A stretch of 64,000 nucleotides of DNA, taken from contig JAFEDK010000015.1 in the NCBI GenBank assembly GCA_018241665.1, positions 29,958 through 93,957 of the forward strand. Direction: 5' to 3'. The notes beneath the pieces were generated by a model. The model had not been told where the DNA came from and did not search any database. It was given only the letters and a program-made list of their open reading frames with translations. Of this stretch, positions 1 through 64,000 are shown piece after piece (within the stretch, counting starts at the first letter, position 1; every line of letters begins with the position of its first letter). The DNA comes from Pseudomonadota bacterium. Its GTDB lineage: Bacteria; Pseudomonadota; Gammaproteobacteria; Burkholderiales; Rhodocyclaceae. Both the position numbers and the translations under genes were made by a program.

Positions 1-284
1 CCGGTGATCATGTTCTTCACGTAGTCAGCGTGACCCGGACAGTCAACGTGAGCGTAGTGACGGGTCTCGGTTTCGTATTCGACGTGCGCGGTGTTGATGG
101 TGATACCACGAGCCTTTTCTTCCGGCGCCGCATCGATCTGGTCGTAGGCCTTCGCCTCGCCGCCGAACTTGCGCGACAGAACGGTCGTGATCGCAGCCGT
201 CAGCGTGGTCTTGCCATGGTCAACGTGACCAATCGTGCCAACGTTCACGTGCGGCTTTTTCCGCTCGAACTTTTCCTTTGCCAT
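1..284 (-). CDS. tuf: Elongation factor Tu, N-terminal part (runs off the window)
   Basis: This is the first 94 codons of EF-Tu, the GTPase that delivers aminoacyl-tRNA to the ribosome; the rest lies beyond position 1. The start [14 protein letters not shown] and the P-loop [14 protein letters not shown] are visible. The ATG is at 284, 28 bp after the fusA stop, so it is the last visible gene of the str operon. By eye the 284 bases differ from the complete tuf copy (16455-16738) at only about five positions, as expected for paralogues kept alike by gene conversion. Confidence 0.97.
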
Positions 285-312
285 TGCTTAATCCTTGTCT
301 GGTTTCGATTAA

Positions 313-2409
313 TTACTTGCGATTGCTGATAACGGCTTCCGCGACACTCTTCGGCGCTTCAGAGTAGTGCTTGAACTCCATGGAGTAGGTCGCACGACCC
401 TGGGTCAGGGAGCGGAGCTGGGTAGCGTAACCGAACATCTCGGCCAGCGGCACTTCCGCCTTCACTTCCTTCATGCCACCAGGGATGTCATCCATACCCT
501 GAACGATGCCGCGACGGGAGGACAGATCGCCCATCACGTTACCCATATAGTCTTCCGGAGTCTCAACAACGACCGCCATCATCGGCTCGAGCAGAACCGG
601 ATTGGCCTTGCGCATTGCATCCTTGAATGCCATGGACGCAGCCATCTTGAAGGCGTTTTCGTTGGAGTCCACATCGTGGTACGAGCCGTCGAACAGGGTG
701 ACCTTGACATCAACAACCGGGAAGCCGGCCAGCACGCCATTCGGCAGGGTTTCCTGCAACCCCTTATCCACCGCAGGGATGTATTCACGAGGAACCACAC
801 CACCCTTGATCGCATCGACGAACTCGTAGCCCTTGCCGGTTTCGTTCGGCTCGAGCTTGATCCAGACGTGACCGAACTGGCCGCGACCACCGGACTGCTT
901 GACGAACTTGCCCTCCTGCTCCACCGCCTTGCGAATGGCTTCGCGGTAAGCAACCTGGGGAGCGCCGACGTTGGCTTCCACGTTGAATTCACGCTTCATG
1001 CGGTCAACGATGATCTCGAGGTGCAGCTCGCCCATGCCGGAGATGATGGTCTGGCCGGACTCTTCGTCGGTACGCACGCGGAAGGACGGATCTTCGGCAG
1101 CCAGACGGCCCAGAGCGATACCCATCTTTTCCTGGTCGCCCTTGGTCTTCGGCTCGACGGCGACGTGAATAACCGGATCCGGGAATTCCATGCGCTCAAG
1201 AATGATCGGCGCATCCGGGTCACACAGGGTTTCACCCGTAGTGACTTCCTTCAGACCCACGCAAGCGGCGATGTCGCCAGCCAGAACTTCCTTGATTTCT
1301 TCACGCTCATTGGCGTGCATCTGCAGGATCCGGCCGATACGCTCCTTCTTGCCCTTCACGGAGTTCATCACGGTAGCGCCGGAGTTCAGCACACCGGAGT
1401 ACACTCGCACGAAGGTCAGCTGACCAACAAACGGATCGGTCATCAGCTTGAATGCCAGCGCAGCGAACTTCTCGCTGTCGGACGCCTTGCGCTCAACAGC
1501 ATTGCCATCGTCGTCTTCACCCTGAACCGGCGGGATATCGACCGGCGACGGCAGGAATTCGATGACGGCGTCGAGCATGCGCTGCACGCCCTTGTTCTTG
1601 AACGCGGTGCCACACAGCATCGGCTGGATTTCACAGGCGATGGTACGGGAACGCAGACCGAGCTTGATCTTATCTTCGGACAGATCACCGCTCTCGAGGT
1701 ACTCGTTCATGAGTTCCTCGGAAGCTTCAGCTGCCGCCTCGACCATCTGCTCACGCCAGGACTGAGCTTCGTCCTGCAGGTCAGCGGGAATCTCGACGTA
1801 ATCAAACTTCATACCCTGGGAAGCTTCGTCCCACAGGATGGCCTTCATCTTGATCAGATCAACCACGCCGGTAAAGGTATCTTCAGCACCGATGGGGATC
1901 ACCACCGGAACCGGATTGGCCTTAAGGCGGGTCTTCATCTGGTCGACGACCTTGAAGAAGTTGGCGCCAGAACGGTCCATCTTGTTCACGAAGGCAAGGC
2001 GGGGCACCTTGTACTTGGTAGCCTGACGCCACACCGTTTCAGACTGGGGCTGAACGCCACCCACAGCGCAATACACCATGCATGCACCATCAAGCACACG
2101 CATGGAACGCTCAACTTCGATAGTGAAGTCCACGTGCCCCGGGGTGTCGATGATATTGAAACGATGTTCTGGGAGGTTCATTTCCATGCCCTTCCAGAAA
2201 CAAGTAGTCGCAGCGGAGGTAATCGTGATACCCCGCTCCTGCTCTTGCTCCATCCAGTCCATGGTGGCGGCGCCATCGTGAACTTCACCGATCTTGTGGT
2301 TCACACCCGTGTAGTAAAGGATGCGTTCCGTCGTGGTCGTCTTGCCGGCGTCGATGTGAGCCGAGATACCGATATTACGGTAGCGCTCGATCGGGGTCTT
2401 CCGTGCCAC
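313..2409 (-). CDS. fusA: Elongation factor G
   Basis: Ribosomal translocase EF-G, a cytoplasmic GTPase of 698 residues, the normal length. It starts [20 protein letters not shown], with the P-loop [15 protein letters not shown] near residue 20 and the DTPGHVDF switch II motif near residue 90. The start codon is GTG (2409), with a purine-rich AGGAAGG stretch upstream. It lies between rpsG and the distal tuf in the standard str order rpsL-rpsG-fusA-tuf. Confidence 0.98.
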
Positions 2410-2477
2410 AGTGCTAACCTTGCCTTCCTGAATTTGCGAACCCCGAAAAACGGAGTTCGTACAGATACTTACAAATA

Positions 2478-2505
2478 AGTCGAGCCCCTTTCAGGGCCCG
2501 ACTTG
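2478..2505 (-). terminator. Hairpin between rpsG and fusA
   Basis: On the minus strand an 11-bp stem (AAGTCGGGCCC with GGGCTCGACTT, one mismatch) closes a CTGAAA-type loop and is followed by a T-rich TTATTTGT. It sits in the 110-bp rpsG-fusA spacer. It may be an attenuator or a processing site rather than a full terminator, because the operon continues into fusA. Confidence 0.4.
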
Positions 2506-2519
2506 GACTTCGTCGAAGA

Positions 2520-3005
<486 letters not shown>

Positions 3006-3026
3006 CTATTCTTTGAATGCCGACAA

Positions 3027-3404
3027 TTAAGACTTTTTCGGGCGCTTGGCACCGTACTTCGAACGGGACTGCTTACGATCCTTGACGCCTTGCAGATCAA
3101 GGGAGCCGCGAACGATGTGGTAACGCACACCAGGCAAATCCTTAACCCGGCCGCCGCGGATCAGCACAACGGAGTGTTCCTGCAGGTTGTGACCTTCACC
3201 ACCGATATAGGAGATCACTTCGAAGCCGTTCGTCAGACGAACCTTAGCAACCTTACGCAGCGCGGAGTTCGGCTTCTTCGGAGTAGTGGTGTAAACGCGG
3301 GTGCAGACGCCCCGCTTTTGCGGGCATGCCTCGAGCGCGGGAACCTTGCTCTTGGAAACGGGCGCCTGCCGGCCCTTACGAACGAGTTGATTAATTGTTG
3401 GCAT
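3027..3404 (-). CDS. rpsL: 30S ribosomal protein S12
   Basis: Decoding-centre protein of the small subunit, 125 residues. It starts [15 protein letters not shown] and contains the conserved [19 protein letters not shown] stretch that holds the classical streptomycin-resistance lysine; the lysine is present (wild-type form). First gene of the str part of the operon, 131 bp after rpoC. Confidence 0.98.
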
Positions 3405-3425
3405 AGCTAAGAATTTCCCAAAACA

Positions 3426-3454
3426 CCGAGGCAGCCCGCCAGGGACCGCCTCGG
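3426..3454 (-). terminator. Hairpin in the rpoC-rpsL spacer
   Basis: On the minus strand CCGAGGC and GCCTCGG pair around a GC-rich interior and are followed by GTGTTTTGG. It is the only clear structure in the 131-bp spacer. It could partly terminate rpoC transcription or separate the rpoBC and str mRNAs. The T-run is short, so this is tentative. Confidence 0.35.
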
Positions 3455-3535
3455 ATGGTTATTCCGGCTGCGACTGACTACGATTGGCCAGTCCGCAAAA
3501 AGAGGCCGGAGTATATCGCCCTTGTCAAGATTCCG

Positions 3536-6500
3536 TCAACCAGCGTGCTGGGCATTTTCGGTTTCGGATGCCTCGACCTGCGGCTCCCAGGCATGCCCTT
3601 CACCGAGATCCTCGCCCATGCTCTGGGCCTTGCGATTACGGTGGTAGGCGAGGCCGGTACCCGCCGGGATGAGGCGGCCGACAATGACGTTTTCCTTGAG
3701 ACCGCGCAGCTCATCGCGCTTGCCAAGAATGGCAGCCTCGGTGAGGACGCGGGTCGTTTCTTGGAAGGACGCCGCCGAGATGAAGGAGTCGGTGGACAGC
3801 GATGCCTTGGTGATACCCAGCAACAGATAGCTGTAGCTGGCCGGCAGCTTGCCGTCGGCAGTGACCCGATCGTTCTCATCCAGCACTTCCGCGCGCTCGA
3901 CCTGTTCTTCCCGGATGAAGCTGGTGTCGCCCGGATCGGTGATGACGACACGACGCAGCATCTGGCGAACGATCACCTCGATGTGCTTGTCGTTAATCTT
4001 CACGCCTTGCAGTCGATACACGTCCTGCACTTCGTCGATGATGTAGCGGGCCAGCGCCTCGACCCCCTGCAAACGCAGGATGTCATGCGGATCCGCCGGA
4101 CCATCGACGATAAGCTCGCCCTTGTTCACAACCTGACCGTCGTGAACCATGACGTGCTTGTCCTTCGGGATCAGGAACTCGTGGACCGTGCCGTCCGGCT
4201 CGGTGATCACGAGACGCTGCTTGCCCTTGGTGTCCTTGCCGAACGAGACGGTACCCGTCACTTCGGCGAGAACGCCTGCATCCTTCGGGGCACGAGCCTC
4301 GAAGAGTTCTGCAACCCGCGGCAGACCGCCGGTAATGTCGCGGGTCTTCGCGGACTCCTGCGGGATACGTGCAAGCACGTCACCCACAGAGACTTCCTGT
4401 CCATCCTTCACGGTGATCAGCGAGCCGACCTGGAAGGTGATGGACACCGCATGCTCGGTACCGGCAATCCGCACTTCCTCGCCGGTTTCGGTCAGCAGCT
4501 TCACCTGCGGACGTACGCCCTTCGCCGAGCTAGCGCCACGACGCTTGGCGTCGATGACCACCAGAGTGGACAGACCGGTCACTTCGTCGATCTGCTTGGC
4601 GACGGTAACGCCCTCTTCCACGTTCTCGAACTTAACAAAACCGGCGTACTCGGTGATGATCGGACGAGTGTGCGGATCCCAGGTGGCGAGCTGCGTGCCA
4701 GCCTTGATCGCCATGCCTTCGTCGACGGACAGGGTCGCGCCGTACGGGATCTTGTGGCGCTCACGCTCACGGCCCATTTCGTCGGTAACGACGACTTCGG
4801 CGGAACGGGAGATCACGATCTTTTCGCCCTTGGCGTTGGCCACATAACGCATGTTCTGCGTGAAGCGGATCACACCGGCCGACTTGGCCTCGACGGCGCT
4901 GGCCGCAGCAGCCCGGGATGCAGCACCACCCACGTGGAAGGTACGCATCGTCAGCTGGGTACCCGGCTCACCGATCGACTGGGCGGCGATAACACCGACA
5001 GCCTCACCGGCATTCACCAGGGAACCGCGGCCCAGGTCGCGGCCATAGCACTTCGCGCAAAGGCCGTAACGGGTCTCGCAAGACAGCGGGGTACGCACGC
5101 GGACTTCATCGATACCAACGCTCTCGATGAGCTCGACGGCATCTTCGTCCAGCATGGTACCGGCTTCGATGACGGTTTCCTGGCTATCCGGGTTGACCAG
5201 ATCGTCGGTCGTGACACGGCCAAGGATACGGTCGCGCAGCGGTTCCACAACCTCACCGCCTTCGATCAGCGCCTTCATCAAGAAGCCGTTCTTGGTACCG
5301 CAATCGTCTTCGATGACAACCAAGTCTTGCGTCACATCGACCAGACGACGAGTCAGGTAACCCGAGTTCGCAGTCTTCAACGCCGTATCCGCCAGACCCT
5401 TACGGGCACCGTGGGTCGAGATGAAGTACTGCAGAACGTTCAGACCTTCACGGAAGTTGGTCGTAATCGGCGTTTCGATAATCGAGCCGTCCGGCTTCGC
5501 CATCAGGCCCCGCATACCGGCCAGCTGACGGATCTGCGCCGCAGAACCCCGTGCACCAGAGTCGGCCATCATGTAGATGGAGTTGAAGGACTCCTGCTTG
5601 ACGGTATTGCCGTGGCGATCGACGACATCTTCCTGGCCGAGCTGATCCATCATCGCCTTCGCGACCTGGTCACCGGCACGACCCCAGATATCCACCACCT
5701 TGTTATAGCGCTCACCGTCGGTCACCAGACCTGAGGTGTACTGCTGCGCGATTTCCTTCACTTCCTGTTCGGCAGCCTGGATCAGCGGGTGCTTCAGTTC
5801 GGGCACCAGCATGTCCTTCACCGCGATCGAGATACCGGCGCGCGTGGCCAGGCCGAAACCGGCCTGCATCAGCTTGTCGGCAAAGATCACGGTGGCCTTC
5901 AGGCCGCAGCGACGGAAGGAAGCGTTGATCAGCTTGGAGATCTCCTTCTTCTTCATCGGCTTCTGCAGCACGCTGAAGGGAAGGCCGGCCGGCAGGATTT
6001 CCGACAGGATGGCGCGACCGACGGTGGTCTCGTGGCGGGTAATCTTCTCGATCGTCTCGCCTTCGGGGCCGAGGTCCCATTCCTTCAGACGGACTATGAC
6101 CTTGGCGTGCAGGGACACCTGGCCCGACTCGTAGGCGCGCTTGACTTCGCCCACGTCGGCGAAGGCCAGGCCTTCGCCCTTGGCATTCACGCCGACACGC
6201 GTCGCGTAGTACAGGCCCAGCACGATATCCTGGGACGGCACGATGATCGGCTCGCCGTTGGCGGGGGACAGCACGTTGTTGGAGGCCAGCATCAGGGTGC
6301 GGGCTTCCATCTGCGCCTCCAGCGACAGCGGCACGTGAACGGCCATCTGGTCACCGTCGAAGTCGGCGTTGAAGGCCACGCAAACCAGCGGGTGCAGTTG
6401 CAGCGCCTTGCCTTCGATCAGGGTCGGCTCAAAAGCCTGGATACCCAGACGGTGCAGCGTCGGCGCACGGTTCAGCATGACCGGATGTTCGCGGATCACC

Positions 6501-7747
6501 TCTTCGAGGATGTCCCACACCACCGGCTCCTGCCCTTCCACCATCTTCTTGGCCTGCTTGATGGTGGTCGCGAGACCCATCAGCTCCAGCTTGTTGAAGA
6601 TGAAGGGCTTGAACAGCTCGAGGGCCATCAGCTTGGGCAGGCCGCACTGGTGCAGCTTGAGCTGCGGACCCACGGTAATAACCGAACGGCCGGAGTAGTC
6701 GACCCGCTTACCCAGCAGGTTCTGACGGAAGCGACCGCCCTTACCCTTGATCATGTCGGCGAGGGACTTGAGCGGACGCTTGTTGGCGCCGGTCATGGCC
6801 TTGCCGCGACGACCGTTGTCGAGCAGGGAGTCCACGGACTCCTGCAGCATCCGCTTTTCGTTGCGGACGATGATTTCCGGCGCCTTCAGCTCGAGCAGAC
6901 GCTTCAGACGGTTGTTCCGGTTGATGACGCGACGGTAAAGGTCGTTCAGGTCGGAGGTCGCGAAGCGGCCACCGTCCAGGGGCACCAGCGGACGCAGGTC
7001 CGGCGGCAGCACCGGCAGCACTTCGAGGATCATCCAGTCCGGCTTGATGCCGGACTGCTGGAAGGCTTCCAGCACCTTCAAGCGCTTGGAAATCTTCTTG
7101 ATCTTGGCTTCAGAACCGGTGGTTTCCAGCTCGGAGCGGAGCTTCTCGACCTCGTGCGGCAGATCGAGGCTGCGCAGCATCTCGCGGATGCCCTCAGCGC
7201 CCATCAGCGCAATGAAGTCGTCACCGTATTCTTCGACCTTGGCCAGATAGTCGTCTTCCGACAGGATCTGGGCGCGGTTCAGCGGGGTCATGCCGGGATC
7301 GGTGACCACATAGGCTTCGAAGTACAGCACGCGCTCGATGTCGCGCAGGGTCATGTCGAGCACCATGCCAAGACGGCTCGGCAGACTCTTCAGGAACCAG
7401 ATGTGCGCGACCACCGAGGCCAGCTCGATGTGCGCCATGCGCTCGCGGCGAACCTTCGACAGGGTCACTTCGACGCCGCATTTTTCGCAAATCACGCCGC
7501 GATGCTTGAGGCGCTTGTACTTGCCGCACAGGCACTCGTAGTCCTTGACCGGGCCAAAGATCTTGGCACAGAAGAGGCCATCACGTTCCGGCTTGAAAGT
7601 CCGGTAGTTGATGGTCTCGGGCTTCTTCACTTCGCCATACGACCAGGACCGGATCGTCTCGGGAGACGCCAAGCTGATGGTAATGGCATCGAACTCTTCC
7701 TCGTTCGGCAGGCTTTGCTTGAACAGATCAGCGAGCAAACTTTTCAT
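3536..7747 (-). CDS. rpoC: RNA polymerase beta' subunit
   Basis: Largest subunit of RNA polymerase, 1403 residues as in other betaproteobacteria. The N-terminal zinc-binding cysteines ([20 protein letters not shown]) and the invariant Mg-binding catalytic motif [12 protein letters not shown] are present. A TTG lies in frame one codon upstream, but the ATG at 7747 is chosen because GGAG sits at proper spacing before it. It follows rpoB by 45 bp and is surely cotranscribed with it. Confidence 0.98.
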
Positions 7748-7792
7748 CAATCACTCCATCCAGGGTGAGCACGCATCGTCGACACGGGCCGC

Positions 7793-10700
7793 TTAGTAGC
7801 GGTCCAGATCGATATCGATGGCCAGAGAGCGAATTTCCTTGACCAGCACATTGAAGGATTCCGGCATGCCGGCATCGATCTTGTGCTCGCCCTTGACGAT
7901 GTTTTCGTACACCTTGGTCCGGCCGGTCACGTCATCCGACTTGACGGTCAGCATTTCCTGCAGCGTGTAGGCAGCACCGTAGGCTTCAAGTGCCCACACT
8001 TCCATTTCACCGAAACGCTGGCCGCCGAACTGCGCCTTACCGCCCAGCGGCTGCTGGGTAACCAGGGAGTACGGGCCGGTGGAACGGGCGTGCATCTTGT
8101 CATCGACCAAGTGGTGCAGCTTCAGCATGTGCTTGTAGCCGACGGTCACCTGACGCTCGAAGGGCTCGCCGGTGCGACCGTCGAACAGGTTCACTTGACC
8201 GCTGGACGGCAGGCCTGCCAGCTCGAGCATGCCCTGGATCTCTTCCTCTTCAGCACCGTCGAAGACCGGCGTCGCGAACGGCACGCCCTTGCGCAGGTTG
8301 TGGGCCAGTTCGAACACTTCGACTTCGGTGAAGTCGCTGATCTCTTCCGGCTTGCCACTATCGTTATAGATCTCTTCCAGGAAACCGCGAACTTCGGCGG
8401 CACTGGCCTTGGCGCGCAGCATGCTGTCGATCTTGTTGCCGAGACCCTTGGCAGCCCAGCCCAGATGGGTTTCCAGCACCTGACCGATGTTCATCCGCGA
8501 CGGAACGCCCAGGGGGTTCAGCACGATATCCATCGGCGTGCCGTCTTCCATGTACGGCATGTCTTCGACCGGGACGATCTTGGAGACCACACCCTTGTTA
8601 CCGTGACGGCCGGCCATCTTGTCGCCAGGCTGCAGACGGCGCTTCACGGCGAGGTAGACCTTGACCATCTTCTGCACGCCCGGCGGCAGCTCGTCGCCCT
8701 GGGTGAGCTTCTTCTTCTTGGCTTCGAAGGCCAGGTCGAAGTCCTTGCGGGTCTTCTCGAGGGCCTCGCGCACGGCTTCCATCTGGGCCGCGATGGCCTC
8801 GTCGGCCATGCGGATGTCGAACCAGGTGTAATGCTCGACGCCGTCCAGGTATTCCTTGCTGATCACGGCGCCCTTGGCGAGACGCTTCGGACCGCCGTTG
8901 GCGGGCTGGCCGATGATCATCCGCTCGATACGTTCGAAAGCATCGCGCTCCACGATACGCATCTGGTCGGCGAGATCGGTCTTGAAGCCACGCAGCATGT
9001 CGTCGATGATCGACTGGGCACGCTTGTCGCGCTCGATGCCTTCACGGGTGAACACCTGCACGTCGATGACCACGCCGTTCATGCCGGACGGCACGCGCAG
9101 CGAGGTGTCCTTCACGTCGGAAGCCTTCTCGCCGAAGATCGCGCGCAGCAGCTTCTCTTCCGGCGTCAGCTGGGTTTCGCCCTTCGGCGTGACCTTGCCA
9201 ACCAGTACGTCACCGGCTTCGACCTCAGCGCCGATATAAACGATGCCGGACTCGTCCAGACGGGACAGTTGGGCTTCGCCGAGGGACGCGATGTCGCGGG
9301 TGATTTCCTCAGGACCCAGCTTGGTGTCACGGGCAACGACGGTCAGTTCCTCGATGTGGATCGAGGTGAAGCGGTCGTCGGCAACCACGCGTTCGGAGAT
9401 CAGGATCGAATCTTCGAAGTTGTAGCCGTTCCAGGTCATGTAGGCGATCAACATGTTCTGGCCGAGAGCCAGTTCGCCCATGTCGGTGGAAGCACCGTCA
9501 GCGATCACGTCACCGCGCGCAACCTTGTCGCCAACCTTCACCACCGGACGCTGGTTGATGTTGGTGTTCTGGTTGGAACGGGTGTACTTGATCAGGTTGT
9601 AGATGTCGACGCCAACTTCACCGGCAACGGTTTCATCGTCGTTCACACGGATCACGACGCGGTTTGCGTCCACGTAGTCGACAACACCGCCGCGAAGAGC
9701 CTGTTCGGCAGTACCCGAGTCCACCGCCACGGTGCGCTCGATACCGGTACCGACGAAGGGCTTCTCCGGACGCAGGCAGGGCACGGCCTGACGCTGCATG
9801 TTGGCGCCCATCAGCGCACGGTTCGCATCGTCGTGTTCCAGGAACGGAATCAGCGAGGCCGCCACGGACACGATCTGACCCGGCGCCACGTCCATGTACT
9901 GGATCTGGTCGGCGGTCACCAGCATCGATTCGCCGCGGATACGGCAGGACACCAGTTCGTCGATCAGCTTGCCTTCAGCATCGATTTCCGCGTTGGCCTG
10001 AGCGATGACGTACTGGCCTTCCTCGATCGCCGACAGGTAGTCGATCTGGTCGGTGATCTTGCTGTCCACCACCTTGCGGTACGGGGTCTCGAGGAACCCG
10101 TACTGGTTGGTGCGGGCGAACAGTGCCAGCGAGTTGATCAGACCGATGTTCGGACCTTCCGGCGTTTCGATAGGACACACCCGACCGTAGTGGGTCGGGT
10201 GCACATCTCGCACTTCGAAGCCGGCACGCTCGCGGGTCAGACCACCCGGGCCAAGGGCCGACACGCGGCGCTTGTGGGTGATCTCGGCCAGCGGGTTGGT
10301 CTGGTCCATGAACTGGGACAACTGGCTGGAGCCGAAGAACTCCTTGATGGCGGCGCTGATCGGCTTGGCGTTGATCAGGTCGTGGGGCATCAGGTTGTCG
10401 CTTTCGGCCTGGCCCAGACGCTCCTTCACCGCACGCTCGACGCGCACCAGACCGGCGCGGAACTGGTTCTCGGCCAGTTCGCCGACGGAACGCACGCGAC
10501 GGTTGCCGAGGTGATCGATATCGTCGATCTCGCCACGGCCGTTACGCAGTTCGACCAGCACGCCGACGACCGCCAGAATGTCCTCATTGGACAGGGTGCC
10601 CGGACCTTCGCCGTCCTTCGGACCGACGGTTTCGTAGAGGCGCTTCTGCCATTCCGGCGCCTTGTCGTCCAGCTTTTCCGGATAGGCGCGGCGGTTGAAC

Positions 10701-11923
10701 TTCATGCGGCCGACGACCGACAGGTCGTAGCGCTCGGGCAGGTAGAACAGGCCCTGGAACAACGCCTCGACGGCATCTTCCGTGGGCGGCTCGCCCGGAC
10801 GCATCATGCGGTAGATCGCCACACGGGCAGCCCACTGGTCGGCGGTTTCGTCCGTCCGCAGGGTCTGGGAAATGTGCGAACCGCGATCCAGGTCGTTCAG
10901 GTACAGCGTGTTGAAGTCGGTGACACCGGCGTCCCGCAGCTTGTCGAGGACGTCTTCGGTGATCTCTTCGTTGGCACGCGCGACGAGTTCGCCATCCGGG
11001 CTGACGATATTGGTCGCCAGCACGCGGCCGAGCAGGAAGTCGTCCTGCACCGTCACCATGTCGATGCCGGCATTGGCCAGCTCACGGATGTGCTTGGCCG
11101 TGATCCGCTTGTCCTTGGTCACGATGACCTTGCCGGACGCGTCCACGACGTCGAACTTGGCCATTTCGCCACGCAGGCGATCCGGAACCAGACCGAACTG
11201 GGCGCCATCGTCCAACAGCGAGAACTTCTCGAAGTCGTGGAAGGTGGCCAGAATCTCTTCCGGCGTCATGCCGATCGCCTTCAGCAGGATGGTCACCGGC
11301 ATCTTGCGGCGACGGTCCACGCGGAAGTACAGGTAGTCCTTCGGATCGAACTCGAAGTCGAGCCAAGAGCCACGGTAGGGGATGATACGAGCGGAGAACA
11401 GCAGCTTGCCCGAGGAGTGGGTCTTGCCACGGTCATGCTCAAAGAAGACGCCCGGCGAACGGTGCAGCTGGGACACGATGACCCGCTCGGTACCGTTCAC
11501 GACGAAGGAGCCGTTGTTGGTCATGAGCGGAATCTCGCCCATGTACACTTCCTGCTCCTTGACTTCCTTGATGGTCTCCTTGGCCGCTTCCTTGTCCAGA
11601 ATGACCAGACGGACCCGTGCCCGCAGCGGCGATGCATACGTAAGGCCGCGTTGCTGACATTCCTTCACATCGAAGGCAGGCTCACCGAGATTGAATTGCA
11701 CGAATTCCAGCCTAGCGTTGCCGCTGTGGCTGGTAATCGGAAAAATGGAGTTGAAGGCAGCTTGAAGACCCTGGTTTGCCCGAGCTGCCGGCAGGGTTTC
11801 TGCTTGCAGGAAGGACGCGTAGGATTCAAGCTGAGTGGCCAGCAGATAAGGCACATTCTTTACAGCTGCGCGCTTGGCGAAGCTTTTACGAATACGCTTT
11901 TTCTCGGTGTAGGAGTACGCCAT
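7793..11923 (-). CDS. rpoB: RNA polymerase beta subunit
   Basis: Catalytic beta subunit, 1376 residues. The start [18 protein letters not shown] is the standard betaproteobacterial N-terminus. The frame is open 13 codons further upstream, but the ATG at 11923 has GGAGC in front and matches the family. The rifampicin-pocket segment ([17 protein letters not shown]) shows the susceptible-type sequence. Upstream is rplL with an attenuator hairpin; downstream is rpoC. Confidence 0.98.
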
Positions 11924-12074
11924 AGATGCTCCGGGTCTGAGAAGTCGGACGTCAGAAGACAAAAGACAGCATTTCGGACACTTGATTCAACGCATGTCGC
12001 GCTTTAATCTGCATCGAACGCTCTTTTTTGTCGTCTGGCTTGGACGGGTAAAACAGAAAATAGAAAGCGCAAAA

Positions 12075-12101
12075 GGGCCGATGCCAAAATGGCATCAGCC
12101 C
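12075..12101 (-). terminator. rplL-rpoB attenuator hairpin
   Basis: On the minus strand GGGCTGATGCCA pairs with TGGCATCGGCCC (12 bp, one U-G pair) around a TTT loop, followed by TTTTGCGC. It lies 17 bp after rplL and about 150 bp before rpoB, where other proteobacteria have a partial terminator that lowers rpoBC expression relative to the ribosomal genes. The hairpin is seen directly; the attenuator role is inferred from position. Confidence 0.6.
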
Positions 12102-12118
12102 CTCGCGGGAAATCAAAA

Positions 12119-12493
12119 TTACTTGATTTCGACCTTCGCGCCAGCGTCTTCCAGCTGCTTCTTCAGAGCTTCGGCGTCGGCCTTGGCGATGCCTTCCTTC
12201 ACGGGCTTCGGAGCGCCATCGACGAGGTCCTTGGCTTCCTTCAGGCCCAGGCCGGTAACGGCACGGACAACCTTAATCACTTCAACCTTCTTGTCGCCGG
12301 CGGCTTGCAGCACGACGGTGAACTCGGTCTGCTCTTCAACAGCGGCAGCAGCACCGGCAGCGCCAGGAGCGGCGACGGCCATGGAAGCGGCGGACACGCC
12401 GAACTTCTCTTCGAACGCCTTGACCAGGTCGTTCAGTTCCATAACGGTCAGCGCGCCAACGGCTTCGAGGATGTCTTCTTTGGTGATTGCCAT
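12119..12493 (-). CDS. rplL: 50S ribosomal protein L7/L12
   Basis: Stalk protein that recruits translation GTPases, 124 residues. An N-terminal dimerisation domain ([20 protein letters not shown]), an Ala/Gly-rich hinge near residues 37-52 and the C-terminal factor-binding domain ([20 protein letters not shown]) are all present. It follows rplJ by 50 bp. Confidence 0.98.
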
Positions 12494-12543
12494 CTCAAAA
12501 TACTCCAGATCTAATTTCGTACGTTTTGCCGGGGATCAATCGA

Positions 12544-13044
12544 TCAGGCCGCGGCTTCTTCTTCACGCTTCTTGGCGAGCGCGGCCAGCAGACCGGCAAA
12601 GCCGGACACCGGGGCCTGCATGACGCCCAGCAGCTTGGCGAGCAGTTCTTCGCGGCTCGGGATCGCAGCCAGGGCTTGCACGCCGGCCTTGTCGAGCACG
12701 TTGCCGGCGTAGGAGCCAGCCTTCAGCACCAGCTTGTCGTTGGTCTTCGCAAAATCGGCGAGAACCTTGGCGGCAGCCACGGGGTCAGCGGAGATGCTGT
12801 AGATCAGCGGGCCGGTCATTTGATCGGCCAGCGCTGCGAAGGACGTATCAGCCACGGCACGACGGGCCAGGGTGTTCTTCAGCACGCGCAGGTAAACGCC
12901 GGCATCACGGGCCTTGGCGCGCAGGACGGTGAGATTGCCCACCTCGATACCTGCGTACTCAGCCACGACGATGGTCTGGGCGTTCGCTACTTGTGCCGAC
13001 ACCTCGGCCACTACGGCCTTCTTGTCGTCGAGATTCAGACTCAA
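12544..13044 (-). CDS. rplJ: 50S ribosomal protein L10
   Basis: Stalk base protein that binds L7/L12 dimers and, in the L10-L12 complex, represses its own mRNA. The protein should begin [20 protein letters not shown] at a TTG start (13044), preceded by AGGAGG at ideal spacing. A longer frame with an ATG at 13086 exists, but its extra 14 residues are not part of the family and would cover the ribosome-binding site. 166 residues. A rare start codon here fits translational autoregulation. Confidence 0.95.
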
Positions 13045-13269
13045 GGTCTTTCCTCCTATCAAGTCAACACGCGATGAAAACTTCATCGCACCTACGGCGA
13101 CCTGGATCAGGAGCTTTACCTTTCGTTGGCACGAAAAGCGGAAAATCCTGTCTGGGGCACCGTCTACGCAGGCTTTCAGTGATTAAGCAATCTAGCCGGA
13201 GCCGGACTGCGCCTGCGGTCTTTGACGATCCGGCCGACCACCTTGCGGCGACCGACCGTCCCAAAGTTC
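13045..13269 (-). promoter_or_regulatory. L10 autoregulatory mRNA leader
   Basis: The 225 bases between rplA and rplJ contain, on the minus strand near 13140-13175, CTGCGTAGACGGTG, a sequence resembling the conserved core of L10 leaders. Several short complementary stretches and the rplJ Shine-Dalgarno sequence follow. Known leaders of this type bind L10-(L12)4 and block rplJL translation. The motif is seen; the folding was not computed. Confidence 0.6.
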
Positions 13270-13974
13270 TTATTGCTGCTGCGCGGCGGCAGTAGCGGGC
13301 TCCACGCGGACACCAGCGCCCATGGTGGACGACACGGCAACCTTGCGGAGGTACACACCCTTGGATGCGGCGGGCTTGGCCTTGACCAGCGCGTCGATCA
13401 GGGCATTCACGTTCTGCTGCAGGGCTTCCACGGAGAAGGAAGCGCGGCCAACGGTGGCGTGGATCAGACCAGCCTTGTCGGTACGGTATTGCACCTGACC
13501 GGCCTTGGCATTCTTGACCGCAGTGGTCACGTCCATGGTCACGGTGCCAACCTTCGGGTTCGGCATCAGGCCACGGGGGCCGAGGATCTGACCGAGGGCG
13601 CCGACGACGCGCATGGCGTCCGGCGTGGCGATGCACAGATCGAAGTCGATGGTGCCGCCCTTCACCTGTTCGGCGAGGTCGTCGAAACCAACCACATCGG
13701 CGCCGGCCGCACGGGCGGCTTCAGCCTTGTCGCCCTGGGCAAACACGGCGACACGGACGGTCTTGCCCGTACCGGCGGGCAGCACGACGGAGCCACGAAC
13801 CAGTTGGTCGGACTTCTTGGCGTCGACGCCGAGGTTCACCGCGATATCGACGGATTCGTCGAACTTGGCGGTTGCGTTTTCCTTGACCAGGCTCAGGGCT
13901 TCGGTCAGCGGGTAGGTCTTGTTACGATCAACCTTGGCACGCAGGGCCAGAACGCGCTTGGAAAGCTTCGCCAT
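13270..13974 (-). CDS. rplA: 50S ribosomal protein L1
   Basis: L1-stalk protein and translational repressor of the rplK-rplA unit, 234 residues. It begins [20 protein letters not shown] and contains the family motif [15 protein letters not shown] near residue 130. It starts 2 bp after the rplK stop, so the two are translationally coupled. A short Gln-rich tail (AAAQQQ) ends the protein. Confidence 0.98.
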
Positions 13975-13976
13975 GA

Positions 13977-14408
13977 TTACAGGCCCTCCACGGTGATGCC
14001 CATGCTACGGGCGGAACCAGCGATGGTACGAATAGCGGCTTCGACGTCAGCGGCGGTGAGATCCTTGACCTTGACCTTGGCGATTTCTTCACACTGGGCC
14101 TTGGTGATCGTGCCGACCTTGTCGGTATGGGGCTTCGGAGAGCCCTTCTGGATACCGGCGGCCTTCTTGATCAGGATCGTGGCCGGGGGAGACTTCATCA
14201 CGAAGGTGAAGCTCTTGTCCGCGAAGGCGGTGATCACGACGGGGATCGGCAGGCCGGGCTCAATACCCTGGGTCTGGGCGTTGAAGGCCTTGCAGAACTC
14301 CATGATGTTGAGGCCGCGCTGACCGAGAGCGGGACCGATCGGGGGGCTGGGGTTGGCCTTGCCTGCAGGAACCTGCAGCTTGATGTAGCCAATAATCTTC
14401 TTTGCCAT
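13977..14408 (-). CDS. rplK: 50S ribosomal protein L11
   Basis: Component of the GTPase-associated centre, also needed for RelA activation, 143 residues. It starts [20 protein letters not shown], followed by [20 protein letters not shown], a diagnostic L11 block. First gene of the rplKA pair, 94 bp after nusG. Confidence 0.98.
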
Positions 14409-14477
14409 GCGGCAACTCCTTATTGAGTACTAGCGCGCGGAGGATTCCGCGCTCCTCTGCCCTTGCGGGCTCAAAAC

Positions 14478-14495
14478 AGGGCGCCGTAGCGCCCT
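14478..14495 (-). terminator. Hairpin between nusG and rplK
   Basis: On the minus strand AGGGCGC and GCGCCCT pair around a TACG tetraloop and are followed by GTTTTG. UACG-type tetraloops are unusually stable. It lies 8 bp after the nusG stop. It probably terminates or attenuates the secE-nusG transcript before the ribosomal genes. Confidence 0.5.
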
Positions 14496-14502
14496 AGCGG
14501 AG

Positions 14503-15036
14503 TCAGGTCTTTTCGACCTGACTGAAATCCAGTTCGACCGGCGTCGCACGACCAAAGATGGTCACCGAGACACGGATCTTGCTCTTTTCGTAATTGACTT
14601 CTTCGACGGAGCCATTGAAATCGGTGAACGGACCTTCCTTCACACGGACCATTTCACCCACTTCGAACAGCACCTTGGGACGCGGCTTGTCCACGCCATC
14701 CCGCATCTGCTGCATGATCTTGTCGACTTCCTTTTCGGAAATCGGGGTCGGCTTGTTGGCCGTACCGCCAACAAAACCAGTAACCTTCGGCGTCGACTTG
14801 ATCAAATGCCAGCTGTCGTCGTTCATCTCCATTTCCACCAGCACATAGCCGGGGAAGAACTTGCGCTCGGAGATGCTCTTCTGGCCATTCCGCATTTCCA
14901 CGACTTCTTCGACGGGAACGAGAATCTGACCAAAGAAATCCTGCATGCCTGCGCGAGCAATACGCTCGACGAGCGCCCGCTGCACCGACTTTTCAAAGCC
15001 GGAATAGGCGTGTACCACGTACCAACGCTTGCTCAT
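14503..15036 (-). CDS. nusG: Transcription termination/antitermination factor NusG
   Basis: RNA polymerase-bound elongation factor that couples transcription to translation and Rho. 177 residues from [20 protein letters not shown], with the NGN domain first and a C-terminal KOW domain ([20 protein letters not shown]). The ATG at 15036 overlaps the secE stop codon (ATGA); a TTG four codons upstream is less likely. Confidence 0.97.
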
Positions 15037-15386
15037 GATTTTTTCCAACCCAGGATCAGGTCATAAAGGGTCCACTCGAGGGTCTTGTCGGTCACCCAGA
15101 GGAAGACCGCCATGATCACCACGAAAGCAAAGACGATCCCGGTGGTCTGGAACGTTTCCTTGCGGGAAGGCCAGGCAACTTTCTTGGTTTCCGCTACCGT
15201 CTCATTGGCGAAAACGGCAAAACGCTGCCCCGGCTCGGTTTTCCAAGCCACAGCAGCGCAAAGCGCGACACCCGCGAGCACCGAAAGGACGCGCAGAACC
15301 ATTGCCTGCTCGGAGAGCAGATAGAAGCCCACAACGCCGGCCACCAGTAGAACCAGTGCCAGCGCAAACTTGATTTTGTCGGCCAT
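15033..15386 (-). CDS. secE: Preprotein translocase subunit SecE
   Basis: Essential SecYEG subunit of the inner membrane. 117 residues, with hydrophobic segments near residues 5-25 and 35-50 plus the conserved C-terminal segment ([20 protein letters not shown], then a transmembrane helix). The start [14 protein letters not shown] at 15386 is chosen. Longer frames run back into tRNA-Trp and cannot be real. Overlaps nusG by 4 bp. Confidence 0.95.
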
Positions 15387-15410
15387 TGAGACTTGCGCCC
15401 GAATTAACTT

Positions 15411-15486
15411 TGGCAGGGGCAGAGGGAATCGAACCCCCAACCTTCGGTTTTGGAGACCGACGCTCTGCCAGTTGAGCTATACCCCT
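15411..15486 (-). tRNA. tRNA-Trp (CCA anticodon)
   Basis: A 76-nt cloverleaf read on the minus strand: acceptor AGGGGTA/TGCCCCT, D-arm GCTCAACTGGCAGAGC, anticodon loop CTCCAAA with CCA, T-arm GGGGGTTCGATTCCCTC, encoded 3' CCA. It lies between tuf and secE, a very common arrangement in proteobacteria. Confidence 0.97.
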
Positions 15487-15547
15487 GCAGCAGAGACTAC
15501 GAAGAACCCCGCGGGGAGCGAGGCCCTTCGAGTACGACTATCGACTA

Positions 15548-16738
15548 TTACTCGATAACCTTGGCAACCACACCAGCGCCGACGGTACGACCGCCTTCAC
15601 GGATGGCGAAACGCAGACCTTCTTCCATGGCGATCGGAGCAATCAGCTTGACGGTCATGGAGATGTTGTCGCCCGGCATAACCATCTCGGTGCCTTCCGG
15701 CAGGGAGATCGAACCGGTCACGTCCGTGGTACGGAAGTAGAACTGCGGACGGTAGTTGTTGAAGAACGGGGTGTGACGGCCGCCTTCTTCCTTCGACAGC
15801 ACATACACTTCACCCGTGAAGTGGGTGTGCGGCTTGATGGAACCCGGCTTGCACAGCACTTGGCCACGCTCGACGTCTTCACGCTTGGTGCCACGCAGCA
15901 GCACGCCGACGTTATCACCAGCCTGACCTTGATCCAGCAGCTTGCGGAACATTTCCACGCCGGTGCAGGTGGTCTTGACGGTCGGCTTGATACCAACGAT
16001 CTCGATTTCTTCACCAACCTTGACGATGCCACGCTCAACACGGCCGGTCACCACGGTACCACGACCAGAGATGGAGAACACGTCTTCGATCGGCAGCAGG
16101 AAGGGCAGATCGATGGCGCGCTCCGGGGTCGGAATGTAGGAATCCAGCGCATCAGCCAGGCGGAAGATGGAGGGCTCGCCGATGTCGGACTGATCGCCTT
16201 CCAGCGCCTTCAGGGCGGAACCCTTGACGATGGGCACGTCGTCACCCGGGAAGTCGTACTTGGACAGCAGCTCACGCACTTCCATTTCGACCAGCTCGAG
16301 CAGCTCTTCGTCGTCAACCATGTCGCACTTGTTCAGATAGACAATGATGAACGGCACACCAACCTGACGGGCCAGCAGGATGTGCTCACGGGTCTGCGGC
16401 ATCGGGCCGTCAGCGGCGGAACACACCAGAATCGCGCCGTCCATCTGGGCAGCGCCGGTAATCATGTTCTTCACGTAGTCAGCGTGGCCCGGACAGTCAA
16501 CGTGAGCGTAGTGACGAGTCTCGGTTTCGTATTCGACGTGCGCGGTGTTGATGGTGATACCACGAGCCTTTTCTTCCGGCGCCGCATCGATCTGGTCGTA
16601 GGCCTTCGCCTCGCCGCCGAACTTGCGCGACAGAACGGTCGTGATTGCAGCCGTCAGCGTGGTCTTGCCATGGTCAACGTGACCAATCGTACCAACGTTC
16701 ACGTGCGGCTTTTTCCGCTCGAACTTTTCCTTTGCCAT
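15548..16738 (-). CDS. tuf: Elongation factor Tu (complete copy)
   Basis: Complete 396-residue EF-Tu. P-loop GHVDHGKTT near residue 19, [12 protein letters not shown] (switch II) near residue 80, NKCDMVDD near residue 135. It is cotranscribed with the tRNA-Tyr/Gly/Thr genes upstream and tRNA-Trp downstream. It is almost identical to the partial copy at the window start. Confidence 0.98.
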
Positions 16739-16801
16739 GTCATCAACTCCGCAAAAAAATCAGAAAACCGGGTACTTACCCTGAGCTGCCGCACCAAACC
16801 G

Positions 16802-16876
16802 TGGTGCCCATGGGCAGGATTGAACTGCCGACCTCTCCCTTACCAAGGGAGTGCTCTGCCACTGAGCTACATGGGC
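16802..16876 (-). tRNA. tRNA-Thr (GGT anticodon)
   Basis: A 75-nt cloverleaf on the minus strand: acceptor GCCCATG/CATGGGC, D-arm GCTCAGTGGCAGAGC, anticodon stem CTCCC/GGGAG with loop TTGGTAA, T-loop TTCAATC, encoded CCA. Last tRNA before tuf. Confidence 0.97.
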
Positions 16877-16891
16877 CTCACACACTCAACC

Positions 16892-16965
16892 TGGAGCGGG
16901 TGAAGGGAATCGAACCCTCGTCATAAGCTTGGAAGGCTTCTGCTCTACCATTGAGCTACACCCGC
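16892..16965 (-). tRNA. tRNA-Gly (TCC anticodon)
   Basis: A 74-nt cloverleaf on the minus strand: acceptor GCGGGTG/CACCCGC, D-arm GCTCAATGGTAGAGC, anticodon loop CTTCCAA, T-arm GAGGGTTCGATTCCCTT, encoded CCA. It lies 15 bp before tRNA-Thr. Confidence 0.97.
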
Positions 16966-17040
16966 TTTACAACGTACGACTCACATTCACCACTCACAAC
17001 ACCGCAACCGCGGGCGGAGCAAACAGCAAAAACAAAACCG

Positions 17041-17125
<85 letters not shown>

Positions 17126-17138
17126 AAACGAGACGCGC

Positions 17139-17167
17139 ATTATAGGCAGACATAAAATGGCTGTCAA
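17139..17167 (-). promoter_or_regulatory. Consensus sigma-70 promoter of the tRNA-tuf operon
   Basis: On the minus strand TTGACA (17162-17167), a 17-bp spacer and TATAAT (17139-17144) match the sigma-70 consensus exactly, followed by a GC-rich discriminator (GCGCGTC) typical of stringently controlled stable-RNA promoters. Transcription would start near 17131, just ahead of tRNA-Tyr. Confidence 0.92.
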
Positions 17168-17241
17168 ACACTATTTGTGTTTTTTGTGAAACTGTCGCTG
17201 GTGTAGTGAAATGAAGCCTCGAATGAAAGGCGCGTCGCACC

Positions 17242-18057
17242 ATGAATGATCAGGATCTACTCGTCGAAGCGGTGCTTTCCAGCGGGGTGGTGCTACCCAG
17301 CCCTGGCACCGGCTTCCTGCGCCTGCAAGCGGCCGCGGCCAGTGAGGACGCGGGGCCACGGGAACTTGCCGCAGCCGTCGCCCACGACCCGGCCCTGACC
17401 GGGGCGCTGCTCAGGGTTGCCAATTCGCCGGTGTTCCGCCCGCGTAGCGCGCCCCGCACGGCCCAGGAGGCCATCACCATGCTGGGTCGGGTGCGCACCC
17501 TTGCCACGGCGGCCAGCACTGCGATGCGCGGCCACTGCGCAGACCTCGACCGGGCCGCAATCGAAGCCTTGTGGCAGGCGAGCGCCCGTGCCGCGGATCT
17601 CAGCTATCTGTTCTGCCGCGAGACGGAGCACCGAGCCTGGGCCGACACGACGTATCTGGCGGGGTTGATGCAGGATGCCGGCGTCGCGGTGCTGTTGCGC
17701 CGGGCCCCCGAACACGCCCATCTGCTGCGGCATAGCGGGCCGGCCTTGGAGGTCGCCACGCGTGCGGTCAGCGCCCTGACCGGATGCGACCATGCGGCGG
17801 CCGGCTTTCTGGTGGCCCGCAACTGGAAGCTACCTGAAGTCGTCTGCGAGACGATCCGCTGTCACCACGATCCTCTGCAAGCCACCCGGCTGGCCGACGC
17901 CCCTCGGCGGATCACCCTCATGCTGGCAGTGGGGCGCCGCCTGCGCGACGGCCCCTCACCCGACTGGACGGACTGGGCGGAGCTGGCCCTGGATGAGTTC
18001 GGTACGGATGAGGTCGAACTCGACCGCCTGTTCACCGAGTTCGCCATGCACGACTGA
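17242..18057 (+). CDS. HDOD-domain signalling protein
   Basis: A 271-residue cytoplasmic protein that is essentially one HDOD domain, an HD-related fold found in bacterial signalling proteins and usually lacking hydrolase activity. Family features are the VAHDPALTGALLRVANSPVF block near residues 45-65, AITMLGRVR near residue 80 and CDHAAAGFLVARNWKLP near residues 175-190. It is alone on the plus strand, transcribed away from the tRNA operon. What it senses or binds cannot be read from the sequence. Confidence 0.85.
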   Translation: MNDQDLLVEAVLSSGVVLPSPGTGFLRLQAAAASEDAGPRELAAAVAHDPALTGALLRVANSPVFRPRSAPRTAQEAITMLGRVRTLATAASTAMRGHCADLDRAAIEALWQASARAADLSYLFCRETEHRAWADTTYLAGLMQDAGVAVLLRRAPEHAHLLRHSGPALEVATRAVSALTGCDHAAAGFLVARNWKLPEVVCETIRCHHDPLQATRLADAPRRITLMLAVGRRLRDGPSPDWTDWAELALDEFGTDEVELDRLFTEFAMHD

Positions 18058-18065
18058 TCCTCCGC

Positions 18066-18677
18066 TCACTGGCGGGCCGTTCCCGCCAGCAAGGCGCCAG
18101 CCGCGACGAAGATGCCGCCGAAGACCCGGTTGGCCAGAAGCCCTCGCCGGGGGCTGTCCAACACTCCGCGAAAGCGGCTTGCCAGCAGCGCGTAACACGA
18201 CATCACTGCGGAGTCGAGACTGCACATGGTCAGCGCAATCACCGCGAACTGCGGCCACTGGGGCGCGGCAGGATCGATGAACTGGGGCACGAGGGCCGCG
18301 ATGAAGACGATCGCCTTGGGATTACCCAGATTGACCAGAATGCCCTGGCGGTAGAACGCCCGATTCACTTCGGCGCCCGGCTCTGCGAGCGCCAGTGGCT
18401 CCCGCCAGCGCTGGATGCCCAGCCACACCAGGTAAGCCGCGCCGGCCAGCTTGACGACCAGAAAGGCCAGCTCTGAAGCCGCCAGCAAGGCACCCAGGCC
18501 AAGCCCGACCAATCCCAACTGCAGCAGCAGCGCCGTCTGCAGGCCAAGGATGGCCTTCAGCGCGTGGCGATAACCATGACGTATCCCTACGCTCATGCTC
18601 AGCACAGCCCCCGGTCCAGGGGACAGGGCCACCACCAACGTCGTCAGGAAGAACCCCAGCCACAAATGCAATGCCAT
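18066..18677 (-). CDS. LysE/RhtB-family amino-acid exporter
   Basis: A 203-residue inner-membrane protein with about six hydrophobic segments. The N-terminus MALHLWLGFFLTTLVVALSP followed by GPGAVLSMSVGIRHGYRHAL is the family signature (SPGPxxL). Members export amino acids such as homoserine, threonine or lysine; the substrate here is unknown. The ATG at 18677 has GGAGAG in front. It lies 12 bp after the tonB-like gene, so the two probably form an operon. Confidence 0.9.
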   Translation of the reverse strand: MALHLWLGFFLTTLVVALSPGPGAVLSMSVGIRHGYRHALKAILGLQTALLLQLGLVGLGLGALLAASELAFLVVKLAGAAYLVWLGIQRWREPLALAEPGAEVNRAFYRQGILVNLGNPKAIVFIAALVPQFIDPAAPQWPQFAVIALTMCSLDSAVMSCYALLASRFRGVLDSPRRGLLANRVFGGIFVAAGALLAGTARQ

Positions 18678-18689
18678 ACCACTCTCCAA

Positions 18690-19397
18690 TCAACCCGCGT
18701 CATCGCCGAGACGGAAGCGCACCGGCACCACGACGGTGTCCTCAATCGGCTCCCCGCCACGCTTGGCCGGCACGAACTTCCAGTGCCACACCGCCGTCGT
18801 CGCAGCCTCGTCGAGACTGTCATGCCCGGAACTCTCGCGTACCTTGACCGCCGTCGGAATGCCTTCGACCGAGACCCGCACGTCGAGACGCACAATGCCT
18901 TCCAGACCACGGCGGCGGGCCATCATCGGGTAGGCGGGCTTCGGATTGTGCAGATAGCCGGCGTTGAAACTGGCCGGCGAGTAAGCTGAAGCCGCGCCCC
19001 CCGCCCCTGTCGGCGCAGGCGCGGTCACGGGTGCGCTGACCGGAGCCCCGCTCCCCTGCGCAGCGACTGCCGGAGACGCCCCGCTCGCCACCGTTGCCAC
19101 GGGGCGCTCGGCCGGAAGCTCGCTGACCAGCCGTGCCGGCGCTGGCGCGCCAGGTGCCGCCAACGGAACATGACGGGGCTCCGGCCTGCTCACTTCCGGC
19201 TTCACTGGCCGCGCCGGCATCTCCTGGCGCGACGGAACCCTGGGCTTTGGAGGCTGCACCTCCTCCTGCACCAGGCGCGCCTCGAGCAGGCGTGGCGGTG
19301 TCGTGACCGTCGCCGGCGCAAGGCCGCCCAGCCCCAGCGCTGCGCCATGCAGCGCGAGCGACGCGGCCAGCGCAAGCAGCACGCCGCGGTCCGTCAT
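18690..19397 (-). CDS. TonB-family energy transducer
   Basis: A 235-residue protein with TonB layout: one N-terminal membrane anchor (VLLALAASLALHGAALGLGG, residues 5-25), a Pro/Ala-rich periplasmic spacer (about residues 35-145) and a C-terminal TonB domain (YLHNPKPAYPMMARRRGLEG, then SSGHDSLDEAA). It transmits proton-motive force to outer-membrane receptors. No exbB/exbD or receptor gene is in the window. It lies just downstream of the nickel transporter gene, so a role in nickel or cobalt uptake is possible but unproven. The ATG at 19397 is chosen because the frame before it encodes no recognisable sequence. Confidence 0.88.
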   Translation of the reverse strand: MTDRGVLLALAASLALHGAALGLGGLAPATVTTPPRLLEARLVQEEVQPPKPRVPSRQEMPARPVKPEVSRPEPRHVPLAAPGAPAPARLVSELPAERPVATVASGASPAVAAQGSGAPVSAPVTAPAPTGAGGAASAYSPASFNAGYLHNPKPAYPMMARRRGLEGIVRLDVRVSVEGIPTAVKVRESSGHDSLDEAATTAVWHWKFVPAKRGGEPIEDTVVVPVRFRLGDDAG

Positions 19398-19668
19398 CAC
19401 GGGGCAATACGCACAAAGGTGCGCCAGGCAAGGGTTTCGGACACCCGGACAGGGATGGGGTCCAAAGAAGATGTATCGGTCTTCAAGTGCTGCTCGTCGT
19501 AGTGAATCGGTGATGCCGGCGCTGTGTGCCGTCAGTTTAAGCGCCCCGGCAGAGTGCGTAATCTGCCGGCCCGGCCGCTGGCCGACCTTAAGATCGATCA
19601 AGGCCGAGGGGCTGGATGCTACCGAATTGTTCCCTGTCCGTGGACCTGACCTGCCACCAGGCGCCCCC

Positions 19669-20493
19669 TCAGGCCACTGATTCGGATACCACGTCGCGCC
19701 CGCGGGCCAGCCTCAACCCCGCCAGGAAACTGGCGAAGATCACTCCGACGACCGCGGCGCCGAGCGCCAGCTCCCTGCCTTCACCCCAGGCTTGCAGCGC
19801 GGGCGACAGCATCCGCGCCAGTCCGTAGGCCGCCACCAGCAGGCTCATGCCGGCCACCGCCAGCGCCATCACCCGTGACGCGACCCGCGCAGTGCCGTCG
19901 GCGCGGGCGATCAGGCGGGCAATCCACCAGCCGTTGGCACCGTCGGCAAGCAGCATGCCGAGCATGAAGACCAGACCCAGCCCAACAGCCGGCAGCCAGC
20001 CGCCGGCCTGCACGCCGGCCATCGCGAACAAGGCGGCCTGGCTCACCGTATCGAAGGACAGTGCAAACAGGGCTCCCACCACCGCCACTCCGCCCGGGTG
20101 GGCAGCCTGCCCGAGTCTGCCCAGCCAGCGTCCTTTCAGCCCAACCGGATGCACCAATTCGTGCGCTTCGGCGGCGAAGACCGCACGCAAATTGAGCACA
20201 CCGAGCAGGATCAGGAAGGCGATCGAGATCCAGGCCCCCGAAAGCTCCAGCCACTCTGGCGCCGACCACGCCCCGGACAGCAAGCTCACCGCCAGCGCAA
20301 TAGCCACGACCACGGCGCCGTGGCCGAGGGAAAACAAGGTCCCGCAATAGCGCGCCCAGCCGGGGTTGGCGCGGGCGTTGAAACGGGTCAGGCCGTCGAT
20401 GGTGGCGAGATGATCGGCATCGAAACCGTGCTTGAGACCAAGGACGAAAACCAGCAGCACAAGGGCGAGATGATCGGAAGGCAAGGCAGGCAT
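19669..20493 (-). CDS. NiCoT-type nickel/cobalt transporter (divergent HoxN family)
   Basis: A 274-residue, highly hydrophobic inner-membrane permease. The metal-selective signature HGFDADHLATIDGLTR (HX4DH) is in the first helix and LFSLGHGAVVV matches the second family signature. The third and fourth signatures are altered (FDTVSQ, LADGANG), and the protein is shorter than classical HoxN (about 350). Nickel supply for the hydrogenase is the likely role. Support comes from the NikR-type operator 21 bp before the ATG and from nikR 2 kb upstream. Confidence 0.82.
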   Translation of the reverse strand: MPALPSDHLALVLLVFVLGLKHGFDADHLATIDGLTRFNARANPGWARYCGTLFSLGHGAVVVAIALAVSLLSGAWSAPEWLELSGAWISIAFLILLGVLNLRAVFAAEAHELVHPVGLKGRWLGRLGQAAHPGGVAVVGALFALSFDTVSQAALFAMAGVQAGGWLPAVGLGLVFMLGMLLADGANGWWIARLIARADGTARVASRVMALAVAGMSLLVAAYGLARMLSPALQAWGEGRELALGAAVVGVIFASFLAGLRLARGRDVVSESVA

Positions 20494-20513
20494 GGCGCGA
20501 TTCCGGACGATCC

Positions 20514-20540
20514 GTATGAAGAAACTATCTTAGTTCATAC
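20514..20540 (-). promoter_or_regulatory. Candidate NikR operator
   Basis: Inverted repeat GTATGAA (20514-20520) and TTCATAC (20534-20540), 13 bp apart. The known E. coli NikR box is GTATGA-N16-TCATAC; here the same half-sites have N15. It lies 21 bp before the start of the nickel transporter, where bound Ni-NikR would block its promoter. Half-sites are seen directly; binding is inferred. Confidence 0.68.
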
Positions 20541-20650
20541 AACATCCGTGCCATAGCACCAGGCCGCGCGTCGTCTGGCACACCACGTCACATGACGACA
20601 AGCCTGTTGCCGTCTCCCGCGTCAGAGGGGAAAGCTGCCTTCCACTCCGC

Positions 20651-22012
20651 TCACTCCCTCCGTGCATCGGCCGCCCATGGCAAGCGCAACACGAACTCCG
20701 CGCCGCCATCGGGATGATTGCCGGCGCTCAGCATCCCCCCATGGCGCTCGACGATGCCGTAGCTGATCGACAGGCCCAGGCCGGTGCCACTGCCCACCGG
20801 CTTGGTGGTGAAGAAGGGGTCGAAGATATGTGGCAGATGGCGGGCATCGATACCCGGCCCGTTGTCGTGGAAGCGCACCACCACCGTGCCCTCCTCGATC
20901 ACTCCATCGATCTGCAAACACGCCGCATCCTGGCCGGCGGTAGCATCGCTGGCGTTCTGCACCAGGTTCATCACCACCTGCTGCATCTGCCCCGACGAGC
21001 CGATCACCGGCAATTCGGCCGGCAGGCGGACATCCACCGCAAAACGCTCCGGCGCCGCCTTGCACACCCAGGTCACCGAGCGGCCGATCACCGCCACCAG
21101 GTCGTAGCGGCTGCTCTCCTCCCGGTCCAGCGCCGAGAAGCGCTTCAGGCCATCGACGATGTCGCGGGTACGTTCGGCCCCTTCGATGGTGCCTTCGATC
21201 AACGGATCCAGATCTCCAAGGATCCGGTCGATGCGCAGACGCTGGCGCAGCGCACTCAAGACCTCCGGCTGCTCGCAGGCATGCACCGCTGCCAGGTATT
21301 CCTCCAGCCGTCCCGCATAGCGCTTGAGCGCATGGGTGTTGCCGAGAATGAAGCTGATCGGATTGTTGAGTTCATGGGCGACGCCCGCCACCAGGCGACC
21401 GAGGGACGCCATCTTTTCCGAATGCAGCAGCTGCTGCTGGGTCCGCTTGAGGTCGTCGTGGGCCTGGCGCAATGCCGAATAGGCCTTGCGCAACTCCCCC
21501 ACCGGCCTCCCGGTGATCACAATCCCCAGTGACTTGCCCACCGAGGAATAGCGCGGCGTACAGTTGAGGGATACCGGCACTGCACTGCCATCGGCAGCCC
21601 GCAGGGACAGCTCGCAGTCATGGATGGGCGCGTCACCACGCAGTGCGAACCAGCCGCGCGCCAGCTCGACAGCCGCCGGGTCGGCCAGCAGCTCAAAGAA
21701 CGAACTGCCGCGCAGCACTTCGGAGGCCCGCCCGGTGAAGGCCTCCAGCGAACGATTCACCTCCTCGATATGCCCGCCTCGGTCGCATACCACCAGGATG
21801 TCGGAGATCGAGGTCAGCACCGACAGGATGAAGCCCTGGCTTTCCTCCAGCTTGGCGTTCTTCTCCTCGAGGGCGACCTCGTACTGCAGCAAATCCGAAT
21901 ACACCTCGTCCATCTTCTGGATCACGTCGATCCAGGCTCCCTCCCCCACGCCCTCCGGCGCTGCAGCCAGCAAGGCAGAAGAGTCGGGCAGGCGACGCTC
22001 ACCGTCTGCCAT
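20651..22012 (-). CDS. hupT: PAS-domain sensor histidine kinase, HupT/HoxJ type
   Basis: A 453-residue soluble kinase without membrane segments. A coiled region (residues 40-60) leads into a PAS domain (about 60-170, [20 protein letters not shown]). The H-box [10 protein letters not shown] carries the phospho-acceptor His213, and the ATPase domain has N ([10 protein letters not shown]), G1 (DNGPGID) and G2 ([11 protein letters not shown]) boxes. This architecture matches HupT/HoxJ, which reads out the regulatory hydrogenase (HupUV/HoxBC) and phosphorylates HupR/HoxA. It starts right at the nikR stop (2 bp apart). HupUV and HoxA are encoded 3-9 kb away, so the assignment rests on family resemblance plus context; another PAS kinase cannot be ruled out. 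Confidence 0.78.
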
Positions 22013-22014
22013 GT

Positions 22015-22503
22015 TCAGCTCCGCGGACGGTAATGGCCATGGGGATGGGCGTGCCCCTCGGCATGCGGATGGCTATGGCCGTGGGTGTGGCTCTGCGTAC
22101 CGAATTCCGCCGTCACCAGATTCAGTGCGCCATGGCGGATGCCCGGCTTGGCGATCAGTGCATCGGCGAAGGCCCGCACCTCGGCCGTCGGGCCGCGCAG
22201 GATGACACTTTCCATGCAGTTGTCGTGATCCAGGTGGGCGTGCAGGGTCGCCACGCACAGGTCGTGGTGCTCGTGCTGGTCGTGGGTGACGCGCTCCGCC
22301 AGCTCGCGCTCGTGGTGGTTGTAGACGTAGGACAGGTTGGCGATGCAGTGCCCAGCTTCTTCACGCGCCAGCCGGTTGCTCTCCAGTTGGGCGCGCAGGA
22401 TGTCGCGCACGGCCTCGGAACGGTTCGAGTAGCCGCGGGCAGCGATCAGCGCATCGAACTCGCGGGCCAGATCTTCGTCGAGGGAGATGGTGAAACGTTC
22501 CAC
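22015..22503 (-). CDS. nikR: Nickel-responsive regulator NikR with a His-rich tail
   Basis: A 162-residue ribbon-helix-helix repressor. The N-terminal domain is MERFTISLDEDLAREFDALI with YSNRSEAVRDILR; the ACT-like metal domain has LHAHLDHDNCMES, holding the His/His/Cys nickel ligands. Beyond the usual end (about 135 residues) it has an extra C-terminal tail with nine His in about 20 residues (from THGHSHPHAEG on), probably a nickel-binding or storage extension. The start is GTG (22503) after GGAGC. First gene of a probable nikR-hupT operon. Likely target: the nickel transporter operator at 20514-20540. Confidence 0.93.
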   Translation of the reverse strand: MERFTISLDEDLAREFDALIAARGYSNRSEAVRDILRAQLESNRLAREEAGHCIANLSYVYNHHERELAERVTHDQHEHHDLCVATLHAHLDHDNCMESVILRGPTAEVRAFADALIAKPGIRHGALNLVTAEFGTQSHTHGHSHPHAEGHAHPHGHYRPRS

Positions 22504-22632
22504 GGGGCGCTCCAGGCAAGGTCAGGCGAAGCATTCTGCCCCTCGCCCCCATCCGCTGCAATCGACGCCCCCACGGGTTTCGCTGCACTGCGATAATCGC
22601 GCCAATGACATAACCCTTCGCAAAGGATTTCC

Positions 22633-23070
22633 ATGGCCCGCATCCAGATCGAACTGCCCGGGCAGTTCCTCTTCTCGACCGACATCCCGATCTACATCAC
22701 CCACATCAACAAGGCCCAGCACCTCGACAACGCCGCCCTCATCGCGCTGCTGTCGGAGGCGCGGGTGCGCTTCTTCCGCTCTTTCGGCTATGACGAGCTG
22801 GACGTGGAAGGGGTCGGCATCGTGGTCGCCGACGCGGCCCTGCAATACAAGTCGGAAGCCTTCCACGGCGAGACCCTGGTGTTCTCGATGGCACCCGCCG
22901 ATTACAACAAGTACGGCTTCGACCTGATGTGGACGGTTGCCGACAAGGCCAGCGGCCGCGAGGTAGCCCGCGGCAAGATGGGCATTCTGTTCTTCGACTA
23001 CGCCGCCAAACGCGCCGCCCTCATCCCGCCGGCCTTCAGGGCCAAGATCGGCGCCCCGGAGGCCGCGTAA
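22633..23070 (+). CDS. Hotdog-fold acyl-CoA thioesterase family protein
   Basis: A 145-residue protein of the 4-hydroxybenzoyl-CoA thioesterase-like hotdog family. The N-terminal ITHINKAQHLDNAALIALLS resembles the family block (…D.D..GH.NN..Y…), though the usual catalytic Asp is not obvious. A typical beta-strand region follows (SEAFHGETLVFSM). Single gene on the plus strand; substrate unknown. Confidence 0.7.
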   Translation: MARIQIELPGQFLFSTDIPIYITHINKAQHLDNAALIALLSEARVRFFRSFGYDELDVEGVGIVVADAALQYKSEAFHGETLVFSMAPADYNKYGFDLMWTVADKASGREVARGKMGILFFDYAAKRAALIPPAFRAKIGAPEAA

Positions 23071-23079
23071 GGGCAGCCC

Positions 23080-24111
23080 TCAGACGTTCACATCGACCTG
23101 CTGCATCGTCCCGACGCGGCCGTCGTCGGCAACATACACCCCGGTGCTGCGAATGGCCCCCAGCTCGCTGCCCTCCTTCAGGGTGAACGGGGTCGCCGTG
23201 CGGCCGAGGTAGAGCGCCCCGACGCCGGCCTCGCGCAGGGAGCGCACGCTGCCGCCGCCACTGGCGTCGGGCGTCCACACCCCGAGGCGGTCGAACACCG
23301 CGTCGGCCTCGTCGATCCAGCCGCTGGCGTCGCCGTCGTACTTGGCCAGATCGCTAAAGCCGTCGCCACTGGCCGGCCCGAACAGCTGGCGGCCAGACGT
23401 CACCCGGCCACTATCCACCGCATCCAGAACCAGGAAACCACTGCCCTGGCCGAGCAGCGGCATGTCCACCTGCTGGCCGTCGCCCATCAGGTCGAAACTG
23501 AAGCGCTGGCTGCTGAGGCTGGCCGCCTGGCCGGAAAAGTTGATCACCAGCGGATCCTTGCTCACCGCATTGCCGGCCCGCAGGCTCACGCTGCTGGTCG
23601 TCGTCTCGCTGCGGTTCATCGACAGCGCGACGCTGAAATCGATGCGCTTGCCGTCGGCAGTCTGGATCGTGCCGCTTGCCGAAAAATGGCTTTCCTCCGA
23701 CTCCGTGCGGGTTTCCGTGCGGTCGTAGGCAATGCCGAACTCGGGCGCGGGTGCCTGCGCCGGAGCCGCAGGCGCTCCCGCGCTTTCCGTGGAACTCAGC
23801 GCATCGGCCGACATCAGGTGGATTCGCTGGCCAGTCAGCTGCTCGATGATGCTCTTGAGCAGGGCCAGCTTGGGATCGTTCTTCGTCCCGTCGTCATCGT
23901 CCGGCTTCCCCACTGCAGAAGAGGCCTGGGCCTGTTCCTGGCTGAGAACCTGACGGGCAGCCTCGGAGACCACCACTCCGCGGGGCGAACGCCCTTCGGC
24001 CGGTGCATCCGGCCGGCGCCCGACCCACGCCGCCAGACGCTCGACCACCGTATGCGTGGCCTGGCTGCGATGGCTGGCGAGCATGTCCATGCTGGATGCG
24101 GCGATTTTCAT
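23080..24111 (-). CDS. Conserved protein of unknown function with an EF-hand-like loop
   Basis: A 343-residue protein not assigned to a named family. The N-terminus MKIAASSMDMLASHRSQATH has no signal peptide, and the first 120 residues are Ala/Ser/Glu-rich and likely flexible. The middle is beta-rich (residues 130-230). The segment KYDGDASGWIDEADAVFDRL (near residue 275) looks like a calcium-binding EF-hand or dockerin loop. The ATG at 24111 with GAGG upstream is preferred over one five codons earlier. Confidence 0.7.
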   Translation of the reverse strand: MKIAASSMDMLASHRSQATHTVVERLAAWVGRRPDAPAEGRSPRGVVVSEAARQVLSQEQAQASSAVGKPDDDDGTKNDPKLALLKSIIEQLTGQRIHLMSADALSSTESAGAPAAPAQAPAPEFGIAYDRTETRTESEESHFSASGTIQTADGKRIDFSVALSMNRSETTTSSVSLRAGNAVSKDPLVINFSGQAASLSSQRFSFDLMGDGQQVDMPLLGQGSGFLVLDAVDSGRVTSGRQLFGPASGDGFSDLAKYDGDASGWIDEADAVFDRLGVWTPDASGGGSVRSLREAGVGALYLGRTATPFTLKEGSELGAIRSTGVYVADDGRVGTMQQVDVNV

Positions 24112-24325
24112 GGCAAACCTCGGCACAAGCGTGAAGATGCTCTGCTCTACGGCGTCCCACCCCGCAACTTTACCGCCCGATGAGGGGCCGACAGGCTTTC
24201 ATGCCCCGGCGCTGCCGGTGGTAATCTGCGCTTACAGAGTCCTGTCGAAGCGCTTACGAAGGGGCTCTAAGATGAAAGCAGGATCCTTCGCCCTTGCCCT
24301 GACCCGGCCTCCCCGGGAGTCCATC

Positions 24326-25216
24326 ATGCCCGTCGCCCCACTGCTCCGCCCTCTCGCCCTCGTAGCGGCCCTGCTGCCGGCCGCAGCCCAGGCCCAGACC
24401 GTCCTCATTGCGGAACCCATCCAGCTGTATGCCGGCCCGGCGCCCGACTTTCCGATCCTGATGACCTTGTCGCCGGGCATGGAGGCGCGCCTGTTCGGCT
24501 GCCTGCCGGATTACCAGTGGTGCGACGTGCGCCTGTCCTTCGGAGCCCGCGGCTGGGTCTTCGCTGGCGGCCTGTATTACCCGTGGATGGGCAACAGCGT
24601 GCCCATCCTGCAGTACGGACCGACTCTCGGCATCCCGCTGATCAGCTTCTTCATCGGCGACTACTGGGGCACCCATTACCGTCGCCAGCCTTGGTACGGC
24701 GAGCGGGAGCGGTGGCAAGAGCGCTGGCGCGAGCGGCCGCCGCAGGTCGCACCCATGTATCCCCCGCGGGCCATGCCGCCCCCCGGCGGCTGGAGCCAGC
24801 CCTACCCGCCCCCGCGTATCGAACGGGGCCGGGAGCGGGACTGGGACAGGAATCAGGAGCGCGCGCATGAGCGGGACTGGGGACGCGAACAACGCCGGCA
24901 GGAAGACACCGGGGAACGAGAGCGTCACCGGGACCGCAATCCGCCGCCCCGGCAGGAGGTCATGCCGCAGCAGGTACCGCCGCGCAACGCCATGCCCGCC
25001 CCGAATCCAGCCTGGAGCGGAATGCCGAACACCCCGCCCCGCCAGGAACAACACGCCGCGCCACGTCAGGAGCCGCCGCGGGCCTTCTCACCAATGCCGG
25101 CCCGCCCCGAGCCGTCACGCGACGCCGGCCCACCGCCGCGCCAGGAGCGCGGTACCGGCCACGATCGTGGCCCGCGTCCGGAAGGGCCGCGGGAAGAACG
25201 CCAGGGGAATCGCTGA
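24326..25216 (+). CDS. Secreted SH3-like protein with a Pro/Arg-rich tail
   Basis: A 296-residue protein with a clear signal peptide (PLALVAALLPAAAQAQ). A bacterial SH3-type domain follows at about residues 25-90 (IQLYAGPAPDFPILMTLSPG, then GWVFAGGLYYPW). The second half is low-complexity, rich in Arg, Pro, Glu and Gln. Likely periplasmic or wall-associated. The ATG at 24326 has GGGAG in front; a longer frame from 24271 would bury the signal peptide. It converges on hupV with 18 bp between them. Confidence 0.75.
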   Translation: MPVAPLLRPLALVAALLPAAAQAQTVLIAEPIQLYAGPAPDFPILMTLSPGMEARLFGCLPDYQWCDVRLSFGARGWVFAGGLYYPWMGNSVPILQYGPTLGIPLISFFIGDYWGTHYRRQPWYGERERWQERWRERPPQVAPMYPPRAMPPPGGWSQPYPPPRIERGRERDWDRNQERAHERDWGREQRRQEDTGERERHRDRNPPPRQEVMPQQVPPRNAMPAPNPAWSGMPNTPPRQEQHAAPRQEPPRAFSPMPARPEPSRDAGPPPRQERGTGHDRGPRPEGPREERQGNR

Positions 25217-25234
25217 CACCCCCTCCGCCCTTGC

Positions 25235-26713
25235 TCAGTGGACGGTGCAGACCATGCAGGGGTCGAAACTACGCACTACGTGCTGCACCAGCAGCGGCTG
25301 GTCTTCCGGCAGGCCGACCAGGGCCTGCTCCAGCGCGCCTGGAATCTCTGCGGCGTCTCGCGGCGAGAAGTTCCAGGTCGTCGGCGCGATGATCTGGTAA
25401 CGGCTGATGTGCCCGCCGCGCAGCGTGACCCAGTGTCCCAGCGCGCCGCGGGCCGCCTCCACCAGGCCCACACCCCGCCCGTCGCCGGGCAGCGCCACCT
25501 GGGCGCAGAACGGGCTGTCGTCCGCCTCGCGCAGCCAGCCCTCCATGGCCGGCACCACGATGGCCAGCTCCAGCAGACGTGCCACCACCCGGCTGAACAC
25601 ATTGCCCCCCCCGTGGGCCACCACCCGGCTGAACACATTGCCCCCCCCGTGGGCCACCAGTTCGCGCATCAGCGGATGGCCGGCGACAACCTGGCGGGCC
25701 AGCGCGCCGCACTCCACCACCTGCTGCTGCCAGCGCGGCGCCTTGCACCACGTGTAGGCGCCGGGCTTGTCCTCCACCGGCCGCGTTTCACCTTCCGACG
25801 GGTGGCGCGGCGGCTCATCCTCCAGCCAGGCATGACTGACGTCCTCCAGCACATCGCCGGGCAGGAAAGGCTGCAGCGCCCCCGCCGGCAGGTCGAGCAC
25901 ACCGCGCGGAAACAGCCAGCCGCCGCCAGTTTTGGGATAGGCGCCGTGGCTCAGGAAGCGGTCCGTACCCCGCCCATAGCGCGCCAGCTGCAGATCCTCG
26001 GCGATCTCCAGGAACAGGCGGAAATCGCTGGCCTCCGCCGGCCGGCTGTCCATCCAGCGATGCAGCGCGACCTGGGAATCGAGAGCCGCGATGGCCTCCA
26101 GCGTGTCGCCGAACAGCTGCCGCTCCAGCCAGCCGCGGAACTCCCGCAGCGCCGCGAAGACCCGCAGGCGCTCGGCCGCCTGGGGTGCCCGCGCCACGCC
26201 GCCCGGCTGCAGCGTCAGCGAATGGGGCCACTTGCCGGCGAGCAGGCCCATGATCTGCAGGAAGCCCGCCCGCGCCGGCAGCGCGTCACGCGTCGCCGTG
26301 CCGCTGACCGCCTTGAAGCGCGCCTCCGCGGCCGGGAACCAGGCCCGCGCCCGGTAGGCCTCGCGGGCGAAATCCGGCATGAAGAACAGGTAGAAGTGGG
26401 TGAAATGGTCGGCCAGGTTTTCGGCGGCGAGGATCAGGTTGCCCATCCGGCGGCCGTTGGGCGTCGGCTGCACGCCGGCCAGGTCGGCCAGCGCTGCTGC
26501 GGCTGCGGCCGACTGGGATACCGAACAGATGCCGCAGATGCGCGGCACGATCACCAGCGCGTCCAGCGCCTCGCGGCCGACCAGGATCTGCTCGAAGCCG
26601 CGGAACAGCGGCGAATTGACGTAGGCCGCGGCCACCCGCCCGTTCTCCATCTCCAGGCTGACCTCCAGGTCACCCTCCACGCGGTTGAAGGGCCCTACCG
26701 TTACACGCGTCAT
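25235..26713 (-). CDS. hupV: Regulatory [NiFe]-hydrogenase large subunit (H2 sensor)
   Basis: Large subunit of the cytoplasmic H2-sensing hydrogenase (HupV/HoxC), 492 residues. It carries both NiFe ligand motifs: RICGICSVSQS (Cys60, Cys63), where the sensor-type Q replaces the usual His, and DPCMVCTVH at the extreme C-terminus. The protein stops exactly after that His, so it lacks the tail cut by HupD-type proteases, as expected for regulatory hydrogenases. Start is the ATG at 26713, 1 bp after the hupU stop. Oddity: residues about 355-378 are an exact 12-residue tandem duplication (VAHGGGNVFSRV twice). The partner is hupU; the readout is probably through the HupT kinase to HoxA. Confidence 0.95.
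   Translation of the reverse strand: MTRVTVGPFNRVEGDLEVSLEMENGRVAAAYVNSPLFRGFEQILVGREALDALVIVPRICGICSVSQSAAAAAALADLAGVQPTPNGRRMGNLILAAENLADHFTHFYLFFMPDFAREAYRARAWFPAAEARFKAVSGTATRDALPARAGFLQIMGLLAGKWPHSLTLQPGGVARAPQAAERLRVFAALREFRGWLERQLFGDTLEAIAALDSQVALHRWMDSRPAEASDFRLFLEIAEDLQLARYGRGTDRFLSHGAYPKTGGGWLFPRGVLDLPAGALQPFLPGDVLEDVSHAWLEDEPPRHPSEGETRPVEDKPGAYTWCKAPRWQQQVVECGALARQVVAGHPLMRELVAHGGGNVFSRVVAHGGGNVFSRVVARLLELAIVVPAMEGWLREADDSPFCAQVALPGDGRGVGLVEAARGALGHWVTLRGGHISRYQIIAPTTWNFSPRDAAEIPGALEQALVGLPEDQPLLVQHVVRSFDPCMVCTVH
25581..25652. repeat. 36-bp exact tandem duplication inside hupV
   Basis: Two perfect copies of a 36-bp unit (25581-25616, 25617-25652), followed by the first seven bases of a third. 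Each copy holds a run of eight C. The reading frame is kept and 12 residues are added to HupV. Confidence 0.97.
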
Positions 26714-26714
26714 C

Positions 26715-27710
26715 TCACTTGAGTCCTGTCTTGCGGATGGCCGGCGCCACCACCGGCGTCTCGGCCACTGCGTTATGGCGCACCCGCGCCGGCGTGGCCG
26801 ATTTGGACAAAGCCGCCAGCGCGACGAACCAGGCCTTGGGCATGTCCGACGGCAGGCCGATCGGAATGCCCGCAACCTTCGGCGTGCGCGCAAAGGCGTG
26901 GCCCGGCGCTTCGAAGCCGGGCTCAGTGCAGCTGATGCACGGGTAGCCGCCGTTGGTGCACGAGCCGACGCCGTTCCACGGGCGGATGTTGCAGTCGGCA
27001 TGGGCCTGGGTACCCTTGCAGCCCAGGTGCTCCATCATGCAACCGAGGTCGCCGGGTTTCTCGGCGCTGGCCTTGAACTCGTAGAACTCGTTGCGCGTGC
27101 AGCCGTGGTGCACCAGCTGGTCCGCGTAGAAGCGCGGCCGCCCGAGGGCGTCCATGTCGTTTGCCGAGAACTGGCCAAGGGCCAACGCCAGCAGCGTATC
27201 CACCACCCAGTCGGGATGGGTCGGACAGCCCGCTACATTGATCACCGGCAGGCCGGCGGCCGAGCGGTAATCCACACCGAGCAGCCCGCCCGGATGCTGA
27301 CCGTCGTACTGCAGGCCGACCGCCCCCGCCGGGTTGTTGCCGGCAGCGGTGATCCCGCCATAGGCCGCGCAGGTGCCGACGCCCAGCGTGTAGCGTGCGC
27401 GGGCCGCCAGCGCACGCACCCAGGCGATCATCGGCCGGCCGGTGCCGGCCAGCATGTGGAAGCGGCCGCTGCCGTTGGGGCCGGTGAGCAGTGAGCCTTC
27501 GACGCACAACAGGTCGAGGGGCTCGCGGCCGGACTCGAAATCGGCGAGCAGCGCGCGCACCTCGTCGCCGGTCGCCTCCGACAAGGACGGATGCCAGGCC
27601 AGCTCGATGCCCGCCGACGCCAGCAGGCCAGGCAGATCCCGCGCGCCGGAGCACAGCAGCGACATCGTGCAGCCGCCGCAACCGCCGGACTGCAGCCACA
27701 GCAGCTTCAT
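26715..27710 (-). CDS. hupU: Regulatory [NiFe]-hydrogenase small subunit
   Basis: Fe-S subunit of the H2 sensor (HupU/HoxB), 331 residues. It begins directly with MKLLWLQSGGCGGCTMSLLC and has no twin-arginine signal, so it is cytoplasmic, unlike HupS. Cluster cysteines follow in GTCAAYGGITAAGNNPAG, in the HHGCTRNEFYEFK segment and in NGGYPCISCTEPGFE. The proximal motif is the ordinary CGGC, without the extra Cys seen in HupS. RBS GGGAG. It lies upstream of hupV in one transcript. Confidence 0.95.
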   Translation of the reverse strand: MKLLWLQSGGCGGCTMSLLCSGARDLPGLLASAGIELAWHPSLSEATGDEVRALLADFESGREPLDLLCVEGSLLTGPNGSGRFHMLAGTGRPMIAWVRALAARARYTLGVGTCAAYGGITAAGNNPAGAVGLQYDGQHPGGLLGVDYRSAAGLPVINVAGCPTHPDWVVDTLLALALGQFSANDMDALGRPRFYADQLVHHGCTRNEFYEFKASAEKPGDLGCMMEHLGCKGTQAHADCNIRPWNGVGSCTNGGYPCISCTEPGFEAPGHAFARTPKVAGIPIGLPSDMPKAWFVALAALSKSATPARVRHNAVAETPVVAPAIRKTGLK

Positions 27711-27740
27711 GGAAGTCTCCCGCGCGACAGGGGCGAAGCC

Positions 27741-27809
27741 TGTGGGGGTGAATTCATTCGCCCATCGCCGGTAGCAGCGCGTCCGCGGGCGAATGAATTC
27801 GCCCCCACA
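27741..27809. repeat. REP/BIME-like double palindrome, copy A
   Basis: Arms GGTGAATTCATTCGCCC and GGGCGAATGAATTCGCCC flank a variable 23-bp centre. Each arm is itself a near palindrome and the two arms are inverted. It lies between hoxA and hupU. One arm has a T for C change (GGTGAATTC). Confidence 0.93.
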
Positions 27810-27849
27810 AGGTTTGCGCCCACGAGCTCAGCCATCTCACGCACATATT

Positions 27850-29342
<1,493 letters not shown>

Positions 29343-29346
<4 letters not shown>

Positions 29347-31073
29347 CGTCCGACCTCCCGGTGACGGGCGAGGTGGCGGGGGGTCCAGGACTGGGGGCTC
29401 TTCATCACGAAATGGTAGCGTGCGCCGTGGTAGCTGGGGTCGAAGCCGTAGAAATTGCGGCGCATGTGGGCGAGTTCCTCGTCGCGGTAGGCGGCCAGCG
29501 GTTTGCTGGCTTCGTCGGCGGCGCGGCGGGCATGCTTGGCGGCGAGACGCTCGGCGTAGTCCGGCGCGTCGGCCAGCGCCGTGGCGCGGGCCAGCACCTC
29601 GGCCTCGAAGGCCGGCCGGTCGGCACCGAAGCAGGCGTCGATGAGCCCCCCCTCCACCGCCCGTGGCGCACCGAGGGGCAGGCGTGCGGCCATGATCGCG
29701 CGGGCACCGTCCGCCCCCACCCGCCGCGGCAGCAGGTAGGTCCAGTATTCCGAGCCATACAGGTTGCCCATGTTCTTGTAGTGCGGGTTGAGGATTACCC
29801 CGTCCCGCGCCCACACGTGGTCGGCGGTCAGCGCCAGGAAGCAGCCGCCGGCGCCGGCATTGCCGCGCAGGGCCGCCACCGTCAGGCGATCGGTGAGCTG
29901 CAGGATGGCGAGGCACACGTCGTCCATCGCGTTGATGTTGTCCCACGACGCATCGGCCGCCGAACCGCCGTCCAGCTGCACGGCCTCGATGCGGTTGAGG
30001 TGGATGCCGTTGGACCAGAAGTCCGCCCCGCCCTCCAGCACCAGCACGCGGGTCGGCCGGCTGCGGGCGAAGTCGATCGCGGCGATCAGGCGGCGGCACT
30101 GGTCAGTGGCCATCGCCCCGTTATAGAAATCGAAGGACAGCACGCCGACCGCCCCGCCCGCCTCTTCGCGGTAGCGCAGCTCGGCACCGTCGTCGGCGGC
30201 GGCACGCCACAGTTCGGCGGGTCGCTCGGGCAGACCTTCAGCCTCGGCAGCAAAGGCGACGGTGGCCGGCAGCTTGATCGCGTCGGGCCGGTCGCCGCGC
30301 CTCACGTGGCCGATCCACACCGCCGCGTCCACGGTTGCGCGCAGCACCGCGCCGTCCCGCCGGGCCAGCAGCGCGCCGGGCGTGGCGCCGGGCTCAAGGG
30401 GCGCCGGATGGGCGTCGAACAGATGGCAAGGCACGCCGAACAGGCTGTCCGCCACGCCGGGAAAACCGTCCGCCGCGCGCAGGTGGGCGAGGATCTGCGC
30501 GCTGCCCTCGCACTGCCAGTCGATGGCGCGGTCGGCCTGGTGCATCAGCGGCTGCAGGGCGCCCCGCACATCTCCGTCGCCAGGCTGCACGCGGCGCGGC
30601 TGCCAGCGGCCGGCGCGCCAGTCGTCCACGCGGTCGAGGGCTTCCAGCACGGCGGCCAGCGCTGCTTCGGTCACTTCGTTGCGGTACAGGCTGGACTTCT
30701 TCGCCGCCCGCATCGGAAAGGTCGAGCTGGCCCACACCGGGCCGGCGTCCATCTCCGCCTCGGCCTGCAGCACGGTGACGCCCCACTCCGCCGCGCCGGA
30801 CTGGATCGCCCAGTCCAGCGCTGATGGGCCACGGTCGCCGACGATGCCGGGATGGACGATCAGGCACAGCTGGCGCGACCACAGGGATTCGGGAATGGCC
30901 CGCTTGAGGAAGGGTGCCAGCAACACGTCCGGCTGGAACAGCGCGACCGCCTCCTCGGTGACCGAATCGGCGATGTCGAACTCCACCGACAGTTCGTGGC
31001 CGCGCACCGCCAGCGCCTCGAAGAGGCGCTGGGTCAGGCTGTTGAAACTATGGGTCAGCAGCAGGATGCGCAC
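29343..31073 (-). CDS. hypX: Hydrogenase maturation factor HypX (aerobic CO-ligand synthesis)
   Basis: A 576-residue two-domain protein (HoxX/HypX). The N-terminal half is like formyl-tetrahydrofolate-using transferases (LIVHPGIVGDRGPSALDWAI, then AGPVWASSTFPM). The C-terminal half is an enoyl-CoA hydratase/isomerase domain (LVLEGGADFWSNGIHLNRIE and AALRGNAGAGGCFLALTADH). In known HypX the formyl group goes to CoA and is released as CO for the NiFe site under air. Its presence fits an O2-tolerant hydrogenase. Overlaps hoxA by 4 bp and follows the ABM gene by 3 bp. Confidence 0.95.
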
Positions 31074-31076
31074 GAT

Positions 31077-31379
31077 TTACAGCACGGCCTCGAAGCCCTC
31101 GAATTGCGGCGGCCCCAGGTAGATGTCGCGGCTGCTGCCGGCGCCGGCGTGGGCCTTGCGGAAAGCCTCGGAGCGGGTCCAGGCCTCGAAGGCCGCCGCC
31201 GACTCCCACACCGAGTGGGACGCGAACAGCGTGAACTCCGGCGTCATCGGTCCCTGCAGCAGGTGGAACTCCTTGAAGCCCGGCACCTCGTCCAGGTGCG
31301 ATTCGCGCTGCTTCCAGATGTCGATGAACTCGGCCTCGCGGCCGGGGACGATGCGGAAACGGTTCATGGCGATGTACAT
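31077..31379 (-). CDS. Small antibiotic-biosynthesis-monooxygenase (ABM) domain protein
   Basis: A 100-residue dimeric alpha-beta-barrel-type protein: MYIAMNRFRIVPGREAEFID, the EVPGFKEFHLLQGP strand and FTLFASHSVWESAAAFEAW are the ABM/IsdG-like pattern. Such proteins include haem-degrading and quinol-forming monooxygenases and many of unknown role. It sits between hypE and hypX, 3 bp from hypX, so it is cotranscribed with hydrogenase genes although it is not a standard maturation factor. The ATG at 31379 has AGGAGAG in front. Confidence 0.8.
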   Translation of the reverse strand: MYIAMNRFRIVPGREAEFIDIWKQRESHLDEVPGFKEFHLLQGPMTPEFTLFASHSVWESAAAFEAWTRSEAFRKAHAGAGSSRDIYLGPPQFEGFEAVL

Positions 31380-31426
31380 GGTCGGTCTCTCCTGGGGTGA
31401 TGAAATTGCGTATGTGGCCCGTAATG

Positions 31427-31492
31427 TTGGGGCGAATTCATTCGACCGCGGAGCTTGAGGCACCGGCGGAGGGCGAATGAATTCGCCCCACG
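31427..31492. repeat. REP/BIME-like double palindrome, copy B
   Basis: Arms GGGGCGAATTCATTCG and GGGCGAATGAATTCGCCCC around a 28-bp centre, between hypE and the ABM gene. The left arm has lost its last CCC (now ACC), so this copy is slightly decayed. Confidence 0.9.
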
Positions 31493-31529
31493 GGAAGAAT
31501 GAACTTTGCCTCACCGGAAATCCGCCAGC

Positions 31530-32576
31530 TCAGCAGATCCGCGGCAGCTGTTCGCCGGCCAGCCAATCCACCATGCGGCGGCCGCCGAAGGCGGTCTTCA
31601 TCTGCACGAAGCGGTGCTCGTCGGCGATCACCTCGCCGACCTTCGCCGCCCGCGCGCCGAGGGGATGGGCGCGCAGCGCGGCGAGCAGTCCGTCGGCCTG
31701 CGCCGCCGGGCAGACGGCGATCAGCTTGCCTTCGTTGGCGATGTTGAGCGGGTCGAGGCCGAGGAACTCGCAGGCCGCAGCGACCTGCGGGTCCACCGGG
31801 ATGGCCGCTTCGTCGAGGACGATGCCGACACCCGACTGTTGGGCGATCTCGTTGAGGGTAGCAGCCAGGCCGCCACGGGTCGGGTCGCGCAGCAGGCGCA
31901 GGTCCGGCGCGGCGTCCATCGCCACGGAGGCAAGGCCGTGCAGCGCGGCAGTGTCGGAACGGATCGCCGAATCGAAGGCCAGGTTCTCGCGCTGGGCCAT
32001 GATCGCCATGCCGTGGTCGCCGAGGGTGCCGGAGACGATCACCGCGTCGCCGGGCCGCGCGTTGGCGCCGGACAGCTCGCGCCCGGCCGGCAGCGCGCCG
32101 ATGCCGGTGGTGGTGATGAAGATGCCGTCGCCCTTCCCCTTCTCGACCACCTTGGTGTCGCCGGTGACCACCGGCACGCCGGCCTCCTTGGCCGCCGCGG
32201 CCATGCTCAACACCACGCGCTGCAGGTCGGCCAGCGGGAAGCCTTCTTCGAGCACGAAGCTGGCGGCCAGGTACAGCGGGCGGGCGCCCATCACCGCCAC
32301 GTCGTTGATGGTGCCGTGCACACACAGGCAGCCGATGTCGCCGCCGGGAAAGAACAGCGGCGACACCACGTGGGCGTCGGTGGCCACCACCAGGCGCTCG
32401 CCGGGGGCCGGCGCCGGCAGCACCGCGCCATCGTCACCGCGGCGTAGCCATTCGTTGTCGAAGGCGCGACCGAAGATGTCGCTGATCAGCTGGACCATCG
32501 CGCGGCCACCGCCGCCATGGGAGAGGTCCACGCTGCCGTGGCGCAGGTCGAGGGGGCGGACGTAGGCTTTTTTCAT
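31530..32576 (-). CDS. hypE: Hydrogenase maturation protein HypE
   Basis: A 348-residue PurM/ThiL-type ATPase that dehydrates the carbamoyl group on its own C-terminal cysteine to make the cyanide ligands. It starts MKKAYVRPLDLRHGSVDLSH with GGGGRAMVQLI, has the ATP-binding region IVSGTLGDHGMAI and DPTRGGLAATLNEIA, and ends PRIC, the required thiol carrier Cys. It acts with HypF (donor) and HypCD (acceptor). Unusually it is separated from hypD by two foreign genes. Confidence 0.97.
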   Translation of the reverse strand: MKKAYVRPLDLRHGSVDLSHGGGGRAMVQLISDIFGRAFDNEWLRRGDDGAVLPAPAPGERLVVATDAHVVSPLFFPGGDIGCLCVHGTINDVAVMGARPLYLAASFVLEEGFPLADLQRVVLSMAAAAKEAGVPVVTGDTKVVEKGKGDGIFITTTGIGALPAGRELSGANARPGDAVIVSGTLGDHGMAIMAQRENLAFDSAIRSDTAALHGLASVAMDAAPDLRLLRDPTRGGLAATLNEIAQQSGVGIVLDEAAIPVDPQVAAACEFLGLDPLNIANEGKLIAVCPAAQADGLLAALRAHPLGARAAKVGEVIADEHRFVQMKTAFGGRRMVDWLAGEQLPRIC

Positions 32577-32592
32577 TCTGAACTTACAAACG

Positions 32593-32658
32593 TTGGGGCG
32601 AATTCATTCGCCCATGAAGATTGAACAGGGGCAGAGGGCGAATGAATTCGCCCCCACG
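32593..32658. repeat. REP/BIME-like double palindrome, copy C
   Basis: Arms GGGGCGAATTCATTCGCCC and GGGCGAATGAATTCGCCCCC around a 22-bp centre unlike those of other copies. It fills the space upstream of hypE, between hypE and the 118-residue gene. Confidence 0.92.
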
Positions 32659-32680
32659 GGGAAGAGTCTTCCCCCAGGAA

Positions 32681-33037
32681 TCAGGGCTTGAACACGAACA
32701 GTTCCGGATGACTGCGGCGGTAGCGGCGCAGGTTGAGGATCAGCGCCGGCACCAGGGAGCGCACGCCGAAGGCCAGCGCCTCGTCCACCGTGGCGCGCTG
32801 GATGCTGTGCAGGCTGCGGGCGGTCAGCGTCCAGCCGTCCCGGTCGAGGGACGACAGCGCGCTCGCCGCCTCGGCGGGCAGGTTGCCGAGGGAGTCGGCG
32901 ATGACGATCAGGTGGCGGATCGCCTCGTCCCGGGTCAGGCGCAGGGAGAACAGGGTCGCGTCATCCACCCCGTCGGTGAGGGTCAGGATCGCGTGGGCGG
33001 CATCCTCGACGATGCCGAGCAGGGCGCCGGTCAACAT
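32681..33037 (-). CDS. Unknown 118-residue helical protein (weakly HepT-like)
   Basis: A mostly alpha-helical small protein, MLTGALLGIVEDAAHAILTL to HPELFVFKP, with no signal or membrane segment. The pattern RDEAIRHLIVIADSLGNLP, then a Trp and DEALAFGVRSLVPAL, faintly recalls HepT/DUF86 helical bundles. However, the HepT RNase motif (R-X4-6-H) is not intact (ARSLHS) and no MntA-like partner is adjacent. It lies between the FIST chemoreceptor (97 bp upstream) and hypE. Function not recognised. Confidence 0.65.
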   Translation of the reverse strand: MLTGALLGIVEDAAHAILTLTDGVDDATLFSLRLTRDEAIRHLIVIADSLGNLPAEAASALSSLDRDGWTLTARSLHSIQRATVDEALAFGVRSLVPALILNLRRYRRSHPELFVFKP

Positions 33038-33134
33038 GGCCGGCCCCCGCGCGTGGGGAGCTCACAGGGCAGCATGGGCGTGTCGTGTCGTTCGGGGGCC
33101 GAGCGGCACGGCACGCGCTGGCGTGCCCGCCGGG

Positions 33135-35165
33135 TCAGGCCCGGGTCAGTTGGCTCTCGGTCAGGTGTTTGAGGGTGTCGGCAACGGTCCGGGTGTGATC
33201 GGCCGTCTCGGAAGTCTTGCCGCTGAAGGCCTGGATGTCGGTGAGCATGCCGGAGAGGTTGGATACGTCGCCGGCCTGGCGTTCGATCTCCTGCGCAACA
33301 CGGCCGATCTCGCTGGCCAGCGTGGAGATGTCGGTACCGATCTCACCGGCGCTGGTGCGGGACTTCTCGGCCAGCTTGCGCACCTCGTCGGCCACCACCG
33401 CAAAGCCGCGGCCGGCCTCGCCGGCCCGCGCGGCTTCGATCGCCGCATTCAGCGCCAGCAGGTTGGTCTGGTCGGCGATCTGCTGGATCACTTCCACAAC
33501 GCCCTGGATGCGGCCACTGGCCTCCGCCAGCTTGCGCGCACTGTCGGCGCTGTCGGCAGCCTGGTGGGTCAACTCGCTGACGGTGCTGCCGGCTGCGTTC
33601 ACCACCTTCTCCTGCTCGCCGATGTGCGCGGACAGGTCGCCGACGGAGGAATACAGGTCACCGGCGCAGCTTTCCAACTGATGCGCCATCTGGTCGCGCA
33701 GGGAATGGGACGACTGCAGCGTCTGTCCGAGGCTGTTGAGGCCGTGCACCACCAGTGCGATGTTGTCGTCGAAGTTCGACGGATCGAGCTGGCTGTCGAA
33801 GGCCTCGGACTGGTAATCGGCGATCTGCTTGACGATGACCCGCGACAGGCCGGTCAGCTTGGCGCTCTGGCGGCGCAGGAAGAAGGCCTTGAACTCGCCG
33901 TAGTGGGCGACGAAGTTGTCCACGTAGTCGTCGCGGAAGGGTGTGCCTTCCGGCACGCGGAAGAAGAACACCGCGGTGAGGGTCTGGTTCAGGTTGAGGC
34001 CGAGGATCTCGCCGAAGGTCGAAAAACCGGCCATCTGCTTGCACGGCAGCGCGCTGCCGACGCGGGACAGCTCCTTGTCGTTGTACAGACGGCGCAGGAT
34101 GCAGTCGTTCAGGATGCCGGCCACCGGCGCGCCGGGCTTGCCGGCCATGAAGTTGCGGAAATCCTGCTCGGTGCTCTGCACCAGGCCGGTCCGGCGGACC
34201 AGCATCAGTTCCTCGCCCGGCGAGATGTCGCAGTAGAAATTCACGCGGCCGGCGCGCGCATCCACGTTCACCACCGAACGGACGAAGATCTCCTTGCCGA
34301 CCTGGATCGCGAAGGAATAATCGGCCAGCTTGCCTTCCAGCTGGGCTGGCTCGCAGCGGAAGTGGCTGCACAACGCATCGATGAAGGGCACGATGCGGCC
34401 GTCCGCGGCGATCACTTGGCTGACGTAGCGCTGCTCCAGCGACGCACCGATGACCGGGAAACGCGGGCCGTCCGGCACGAAGTTCTGGCTCTTCAGCACG
34501 CCGAAGCGGGTGCCCTTGGCCACCTTCAGGAAGGCGATCAACGCGTGGTTCTCCAGGCGGCGCGTGCCGTCGTGGATCCAGGTGTTCTTGAAGTCGAACT
34601 TGCCGCCGGCCGAACCGCCGACGAACAGGCAGGGGAAGCGCCCGGAATCGTAGAGCGCCTCCATGAAGAAGGACTCGGACGCCGACAGCCCGTCGAACAG
34701 CACATAGGCCAGCGTGTCCCGGTAGTCGATGTCCATGTCGAGGCGCACTGCCTCGATGTTGCGGGCGATGCGCGCCAGGCGCTCCTTCACCGGCACCTCG
34801 GCCTTGCCGCGGCGCAGGTCCTCGCAGGCCAGCGGCACAGCCACCAGCTGGGCACGGGCGATCAACGAGGCGTCGAAGCATTGCAGCACCACCCGGTCCC
34901 AGTGCTCGCCGGTATGGCAGTACAGGCTGTCGGTCTCGCCGCACAGCTCGCCGGCGGTGGAACACAACATCACCGGCACGCCGGGGAAACGGGTCGTCAC
35001 CGCACGGGCAACCTGGTCGATATCCACGTGGGGCGATACGTAGCCGCCGACGAAGGTGGGGGCGATGGATGCGGACGCGAGGCGTTGGGCGACCTCGGAC
35101 GCACGACATTGCAGGGTCACGACACCCGGGGCCGGCGCTCCCCGCAGACTTTTGAACAGGTTCAT
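33135..35165 (-). CDS. Soluble FIST-domain methyl-accepting chemotaxis protein
   Basis: A 676-residue receptor without membrane segments. Residues about 35-230 are a FIST N domain ([27 protein letters not shown]) and about 240-390 FIST C ([18 protein letters not shown]). These sensory domains are predicted to bind small ligands. The C-terminal signalling region carries the CheA/CheW hairpin tip ([20 protein letters not shown], then [18 protein letters not shown]). It is therefore a cytoplasmic chemoreceptor. It sits inside the hyp gene block (hypD upstream, hypE downstream), yet has its own sigma-28 promoter at 35209-35235 and RBS AAGGAG. A role in moving toward H2 or favourable redox conditions is an attractive inference only. 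Confidence 0.92.
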
Positions 35166-35208
35166 TTTCTTGTCTCCTTGCTCGGCCTCGAACGGACCGT
35201 ATGGCGGC

Positions 35209-35235
35209 TTATCGGCCGCAACGAGACGAGATTTA
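35209..35235 (-). promoter_or_regulatory. Sigma-28 (FliA) promoter of the FIST chemoreceptor
   Basis: On the minus strand TAAA (35232-35235), a 15-bp spacer and GCCGATAA (35209-35216) match the FliA consensus TAAA-N15-GCCGATAA without mismatch. The start would be near 35202, giving a leader of about 37 nt. It places the receptor in the flagellar/chemotaxis regulon. Confidence 0.85.
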
Positions 35236-35325
35236 ACCCTGTTTTCGGTAATAAATCACTGACCAAACACGGCCACTTCAAGCCATTGTTCCCTTTCGGT
35301 ACAAGGACTTGGCGAAAGCGCTCCA

Positions 35326-36465
35326 TCATGCAGCAACAACCGGGATGTCGCGGAAGCGGCCATAGGTGTAATGGGCTGCGCAAGCCCCCTCGGACGACAC
35401 CATGCACGAGCCCATCGGCGTCTCCGGCGTACACACGGTGCCGAACAGCTTGCAGTCCAGCGGCGTCTTGACGCCGCGCAGGATGGCCCCGCATTCGCAG
35501 GACTTGTGGTCCGGCACGCCCTGGTAACGGAGGCCGAAACGTGCCTCGGCGTCGAAGTCGGCGAAGCGCTCGCGGATGCGCAGTGCCGAATACGGCACGG
35601 TGCCAAGCCCGCGCCATTCGAAGTCGCGGCGCAGCTCGAAGATCTCCGATACCAGGGCCTGGGCCTTCAGGTTGCCGTCCTCGCTGACGGCGCGGGAGAA
35701 CTCGTTCTCCACCTCGGTCCGGCCCTCGTTCACCTGGCGCACCAGCATCCGGATCGCCTGCATCACGTCGAGGGGCTCGAAGCCGGCGATCACCACCGGC
35801 TTGCGGTACTCCTCGGCGAAATGCGCATACGGGCGGCTGCCGATCACCGTGCTGACGTGGGCCGGACCGATGAAGCCATCCAGCGGCACCGTGCCCAGCT
35901 CGCGCACCTCCGGCGATTCGAGGATCGCGGTGATCGCCGACGGCGTCAGCACGTGGCAGCACAGCACGCTGAAATTCTTCAAACCCAGCTGCGCAGCCTG
36001 GCGGATCACCAGCGCGGTGGGCGGCGTGGTGGTCTCGAAGCCGATCGCGAAGAACACCACCTGCCGCTCCGGCTCCTTCTGCGCCAGCGCCAGCGCGTCC
36101 GCCGCCGAATAGATCATGCGGATGTCGGCGCCCTTGGCGCGCGCCCTCAGCATCGACAAGCCGCCGGAGGCCGGCACGCGCAGGGTGTCGCCGTAGGTGC
36201 ACACGGTGACGCCGCGCTCCAGCGCCAGTCCGATCGCCTGGTCGATGCGGCCGATGGGCAGCACGCATACCGGGCAACCGGGGCCGTGGATCATGCGCAC
36301 CTGGGGTGGCAGCAGGTCGGCCACGCCATAGCGGGAGATCGCGTGGGTATGGCCGCCGCAGAACTCCATGAAGGCATAGCGCCGGTCCGGCCGCGCCTCG
36401 CGGGCGATGGCTTCGGCCAGGCCGCGGGCGACCTCCCCGTCGCGGAATTCGTCCACGTACTTCAT
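35326..36465 (-). CDS. hypD: Hydrogenase maturation protein HypD
   Basis: A 379-residue [4Fe-4S] scaffold protein that, with HypC, carries the Fe(CN)2CO unit. Conserved motifs are FMEFCGGHTHAI (near residue 35), IHGPGCPVCVLP (near 65), FFAIGFETTTPPTA and the C-terminal cluster ligands (KSCECGAILRG, CKLFGTVCTPETPMGSCMVS). The ATG at 36465 overlaps the hypC stop by 4 bp (ATGA). Downstream of hypD the block is interrupted by the FIST receptor gene. Confidence 0.97.
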   Translation of the reverse strand: MKYVDEFRDGEVARGLAEAIAREARPDRRYAFMEFCGGHTHAISRYGVADLLPPQVRMIHGPGCPVCVLPIGRIDQAIGLALERGVTVCTYGDTLRVPASGGLSMLRARAKGADIRMIYSAADALALAQKEPERQVVFFAIGFETTTPPTALVIRQAAQLGLKNFSVLCCHVLTPSAITAILESPEVRELGTVPLDGFIGPAHVSTVIGSRPYAHFAEEYRKPVVIAGFEPLDVMQAIRMLVRQVNEGRTEVENEFSRAVSEDGNLKAQALVSEIFELRRDFEWRGLGTVPYSALRIRERFADFDAEARFGLRYQGVPDHKSCECGAILRGVKTPLDCKLFGTVCTPETPMGSCMVSSEGACAAHYTYGRFRDIPVVAA

Positions 36466-36704
36466 GCGGATGCCGCCTCGCCGGCCACGTCGATGCCGGC
36501 TTCCCGCATCAGCGCCAGCGTGCGCTCGGCCTCCTCCGGGTCGAGGCGGGTCAGTGCGTAGCCGACGTGGACGATCACGTAGTCGCCAGGCGCCACATCG
36601 TCCACCAGTTCGAGGGAAATCGTCTTGCGCACGCCGCCCAGGTCCACCAGGGCCTGGCCGTCGGGCAGGAGTTCGACCACGCGGGTCGGGATTGCGAGAC
36701 ACAT
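36462..36704 (-). CDS. hypC: Hydrogenase maturation chaperone HypC
   Basis: An 80-residue HypC/HupF-family chaperone. The start MCLAIPTRVVEL keeps the essential Cys2 that binds the iron unit; GDYVIVHVGYALTRLDPEEA is the family C-terminal half. It shuttles the iron centre from HypD to the hydrogenase large subunit. Overlaps hypD and follows hypF by 36 bp. The specialised paralogue for HupL is hupF at 43377-43682. Confidence 0.96.
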   Translation of the reverse strand: MCLAIPTRVVELLPDGQALVDLGGVRKTISLELVDDVAPGDYVIVHVGYALTRLDPEEAERTLALMREAGIDVAGEAASA

Positions 36705-36740
36705 GACTTCAGTCCTTCCAGTTGCCGGGCTGCCCCGCTT

Positions 36741-39116
36741 TCACCACACGCCCCGCGCCAGCTGCGCGCGGGCCACCCAGGCTTGGCCGAGGGCCACGCC
36801 GCCATCGCCCGGGGGCGCGTGCTGGGCCTCGAAGACCTTCAGCCCGCGGGCCTGCAGGCGCCCCCGCAGACCGCTGGCGAGCAGGCGGTTGTGCAGGCAG
36901 CCGCCGGACAGCGCGACCTGGCGGATGCCGGTAGCGAGGGCTGCGTCGCCGAGCCACTGGGCCAGGCCGTCGATGAGGCCGGCGTGGAAGCGGGCCGCGC
37001 CGCGGGCCGCATCGTCCTCGTCGGCGAGGTGATTGAGCAGGGGATAGAGATTGAGCACCGACAGGCCCGCCTCCTGGCGTTCATCGATGTAGTAGCTGCC
37101 GGGCAGCGCCAGGCAGTCGCCGGAGGCCCGCGCCAGCGTTTCCAGCAGCATCGCCGCCTGGCCTTCGAAGCTCATCGTGTCGCAGATGCCGAGCAGGCCC
37201 ACCGCCGCGTCGAACCAGCGACCGAGGCTGGTGGTCGGCGGGCAGCGGGTGCCCTTCTGCAGCATCGCCAGCACCGGCTCCACGGCCTGATCGGGGAAAC
37301 GCGGACTCGCCTCCGTCCCCCGCCCCAGCGCGTGCAGCACACCGCAGGCCATCCGCCACGGCTCCCGAGCCGCGCGGTCACCGCCGGGCAGCGGCAGCGG
37401 GCTGAGGTGGCCGAGGCGGCGGAACTCGGCCCCATCCACGTAGAGCAGCTCGCCGCCCCAGGGCATGCCGTCGGTGCCGAGGCCGACGCCGTCGGCGGCC
37501 AGGCCGATCACCGGCCCGTCGAGGCGATGCTCGGCGCACACCGCGGCAAGGTGGGCGTGATGATGCTGGACGGCGATCGCCGGGATATCGAGGCGCTCGG
37601 CCAGCGCCAGCGCGGCCTGCGTCGAGTAGTAATCGGGATGGGCATCATGGGCCACCGCCGCCGGCCGCACCGACAGGATGGACTGCAGGTGCTCGGCCAC
37701 CTCGTCCAGCGCCGCGCAGGCGGCCGGGTTGTCGAGGCCGCCGATGTGCTGGGACAGGAAGGCTTCGCGCCCGCGGGCCAGGCACAGGGTCGCCTTGAGA
37801 TGGGCACCGAAGGCCAGCACCGCCGGACCATCATCGGGCAGCGGCAGGGACAGCGGCGTGAAGCCCCGCGCGCGGCGCATGAACTGGATGCCGGCACCGG
37901 CGGCCTCATGCGGCCCGGCGGGCAGATCCGGACGCAGGCGCAGCACCGAGTCGTCGCAGCGCACGACGATGTCCCGGTCGTGCATCAGCAGCACGTCGGC
38001 GATGTCGGCGAGGCGCTCGAAGGCTTCGTCGTTGTCCTTCACCAGCGGCTCCCCGTGGGGGTTGGCGCTGGTCATCACGAGGCCCAGCGGCTGCACGTCG
38101 GCCAGCCACGCGGTGCCGGCGGGCCGGCCGGCGGCTTCGTGGAAGAGCAGGTATTGCAGCGGCGTGTAGGGCAGCATCACGCCGACTTCGTCGAGGCCCG
38201 GCGCGATGCCCGGAAAAGCTTGGTCGAAGTCAGGCCCCTTTTCCAGCAGCACGATCGGCCGCTCGGGGCTTTCCAGTGCCACGGCTTCCGCCTCCGACAC
38301 CCGCGCCCAGCGCTTCACGCTGGCCAGGTTGGCGAACATCAGCGCCAGCGGCTTGTGCGGGCGGCGCTTGCGCACCCGCAGGCGGATCACCGCGTCGCCG
38401 TCGGCGGCGTTGCAGGCCAGATGGAAACCGCCCAGGCCCTTCAGCGCGACGATCTCGCCGAGCTGCAGGCGGCGCAGGGTTTCGCCCACCGGGTCGCGGG
38501 CCAGGGCCTGCACGCCGTGGGGCTCATAAAGACTCAGCTGCGGGCCGCAAACCGGGCAGGCGTTGGGCTCCGCATGGAAGCGCCGATCGCCCGGGAAGGC
38601 GTACTCGGCCTCGCAGTGCGGGCACTGCGGGAAGGCCGCCATGCTGGTGTTGGCACGGTCGTAGGGCAGACGGCGGGTGATCGTGTAGCGCGGGCCGCAG
38701 TTGGTGCAATTGATGAAGGCGTAGCGCCAGCGGCGGTCGTCCGGGTCGAACAGTTCGCCGAGGCAGGACGGGCAGATCGCCGTGTCCGGGCCGATGGCGG
38801 TGGCCACCGCGCCGTCGGCGCTGGGCAGGATCAGGAACTCGGTACGCGCCAGGTCCGGCGTGATGACTTCCGGCTCGACGGAATCCACTCGCGCCAGCGG
38901 CGGCGCCTCGCTGGCCAGACAGTAGGTGAAGGCATCGAGGATGGCTTCCCCCCCCTGGATCTCTATCTCCACGCCGGCGCCGTCGTTGCGCACCCAGCCG
39001 GTGAGGCCGAGCTTCCGGGCGAAGCGATAGACAAAGGGCCGGAAGCCCACGCCCTGCACGACGCCGCGCACGCGCAGGCGGCGGGCGACGCAGGTCGGAT
39101 CGACGATCATCAGCAT
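36741..39116 (-). CDS. hypF: Carbamoyltransferase HypF
   Basis: A 791-residue protein with the complete HypF domain order: acylphosphatase (RRLRVRGVVQGVGFRPFVYR, residues 10-95), paired C4 zinc fingers (CPSCLGELF … CTNCG … CPHC … CPVCG, about 110-190), a YrdC domain (about 200-390) and a Kae1-like carbamoyltransferase domain with HHHAHLAAVCAEH (about 480) and ALSGGCLHNRLL near the end. It makes thiocarbamate on HypE from carbamoyl phosphate. Start at ATG 39116; an ATG two codons later is also possible. It begins 7 bp after the hypB stop. Confidence 0.96.
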   Translation of the reverse strand: MLMIVDPTCVARRLRVRGVVQGVGFRPFVYRFARKLGLTGWVRNDGAGVEIEIQGGEAILDAFTYCLASEAPPLARVDSVEPEVITPDLARTEFLILPSADGAVATAIGPDTAICPSCLGELFDPDDRRWRYAFINCTNCGPRYTITRRLPYDRANTSMAAFPQCPHCEAEYAFPGDRRFHAEPNACPVCGPQLSLYEPHGVQALARDPVGETLRRLQLGEIVALKGLGGFHLACNAADGDAVIRLRVRKRRPHKPLALMFANLASVKRWARVSEAEAVALESPERPIVLLEKGPDFDQAFPGIAPGLDEVGVMLPYTPLQYLLFHEAAGRPAGTAWLADVQPLGLVMTSANPHGEPLVKDNDEAFERLADIADVLLMHDRDIVVRCDDSVLRLRPDLPAGPHEAAGAGIQFMRRARGFTPLSLPLPDDGPAVLAFGAHLKATLCLARGREAFLSQHIGGLDNPAACAALDEVAEHLQSILSVRPAAVAHDAHPDYYSTQAALALAERLDIPAIAVQHHHAHLAAVCAEHRLDGPVIGLAADGVGLGTDGMPWGGELLYVDGAEFRRLGHLSPLPLPGGDRAAREPWRMACGVLHALGRGTEASPRFPDQAVEPVLAMLQKGTRCPPTTSLGRWFDAAVGLLGICDTMSFEGQAAMLLETLARASGDCLALPGSYYIDERQEAGLSVLNLYPLLNHLADEDDAARGAARFHAGLIDGLAQWLGDAALATGIRQVALSGGCLHNRLLASGLRGRLQARGLKVFEAQHAPPGDGGVALGQAWVARAQLARGVW

Positions 39117-39123
39117 CGGCGCA

Positions 39124-40176
39124 TTACCCCTTGGCGGCGAGCCGGGCTTCCAGCTCGGCGATGTGCGCACGCAGTTGCTCGACGGTCTGCTGGCGGCCGG
39201 CACGGGCCTCGCCAAGGCGGGCGTCGATCCAGCCCAGCCAGTCGGCAAAGCCGGCGCCGGTGGTGGCGGAGACCTGGATCACTTCGAGCCGGGGATTGAC
39301 CCGCCGCGCGAAGTCGATGGCCTTCTGCACGTCGAAGCTCAGGTAGGGCAGCAGGTCGATCTTGTTCACCAGCATCAGGCGCGCGGCGGCGAACATATCC
39401 GGATACTTGAGGGGCTTGTCCTCCCCTTCGGTCACCGACAGCACCACCACCTTGGCGGCCTCGCCCAGGTCGAAGGCAGCCGGGCAGACCAGGTTGCCGA
39501 CGTTCTCGACGAGCAGCACGCTGTCTTCCGGCGGAGCCAGCTTTTCCAGCGCGCGGCCGACCATATGGGCGTCCAGGTGGCAGCCCTTGCCGGTGTTGAT
39601 CTGCAGCGCCGGCGCGCCGGTGGCGCGGATGCGCTCGGCGTCGAAGCTGGTCTGCTGGTCGCCCTCGACAACGGCGACCGGCACCTTGCTCTTCAACTCT
39701 TCGATGGTGCGCACCAGCAGCGTGGTCTTGCCGGAGCCCGGGCTGGACACCAGGTTCAGCGCCAGGATGCCCCGGTCGGCCAGCCAGCTGCGGTTGCGCT
39801 CGGCGTAGCCGTCGTTCTTGGCGAGGATGTTCTGCTCGATCCTGACCATCTGCGCCTGGCTCATGCCCGGCGCGTGGGCACCGGCCGGGCCGTGGCCGTA
39901 ATGCACGCTGCCGTCGCCGTGGTCGTGGATGTGCTCGCCCTCATGGACGTGATCGTGGCTATGCACGGAGCCGTCGGCATGACGATGGGAGTGACCGTGG
40001 GCAGCCGCGGGCACCCACTGGTACGGGGCGTGGCTATGCGCATGCTCGTCCGCGTGATGATGGGCGTGGCGGTGCACGCTGCCGTCGGCGTGCACGTGCT
40101 CGTGTTCATGCTCGTGATCGAGGGCTTCGCCCTCCAGGCGGGTTTCTCCGGTTCCGCAACCGCACACATTGCACAT
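39124..40176 (-). CDS. hypB: Nickel-insertion GTPase HypB with a long His-rich region
   Basis: A 350-residue protein with N-terminal nickel motif MCNVCGCG. A His-rich stretch from about residue 20 to 95 holds over 25 His, often in HADGSVH units. A G3E GTPase domain follows: [11 protein letters not shown] (P-loop), [13 protein letters not shown] and NKIDLLPYL. The C-terminal 30 residues are a Gln/Arg-rich coiled helix. The His tract suggests nickel storage, as in rhizobial HypB. It follows hypA by 14 bp. Confidence 0.97.
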
Positions 40177-40190
40177 GTCTCAAACCACCT

Positions 40191-40532
40191 TCATTCGATT
40201 TCCAGTTCCTTGACCCGCATCTCGGTGCCGCCGGTGGCCTGCACCTGGTAGCTGCCGCATTTCGGGCACGGATCGTACAGTGCCGCGACCGGCACCGTCT
40301 CGGCGCACTGCATGCACCAGCCACTGCCCGGCACGCTGTCGATCTGCAGCGCGGCGCCGGCGGCGATGCTGTCCTGCATCACCACGTCGAAGCAGAAGCG
40401 CAGGCTATCCGGCTCCACCGACGACAGCTGGCCGATTTCCAGCACCACCGTCTTCACCTTATTGAAGCCCTGGCTGCGCCCGGCGTCCTCGACGATCTGG
40501 CGGATTCCTTCCGCCAGCGACATTTCATGCAT
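40191..40532 (-). CDS. hypA: Nickel-insertion protein HypA
   Basis: A 113-residue zinc/nickel metallochaperone. The start MHEMSLAEGIRQIVEDAG has the conserved N-terminal Met-His-Glu nickel site. The zinc site is formed by CMQCAETV and CPKCGSYQ. It hands nickel to the large subunit together with HypB. The ATG at 40532 overlaps the hupK end by 8 bp; an in-frame ATG six codons earlier would destroy the metal-binding N-terminus. Confidence 0.96.
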   Translation of the reverse strand: MHEMSLAEGIRQIVEDAGRSQGFNKVKTVVLEIGQLSSVEPDSLRFCFDVVMQDSIAAGAALQIDSVPGSGWCMQCAETVPVAALYDPCPKCGSYQVQATGGTEMRVKELEIE

Positions 40533-41364
40533 CCGCGATCTCCACTTCATACGCCACGCAGGGGTCGAGCAGCAGCACCGCCCGCTCCACCGCCTCCTGC
40601 GCCCCAGCCCGCGTCGGCAGGCTGGCGGGCAGCAGCTTCACGATACCCGTTTCATCGGCGAAATTGCGATCCGTCGGCGCCTCCACGCGCCAGCCGGCGA
40701 CACGCCCGCCGTCCAGGCGCAGCTCATGGCGCAACGCGCCACGGGCCGTGTGGATCCACGCTTCGCCCTGCCCGGCGCCCGGCTGGCCACTGCAGCCGTG
40801 GGGATAGACCTCGTCTGCGGCGAGGGACTCCAGCGCGGCGCGAAGGGCTGTCAGGCGGGCATCGAGCCCCCTGCGAAGGGCCGACGCCCCGTCCGCATTC
40901 AGGCGATTCAAGCCCGCCTCCAGCAGCCCGCCGTTGCCATCGGCGCCCAGCGTCTCGTCCAGCACCCGCGCAGTGGCCGCCATCAGCGCCGCTCTCCCCT
41001 GCCCACGCACGCCGCGCCAGGCCGCGAAGGCCGCCGTCTGCGGTGCCGCCCCGAAACGCCGCGGCCAGTCGAGCAGCAGGCGCCACAGGTGTTCGTGCAG
41101 GCACTCGGCCCACAACTGCCACGACGCGACCGGCACGTCCGTCGCCCGCCCCGCCGCCAGCAGAGCCAGGCGTCCGGCCTCCCGCTGGGCATGGGCGCAC
41201 AGGCTGTAGTACAGCGGCACGCGGCTCAGCGCCTCGTCCGGCGTCAGCCCGAGCAGGGCCTTGGCGACCGGTGGCCGCCGCAGATTGACCCGCCAGTCGT
41301 GCAGGCCGCCATCCGCCCAGCGCGCACTGATGCGCAGCCCACCGGCAAGGGGTCCATTCATCAT
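40525..41364 (-). CDS. hupK: Hydrogenase assembly protein HupK
   Basis: A 279-residue HupK/HoxV-type scaffold that resembles a shortened hydrogenase large subunit. The C-terminus LLLDPCVAYEVEIADA mimics the DPCxxC motif but has lost the second Cys and the His, as known for HupK. It is thought to hold the Fe(CN)2CO unit during assembly of O2-tolerant hydrogenases. Start at MMNGPLAGGLRI (41364) with GGGAGC upstream. It overlaps hypA and follows hupJ by 16 bp. Confidence 0.9.
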   Translation of the reverse strand: MMNGPLAGGLRISARWADGGLHDWRVNLRRPPVAKALLGLTPDEALSRVPLYYSLCAHAQREAGRLALLAAGRATDVPVASWQLWAECLHEHLWRLLLDWPRRFGAAPQTAAFAAWRGVRGQGRAALMAATARVLDETLGADGNGGLLEAGLNRLNADGASALRRGLDARLTALRAALESLAADEVYPHGCSGQPGAGQGEAWIHTARGALRHELRLDGGRVAGWRVEAPTDRNFADETGIVKLLPASLPTRAGAQEAVERAVLLLDPCVAYEVEIADA

Positions 41365-41380
41365 CGGCGACGCTCCCGCC

Positions 41381-41872
41381 TCACGCGGCCGACGCGCTGC
41401 CGCGCCCGAACAGCCAGCGCCGGCGCGACACGGGCTCGGCCCCCGGCACGTCCATGGACGCCTCCAGCGGCGGGCGCAACAGCGCCAGCAAGGCCGCCTG
41501 GGCCGTCGCGCAGGCGGCCTCCATCGAATCGAACTCCAGCGCCGGCGAAAACAGGGAGCACATCTGGAAAGGCCCGAAGCCGACATCCTCGGCGTGGATG
41601 AACTCGTAATCCCCGCTCGGGAAACGCCAGTGCTGCTTGGACAGCGCAGGCGCTGTCTGCCACGGGGCGCTGCCGGGCAGCAGCAGCAGGTTGATCGCCC
41701 ACGGCATCACCAGCGCGCCCACGCGGACGCCGTCCCAGTCCGCCAGCCCGAGCAGCCGCACGGACAGCAAGGGGTTGCACAGCGGCACGTCGGCCATCGG
41801 CCCGGCCGCGACAGCCCGGTAGTGGGCCTCGATGCGGGCCGCCAGCGCGACGGCCGGCCGTGGATCAGTCAT
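41381..41872 (-). CDS. hupJ: Hydrogenase assembly chaperone HupJ (HybE family)
   Basis: A 163-residue HybE/HoxT-family protein. Typical segments are PLCNPLLSVRLLGL, ALVMPWAINLLLLPGS and FPSGDYEFIHAEDVGFGPFQ followed by CSLFSPALEF. The family assists assembly or protection of Fe-S or large subunits of respiratory hydrogenases. Its start overlaps the hupI end by 8 bp. Confidence 0.92.
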   Translation of the reverse strand: MTDPRPAVALAARIEAHYRAVAAGPMADVPLCNPLLSVRLLGLADWDGVRVGALVMPWAINLLLLPGSAPWQTAPALSKQHWRFPSGDYEFIHAEDVGFGPFQMCSLFSPALEFDSMEAACATAQAALLALLRPPLEASMDVPGAEPVSRRRWLFGRGSASAA

Positions 41873-42077
41873 CCTTCAGCACCATGAACTTGTGCTGTGG
41901 CGCGTCGCAGGTGGGGCAGCGCCAGTGCTCCGGCAGTTGCGAAAACGGCGTGCCGGGCGGAATACCCCAGTGCTCGTCGCCTTCGGCCGGATCGTAGACC
42001 GACCAGCAGATGCCGCACTCCAGCTTGTCGGTGTCAGCCAGCTTGGCGCCGTCGCCGAGGAAGGAGCCTTCGAACAT
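41865..42077 (-). CDS. hupI: Rubredoxin HupI
   Basis: A 70-residue rubredoxin with the four iron ligands in LECGICWSVYDPAEGD and HWRCPTCDAPQHKF. It is the HupI/HoxR type used in oxygen-tolerant hydrogenase maturation, probably protecting or supplying electrons for the small-subunit clusters under air. Gene spacing is 2 bp after hupH; it overlaps hupJ. Confidence 0.95.
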   Translation of the reverse strand: MFEGSFLGDGAKLADTDKLECGICWSVYDPAEGDEHWGIPPGTPFSQLPEHWRCPTCDAPQHKFMVLKDD

Positions 42078-42079
42078 GC

Positions 42080-42931
42080 TCAGCCCTCCTTCAGCATCTG
42101 GATGTATTCACCCAAACGCTCGATCGAATCCGCGTAGTCCTCGGCGGCGGCCAGCACCACCTCGGGCATGTCCACCACCTCGATGGTGTTGAGGATCAGG
42201 CTGTCCATGCTGTTGAAATACTGCACCCACCACACGTTGGCGAGCCGCGTGCTGGTGACCCGGCAGTTGCCATAGCCCCGCGACAGGATCGACACCTCCC
42301 GGTGGCCAAGGGCGCCGTACAGGTAGTCCAGGTCCGCGTCGGTGACCGGCAGCAGGGTCAGATTGATCACGTGAGCCGACTTGCCGGCCTGGTGGCGTGC
42401 GGCCTGCTGGTGGACCTCGGCGAGCAGTGCCTCGCCATTCATCATGTTGGGCAACAGCGGCGGCAGGCTCAGCTCGGGCAGCGTGGTGGCACGCATCGCT
42501 GCATACAGCTCGACCGGCACCGGGCTGGCGACGAGGCGGTCGGCGACGATGCGGCCGCCGTCGCCCTCCTCCAGCACCCGCCACAGCGCGGCGAAGGCGG
42601 TTTCCTGCACGCGCACCCGGGTTGGAGCCAGCGTAAAGGCGGACACCTCGCCGAAGCCGAGGGACTGGGTCAGCACTTCACGGACGCCCGTCGACTCACC
42701 GTCGAGCAGCGCCGTCGCCGGCTGGGCGGCGTCGATGGGCTGGCTGCGCATCACCGCCAGCAGGCCTTCGAGCACCTCCGCTGCGCGCGCGATGTCGGCG
42801 GCGCTGGCGGCCTCCGGCAGGCGCGGCGCCTGGAAGGTGTTCATGCCGCTCGGCATGGCCAGGTAATCGGGCGCCTCGTCGGTCTGCGAGCCGGGGCCAA
42901 CGGGCACGACGGGAATCGGGAAGGGTTTCAT
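42080..42931 (-). CDS. hupH: Hydrogenase expression/formation protein HupH
   Basis: A 283-residue HupH/HyaF-family protein. Recognisable blocks are the N-terminal MNTFQAPRLPE, the central ARHQAGKSAHVINLTLLPVT and the C-terminal YGNCRVTSTRLANVWWVQYF with NSMDSLILNTIEVV. It works with HupG in small-subunit (HupS) maturation. Overlaps hupG by 4 bp. Confidence 0.95.
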   Translation of the reverse strand: MKPFPIPVVPVGPGSQTDEAPDYLAMPSGMNTFQAPRLPEAASAADIARAAEVLEGLLAVMRSQPIDAAQPATALLDGESTGVREVLTQSLGFGEVSAFTLAPTRVRVQETAFAALWRVLEEGDGGRIVADRLVASPVPVELYAAMRATTLPELSLPPLLPNMMNGEALLAEVHQQAARHQAGKSAHVINLTLLPVTDADLDYLYGALGHREVSILSRGYGNCRVTSTRLANVWWVQYFNSMDSLILNTIEVVDMPEVVLAAAEDYADSIERLGEYIQMLKEG

Positions 42932-43380
42932 GAACAGCTCCTGGCGTCCTGGACGGCAACGGAAATCGGGGGGCGGCTGGGGGCGGCGGCGGCCAGGGCC
43001 TGCAGCTCGCCGACGAAGGGGCCCCAGTCAAGAATGCCGCTGAAGGCACCCAGGTAGGCGCCGTCGCGCAGCACGACGACCGTCGGGAAACGGCTGGCGC
43101 CAAAACGCTTGGCCAGCAGCGTGCTCACCTGCGCGTCGGCGGCGAAGCGCCGCGCCGGCAGGCCGAGGGCCTGCAGCGCCTCGGGCAACACAACGATGAC
43201 GTCGAGGGATTCGGGACTGCGCTGGGGGTCGTCGGTCAGCAGCAGCACGGCCAGCCCTGCGCCGGCATCGAAGGCGGCCGCGTCGGCGACGCGCTCGAAG
43301 CCTTGGCGCTCGGCCAGGCGCTTGAGGGCCGCGTCCAGCTTGTCGAGGGACGACTGGGGCGGTGCGAATTGAACGCTCAT
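42928..43380 (-). CDS. hupG: Hydrogenase maturation protein HupG (thioredoxin-like)
   Basis: A 150-residue HupG/HyaE/HoxO-family protein with a thioredoxin-like fold (VSTLLAKRFGASRFPTVVVL, then AYLGAFSGILDW) but no CxxC active site, as usual. In related systems it binds the twin-arginine signal of the small subunit and delays export until the clusters are in place. ATG at 43380 overlaps the hupF stop; its end overlaps hupH. Confidence 0.93.
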   Translation of the reverse strand: MSVQFAPPQSSLDKLDAALKRLAERQGFERVADAAAFDAGAGLAVLLLTDDPQRSPESLDVIVVLPEALQALGLPARRFAADAQVSTLLAKRFGASRFPTVVVLRDGAYLGAFSGILDWGPFVGELQALAAAAPSRPPISVAVQDARSCS

Positions 43381-43682
43381 GAAAGATCCTTCAAGTGATC
43401 GGGCAGGCTCGGTTCGCGGTCGACCAGATCGGCGAAAAGCGCGTCGATGCGCGCATGGTCGCCGGCCATTGCCGCATCGAGCGCAGCCAGCGCGTTGTTG
43501 ATGGCGGCGGCCCGGTCGGCGTCGATCACCTCCCGCGCGGCGCCGAGAAAGGTCAGCAGCCAGGTGCCGGGAGGCTGTTCGCCGACCAACGACAGATCGA
43601 TGTGCTGCTCGCCGTCCGGCCCGTCGCAGCGGGCCATCCAACCAGAGGATTCGATGACGCGATACGGTACGCCGAGGCACAC
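43377..43682 (-). CDS. hupF: HupF, HypC-like chaperone specific for the uptake hydrogenase
   Basis: A 101-residue HypC paralogue with start MCLGVPYRVIESSGWMARCD (essential Cys2), GTWLLTFLGAAREVIDADRA in the middle and an extra C-terminal helix that ordinary HypC lacks. In rhizobia HupF stabilises HupL during work in air. It starts 3 bp after hupD ends and overlaps hupG by 4 bp. Confidence 0.94.
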   Translation of the reverse strand: MCLGVPYRVIESSGWMARCDGPDGEQHIDLSLVGEQPPGTWLLTFLGAAREVIDADRAAAINNALAALDAAMAGDHARIDALFADLVDREPSLPDHLKDLS

Positions 43683-43685
43683 GGC

Positions 43686-44297
43686 TCAGCCCTCCTGCAG
43701 GAAGCGCGCATCGCCGAAGCGGCAGGCCTCCTGCTCGCTGGGTCGGCCAGCCTCATAGTTGGCCATTTCCAGGCTACCTTCGTTGAGGCGCGGCCCGGCG
43801 CCTTCGCGCGGGGCCAGCGGCGCGCCCCAGCGGGCCAGCCATTCGCCGGCCACCGCCAGCGCCGGCTCGATCTGCGCCTTCACCGCATCGCGCAGGCTAC
43901 CGCCAAAATCCTCCAGCTCCACCGGCTGGCAGCCGACCAGCACCAGCTCCTCGGGCAGGCGACCGAGCAGTTCGGCGGACGCCAGCACTTCCTGGAAACC
44001 GGTCTGATGCAGGCTCATCTTCTTGGCCCCCATGAAGCGCGGCACCTCGCTGCCGGTGACGATGCGCAGCGTGCCCGGCGGATCGCCGTAATCCACGGCA
44101 TCGAAGACCAGCAGGCGCTGTGCCTCCTCCACGTAGGGCAACAGATACAGGCCCTGGGTGCCGCCATCCATCGCGGTGACGTTGTCGGGCAACGCATAGC
44201 GCTCGGCCAGCGCCTCCACGCAACGCACGCCAAAGCCTTCGTCGGCCCACAGGAGATTGCCGATACCCAAAACGAGAATTCGCGGCACGGAAGTCAT
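43686..44297 (-). CDS. hupD: Hydrogenase maturation endopeptidase HupD
   Basis: A 203-residue protease that removes the 15-residue C-terminal tail of HupL after nickel insertion. The N-terminal ILVLGIGNLLWADEGFGVRC has the nickel-sensing Glu; the central LVFDAVDYGDPPGTL and MSLHQTGFQEVLA have the Asp and His ligands. Start at MTSVPRI (44297). First gene of the hupDFGHIJK-hyp transcript; upstream of it the locus is split by a plus-strand gene. Confidence 0.95.
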   Translation of the reverse strand: MTSVPRILVLGIGNLLWADEGFGVRCVEALAERYALPDNVTAMDGGTQGLYLLPYVEEAQRLLVFDAVDYGDPPGTLRIVTGSEVPRFMGAKKMSLHQTGFQEVLASAELLGRLPEELVLVGCQPVELEDFGGSLRDAVKAQIEPALAVAGEWLARWGAPLAPREGAGPRLNEGSLEMANYEAGRPSEQEACRFGDARFLQEG

Positions 44298-44671
44298 GAA
44301 CACGCCTTTGTAACGGGACGAGTTACACAATCAAGTTCCGTGCCGGTCTGCCCGGCGGGGATGCGCAAGGCGGAATGGCTAGCCGGCAAGGCCTGCCGAC
44401 CCCGCTGCAACCGGGCCGGCAGGCCGGCCGCAAGAAAAAACGAACAGCGACATTCCACTTTCCAGCAAAAAAGAAATACATCCTTCCGTCGGCGCACCAC
44501 GCAACACCAGCACATCAGCATAACTTCCAACGCGTGTCCGCTTTCCAGCCATCACGTCTGGCCACGTGGATATTGCACAGACATACCGGCTGCGCCGCGG
44601 GAGGAATTTTTTCGCATTGCAACGGAATTTTGGCTGCGCTCCCAGACGGAGTGGTTTATTGTCTTGAGCCC
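44298..44671. other. 374-bp divergent spacer hupD / Trp-repeat gene
   Basis: This gap lies between the starts of hupD and the plus-strand repeat protein. It holds a GC-rich stretch with overlapping GGCCGGC palindromes (about 44411-44430) and two A-rich tracts (44432-44440, 44466-44476). No convincing -35/-10 or -24/-12 promoter was found in either direction, although the divergent genes require promoters here. Confidence 0.5.
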
Positions 44672-45760
44672 ATGAAGAAGATCCTGCCGAGCCTCACCAC
44701 CCTCGCTCTCCTGATGGCCAGCCCGCTGGCCTGGCCGGCCGTCGACACGCCGGCAACTGCCCCCACGGCCACCGCCGCCGCGGAAAACGAAACCCTCCCC
44801 ACCCCCACCAAAATCACGCGCTGGGAAGAAACCGGGATGAAGCCGGTGGAAGCCCGGGAATGGGAAAACTACTCGTTCAAGCCCCATGATGCGCTGGCCT
44901 GGAAGCGCGCCGGCTTTCCGCCGCTGCTGGCACGCACCTGGTCGGACAAGGGCTTCGACCCGGACGAGGCGGCCGAATGGCGCGACTCCACCAAGAACAA
45001 CCGCACGTTGATGGCGGATCTGGACCAATCGGAGCCCGCCCAATGGAAGCGCGAAGGCTTCACGCCGCGGGACCGCCTGGCCTGGTGGGAGGCCGGTTTC
45101 GCCTTCGAGGACGCCGTGACCCTCACCCGCGCCGGGATGGGGCCGGCCGATGCCGCCTGGCACGGACACGAAAAGCTGAAGGAACTCAGGAAGAATGACG
45201 TGGGCGCGAGCCCGGCCCCGGTTACCGAGGAGGCCCCTGCCGCCGAGTCCTCCTGGAGCGTGCAGGACCTGAAGAACCTGGCCCTGAACATCCTGCCCCA
45301 TCTGAAGACCGGCCTGATCGTCGCCCTGACGCTGGTGTCCACCGTTCTGGCCTTCTACCTGTTCCGGCTCACCCGCCGCTCCCGGCAAAAAGTCGCCGAG
45401 GACGTGGAGCCGGATAGCACGACACCGGACAACGACCGGAAGGAGCCTTTCGCCCCCGAGTCCGGCCCGACCTCGCTGGCCGAGCTCGACGAGCACCGTC
45501 GGCCAGCCCGCCGCACCTACTTCTGGACGCCGACCACGCCGACCTGCGTGCACTGCCAGAGCACCGACGTACGCATTTCGCGCATCAAGCCCCGCCGGGT
45601 CGCCGGCATCAAACTCAGCGAATATTTCCGCTGCCGCAGCTGCGGCCGCCATTTCTCGAACGTCAGCTACGCCCCCGTGGCGGCCGCCGGCCTTGGCCTG
45701 GTGCTGCTATTGACGCTGTGCACCGCCAGCTTCATCCACCTGCTGTCACTGATCCCCTGA
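44672..45760 (+). CDS. Membrane protein with 13-residue Trp repeats and a zinc ribbon
   Basis: A 362-residue protein, not assigned to a named family. A signal peptide (residues 1-23) is followed by repeats of exactly 13 residues with Trp at 51, 64, 77, 90 and 103 and again 125 and 138; the unit is W-x3-G-F/M-x-P-x2-A-x2. A transmembrane helix lies near residues 213-230 (GLIVALTLVSTVLAFYLF). A zinc-ribbon-like pair of CxxC motifs (CVHC, then CRSC 30 residues on) follows, and a second hydrophobic helix ends the protein. It is on the opposite strand inside the hup locus, between hupD and the HigA-like gene, and its end overlaps that gene by 15 bp. Confidence 0.78.
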   Translation: MKKILPSLTTLALLMASPLAWPAVDTPATAPTATAAAENETLPTPTKITRWEETGMKPVEAREWENYSFKPHDALAWKRAGFPPLLARTWSDKGFDPDEAAEWRDSTKNNRTLMADLDQSEPAQWKREGFTPRDRLAWWEAGFAFEDAVTLTRAGMGPADAAWHGHEKLKELRKNDVGASPAPVTEEAPAAESSWSVQDLKNLALNILPHLKTGLIVALTLVSTVLAFYLFRLTRRSRQKVAEDVEPDSTTPDNDRKEPFAPESGPTSLAELDEHRRPARRTYFWTPTTPTCVHCQSTDVRISRIKPRRVAGIKLSEYFRCRSCGRHFSNVSYAPVAAAGLGLVLLLTLCTASFIHLLSLIP

Positions 45761-46099
45761 CCTGTCCGGGCCACCCGCGGCCCGGCACTCCCGGTACAGG
45801 TCCCACTGCAGCTGGAGCCCCAGCCAGAAGGCCGGCTCCAGCTGCAGCAGCAGCGCCAGCCGCACGGCGGTATCCGGCGTGACGGCGCGCTTGCCGCGCA
45901 CCAGCTCATTGACCCTGCGCCGCGAGATTCCCAGCGCCTTTGCCAGCGCATCCTGGGTGATGCCCAGCGGCACCAGGAAACGGCTCTCCAGAAAATGCCC
46001 CGGATGCAGCGGACGCCGCCCCGGACGCAGACGCAGAAAGGCCGGAACGCCCTGTTGCCAGGGACGGTCCGGCCCGGGGAGGGAGACCTTGCGGCTCAT
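45746..46099 (-). CDS. Orphan HigA/XRE-type regulator downstream of hupC
   Basis: A 117-residue protein whose last 85 residues are a HigA-family helix-turn-helix: HPGHFLESRFLVPLGITQDA, then LAKALGISRRRVNELVRGKR and LEPAFWLGLQLQWDLY. No HigB/RelE-like toxin gene is beside it; hupC is directly upstream (20-bp gap) and a convergent gene lies downstream. It is thus a stand-alone DNA-binding protein made with HupSLC. The first 30 residues are Arg/Pro-rich and not part of the family. Role unknown; autoregulation of the hup transcript is one possibility. Confidence 0.8.
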   Translation of the reverse strand: MSRKVSLPGPDRPWQQGVPAFLRLRPGRRPLHPGHFLESRFLVPLGITQDALAKALGISRRRVNELVRGKRAVTPDTAVRLALLLQLEPAFWLGLQLQWDLYRECRAAGGPDRSGDQ

Positions 46100-46119
46100 T
46101 GCGCGAGGGTGCGCAACAC

Positions 46120-46824
46120 TCAATCCTTGAACATCCGCCAGCCGGAGATCATCGTCGAGATCAGGCTCTGGCGACTCATGATGTCCTCGCGGATCGCCGC
46201 ATACACATGCACGACGACGAAGCTCATCATGATCCACATGCCCAGCCGGTGCAGGCTGTGGGTCTGCATCGAGCCGCCAAGCATGGGGATCACCCAGCCG
46301 AACAGGCGATCGGCCCAGGAGCCAAGCCCCAGCCCCTCGCCATACAGCGCGAAGCCGGTGCAGAGCATGCCGAAGGCCAGCACGGTGAAGAAGAAGAACA
46401 TCATCAGCTGGGCCATCGGGTTGTGGCCGACGTATTTCTTCGGCTGCTTCTCGAGGAACAGATACCAGCGCAGCTCGAAGAACACCTCGCTCCACCAGTG
46501 GCTGTTGAAGATCGGCAGCTTGAAGATCTGGCGCGAGTGGTGGTTGCCGACGAAGGCCCAGTACACCCGCCCGGCCAGCCCCACCGCGAAGATGTAAGCC
46601 GCGGCGAAATGGGCGAAGCGGATGTAGCCCATCAGGAAGTTGTCGGACGCCTCGCCGGGTAGCGTCGGCAGCGGCTTGCCGATGAAGTAGCCGCTGACCG
46701 CCAGCACCACCATCGCCAGCGCGTTGATCCAGTGCCACAGACGCACCGGGGCCTCATACACGTAGATCGAGCGTACCTGCCGGCCGTGCCTTTCGGCCTC
46801 CAGCATGTCCTGTTGTGACAGCAT
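46120..46824 (-). CDS. hupC: Hydrogenase b-type cytochrome subunit
   Basis: A 234-residue inner-membrane dihaem cytochrome b (HupC/HoxZ) that passes electrons from HupSL to quinone. Four transmembrane helices are visible. The His ligands fall in APVRLWHWINALAM, FAHFAAAYIFAVGL and the last helix (HRLGMWIMMSFVVVHVYAAI). The ATG at 46824 with AGGAG upstream is used. It follows hupL by 10 bp. Confidence 0.96.
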   Translation of the reverse strand: MLSQQDMLEAERHGRQVRSIYVYEAPVRLWHWINALAMVVLAVSGYFIGKPLPTLPGEASDNFLMGYIRFAHFAAAYIFAVGLAGRVYWAFVGNHHSRQIFKLPIFNSHWWSEVFFELRWYLFLEKQPKKYVGHNPMAQLMMFFFFTVLAFGMLCTGFALYGEGLGLGSWADRLFGWVIPMLGGSMQTHSLHRLGMWIMMSFVVVHVYAAIREDIMSRQSLISTMISGWRMFKD

Positions 46825-46834
46825 GATCAGCTCC

Positions 46835-48625
46835 TTAACGGACCTTGACTGACGCCATTTCCTGCCCATCCGGCGCCATCACGTGGGTGGAGCAGGCCAG
46901 GCAGGGATCGAAGGAATGCAGCGTGCGCAGGATCTCCAGCGGCTCGTCGGGCTTGGCCACCGGGGTGTTCATCAGCGAGGCCTCGAAGGCGCCGATCTGC
47001 CCCTTGTCGTCGCGCGGACCGCCGTTCCAGGTGGTCGGCACCACGGCCTGGTAGTTGTCGATGCGGCCGTCCTTGATCTTGATCCAGTGCCCCAACGCGC
47101 CGCGCGGCGCCTCGGTGAAGCCGGCCCCCTTCGTTTCGGCCGGCCACTTGCTGGGCTCCCACTTGTCGATGTTGGCGGTGTTGAGGTCGCCGGCCTTCAG
47201 GTTGGCGATCAGCTTGTCGAAGAAGTAGCGCGACTTGTGCGCCGCCCACGAGGCTTCCAGGCCCCGCGCGGCGGTGCGGCCGAGGGTCGAGAAGATCGCC
47301 TGCAGCGGCAGGCCGAGATCGGACAGCAGCTTGTCGACGGGCTCCTTGAACTCCGGGTTCTTCTGCACGTAGCCGATCACGTAGCGGGCCAGCGGCCCCA
47401 CTTCCATCGCGTTGCCGCGCCAGCGCGGCGCCTTGATCCACGAGTACTTGCCGGCCTCGTCGAGGCTCTCGATCCGGGTCTTGGTGCCCTTGGTGTTCTT
47501 GCCGAGCTCGAAATGCGGCTCGGTGACGCCGTCGAAGGGATGCAGGCCCTTGGACTCGTCGGCGTACTTGTACCAGCTGTGGGCGACGAATTCCTGGATC
47601 TGCTCCGGGTCCTTCAGGTCCACCTCGTGGATCTTGGTGAGGTCGCCGCCAATGATCGCGCCGCGCGGCAGCAGCAGGCTGGACGCGGAGTAATCGTTGG
47701 CCTTGTCCGGGATGTCGCCGTAGGACAGCAGCGCCTGGGACGAGATGCCGCCGCCGTAGGTCCAGTCCTTGTAGAAGCTGGCGATGGCCTTCAGGTCGGG
47801 GATGTAGACGTTGTCGATGAAGTCGATGCAGCGGTCGATGATGGAGCTGACCAGGTTCAGGCGCTCCATGTTGATCGCCCCGACCGCGCCGGTACCTTCC
47901 AGGTTGATCGCGCAGGGCACGCCGCCGACCAGCCAGTTCGGGTGCGGGTTCTTGCCGCCGAAGATGGTGTGGACCTTGACGATGTCCTTCTGGAAATCCA
48001 GCGCTTCCAGATAGTGGGTCACCGCCATCAGGTTGGCTTCCGGCGGCAGCTTGTAGGCCGGGTTGCCCCAGTAGCCGTTCATGAAGGGACCGAGCTGGCC
48101 GGATTCGACGAACTTCTTCAGGCGGTTCTGCACATCGCGGAAATAGCCCGGCGAGGACAGCGGCCAGCTGGAAATGCTCTGGGCCAGCTCGGAGGTCTTC
48201 TTCGGATCGGCCTTCAGCGCCGACACCACGTCCACCCAGTCCAGCGCGTGCAGGTGGTAGAAATGCACCAGGTGATCGTGGATGTACAGGTTCAGCTGCA
48301 TCAGGTTGCGGATGATGTTGGCGTTCTCCGGGATCTGGATCGCCAAGGCATCTTCCACCGCACGTACCGAGGTCAGCGCATGGGTGCCGGTGCACACGCC
48401 ACAGATCCGCTCGGTGAAGGCCCACGCATCGCGCGGGTCACGCCCCTTCAGAATCACCTCCAGCCCACGCCACATGGTGCCGGTGGACACCGCGTTGCGG
48501 ATCACGTTCTTGTCGTCGATGTTCACCTCGACGCGCATGTGGCCCTCGATCCGGCATACCGGATCGACCACCACGCGCTTGCCGGAGTTATCGAGCTTGA
48601 AGCCCTGGGTTTCAAGCACAGTCAT
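46835..48625 (-). CDS. hupL: Uptake [NiFe]-hydrogenase large subunit
   Basis: A 596-residue catalytic subunit (group 1, periplasm-facing membrane-bound hydrogenase). NiFe ligands: [10 protein letters not shown] (Cys75, Cys78) and DPCLACSTH (Cys575, Cys578). After His581 comes a 15-residue tail ([15 protein letters not shown]), the site cut by HupD. Exported with HupS by the Tat system; it has no signal of its own. The ATG overlaps the hupS stop by one base (TAATG), so translation is coupled. Confidence 0.98.
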
Positions 48626-49716
48626 TATTTATCTCCCGAATTCTGATTGTCGCCCTGCTTGTCGCTGCGGGCCCGCGCCAGCGCCGTCACCGCGGCATGG
48701 GCGGCAACCGCCGCACCAACCACGCCGGCCGCCGTGCCGCCGACCTTGTCGGCATTGCCTTCGACAGCGAACTGCTTGATGTCGGTAACGCGGTCGTAGA
48801 AGCTGCCCTTGTCCCAGAAGCCGTCTTCCGAGCAGCCGATGCAACCGTGGCCGGACTGCACCGGCCAGCTCACGCCGCCGTTCCAGCGCATCGACGAGCA
48901 GGCGTTGTAGGTGGTCGGGCCCTTGCAGCCCATCTTGTAGAGGCAGTAACCCTTGCGCGCCGCCTCGTCGTCCCAGTTCTCGACGAACTGGCCGGCGTCG
49001 AAGTGCGGGCGGCGGTAGCACTTGTCGTGGATGCGCTGGCCGTAGAACATCTTCGGGCGACCCTGGCGGTCCAGCTCGGGAATCTTGTCGAAGGTCAGCA
49101 TATAGGTGACCACACCGGTCATCACCTCGGCGATCGGCGGGCAGCCGGGCACGCGTACGATGGGCTTGTCGGTGATCACCTTGTGCACCGGCGTTGCGCG
49201 GGTCGGGTTCGGCTTGGCGGCCTGCACGCAGCCGTAGGACGCGCAGGCGCCCCAGCTGATGATGGCCTTCGCGTCGGCACAGGTTTCCTTCAGCACTTCC
49301 ACGAAGGGACGGCCGCCGTGGATGCAGAACATGCCGTCCTCGTTGAGCGGCGGATTGCCTTCGACGGCGACGATGTAGTTGCCCTTGTACTTCTTCTTGA
49401 CCTCTTCGATGATCGCCTCGGCCTGGTGACCGGCGGCGGCCATCAGCGTGTCGTCGTAGTCGAGGGACAGCATCGACAACACCACGTCCTTGGTCAGCGG
49501 GTGGGCCGAGCGGATGAAGGACTCCGAGCAGCAGGTGCACTCCAGACCGTGCAGCCAGATCACCGGCGTGCGCGGCTTGTTTTCCAGCGCGTGGGCGATC
49601 TTGGGTACGAAAGCGCTGCCGAGGCCCAGCGAGGTGGCCGTCAGGCTGCAGAATTTCATGAAGCTGCGGCGCGTAATGCCCTGCCGCCGCAGCACTTCGT
49701 AGAACGTTTCAGTCAT
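48625..49716 (-). CDS. hupS: Uptake [NiFe]-hydrogenase small subunit, O2-tolerant type
   Basis: A 363-residue Fe-S subunit. Twin-arginine signal RRSFMKF (residues 16-22), with probable cleavage after AHA (43). Counting from the mature N-terminus, the proximal-cluster cysteines are at 17, 20 and 115, plus the two extra cysteines at 19 (ECTCCSESF) and 120 (CASYGCVQA). Six cysteines around the proximal [4Fe-3S] cluster are the mark of O2-tolerant membrane-bound hydrogenases. The C-terminal part has a hydrophobic anchor ([20 protein letters not shown]) and a polar tail. The ATG at 49716 is chosen over a TTG three codons earlier. Confidence 0.97.
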
Positions 49717-49813
49717 GGATACCAACCCCCTGGTGGAACATCAGGCCCGGATATGTTCTGATCTATCGCGACGCAAGCGGGCCGGCACGGTCGCACATGG
49801 CGAGAGGGGATTT

Positions 49814-49829
49814 AACAAAAAGCGTGCCC
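49814..49829 (-). promoter_or_regulatory. Candidate sigma-54 promoter of hupSLC
   Basis: On the minus strand GGGCACGCTTTTTGTT aligns with the -24/-12 consensus TGGCACG-N4-TTGCA: a near-perfect -24 box, correct GG-N10 spacing, but TTGTT instead of TTGC at -12. Transcription would start near 49802, 86 bp before hupS. HoxA is a sigma-54 activator, so such a promoter is expected. A weaker alternative is TGCCGGCCCGCTTGC at 49773-49787. Confidence 0.45.
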
Positions 49830-49923
49830 AATTTCGGCAGACTTAAAAAACCCTTATCCGACAAGGCCTTATCGATTCACGACGGCCTGTCGCGCCAACC
49901 ACGCCGGGAGAGTGGTAATCAAC

Positions 49924-49933
49924 TGACCGGTCA
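49924..49933. promoter_or_regulatory. Perfect palindrome in the hupS/acetyltransferase spacer
   Basis: TGACCGGTCA is a perfect 10-bp palindrome within the 284-bp divergent spacer, about 100 bp upstream of the candidate hupS promoter. It could be an operator for HoxA or another regulator. No protein can be assigned from the sequence alone. Confidence 0.3.
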
Positions 49934-50000
49934 AACGGAAACCAGCCATCCACTTCAGCGCCAACCAAACGACATAAACCCGAATTTTCCGACACCCACG

Positions 50001-50498
50001 ATGAGCGACCTTTCCATCCAGCCCGTCGACTTCGACGACGCGGCCCAGCGCGACGATTTTCTCGACCTGCTCGACCACTACATGCGCGGCCCCACCGGCA
50101 GCGGCCAGGCCATGGGCGACGAATTGCGCGCACGCCTGCCGGACGAGTTGCGCCGCCGCCCGACCGTGCTGAGCTTCATCGCCTACTGGAACAAGAAAGG
50201 GGAGCGGCAGGCCGCCGGGCTGATCAACTGCGTGGAGGGCTTCTCCACCTTCGCCGGCAAACCGCTGTTGAATGTGCACGACATCATCGTGCACGAGGAC
50301 TTCCGCCGCCGGGGTATCGCCACGGCGCTGCTGGCCCACGCCGAACAGGTGGCGCGGGAACGGGGCTGCTGCAAGCTGACCCTCGAGGTGCTCGAAGGCA
50401 ATGCCGGCGCCCGCCAGGCCTACCTGAACAGCGGCTTCGCGGGCTACCAGCTCGACCCGGCCATGGGCCAGGCCCTGTTCATGGAAAAGAAGCTCTAG
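50001..50498 (+). CDS. GNAT-family N-acetyltransferase
   Basis: A 165-residue GNAT acetyltransferase. Motif A lies at VHDIIVHEDFRRRGIATALL (acetyl-CoA pyrophosphate loop RRRGIA); motif B is EVLEGNAGARQAYLNSGFAG near the C-terminus. The start MSDLSIQPVDFDD is used, although no clear Shine-Dalgarno precedes it and the frame is open upstream to 49797. Transcribed divergently from hupS. Substrate unknown. Confidence 0.85.
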   Translation: MSDLSIQPVDFDDAAQRDDFLDLLDHYMRGPTGSGQAMGDELRARLPDELRRRPTVLSFIAYWNKKGERQAAGLINCVEGFSTFAGKPLLNVHDIIVHEDFRRRGIATALLAHAEQVARERGCCKLTLEVLEGNAGARQAYLNSGFAGYQLDPAMGQALFMEKKL

Positions 50499-50519
50499 GG
50501 CTCAAGACGCTGCCGGCGC

Positions 50520-50795
50520 TCAGCCCAGCTCCGGCGGCACCCATTCCATTTCGTGGGGAAACAGGCCGACGCTGCTCACCGCCGTCGTCTCCACGCAGTT
50601 CCACCACATGGTCACCCAGGCGCGGCCCTCCTCGTCGATCTTCTCCACCTCGGAGATCGCCCCGACCATGAACATGATCATGTCCAGTTCGTCCTCGTCC
50701 ATGTCCGGGTCCGGCGAAACGGACAGGATCCGCACATGTTCGCCCACGGTGACCGCCCGGCCGTTCCTGTCCTTCACACTAACTCTTGCATCCAT
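50520..50795 (-). CDS. Unknown 91-residue acidic protein with a sigma-54/NifA-type promoter
   Basis: The protein MDARVSVKDRNGRAVTVGEH … WVPPELG is acidic in the middle (PDPDMDEDELD) and looks like a small beta-barrel (GRAVTVGEHVRIL, then WVTMWWNCVET). No signal or cysteine pair. Not recognised. The ATG at 50795 has GGGAG in front. Upstream are a -24/-12 promoter (50858-50873) and two NifA sites shared with the divergent nafY, so it is probably made during nitrogen fixation. Confidence 0.75.
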   Translation of the reverse strand: MDARVSVKDRNGRAVTVGEHVRILSVSPDPDMDEDELDMIMFMVGAISEVEKIDEEGRAWVTMWWNCVETTAVSSVGLFPHEMEWVPPELG

Positions 50796-50857
50796 GTGGG
50801 TCTCCCGCTGTCGCATTGTCGAAGACCGCCGCAATCCGGCGGTGTCGAACAAGGCTT

Positions 50858-50873
50858 AGCAAGCTTCGAACCA
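50858..50873 (-). promoter_or_regulatory. -24/-12 (sigma-54) promoter facing the 91-residue gene
   Basis: On the minus strand TGGTTCGAAGCTTGCT has GG and TTGC at the exact GG-N10-GC spacing of sigma-54 promoters. Two central positions differ from TGGCACG. The predicted start near 50847 leaves a leader of about 50 nt. NifA sites lie 64 and 118 bp upstream. Confidence 0.6.
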
Positions 50874-50936
50874 CGCCTCCTCGGCCCCGGATAGCGCCTC
50901 CGCCGCGGCATCCTGGCCCCCTTGACGCCCCCGGCT

Positions 50937-50952
50937 TGTCGGGAAGGCGACA
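50937..50952. promoter_or_regulatory. NifA upstream activator site 1
   Basis: TGT-CGGGAAGGCG-ACA fits the NifA consensus TGT-N10-ACA exactly. It lies between the divergent sigma-54 promoters, 64 bp from the minus-strand one and 145 bp from the plus-strand one. Confidence 0.7.
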
Positions 50953-50990
50953 TCCCGCCGCCGTAACCCCGCCACGCCGGACGCGGGTTT

Positions 50991-51006
50991 TGTCGTTGAA
51001 ACGACA
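50991..51006. promoter_or_regulatory. NifA upstream activator site 2
   Basis: TGT-CGTTGAAACG-ACA, a second exact TGT-N10-ACA that is itself nearly symmetric (GTCGTT/AACGAC). It is 91 bp upstream of the nafY -24 box, a typical distance for NifA sites. Confidence 0.75.
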
Positions 51007-51097
51007 CATCGCCAACCGCCGGGCGGGCCCCGGCATCCGGCAACTTCCGCTTTGCCGACAAGCACTTGAACTGCGCACCGAACGACATGCCGGGAGC

Positions 51098-51113
51098 TGG
51101 CACTGTATCTGCT
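51098..51113 (+). promoter_or_regulatory. -24/-12 (sigma-54) promoter of nafY
   Basis: TGGCACTGTATCTGCT matches TGGCAC-N5-TTGCA with exact GG-N10-GC spacing; only the first T of TTGC is C. The start would be near 51124, 28 bp before the nafY ATG. Two NifA sites are upstream. Confidence 0.8.
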
Positions 51114-51151
51114 GATAGCTGGGGAAACATCACAAGCGAGCGGAGTCCCCC

Positions 51152-51898
51152 ATGGAAAAACCCGAAAAGATCACCCGCGAGGCCGCCCTCCGGGTGGCCC
51201 TTGCCGCGCGGGCCATGCCCAACATCGGCCTGACCCGCCTGATCGAAGTCCTGCAGGAATGCCTCGGCGACAGCATCGACACCGAGACCCTGCGCAACAT
51301 CACCGTCACCCACTTGAAGACCGGCTTCGGCAGCCTCGACGGCGAGGAGGACGGCGAAGACATCGGCATCGGCCTGGAGGCCATGAAGCTGGCCGTGCGC
51401 ATCCTGTGGGGCGACGCCGACGACGACGAAGGCCTGCCGCCGCTCGAGCCCTACCACGAAGGCGACATGCCGGGCTCGGTGCGCGTCGCCATCGCTTCCG
51501 ACTTCGGCCTGGCGCTCAACGGGCACTTCGGCTCCTGCCTGCGCTTCCTGGTCTATCAGGTGTCGCCCACCGCGAGCCGCCTGATCGACGTTCGCCACAC
51601 CGCCGAAGCCGATTTCGCGCCGGACAAGAACCTGTTCCGCGCCCAGCTCATCGGCGACTGCCACGTGGTGTACGTGGTGTCCGTCGGCGGTCCGGCGGCG
51701 GCCAAGATCATTCGTGCCGACATCTACCCGATCAAGCTGGCGGAAGGCGGCCCGGCGGACGAGGTGATCGCCAAGTTCCAGCACGCCATGGAGAACTCGC
51801 CGCCGCCCTGGCTGCTGAAGATCCTCGGCGTCGCCGCGGAGAACCGGCTGCGCAACTACGGCGCCAACCGGGCGGCAGACGACGTTCACGCGGACTGA
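51152..51898 (+). CDS. nafY: Nitrogenase accessory factor NafY-type protein
   Basis: A 248-residue two-domain protein. The N-terminal NafY-type helical domain (ITREAALRVALAARAMPNIG, residues 7-75) is followed by a NifX/NifB-C-like cofactor-binding domain (about 108-225: VRVAIASDFGLALNGHFGSC, then VYVVSVGGPAAAKIIRADIY). NafY binds FeMo-co and apo-dinitrogenase and helps insert the cofactor. The promoter shows sigma-54 and NifA elements. No other recognised nif gene is in the window, so the main nif cluster must be elsewhere. Confidence 0.9.
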   Translation: MEKPEKITREAALRVALAARAMPNIGLTRLIEVLQECLGDSIDTETLRNITVTHLKTGFGSLDGEEDGEDIGIGLEAMKLAVRILWGDADDDEGLPPLEPYHEGDMPGSVRVAIASDFGLALNGHFGSCLRFLVYQVSPTASRLIDVRHTAEADFAPDKNLFRAQLIGDCHVVYVVSVGGPAAAKIIRADIYPIKLAEGGPADEVIAKFQHAMENSPPPWLLKILGVAAENRLRNYGANRAADDVHAD

Positions 51899-51921
51899 AA
51901 ACCGTTCCTGGAGGACACGCC

Positions 51922-52188
51922 ATGACCAAGCCGAAACCCGATCACTTCGAGGCCACTGCCGCGCTGATCAGCAACGCGATCGGTACGGCCCGCGTCTTTG
52001 GCGAGAACCCGCGCATCACGCGGCTGGTGGCCAGCAGCATCGGCCGCTTCGCCGCCGAACTGGACAACGCGCCGGATGCCATCGCCGCCGGCACCCAGCT
52101 GATCAGCTACGCCCTCGCCCAGATCAGCGAGCAGGACGCACTGTTCGTGCCCAAGCTGCACGCCTCGCTGGAGGAACTGGGCCGCTGA
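51922..52188 (+). CDS. Unknown 88-residue protein cotranscribed with nafY
   Basis: The helical protein MTKPKPDHFEATAALISNAI … LHASLEELGR has no membrane segment or known motif. It follows nafY by 23 bp with a strong GGAGGA Shine-Dalgarno, so it should share the NifA-controlled promoter. Function not recognised. Confidence 0.75.
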   Translation: MTKPKPDHFEATAALISNAIGTARVFGENPRITRLVASSIGRFAAELDNAPDAIAAGTQLISYALAQISEQDALFVPKLHASLEELGR

Positions 52189-52221
52189 AAAGGGGCCCGC
52201 CCCTGATCTGCCCTGCCCCGC

Positions 52222-52288
52222 GTGGGGGCGAATTCATTCGCCCTCGGACGTTGTCGCAGCCACCGCGGGCGAATGAATTCGCCCCCAC
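52222..52288. repeat. REP/BIME-like double palindrome, copy D
   Basis: Arms GGGGGCGAATTCATTCGCCC and GGGCGAATGAATTCGCCCCC around a 26-bp centre. Both arms are intact. Between the nafY operon end and the ilvD terminator. Confidence 0.95.
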
Positions 52289-52327
52289 CAGAGCGGGACG
52301 CTCCCCCTGCAAGCCACCACAAAAACA

Positions 52328-52350
52328 AAGCCCGGCTTTCGCCGGGCTTT
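52328..52350 (-). terminator. Rho-independent terminator of ilvD
   Basis: On the minus strand AAGCCCGGC-GAAA-GCCGGGCTT is followed by TGTTTTTGTGG. A 9-bp GC-rich stem with a GAAA tetraloop and T-tract, 23 bp after the ilvD stop. It may also stop transcription from the nafY side. Confidence 0.85.
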
Positions 52351-52373
52351 GCTCTATCACGCCGAAACCGGGC

Positions 52374-54215
52374 TCAGCGCTGGATCTGCGTCACGTCGCG
52401 CACAGCACCGGTATCGGCACTGGTGGTGAGCGCCGCATAGGCCTGCAGCGCGGCCGACACGTGGCGGACGCGGTTGGCCGGCTTCCAGCCACGGGCATCC
52501 TGGGCGGCGCGGCGAGCGGCCAGCACCTCGTCGGACACCGCCAGGTTGATGCGGCGGTTGGGGATGTCGATCTCGACGGTGTCGCCCTCTTCCACCAGGC
52601 CGATCGCGCCACCGCAGGCCGCTTCCGGCGAGGCGTGGCCGATGGACAGGCCGGAGGTGCCGCCGGAGAAACGCCCGTCGGTGAGCAGCGCACAGGCGGC
52701 GCCCAGGCCCTTGGACTTGAGGTAGCTGGTCGGGTAGAGCATTTCCTGCATGCCCGGGCCGCCCTTCGGGCCTTCGTAGCGGATCACCACCACGTCGCCG
52801 GCGACGATCTGGTCGGCGAGGATGGCGGCCACCGCGTCTTCCTGGCTCTCGAACACGCGGGCGCGGCCGCTGAACACCCAGATGGATTCATCGACACCGG
52901 CGGTCTTCACGATGCAGCCCTTCTCGGCGATGTTGCCGTACAGCACGGCGAGGCCACCCTCCTGGCTGAAGGCGTTGGCCTTGTCACGGATCACGCCCTT
53001 GCTGCGGTCCAGGTCCAGCTCGTTCCAGCGGCGGTCCTGGCTGAAGGCGACCTGGGTCGGCACGCCGCCCGGTGCAGCCTTGTAGAAGTTGAACACGCCA
53101 CTGTCGTGCGCCTGCATCACGTCCCAGGAGGCCAGCGCCTCGCCGAGGGTCTTGGCGTGGACGGTGGGCAGGTCGGTGTGCAGCAGGCCGGCGCGGTTCA
53201 ACTCGCCGAGAATGCCCATGATGCCGCCGGCGCGGTGCACGTCCTCGATGTGCACGTCAGCCACGGCCGGAGCGACCTTGCACAGGCAGGGCACATGGCG
53301 GGAGATGCGGTCGATGTCCTTCATCGTGAAGTCCACGCCGGCTTCCTTGGCCGCGGCCAGCAGGTGCAGCACGGTGTTGGTGGAGCCGCCCATCGCCACG
53401 TCGAGGCTGATGGCGTTCTCGAAGGCCTTGAAGCTGGCGATCGAGCGCGGCAGCACGGACTCGTCGTCCTGCTCGTAGTAGCGGCGAGCCATGCCGACGA
53501 TGGTGCGGCCAGCGCGCAGGAACAGCTGCTCGCGGTCGGCGTGGGTGGCCAGCACGGTGCCGTTGCCGGGCAGGGACAGGCCCAGCGCCTCGGTCAGGCA
53601 GTTCATGGAGTTGGCGGTGAACATGCCGGAACAGGAGCCGCAGGTCGGGCAGGCGGAGCGCTCGATGGCGTCCACTTCCTCGTCGGAGCAGCTGCTGTCG
53701 GCGGCCTTGACCATGGCGTCCACCAGGTCGAGGGAGATCACCTTGGCTTCCCACTTGACCTTGCCGGCCTCCATCGGGCCACCGGACACGAAGATCGCCG
53801 GAATGTTGAGGCGCAGCGCGGCCATCAGCATGCCCGGGGTGATCTTGTCGCAGTTCGAGATGCACACCATCGCGTCGGCGGTGTGGGCGTTGCACATGTA
53901 CTCGACGCTGTCGGCGATCAGGTCGCGGCTGGGCAGGCTGTAGAGCATGCCGCCATGACCCATGGCGATACCATCATCGACGGCGATGGTGTTGAATTCC
54001 TTGGCGACACCGCCGGCCTTCTCGATCTCCCGCGCGACCAGCTGGCCCAGGTCCTTGAGGTGCACGTGGCCCGGTACGAACTGGGTGAAGCTGTTGACCA
54101 CGGCGATGATCGGCTTTTCGAAATCGCCGTCCTTCATGCCGGTGGCGCGCCACAGGGCGCGGGCGCCGGCCATGTTGCGACCGGCGGTGGAGGTGCGGGA
54201 ACGGTACTGGGGCAT
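52374..54215 (-). CDS. ilvD: Dihydroxy-acid dehydratase
   Basis: Branched-chain amino acid biosynthesis enzyme (2,3-dihydroxy-acid to 2-keto-acid), 613 residues from [20 protein letters not shown]. Fe-S ligand cysteines are in [10 protein letters not shown] (near residue 125) and [11 protein letters not shown] (near 195); the C-terminal [19 protein letters not shown] holds the catalytic Ser region. ATG at 54215 with GGAGT upstream. Stands alone, with its own terminator. It faces away from a Liv-type transporter. Confidence 0.97.
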
Positions 54216-54509
54216 CTCGGGTGACTCCGTCTTCGAACGAATGGTTTGTTGCAATCTTGCATTCTAGCGCTTGCAGCGGCCCGTGCTGCAGCGGATGTCT
54301 GAAGCCAGCCTCTCGGCCCACGCCGTTCGGGTATTCCTTCGCCTTCGCCACGTCCTGGCCACCACGCCCTTGCGGCGCCAGCAAAGGCGCGCCGCGCCGG
54401 GGCCGCCCGACTGGCATATCGCACCATTCGTTACATTTGAGCAACGCTGTGGACAAGGTCCGGCCCTAGGCTTGCAGCCATAACGATACCGATACGGAGC
54501 CCCCCCGCC

Positions 54510-54641
54510 ATGAGTCCCTTGCCCATCCTGGCCACGATCATCACGCTCGCCCTCGCCATGAGGTACGCCCGTCGCTTCATCGAGACGCAGCGGCGCCCCA
54601 TTCCCGTCCGCGCGTACCGAACCCTCCCGACAAAACGCTGA
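54510..54641 (+). CDS. Possible small membrane protein (43 residues)
   Basis: A short frame MSPLPILATIITLALAMRYA … TLPTKR with one hydrophobic helix (residues 3-17) followed by a basic tail. ATG preceded by GGAGC at nine bases. It ends 23 bp before the livG-like gene on the same strand. Size and composition are plausible for a small membrane protein, but conservation could not be tested. Confidence 0.4.
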   Translation: MSPLPILATIITLALAMRYARRFIETQRRPIPVRAYRTLPTKR

Positions 54642-54664
54642 TCCGCCACGCTGCGGGAGGTCCC

Positions 54665-55432
54665 ATGAGCGAGTACATCCTCGAAACCAGCGGCCTGACC
54701 AAGGAGTTCAAGGGCTTCACGGCGGTTTCCAATGTGGATCTGAAAGTCCGGCGCGGCCACATCCACGCGCTGATCGGCCCCAATGGTGCCGGCAAGACCA
54801 CCGTCTTCAACCTGCTCACCAAGTTTCTGCCGCCGACCCGCGGCACGATCAGCTTCGACGGGCAAGACATCACCCGCGAGGCCCCGGCCGCCACTGCCCG
54901 GCGCGGGCTGGTGCGCTCCTTCCAGATCTCGGCGACCTTTCCGCACCTGACGGTGATGGAGAACGTGCGCATCGGCCTGCAGAAGAAGCTTGGCACCGAG
55001 TTCCACTTCTGGCGCTCGAAAAAGAGCCTCGACGTGCTCAACGGCCGTGCGATGGAACTGCTGGAATCGGTGGATCTGGCCGGCTTCGCTGACACCGTCA
55101 CCGCGGAGATGCCCTACGGCCGCAAGCGTGCACTGGAGATCGCCACGACACTGGCGCTGGAGCCGACGATGATGCTCCTCGACGAGCCGACCCAGGGCAT
55201 GGGCCACGAGGACATCGCCCGCGTCGTCGCACTGATCCGCAAGGTGTCCGTCGATCGCACCATCCTGATGGTCGAGCACAACCTGTCGGTGGTGGCCAAC
55301 CTGTGCGACCGCATCACCGTGCTGCAGCGCGGCAGCATCCTCGCCGAAGGCCCCTACGAGGATGTCTCGAAGAACCCGCAGGTGCTCGAAGCCTACGTGG
55401 GCTCGGCCGACATGCACGATGCCCACCACTGA
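54665..55432 (+). CDS. livG: Liv-type ABC transporter ATP-binding protein (LivG)
   Basis: A 255-residue ATPase: Walker A GPNGAGKT (near residue 38), Q-loop in LVRSFQISATFPHLTV, a LivG-type signature PYGRKRALEIATTLALEP and Walker B MMLLDEPTQGM. The extended insert after the Q-loop (HFWRSKKSLDVL) is usual for LivG. Pairs with LivF to drive import through LivHM. The substrate may be a branched-chain amino acid, urea, amide or aromatic acid; sequence alone does not decide. Confidence 0.93.
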   Translation: MSEYILETSGLTKEFKGFTAVSNVDLKVRRGHIHALIGPNGAGKTTVFNLLTKFLPPTRGTISFDGQDITREAPAATARRGLVRSFQISATFPHLTVMENVRIGLQKKLGTEFHFWRSKKSLDVLNGRAMELLESVDLAGFADTVTAEMPYGRKRALEIATTLALEPTMMLLDEPTQGMGHEDIARVVALIRKVSVDRTILMVEHNLSVVANLCDRITVLQRGSILAEGPYEDVSKNPQVLEAYVGSADMHDAHH

Positions 55433-55447
55433 CCGGAAGCCCGCCCC

Positions 55448-56170
55448 ATGACCAGCGCCTTCGACCCCAAGCCCGAAATGCTGCGCATCCGCGACCTGCA
55501 CGCGTTCTACGGCGAATCCCACATCCTGCACGGCATCGACCTGCACGTCGGGCGCGGCGAGTGCGTCACGCTGCTGGGCCGCAACGGCGCAGGCCGGTCC
55601 ACCACCCTCAAGTCCATCCTCGGCCTGGTCGGGCGGCGCAGCGGCTCGATCATGGTGAATGGCAAGGAAGTCATCGCCGAACCGACCCACCGCATGGCCC
55701 GCTACGGCATCGGCTACGTGCCCGAGGAGCGTGCCATCTTCGCCTCTCTGAGTACCGAAGAGAACCTGCTGCTGCCGCCGCAGGTAGCCAGTGGCGGCAT
55801 GTCGGTGGACGAGCTCTACGCCATGTTCCCCAACCTGCTGGAGCGCCGCAACAGCCCGGGCACCAAGCTGTCCGGCGGCGAGCAGCAGATGCTGGCTATG
55901 GCCCGCGTACTGCGCACCGGCGCCAAGCTGCTGCTGCTCGACGAGATCACCGAGGGCCTGGCACCGGTCATCGTCAAGAAGCTTGGCGAGGTCATCACCG
56001 AACTCAAGGCACGCGGCTTCACGATCATCCTGGTGGAGCAGAACTTCCGCTTCGCCGCACCGCTGGCCGACCGCCACTACGTGCTGGAGCACGGCGAGAT
56101 CCTCGCCACGATCAGCAAGGAAGAACTGCCCGGCCGCATGGACTGGCTGCACCAGACCCTGGGCGTCTGA
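55448..56170 (+). CDS. livF: Liv-type ABC transporter ATP-binding protein (LivF), Walker A Arg
   Basis: A 240-residue ATPase: signature LSGGEQQMLAMARVL, Walker B LLLLDEITEGL, H-loop region FTIILVEQNFRFA. The Walker A reads GRNGAGRST; the usual invariant Lys is Arg (codon CGG), which normally weakens nucleotide hydrolysis. This may be a subfamily trait, with the LivG site doing most hydrolysis. It follows livG by 15 bp. Confidence 0.92.
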   Translation: MTSAFDPKPEMLRIRDLHAFYGESHILHGIDLHVGRGECVTLLGRNGAGRSTTLKSILGLVGRRSGSIMVNGKEVIAEPTHRMARYGIGYVPEERAIFASLSTEENLLLPPQVASGGMSVDELYAMFPNLLERRNSPGTKLSGGEQQMLAMARVLRTGAKLLLLDEITEGLAPVIVKKLGEVITELKARGFTIILVEQNFRFAAPLADRHYVLEHGEILATISKEELPGRMDWLHQTLGV

Positions 56171-56206
56171 ACCCCCAACACACGATAAGCAGAAGGAGTG
56201 AGAGAC

Positions 56207-57421
56207 ATGAGCATGAAGAAGACGATGAGCCTGGCCTGTGCCGCCGCCCTCGCCACCCTGTCCGCTGGCGCCCACGCGCAGATTTCCGGCGGCGTGGTGA
56301 AGATCGGCGTACTCACCGACCTGTCCGGCACCTATTCCGACCTGGCCGGCTCCGGCGCGGTACTGGCCACCAAGATGGCCGTCGAGGACTTCATCGCCAA
56401 GGAGAAGCCGAACTTCAAGATCGAGGTGGTCACCGCAGACCACCAGAACAAGGCCGACATCGCCTCCAACAAGGCCCGCGAGTGGTTCGAGCGCGAAGGC
56501 GTGGATACCGCCACCGAACTGGTCACCACCTCCACCGCGCTCGCGGTGATGAAGGTGGCCAAGGAGAAGGACCGCATCGCGATCATGAACGGCCCGGGCT
56601 CCACGCCGATCACCAACGAGCAGTGCAACGACGTGTCGGTGCATTACACCTACGATACCTACGCCCTCGCCAACGGCACCGCCAAGGCGGTGACCAAGCA
56701 GGGTGGCAAGAGCTGGTTCTTCATCACCGCCGACTATGCCTTCGGCCAGGCCCTCGAGAAGGACGCGGCGGCGGTGGTCGCCGCCAACGGCGGCAAGGTG
56801 CTCGGCTCGGTGCGCCATCCCTTCCCGGGCTCGGATTTCTCGTCCTTCCTGCTCAAGGCCCAGGCCTCCGGCGCGCAGGTCATCGGCCTGGCCAACGCCG
56901 GCGCCGACACCACCAACTCCATCAAGCAGGCCGCCGAGTTCGGCATCACGCCGACCCAGTCCCTCGCGGGCCTGCTGATGTTCATCACCGACGTGCACGC
57001 GCTGGGCCTCAAGTCCACCCAGGGCATGTACCTGACCGAAGGCTTCTACTGGGACCTCAACGACGAGACCCGTGCCTGGTCGAAGCGCTTCTTCGGTGTG
57101 CAGAAGAAGATGCCGACGATGGTCCAGGCCGGCCAGTACTCATCGATCTACCATTACCTGAAGGCGGTCAAGGCAGCCGGCACCGACGACACCAAGAAGG
57201 TCATGGCCCAGATGAAGAAGACGCCGATCAACGACTTCTTCGCCAAGAACGGCCAGATCCGCGAGGACGGCCGCATGGTGCACGACATGTACCTGATGCA
57301 GGTGAAGAAGCCGGCGGACTCCAAGTACCCGTGGGATTACTACAACGTGCGCCAGGTGATCCCGGCGGCCGAGGCCTTCCAGCCCCTGTCCCTGTCACGC
57401 TGCGCACTGGTCAAGAAGTAA
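56207..57421 (+). CDS. Periplasmic substrate-binding protein of the Liv-type transporter
   Basis: A 404-residue protein with signal peptide (MSMKKTMSLACAAALATLSA, cleavage near AHAQ). Type I periplasmic fold: VKIGVLTDLSGTYSDLAGSG at the start, ITADYAFGQALEKDAAAV in the hinge region. The family (ABC transporter substrate-binding proteins resembling LivK/AmiC) often binds aromatic or amide compounds rather than leucine. ATG at 56207 with AAGGAG; an in-frame GTG at 56198 overlaps that Shine-Dalgarno. Confidence 0.93.
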   Translation: MSMKKTMSLACAAALATLSAGAHAQISGGVVKIGVLTDLSGTYSDLAGSGAVLATKMAVEDFIAKEKPNFKIEVVTADHQNKADIASNKAREWFEREGVDTATELVTTSTALAVMKVAKEKDRIAIMNGPGSTPITNEQCNDVSVHYTYDTYALANGTAKAVTKQGGKSWFFITADYAFGQALEKDAAAVVAANGGKVLGSVRHPFPGSDFSSFLLKAQASGAQVIGLANAGADTTNSIKQAAEFGITPTQSLAGLLMFITDVHALGLKSTQGMYLTEGFYWDLNDETRAWSKRFFGVQKKMPTMVQAGQYSSIYHYLKAVKAAGTDDTKKVMAQMKKTPINDFFAKNGQIREDGRMVHDMYLMQVKKPADSKYPWDYYNVRQVIPAAEAFQPLSLSRCALVKK

Positions 57422-57450
57422 ACGCCTCGACGGGCCCCGTGGAACGACTC

Positions 57451-57519
57451 CGTGGGGGCGAATTCATTCGCCCTCCGAGCGTTGCTTAACATCCGCGGGC
57501 GAATGAATTCGCCCCCACG
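57451..57519. repeat. REP/BIME-like double palindrome, copy E
   Basis: Arms GGGGGCGAATTCATTCGCCC and GGGCGAATGAATTCGCCCCC with a 26-bp centre. It lies inside the transporter operon, between the binding-protein gene and livH, where a stable hairpin could protect the upstream mRNA or reduce permease expression. Confidence 0.95.
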
Positions 57520-57579
57520 GGGAGCGCTTCCCCAAACCTTGTCTGGTAGCCCGACGCGATACCAGGACTGGAGTGCCCA

Positions 57580-58461
57580 ATGGAAATCTTCGGCGTCCCG
57601 ACCGCCCTGCTCGGCAGCCAGTTGCTGGTCGGGCTGATCAACGGATCCTTCTATGCGGTCCTCAGCCTCGGGCTGGCGATCATCTTCGGCCTGCTCAACA
57701 TCATCAACTTCGCCCACGGCGCGCAGTACATGATGGGCGCCTTCATCGCCTGGCTGGCCCTGACCAAGTTCGAGGTCAACTACTGGGTGGCGCTGATCGC
57801 CGCGCCGCTGCTGGTCGGCCTGCTCGGCGTGCTCCTCGAGCGGACGATGCTGCGCAAGCTCTACAAGCTGGACCACCTCTACGGCCTGCTGCTCACCTTC
57901 GGGCTGGCGCTGATCATCGAGGGCATCTTCCGCGACCAGTTCGGCATCTCAGGTGAGTCCTACGAAGTGCCGGAGGCCCTCTCCGGCGGCATCCACCTGG
58001 GCTTCATGTTCCTGCCGCTATACCGCGCGTGGGTCGTCGTCGCGTCGCTGACGGTGTGCTTCGGCACCTGGTTCATGATCGAAAAGACCCGTCTCGGCGC
58101 CTACCTGCGCGCCGGCACCGAGAACCCGCAGATCGTCCAGGCGCTGGGCATCAACGTGCCGCTGCTGATCACCTTTACCTACGGCTACGGCGTGGCGCTG
58201 GCGGCCTTCGCCGGCGTGCTCGCCGCGCCGGTGTTCCAGGTCAATCCGCTGATGGGCTCCAACCTGATCATCGTGGTCTTCGCCGTGGTGGTGATCGGTG
58301 GCATGGGCTCCATCCTCGGCTCCATCGTCACCGGCATCGGGCTGGGCCTCGTCGAGGGCCTGACCAAGGTCTTCTACCCGGAAGCCTCAGCCGTCGTCGT
58401 CTTCGTCATCATGGTCATCGTCCTGCTGGTGCGGCCTGCGGGCCTGTTCGGCAAGGCCTGA
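57580..58461 (+). CDS. livH: Liv-type ABC transporter permease (LivH)
   Basis: A 293-residue inner-membrane permease with about eight hydrophobic helices. Family blocks GLINGSFYAVLSLGLAIIFG followed by LLNIINFAHGAQYMMGAFI at the N-terminus and VVIGGMGSILGSIVTGIGLG near the C-terminus. Forms the channel with LivM. It is separated from the binding-protein gene by 158 bp that contain repeat copy E. Confidence 0.95.
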   Translation: MEIFGVPTALLGSQLLVGLINGSFYAVLSLGLAIIFGLLNIINFAHGAQYMMGAFIAWLALTKFEVNYWVALIAAPLLVGLLGVLLERTMLRKLYKLDHLYGLLLTFGLALIIEGIFRDQFGISGESYEVPEALSGGIHLGFMFLPLYRAWVVVASLTVCFGTWFMIEKTRLGAYLRAGTENPQIVQALGINVPLLITFTYGYGVALAAFAGVLAAPVFQVNPLMGSNLIIVVFAVVVIGGMGSILGSIVTGIGLGLVEGLTKVFYPEASAVVVFVIMVIVLLVRPAGLFGKA

Positions 58462-58483
58462 TCCACGGAAACCAGGAGTCAGC

Positions 58484-59440
58484 GTGAACTCTCCCGCCCA
58501 GCCCAGCGCCCTGATCAAGACCGAGGTCTTGTATACCGGCCTGTTCGTCGTCGGCCTGCTCGCCCCCTTCGCGGTGTACCCGACCTTCCTGATGAAGCTG
58601 TTCTGCTTCGCGCTGTTCGCCAGCGCCTTCAACCTGCTGCTCGGTTTCGCCGGCCTGCTGTCCTTCGGCCACGCCGCCTTTCTGGGTACAGCAGGCTATG
58701 TGTGCGGCCTGCTGGTGCGCGACTCCGGCGTCTCGCCCGAGGTCGGCATCCTGGCCGGCACGGTCAGCGCCGGCCTGCTCGGCTGGCTGTTCGGCATCCT
58801 GGCGATCCGCCGCACCGGCATCTACTTCGCGATGATCACGCTAGCCCTCGCCCAGATGGTGTATTTCCTGGTCCTGCAGGTGCCGGCCACCGGCGGCGAG
58901 GACGGCCTGCAGGGCGTGCCCCGCGGCCATCTGTTCGGCTTCATCGACCTGTCGGACAACATCGCCATGTACTACCTGGTGTACGCAGTGTTCAGCCTCG
59001 GCTTCTTCCTAATCTACCGGACGATCCACTCGCCCTTCGGGCAGATCCTCAAGGCCATCCGTGAGAACGAGCCGCGGGCGGTGTCCCTCGGCTACGACGT
59101 GGCCAAGTTCAAGCTGCTGGCCTTCGTGATCTCGGCCTCCCTGGCAGGCCTCGCCGGTGCGACCAAGACCCTGGTCTTTCAGCTCGCCTCCCTGTCGGAT
59201 GTGCACTGGCACACGTCCGGCGAGGTGGTGCTGATGACCCTGCTCGGCGGCCTCGGCACCATCCTCGGCCCGGCGGTCGGCTCGGCGACCATCGTCAGTC
59301 TGCAGAACGAACTCGCCGACAAGGTCGGCTCATGGGTGACGGTGATCATGGGGGCGATCTTCGTCGCCTGCGTGCTGGCCTTCCGGCGCGGCATCGTCGG
59401 CGAAATCCAGGCCCTGATCCAGCGCGCCGGCATCCGCTGA
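58484..59440 (+). CDS. livM: Liv-type ABC transporter permease (LivM)
   Basis: A 318-residue permease with about nine hydrophobic helices. Family motifs: AFNLLLGFAGLLSFGHAAFL near residue 50, ALAQMVYFLVLQ, and LKAIRENEPRAVSLGYDV (the EAA-like cytoplasmic loop). Start is GTG (58484) after AGGAG. Last gene of the transporter operon, ending before a terminator. Confidence 0.95.
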   Translation: MNSPAQPSALIKTEVLYTGLFVVGLLAPFAVYPTFLMKLFCFALFASAFNLLLGFAGLLSFGHAAFLGTAGYVCGLLVRDSGVSPEVGILAGTVSAGLLGWLFGILAIRRTGIYFAMITLALAQMVYFLVLQVPATGGEDGLQGVPRGHLFGFIDLSDNIAMYYLVYAVFSLGFFLIYRTIHSPFGQILKAIRENEPRAVSLGYDVAKFKLLAFVISASLAGLAGATKTLVFQLASLSDVHWHTSGEVVLMTLLGGLGTILGPAVGSATIVSLQNELADKVGSWVTVIMGAIFVACVLAFRRGIVGEIQALIQRAGIR

Positions 59441-59473
59441 GGTAACGCGACCGCCGGATCGACGGCAGAAGCA

Positions 59474-60550
59474 TCAGGCGGCCACGGTGGCCGCCTTTTT
59501 CTTGCGCTCGGCGGTGTAGTCCGCGTAGGTCGCCGCCAGCCCGGCCTCGAGCGGGGTATTCGCCCCCAAGCCCAGTGCCGACAAGCGCCCCACATCGAGC
59601 AGCGGCGATCCGCCCGACTCCGTCGACGCGAATTCGATCCTCCCGTCGAAACCGACCAGCGCAGCCAGCCGGGTCGCCAGCTCGGCGAGACTCACCCGGA
59701 TCGTGCTACCCACATTGAGCATCGAACCGGCGTAGCCCCGTTCCATCAGATCCACGCAGACGCTTGCCAGATCATCGGCAAACAGCAGATCCCAACACGC
59801 GTCGACCGCCCAGGGCAGAACCACGACAGGCTCGGCCCCCGTCGCCACGACGCTCTTGCCTTCTCCGCGTGCGAGGCCGAGTCGAGCCAGCACCTCCTCG
59901 GAGATGCGCCCGTGGCGCTTCTCATCGGCGGGAATCGCGTCGAGCGCCCCGCTGCTCACCAGCTTGGCCAGATGCAGCTGGCGCAACAGCACAGGGACCG
60001 GCCGGTCGCCATGCAGATCGAAAACGTCCGCCGGGCCATAGACGCAGGACGGCACGATGCTCACGAAGGGCTGGCCGTACTGGGCGCGGTAGGCGTCGCA
60101 TAGCTGCACGCCGGTCAACTTGGCCTGGCCATAGGCGCCGGCCGCCGGTGGTCCGCCCATCGCCTCAGACTCCGCGACGGGCTTCACGGCACCGGCCGGG
60201 TAGATGCCATCTGCCGCGATGAAAGCCAGCCCGCGCACCGCAGCCTCGTGGGCGCCGTGGATGAAGTTGTTCTGGATCGTCAGGTTCTCGAACAGCACCC
60301 GGCCCGGCTCTTCCGCCTCGCCGGACGGCGGGCGCTCGGCGGCACAGAAGACGTACGCGGGGCGCTGGAACTCGATCAGCTCGAAGACCGAACGCTGATC
60401 GAGGATATCGAGCTGGATGTCGTTGCGGATCAGGATGTCGGTGTAGCCGCGGGCTTCGAGGGCGCGCACGATGGCCGCGCCGATCATGCTGCGATGGCCG
60501 GCCACGAAGACCTTGTCGTCGCGGGTGGGCAGGCTAGGTGTCGGATTCAT
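59474..60550 (-). CDS. GDP-L-fucose synthase-like NAD(P)-dependent reductase
   Basis: A 358-residue short-chain dehydrogenase-type epimerase/reductase. N-terminal Rossmann motif VFVAGHRSMIGAAIVRALEA (GDP-fucose synthase has GHxGMVGSAI), catalytic Tyr/Lys in GAYGQAKL, and SCVYGPADVFDLHGDRPVPV matches the substrate loop of GDP-fucose synthase. It diverges in several places (IAADGIYPAG for the usual SSCIYP). No other sugar-nucleotide gene is adjacent. Role probably in surface polysaccharide or glycan synthesis. It converges on livM. Confidence 0.75.
   Translation of the reverse strand: MNPTPSLPTRDDKVFVAGHRSMIGAAIVRALEARGYTDILIRNDIQLDILDQRSVFELIEFQRPAYVFCAAERPPSGEAEEPGRVLFENLTIQNNFIHGAHEAAVRGLAFIAADGIYPAGAVKPVAESEAMGGPPAAGAYGQAKLTGVQLCDAYRAQYGQPFVSIVPSCVYGPADVFDLHGDRPVPVLLRQLHLAKLVSSGALDAIPADEKRHGRISEEVLARLGLARGEGKSVVATGAEPVVVLPWAVDACWDLLFADDLASVCVDLMERGYAGSMLNVGSTIRVSLAELATRLAALVGFDGRIEFASTESGGSPLLDVGRLSALGLGANTPLEAGLAATYADYTAERKKKAATVAA
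59477..59500 (+). terminator. Terminator of the Liv operon
   Basis: GGCGGCCA-CGG-TGGCCGCC followed by TTTTT on the plus strand, 36 bp after the livM stop. The hairpin overlaps the last codons of the convergent reductase gene. Confidence 0.7.
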
Positions 60551-60690
60551 GACAGGATAGCTTCCGGAATGTCACGGACAAACGGCCGGGCCCACCATCT
60601 GCGGGCACAAGGAACGGCCGGCTGTACTCGGGTAGCCTGGCAAGCAGGTAGCGTTCCATCCGGTGGGCTGAACGTAGCGGCCCAAAAGCA

Positions 60691-60716
60691 AAACGGACGG
60701 CCGCAGCCGTCCGTTT
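60691..60716 (-). terminator. Terminator of the chemoreceptor gene
   Basis: AAACGGACGGC and GCCGTCCGTTT (11-bp perfect stem, 4-nt loop), followed on the minus strand by TGCTTTTGGG. It lies 19 bp after the stop of the chemoreceptor gene and would also work in the other direction (TTTTGTT). Confidence 0.85.
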
Positions 60717-60735
60717 TGTTCAGCGCATGCCCGGC

Positions 60736-62358
60736 TCAAACCCGGAAGCGCGACACCGTCTGCTGCAACTGGCTGGCCAGGTTTTCCATGTCCTGGGCCG
60801 CGCGGGCCGTAGACTCGACGGCCTCGTTGTTGTCCCTTGCCATCGCGGCGATCGACTCGATGCTCTCCGCCACCGCGGCGCTGGCCGAGCGCTGCTGCTC
60901 GGTCGCCTCGGCGATCTCGTCGAGGCCATGCCCGACCGCCACCACCGACTCGTTGCCGGCAGTGATCGCGCTGGACACGGTGGCCACTGCCTCGCGGCTG
61001 GATGCCAAGTGTTCCAGCCCCTGCTGGATGGATTCGCGCACGGCCACCGACTGCTTGCTCAGACGCGACGTGACCGCATCGATCTCACCGGCGGAGCGGG
61101 CGGACTTCTCGGCCAGCTTGCGCACCTCGTCGGCCACCACCGCAAAACCTCGGCCCTGCTCGCCAGCCCGCGCGGCCTCGATGGCTGCATTGAGGGCCAG
61201 CAGGTTGGTCTGCTCGGCGATGTCGCGCACTTCCTGGGTCATCGTGGTGATCGCGGTGGTGGACTCGACGAACTGTTCCACCGACGAGGCCATTTCACGC
61301 ACCGCGCTCTCCGCATGGCTGACTTCGGTCACCAGGGAGTCGAGGGTGCGGCTGCCTTCGCCGGCCTGCTTCAGGCTCTCCTGGGAACGCTGGTGCACCC
61401 GTTCGGCGCTGGCCGCCACGTTGGCGATGTTGTCCGCCATGTGCTCCACCGACGCGGCGGCGTTCACCGACTGGTCATTCTGGCGACGGGAGCCGTCGGC
61501 CACCTGGTTGGCGCTGGCCGACAGCTGGTGGGCCGAACTGGTCACCCGCGCCGCCGATTCGGATACGTGCCGCACCAGCTGGGCAATCGTGCCGAGCATC
61601 TCGTTGAAGGTGGACGCGGTCTTGCCGATCTCGTCCTGCCCCGCCACCGCCAGGCGCCGGGTCAGGTCGCCCTCGCCCTTGGCGATCTCGGCCAGGCTGT
61701 TGTTCATCTCGGTGAGCGGATTCACGACGAAGCGCCGGATGAAGAACATCACGAAGGCGATCAGCGGCAGGGACACAACCAGCGCGCTGACGATGCTCTT
61801 CCACAGGAAGGTGTCCACCGCCTCATTGACGCGGTCGAGGGAGATTTTCATGCTCACCAGGCCCAGCGGCGTGCCCGGCGCCACCTGGTGACAGGCCGTA
61901 CAGTTCTTGCCGAGGTAATTGGTGGATGCCAGTGCCGGCTTGACGACCCGCAGATACTCGCCGGCCCCGCCGCCGTGCTCGACCCGCACGATGGCCTTGC
62001 CGCTGCCGAGGGCCTGCTTCTCGTCCTCGTCGAGAGCCGGCTGTTTGCGGTTGCCCGGGCCGAACTGCTTGCTCACCGCGTCGGCACGGATCACTTCGAG
62101 ATCGCGGATCACCGACAGCTGCTTGATCTGGTCGAGAAAGACCTCCCGCTGCCCTACCGTGCCGGTGATCATCATGCCGGTCAGGCCGGCCATGGTCATT
62201 TCGTGGATGCTGTGGGCGAAATCTTCCGCTTGCGCGATCGCGATATCCCGATTGACGCGGGACTCCCACGCGATCATCCCCCCCCATGCGATCACCAGCA
62301 TCAGCCAGATCGCCCCCGTCAGACGTAGCCAGATAGGCGTATCCGATAGCTTGCGCAT
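60736..62358 (-). CDS. Methyl-accepting chemotaxis protein with a periplasmic haem-c motif
   Basis: A 540-residue transmembrane receptor: helix 1 at 11-31, a periplasmic domain 32-187, helix 2 at 188-208, then HAMP (about 210-262) and a signalling domain with the tip [20 protein letters not shown] and [20 protein letters not shown]. The periplasmic part carries CTACH (Cys153, Cys156, His157), a c-type haem-binding motif, in a DUF3365-like context ([20 protein letters not shown], then [11 protein letters not shown]). It probably senses redox state, oxygen or a gas. The ATG at 62358 is preferred to a GTG three codons upstream. Confidence 0.93.
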
Positions 62359-62418
62359 GCTTACCACCCCAGATTGGTGCCGGTTTTTGATTTCCGGTCA
62401 GTTGTTGTCTAAGGGAGG

Positions 62419-62445
62419 TATACGGCAAAGGCTCCGCGGGCTTTA
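62419..62445 (-). promoter_or_regulatory. Sigma-28-like promoter of the haem chemoreceptor
   Basis: On the minus strand TAAA (62442-62445), 15-bp spacer, then GCCGTATA (62419-62426). TAAA, spacing and GCCG agree with the FliA consensus; the last four bases deviate from ATAA. It gives a leader of about 54 nt. The -35 overlaps the pth terminator hairpin. Confidence 0.5.
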
Positions 62446-62455
62446 AGCCTCGCGG
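62434..62455 (-). terminator. Hairpin after pth
   Basis: On the minus strand CCGCGAGGCTT pairs with AAGCCCGCGG (one mismatch), followed by AGCCTTTGCC, starting 6 bp after the pth stop. Weak T-run; likely terminator of the rplY-pth transcript. Confidence 0.45.
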
Positions 62456-62460
62456 CAAAA

Positions 62461-63060
62461 TCAGCGGGGCGCTTTGGGCGCGGCGGGACGGGTATTGAGG
62501 CGCTGGGTTGCGCCGTTCCAGTCGGCTCGCGCGATCAGCGGCCAGGCCAACAGGGCACGGTCGATGGACTCGTCGATGAGCTCAGACTCCTCGCGCCGGG
62601 GCGGCTTGAGGACGAAATTGACGACTTCGTTACGGTCACCCGGATGGCCGATGCCGATCCGCAGGCGCCAGAAGTCCTGTGTGCCCAGGTGGGCGGTGAT
62701 GTCCTTCAGGCCATTGTGGCCACCCAGACCGCCGCCGAACTTGACGCGCAACTGGCCGGGAGGAATATCGAGTTCGTCATGCACCACCAGGATCTCGGCG
62801 GGTGCAATGCGATAGAAACGCGCTAACGCGGCCACCGACTGGCCGGAGCGGTTCATGAAGGTCTGCGGCATCAGCAGCCACACCCCCTCGTTGCGGGCGT
62901 TGGCGGCGAGGCCGTGAAAGCGGGCTTCCTTGCTGAAGCTGGTGCCAAGCTCGCGGGCCAGACGCTCACAAAACCAAAACCCGGCGTTATGCCGGGTTTC
63001 AGCGTATTCCGCACCGGGGTTGCCGAGGCCGACGACGAGCTTGGGTGCAAGCTGGCTCAT
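62461..63060 (-). CDS. pth: Peptidyl-tRNA hydrolase
   Basis: A 199-residue enzyme that frees tRNA from dropped-off peptidyl-tRNA. Catalytic His in [17 protein letters not shown] (near residue 25), the [12 protein letters not shown] loop near residue 70 and [20 protein letters not shown] near residue 100. A Pro/Ala/Arg tail ends the protein. It follows rplY by 30 bp; rplY-pth is a common pair. Confidence 0.97.
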
Positions 63061-63090
63061 GCGTTAACGACCTCGCAATCCCGGGGAGAA

Positions 63091-63690
63091 TCAGGCAGCC
63101 GGGGTTTCGGCAGCGTCGTCGGCACCACCGCGGACGGCCAGGATGGTCGCCACGACGGGGTCTTCGCCATGGGTCAGCGCCTTGACGCCGGCCGGCAGGA
63201 CGAGGTTGGAGACGTGCAGGGAGTGGCCGGAAGCCAGATCCTTCAGGTCAACCTGGATGAACTCGGGCAGGTCGCCCGGCAGGCACTCGAGTTCGACTTC
63301 GGTCAGCACGTGGGACACGATGCCGCCATCGAGCTTCACGCCCGGGGCGATTTCGGCGTTCACGAAGTGCAGGGGCACCTTGACGTGGATCTTGTGGGTG
63401 GCGTCAACGCGCTGGAAATCCAGGTGCAGCACTTGCTGCTTGTACGGGTGCCACTGGGTGTCCTTGAGGATCACGGCCTGGGCAGCGCCGTCGAGCACCA
63501 GGCTCAGCACGGAGGAGTGGAAGGCTTCGTTGCGCAGAGCGTGGTAGATCTCGTTGTGATCGACTTCGATCTGCTGGGGAGCGGCGGAACCACCGAACAC
63601 GATGGCGGGCACGCTGCCGGCACGACGCAGGCGGCGGCTCGCACTCGAACCCTGCTGAACGCGCGACTTGGCTTTGAATTGAATGGTCAT
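63091..63690 (-). CDS. rplY: 50S ribosomal protein L25 (long, CTC form)
   Basis: A 199-residue L25/TL5/CTC-type protein that binds 5S rRNA. N-terminal MTIQFKAKSRVQQGSSASRR with LRRAGSVPAIVFGG, and a C-terminal beta domain (VELECLPGDLPEFIQVDL). Start at ATG 63690; the frame upstream runs through the prs terminator and is not coding. Between prs and pth, a standard order. Confidence 0.96.
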   Translation of the reverse strand: MTIQFKAKSRVQQGSSASRRLRRAGSVPAIVFGGSAAPQQIEVDHNEIYHALRNEAFHSSVLSLVLDGAAQAVILKDTQWHPYKQQVLHLDFQRVDATHKIHVKVPLHFVNAEIAPGVKLDGGIVSHVLTEVELECLPGDLPEFIQVDLKDLASGHSLHVSNLVLPAGVKALTHGEDPVVATILAVRGGADDAAETPAA

Positions 63691-63739
63691 CAGTACTACT
63701 CCAGTAAAAAGCCTGTCCGCGACCAGACAGGCTGAAAAA

Positions 63740-63765
63740 AGCCGGCGGGTTTTCACCCGCCGGCT
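63740..63765 (-). terminator. Terminator of prs
   Basis: On the minus strand AGCCGGCGGGT-GAAA-ACCCGCCGGCT followed by TTTTTCAGC: an 11-bp perfect stem, GAAA tetraloop and T-run, 15 bp after the prs stop. Strong intrinsic terminator. Confidence 0.92.
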
Positions 63766-63779
63766 CAAAACTTGACGAT

Positions 63780-64000
63780 TTACTCGGTGAAGAGCGAGCT
63801 GACCGACTCTTCGTTGCTGATCCGCAGGATGGTGTCGGCCAGCAGGTCGGCGATGGACACCGAGCCGATCTTGCTACAGGCCTTGGCCTCGTCGGACAGC
63901 GGAATGGTGTCGGTAACGATCAACTCGTCGAGATCGGACTCGTTGATGCGGCTGATCGCCGGGCCGGACAGCACCGCGTGGGTACAGTAGGCCAGCACAC
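63780..64000 (-). CDS. prs: Ribose-phosphate pyrophosphokinase, C-terminal part
   Basis: The last 73 or so residues of PRPP synthetase, cut by the window end. The segment [20 protein letters not shown], then [13 protein letters not shown] and the C-terminal [20 protein letters not shown] is characteristic. It makes PRPP from ribose-5-phosphate and ATP. The start lies outside. Confidence 0.95.

Follow-up and report, generated by a model that had tools for sequence, protein, structure and literature searches.

S91 and S88, two small proteins encoded around nafY, as probable members of a NifA/sigma54 regulon

Comparison of the window (i.e. the whole 64,000-nucleotide stretch of DNA that was analysed) with related genomes suggests that the genes for two small proteins of 91 and 88 residues, referred to here as S91 and S88, belong together with nafY to a NifA/sigma54 regulon. 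Going by sequence, we put the probability of this at roughly 0.85, a figure that applies to regulon membership rather than to the roles of the proteins. The gene order, the co-occurrence with nif and the promoter anatomy were observed directly by comparison. Nitrogenase depends on many helper proteins, and engineering nitrogen fixation into other organisms requires knowing them; two small regulon members, one of which accompanies the cofactor carrier NafY, are direct targets for gene deletion.

S91 is encoded on the minus strand at 50520-50795 (stop codon included), as indicated by its open reading frame, orthologs and alignment, and according to the alignment with relatives it starts at an ATG rather than with the longer TTG frame. 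On the plus strand lies nafY (51152-51898), encoding a nitrogenase accessory factor of the FeMo-cofactor carrier family, which matches PF16844 (1.2e-32) in its N-terminal and PF02579 (1.3e-17) in its C-terminal part, both above the gathering score. The S88 gene (51922-52188, plus) starts 23 bases after nafY, with which it probably shares one message. Between S91 and nafY, the two TGT-N10-ACA sites of the original prediction were recovered at 50937-50952 and 50991-51006 (no strand assigned); both also fit the fuller NifA-type palindrome TGTCG-N6-CGACA, and both are also present in the relatives L010 and L011. The two predicted -24/-12 boxes are likewise in place, that facing nafY (TGGCACTGTATCTGCT, 51098-51113, plus) with one mismatch to TGGCACNNNNNTTGCW and that facing S91 (TGGTTCGAAGCTTGCT, 50873-50858, minus) with two. 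A REP-like dispersed element, made up of GGGCGAATGAATTCGCCC in paired inverted repeats, occurs five times: just behind S88 at 52226-52284, and at 27746-27804, 31430-31488, 32596-32653 and 57456-57514. Matches to GGGCGAATGAATTCGCCC with at most two mismatches number 18, where none are expected.

Farther along the minus strand, hupS, hupL, hupC and hupD run from 49725 down to 43686, separated from S91 by an acetyltransferase gene (49797-50498, plus). The host organism is close to Zoogloea; S91 was found in only three sequence records, one of Zoogloea sp. LCSB751 and two of MAGs, and the plasmid search returned no match to S91, S88 or a second S91 member. Its own nifH, nifD and NifA were found, all on contigs other than that of the window.

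The bare TGT-N10-ACA motif is not rare in the 64 kb window (4 observed versus 6.2 expected), and places with at most two mismatches to the -24/-12 consensus number 34 versus 34.8 expected, so that the minus box taken alone is not significant. The fuller palindrome, in turn, occurs at 11 places in the 5.4 Mb genome versus 2 for a backwards-read control, two of these places being the ones between S91 and nafY. Its other places in the genome include the gap that separates a draT from a further gene close to nifH (L139), the upstream side of rnfH, with nifA some 4 kb away (L140), and the flank of a flavodoxin gene (L138). For four of the 11 (L135, L137, L141 and L143) no link to nif was seen. The nifH of this genome has the box, but the single palindrome-like site within 400 bases, TGTGAAACTCCCTACA, falls outside the fuller motif. 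Two further occurrences are worth recording: a gene for a 4Fe-4S protein (L136:82-1446, minus) has a perfect -24/-12 box with an exact palindrome 44 bases away, and a 197-residue protein with no Pfam match (L142:1604-2197, plus) has a box with an exact palindrome 82 bases upstream, which makes it, by its sequence context, a candidate for another regulon member.

Co-occurrence with nitrogen fixation was assessed in 249 genomes of the family, 107 of which have nifD (TIGR01282, E up to 1e-150). S88 is present in 15 of the 249 and S91 in 34 at E up to 0.01, 28 of which are strong matches (E up to 5e-22), counts that are not independent because the sampled genomes are related (and some of them fragmented). 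All 15 holders of S88 have nifD, as do 23 of the 28 strong holders of S91, and the other five (G030, G089, G140, G194 and G215) have NifA over the curated cut-off. In these five, nifL-like and rnf-like frames were named by inspection of their sequence, as were NifB-like frames in G140 and G194. Their nifHDK genes are truncated or missing; nifH runs into the end of a contig in G030 and G215, and has no match in G089, G140 and G194. The six weak S91 matches (E 2e-11 to 6e-3) are divided between three genomes with nifD (G074, G120 and G245) and three with no nifD, no NifA over the cut-off and no nifH match (G058, G090 and G200). A scan of 14 genomes, covering 11 of the 28 strong holders and three of the weak ones, found NifA over the cut-off in all of the former and in none of the latter. 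Within the four genera that have both nif-positive and nif-negative members, all ten strong S91 holders are nif-positive (exact P 0.002), in strata compiled by hand from the listed matches, from which genomes without any listed match are possibly absent. The original prediction, against which a wide occurrence of the small genes in nitrogenase-free genomes would have counted, is thus not refuted by the distribution in the family. At the same time, 84 of the 107 nifD-positive genomes are without strong S91 and 92 are without S88, and neither protein is therefore generally required for nitrogen fixation.

S88 was found solely within this bacterial family (249 family and 300 order genomes searched), its profile matching, among the 300 genomes of the order, only the own genome. 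The S91 profile gave 12 matches in the same 300 genomes, ten of which are distant members outside the family, and only the own genome among 349 genomes of the phylum. Two of the ten distant members have nifH over the cut-off in their genome, and none is preceded by a -24/-12 box scoring at least 9. Because eight of these ten, and three of the six weak matches in the family, are without nifH over the cut-off, S91 is a nif-linked branch of a larger family of small proteins that is for the most part nif-free.

The two genes differ in how firmly they are placed. S88 lies immediately behind nafY in all 15 holders. S91 is divergent from nafY in G000, G094 and G190, convergent to it in G133 and G175, near it in G062 and G201, and third in a nafY-S88-S91 row in G180 and G204; it adjoins draT in G177 and nikR in G026, G086, G130 and G161 (all one genus), precedes a hydrogenase-like gene near hypA in G030 and G089, and has other neighbours in the remaining genomes. 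For nine of the 28 S91 loci, nafY is inside the fetched stretch (a distant nif-cluster paralog in G177 being excluded). S91 has no fixed tie to NafY, as most genomes carry it at some other place. The acetyltransferase was considered as a partner of S91 and rejected, since, of 41 relative loci searched by tblastn, only those of the three closest relatives contain it, two of them with another gene in between; this neighbourhood of the window is not retained in other genera. Outside the family, acetyltransferase and S91-like domains are fused in one open frame (L122:4983-5735, minus). Other observations on the neighbourhoods are a NikR-like gene in the window (22021-22503, minus; tblastn 2e-65), some 28 kb from S91, and a protein of 555-630 residues near S91 or nafY in four genomes (L058, L059, L070 and L085), the L070 copy of which matches the nitroreductase family; the nif list of Dechloromonas aromatica, in the excerpt of PMC2907700 used here, includes a nitroreductase of 558 residues.

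Given such neighbours, it could be argued that S91 acts for the uptake hydrogenase or for the supply of its nickel, by helping to produce or regulate this enzyme of nitrogenase H2 recycling, with NifA providing the timing only. Besides hupSLCD in the window and the nikR, hydrogenase-like and hypA genes near S91 in the six genomes mentioned, the distribution fits this: with close HupL defined as over 1100 bits (52 of the 249 family genomes), strong S91 is present in 19 of 34 genomes with both nifD and close HupL, in 4 of 73 with nifD only, in 1 of 18 with HupL only and in 4 of 124 with neither, while the corresponding numbers for S88 are 14, 1, 0 and 0. However, S91 also sits beside nafY or draT, it is absent from 17 of the 18 genomes with close HupL and no nifD, and upstream of hupS no valid -24/-12 box was recognised. 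Within genera, moreover, HupL does not track S91, given that G204 and G239 have S91 without close HupL, and S91 is absent from G146 and G199, both with nifD and close HupL. Since the co-occurrence does not hold within genera, it may reflect shared ancestry or ecology. The tie to an uptake hydrogenase that would recycle nitrogenase H2, as suggested in the original prediction, thus comes down to co-occurrence across lineages, with no support from the within-genus comparison, and a hydrogenase role for S91 seems unlikely.

Membership of S91 in the NifA/sigma54 regulon is argued for most strongly by the promoters of its relatives, since sigma54-type control appears, from these sequences, to have been retained while the gene moved, or to have been replaced by the promoter of nafY. 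A box (score of at least 9 of 11) precedes 25 of the 28 strong S91 genes, which is what makes the minus box of the window credible, versus 27 of 501 control upstreams in the same loci (taken from an uncurated automatic gene caller, genes inside operons included) and a mean of 1.2 of 28 in shuffled sequence (maximum 6); after removal of four near-identical loci the count is 21 of 24. The three boxless genes are those of G180 and G204, which are in the nafY row, and that of G194, with a score of 8 and an exact palindrome. A perfect TGTCG-N6-CGACA precedes 13 of the 28 (shuffle mean 0.01, maximum 2), and with one mismatch allowed the palindrome precedes 18 (shuffle mean 0.4, maximum 3). For five boxed genes (G115, G067, G150, G176 and G239), the 300 bases scanned contain no palindrome even when two mismatches are allowed. 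The fetched relatives contain 21 nafY genes, 19 of which are of the window's type; the box precedes all 19 and the palindrome 18 of them, always upstream of the box, whereas the two nif-cluster paralogs (L070 and L092, 49-50% identical) have neither. The reading of this region as a nitrogen-fixation control region is therefore strengthened, as box and palindrome persist with both S91 and nafY in relatives, and the small genes indeed appear, by nif co-occurrence and retained promoter anatomy, to be placed for induction together with nitrogenase.

The position of the palindrome relative to the S91 box is variable. It is upstream of the box in the window, its two closest relatives, G026, G086, G130 and G161. 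In 14 of the 28 genomes (L012-L015, L017, L018, L021, L024, L025, L027-L030 and L036) it is downstream of the box and ahead of the start codon, and in eight of these 14 it is exact. Measured from the box start, the offset is 40 or 41 bases in G032, G062, G201 and G133 (at most one mismatch) and in G038, G175 and G177 (two mismatches, a class outside the shuffle controls, which cover exact and one-mismatch sites), 61 bases in G170 and G215, and 98 to 110 bases in G030, G089, G104, G140 and G194. In the S91 tree the 41-base group forms one clade and the other leader-site genes two more, and the leader sites are therefore not 14 independent events. The leader palindrome could also be a hairpin in the mRNA, but a DNA site is favoured because other relatives have the palindrome upstream of the box. 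Such leader-placed NifA-type sites constitute a natural series of promoter layouts on where NifA can act from.

A site downstream of the promoter is unusual for NifA, which, as half of the strong S91 genes have one and each of the 14 scanned genomes has several NifA relatives, would be in line with real sigma54 boxes being served by another enhancer-binding protein, so that the genes answer a different signal. This is quite improbable, considering that NifA is over the cut-off in the 11 scanned strong holders and in none of the three weak ones, and that the palindrome of S91 is the same motif as that before nafY. It is hardly credible that the minus box and the reading frame of S91 arose by chance in GC-rich DNA between genes, since, although the box by itself is at chance level in the window, S91 proteins of different genera still share 43-57% identity, and a box precedes 25 of 28 orthologs despite differing neighbours.

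The two proteins had been described as unrecognised, and they indeed have no match in Pfam or NCBIfam at E up to 0.1. Profile comparison with Pfam (26 S91 and 14 S88 members) gave nothing above threshold, the sub-threshold matches of S91 being NfeD, KOW and SH3 (best E 0.012), and the best matches among solved structures (E 0.19 for S91, 0.26 for S88) were to unrelated eukaryotic or bacterial proteins. The S91 alignment shows a run of acidic residues and a conserved WV-MWW motif; that of S88 is conserved in its first half (GEN-RITRLVA-S-GRFAAEL). A single-sequence model of S88 is all-helical at low confidence (pLDDT 61.7), and that of S91 (pLDDT 39.9) is useless for the fold. S88 was rejected as a relative of a NafY domain (profile comparison probability 0.1, no Pfam match), as was a relation of S91 to small proteins of ten fetched nif-region loci, where, S91 itself excepted, the highest-ranking match was RnfH (probability 14.8 over 13 columns).

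NafY carries the iron-molybdenum cofactor to apo-nitrogenase in Azotobacter. Delivery of FeMo-cofactor by NafY is an established finding (PMC8496260). From the promoter anatomy we infer that NifA, bound at the two palindromes, would activate sigma54 RNA polymerase at the two divergent -24/-12 promoters, one leading to nafY and S88 and the other to S91; with this shared control, production of all three proteins would coincide with that of nitrogenase. S88, with four predicted helices, would most likely work with NafY at cofactor carriage to apo-nitrogenase, and we give it close to an even chance of being a NafY partner. For S91 the most likely role would be that of a small acidic SH3/KOW-like barrel with nitrogenase or some other regulon protein as its binding partner, an assignment that we hold at somewhat less than even. 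Of the proposal that the two are new accessory or protection factors, regulon placement is thus supported by comparison, whereas the role itself stays a candidate. A broader and still more tentative proposal is that S91 and S88 represent two undescribed nitrogenase-regulon families of one bacterial family, in which S88 would be dedicated to NafY as its partner and S91 would mark NifA promoters with a leader enhancer, 40-110 bases past the box start, from which NifA would act from downstream or limit its own target.

Compared with known NifA/sigma54 nif promoters, the control region between S91 and nafY is similar in that its TGT-N10-ACA sites lie 79-161 bases upstream of a box of the TGGCAC-N5-TTGC type, and different in that two divergent genes share a single pair of sites and that, in 14 of 28 S91 genomes, the site is downstream of the box. 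In the sections of the literature consulted on azo3080, on NafY with small or hypothetical proteins, and on NifA downstream sites, no S91, S88 or NifA leader site was recognised. PMC2907700 lists NafY-1 of D. aromatica RCB with an 86-residue hypothetical neighbour (Table 4), and, going by that description, it resembles the NafY of the window as a second NafY outside the nifHDK operon with a small-protein neighbour. In Azoarcus BH72, as far as the excerpt of PMC3916325 goes, NifA/RpoN-controlled hypothetical genes include azo3080, and NifA also controls hoxB; by description, azo3080 codes for a hypothetical protein, has predicted RpoN and NifA sites and is expressed in a NifA-dependent way, as would be expected of S91. 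A precedent for downstream enhancer-binding sites is FleQ of Pseudomonas aeruginosa, whose sites are either upstream or downstream of the sigma54 promoter (Jyot 2002, as cited in the portion of PMC5026340 used). FleQ is, however, a flagellar activator, whereas the S91 locus has a NifA-type motif and nif-linked genes.
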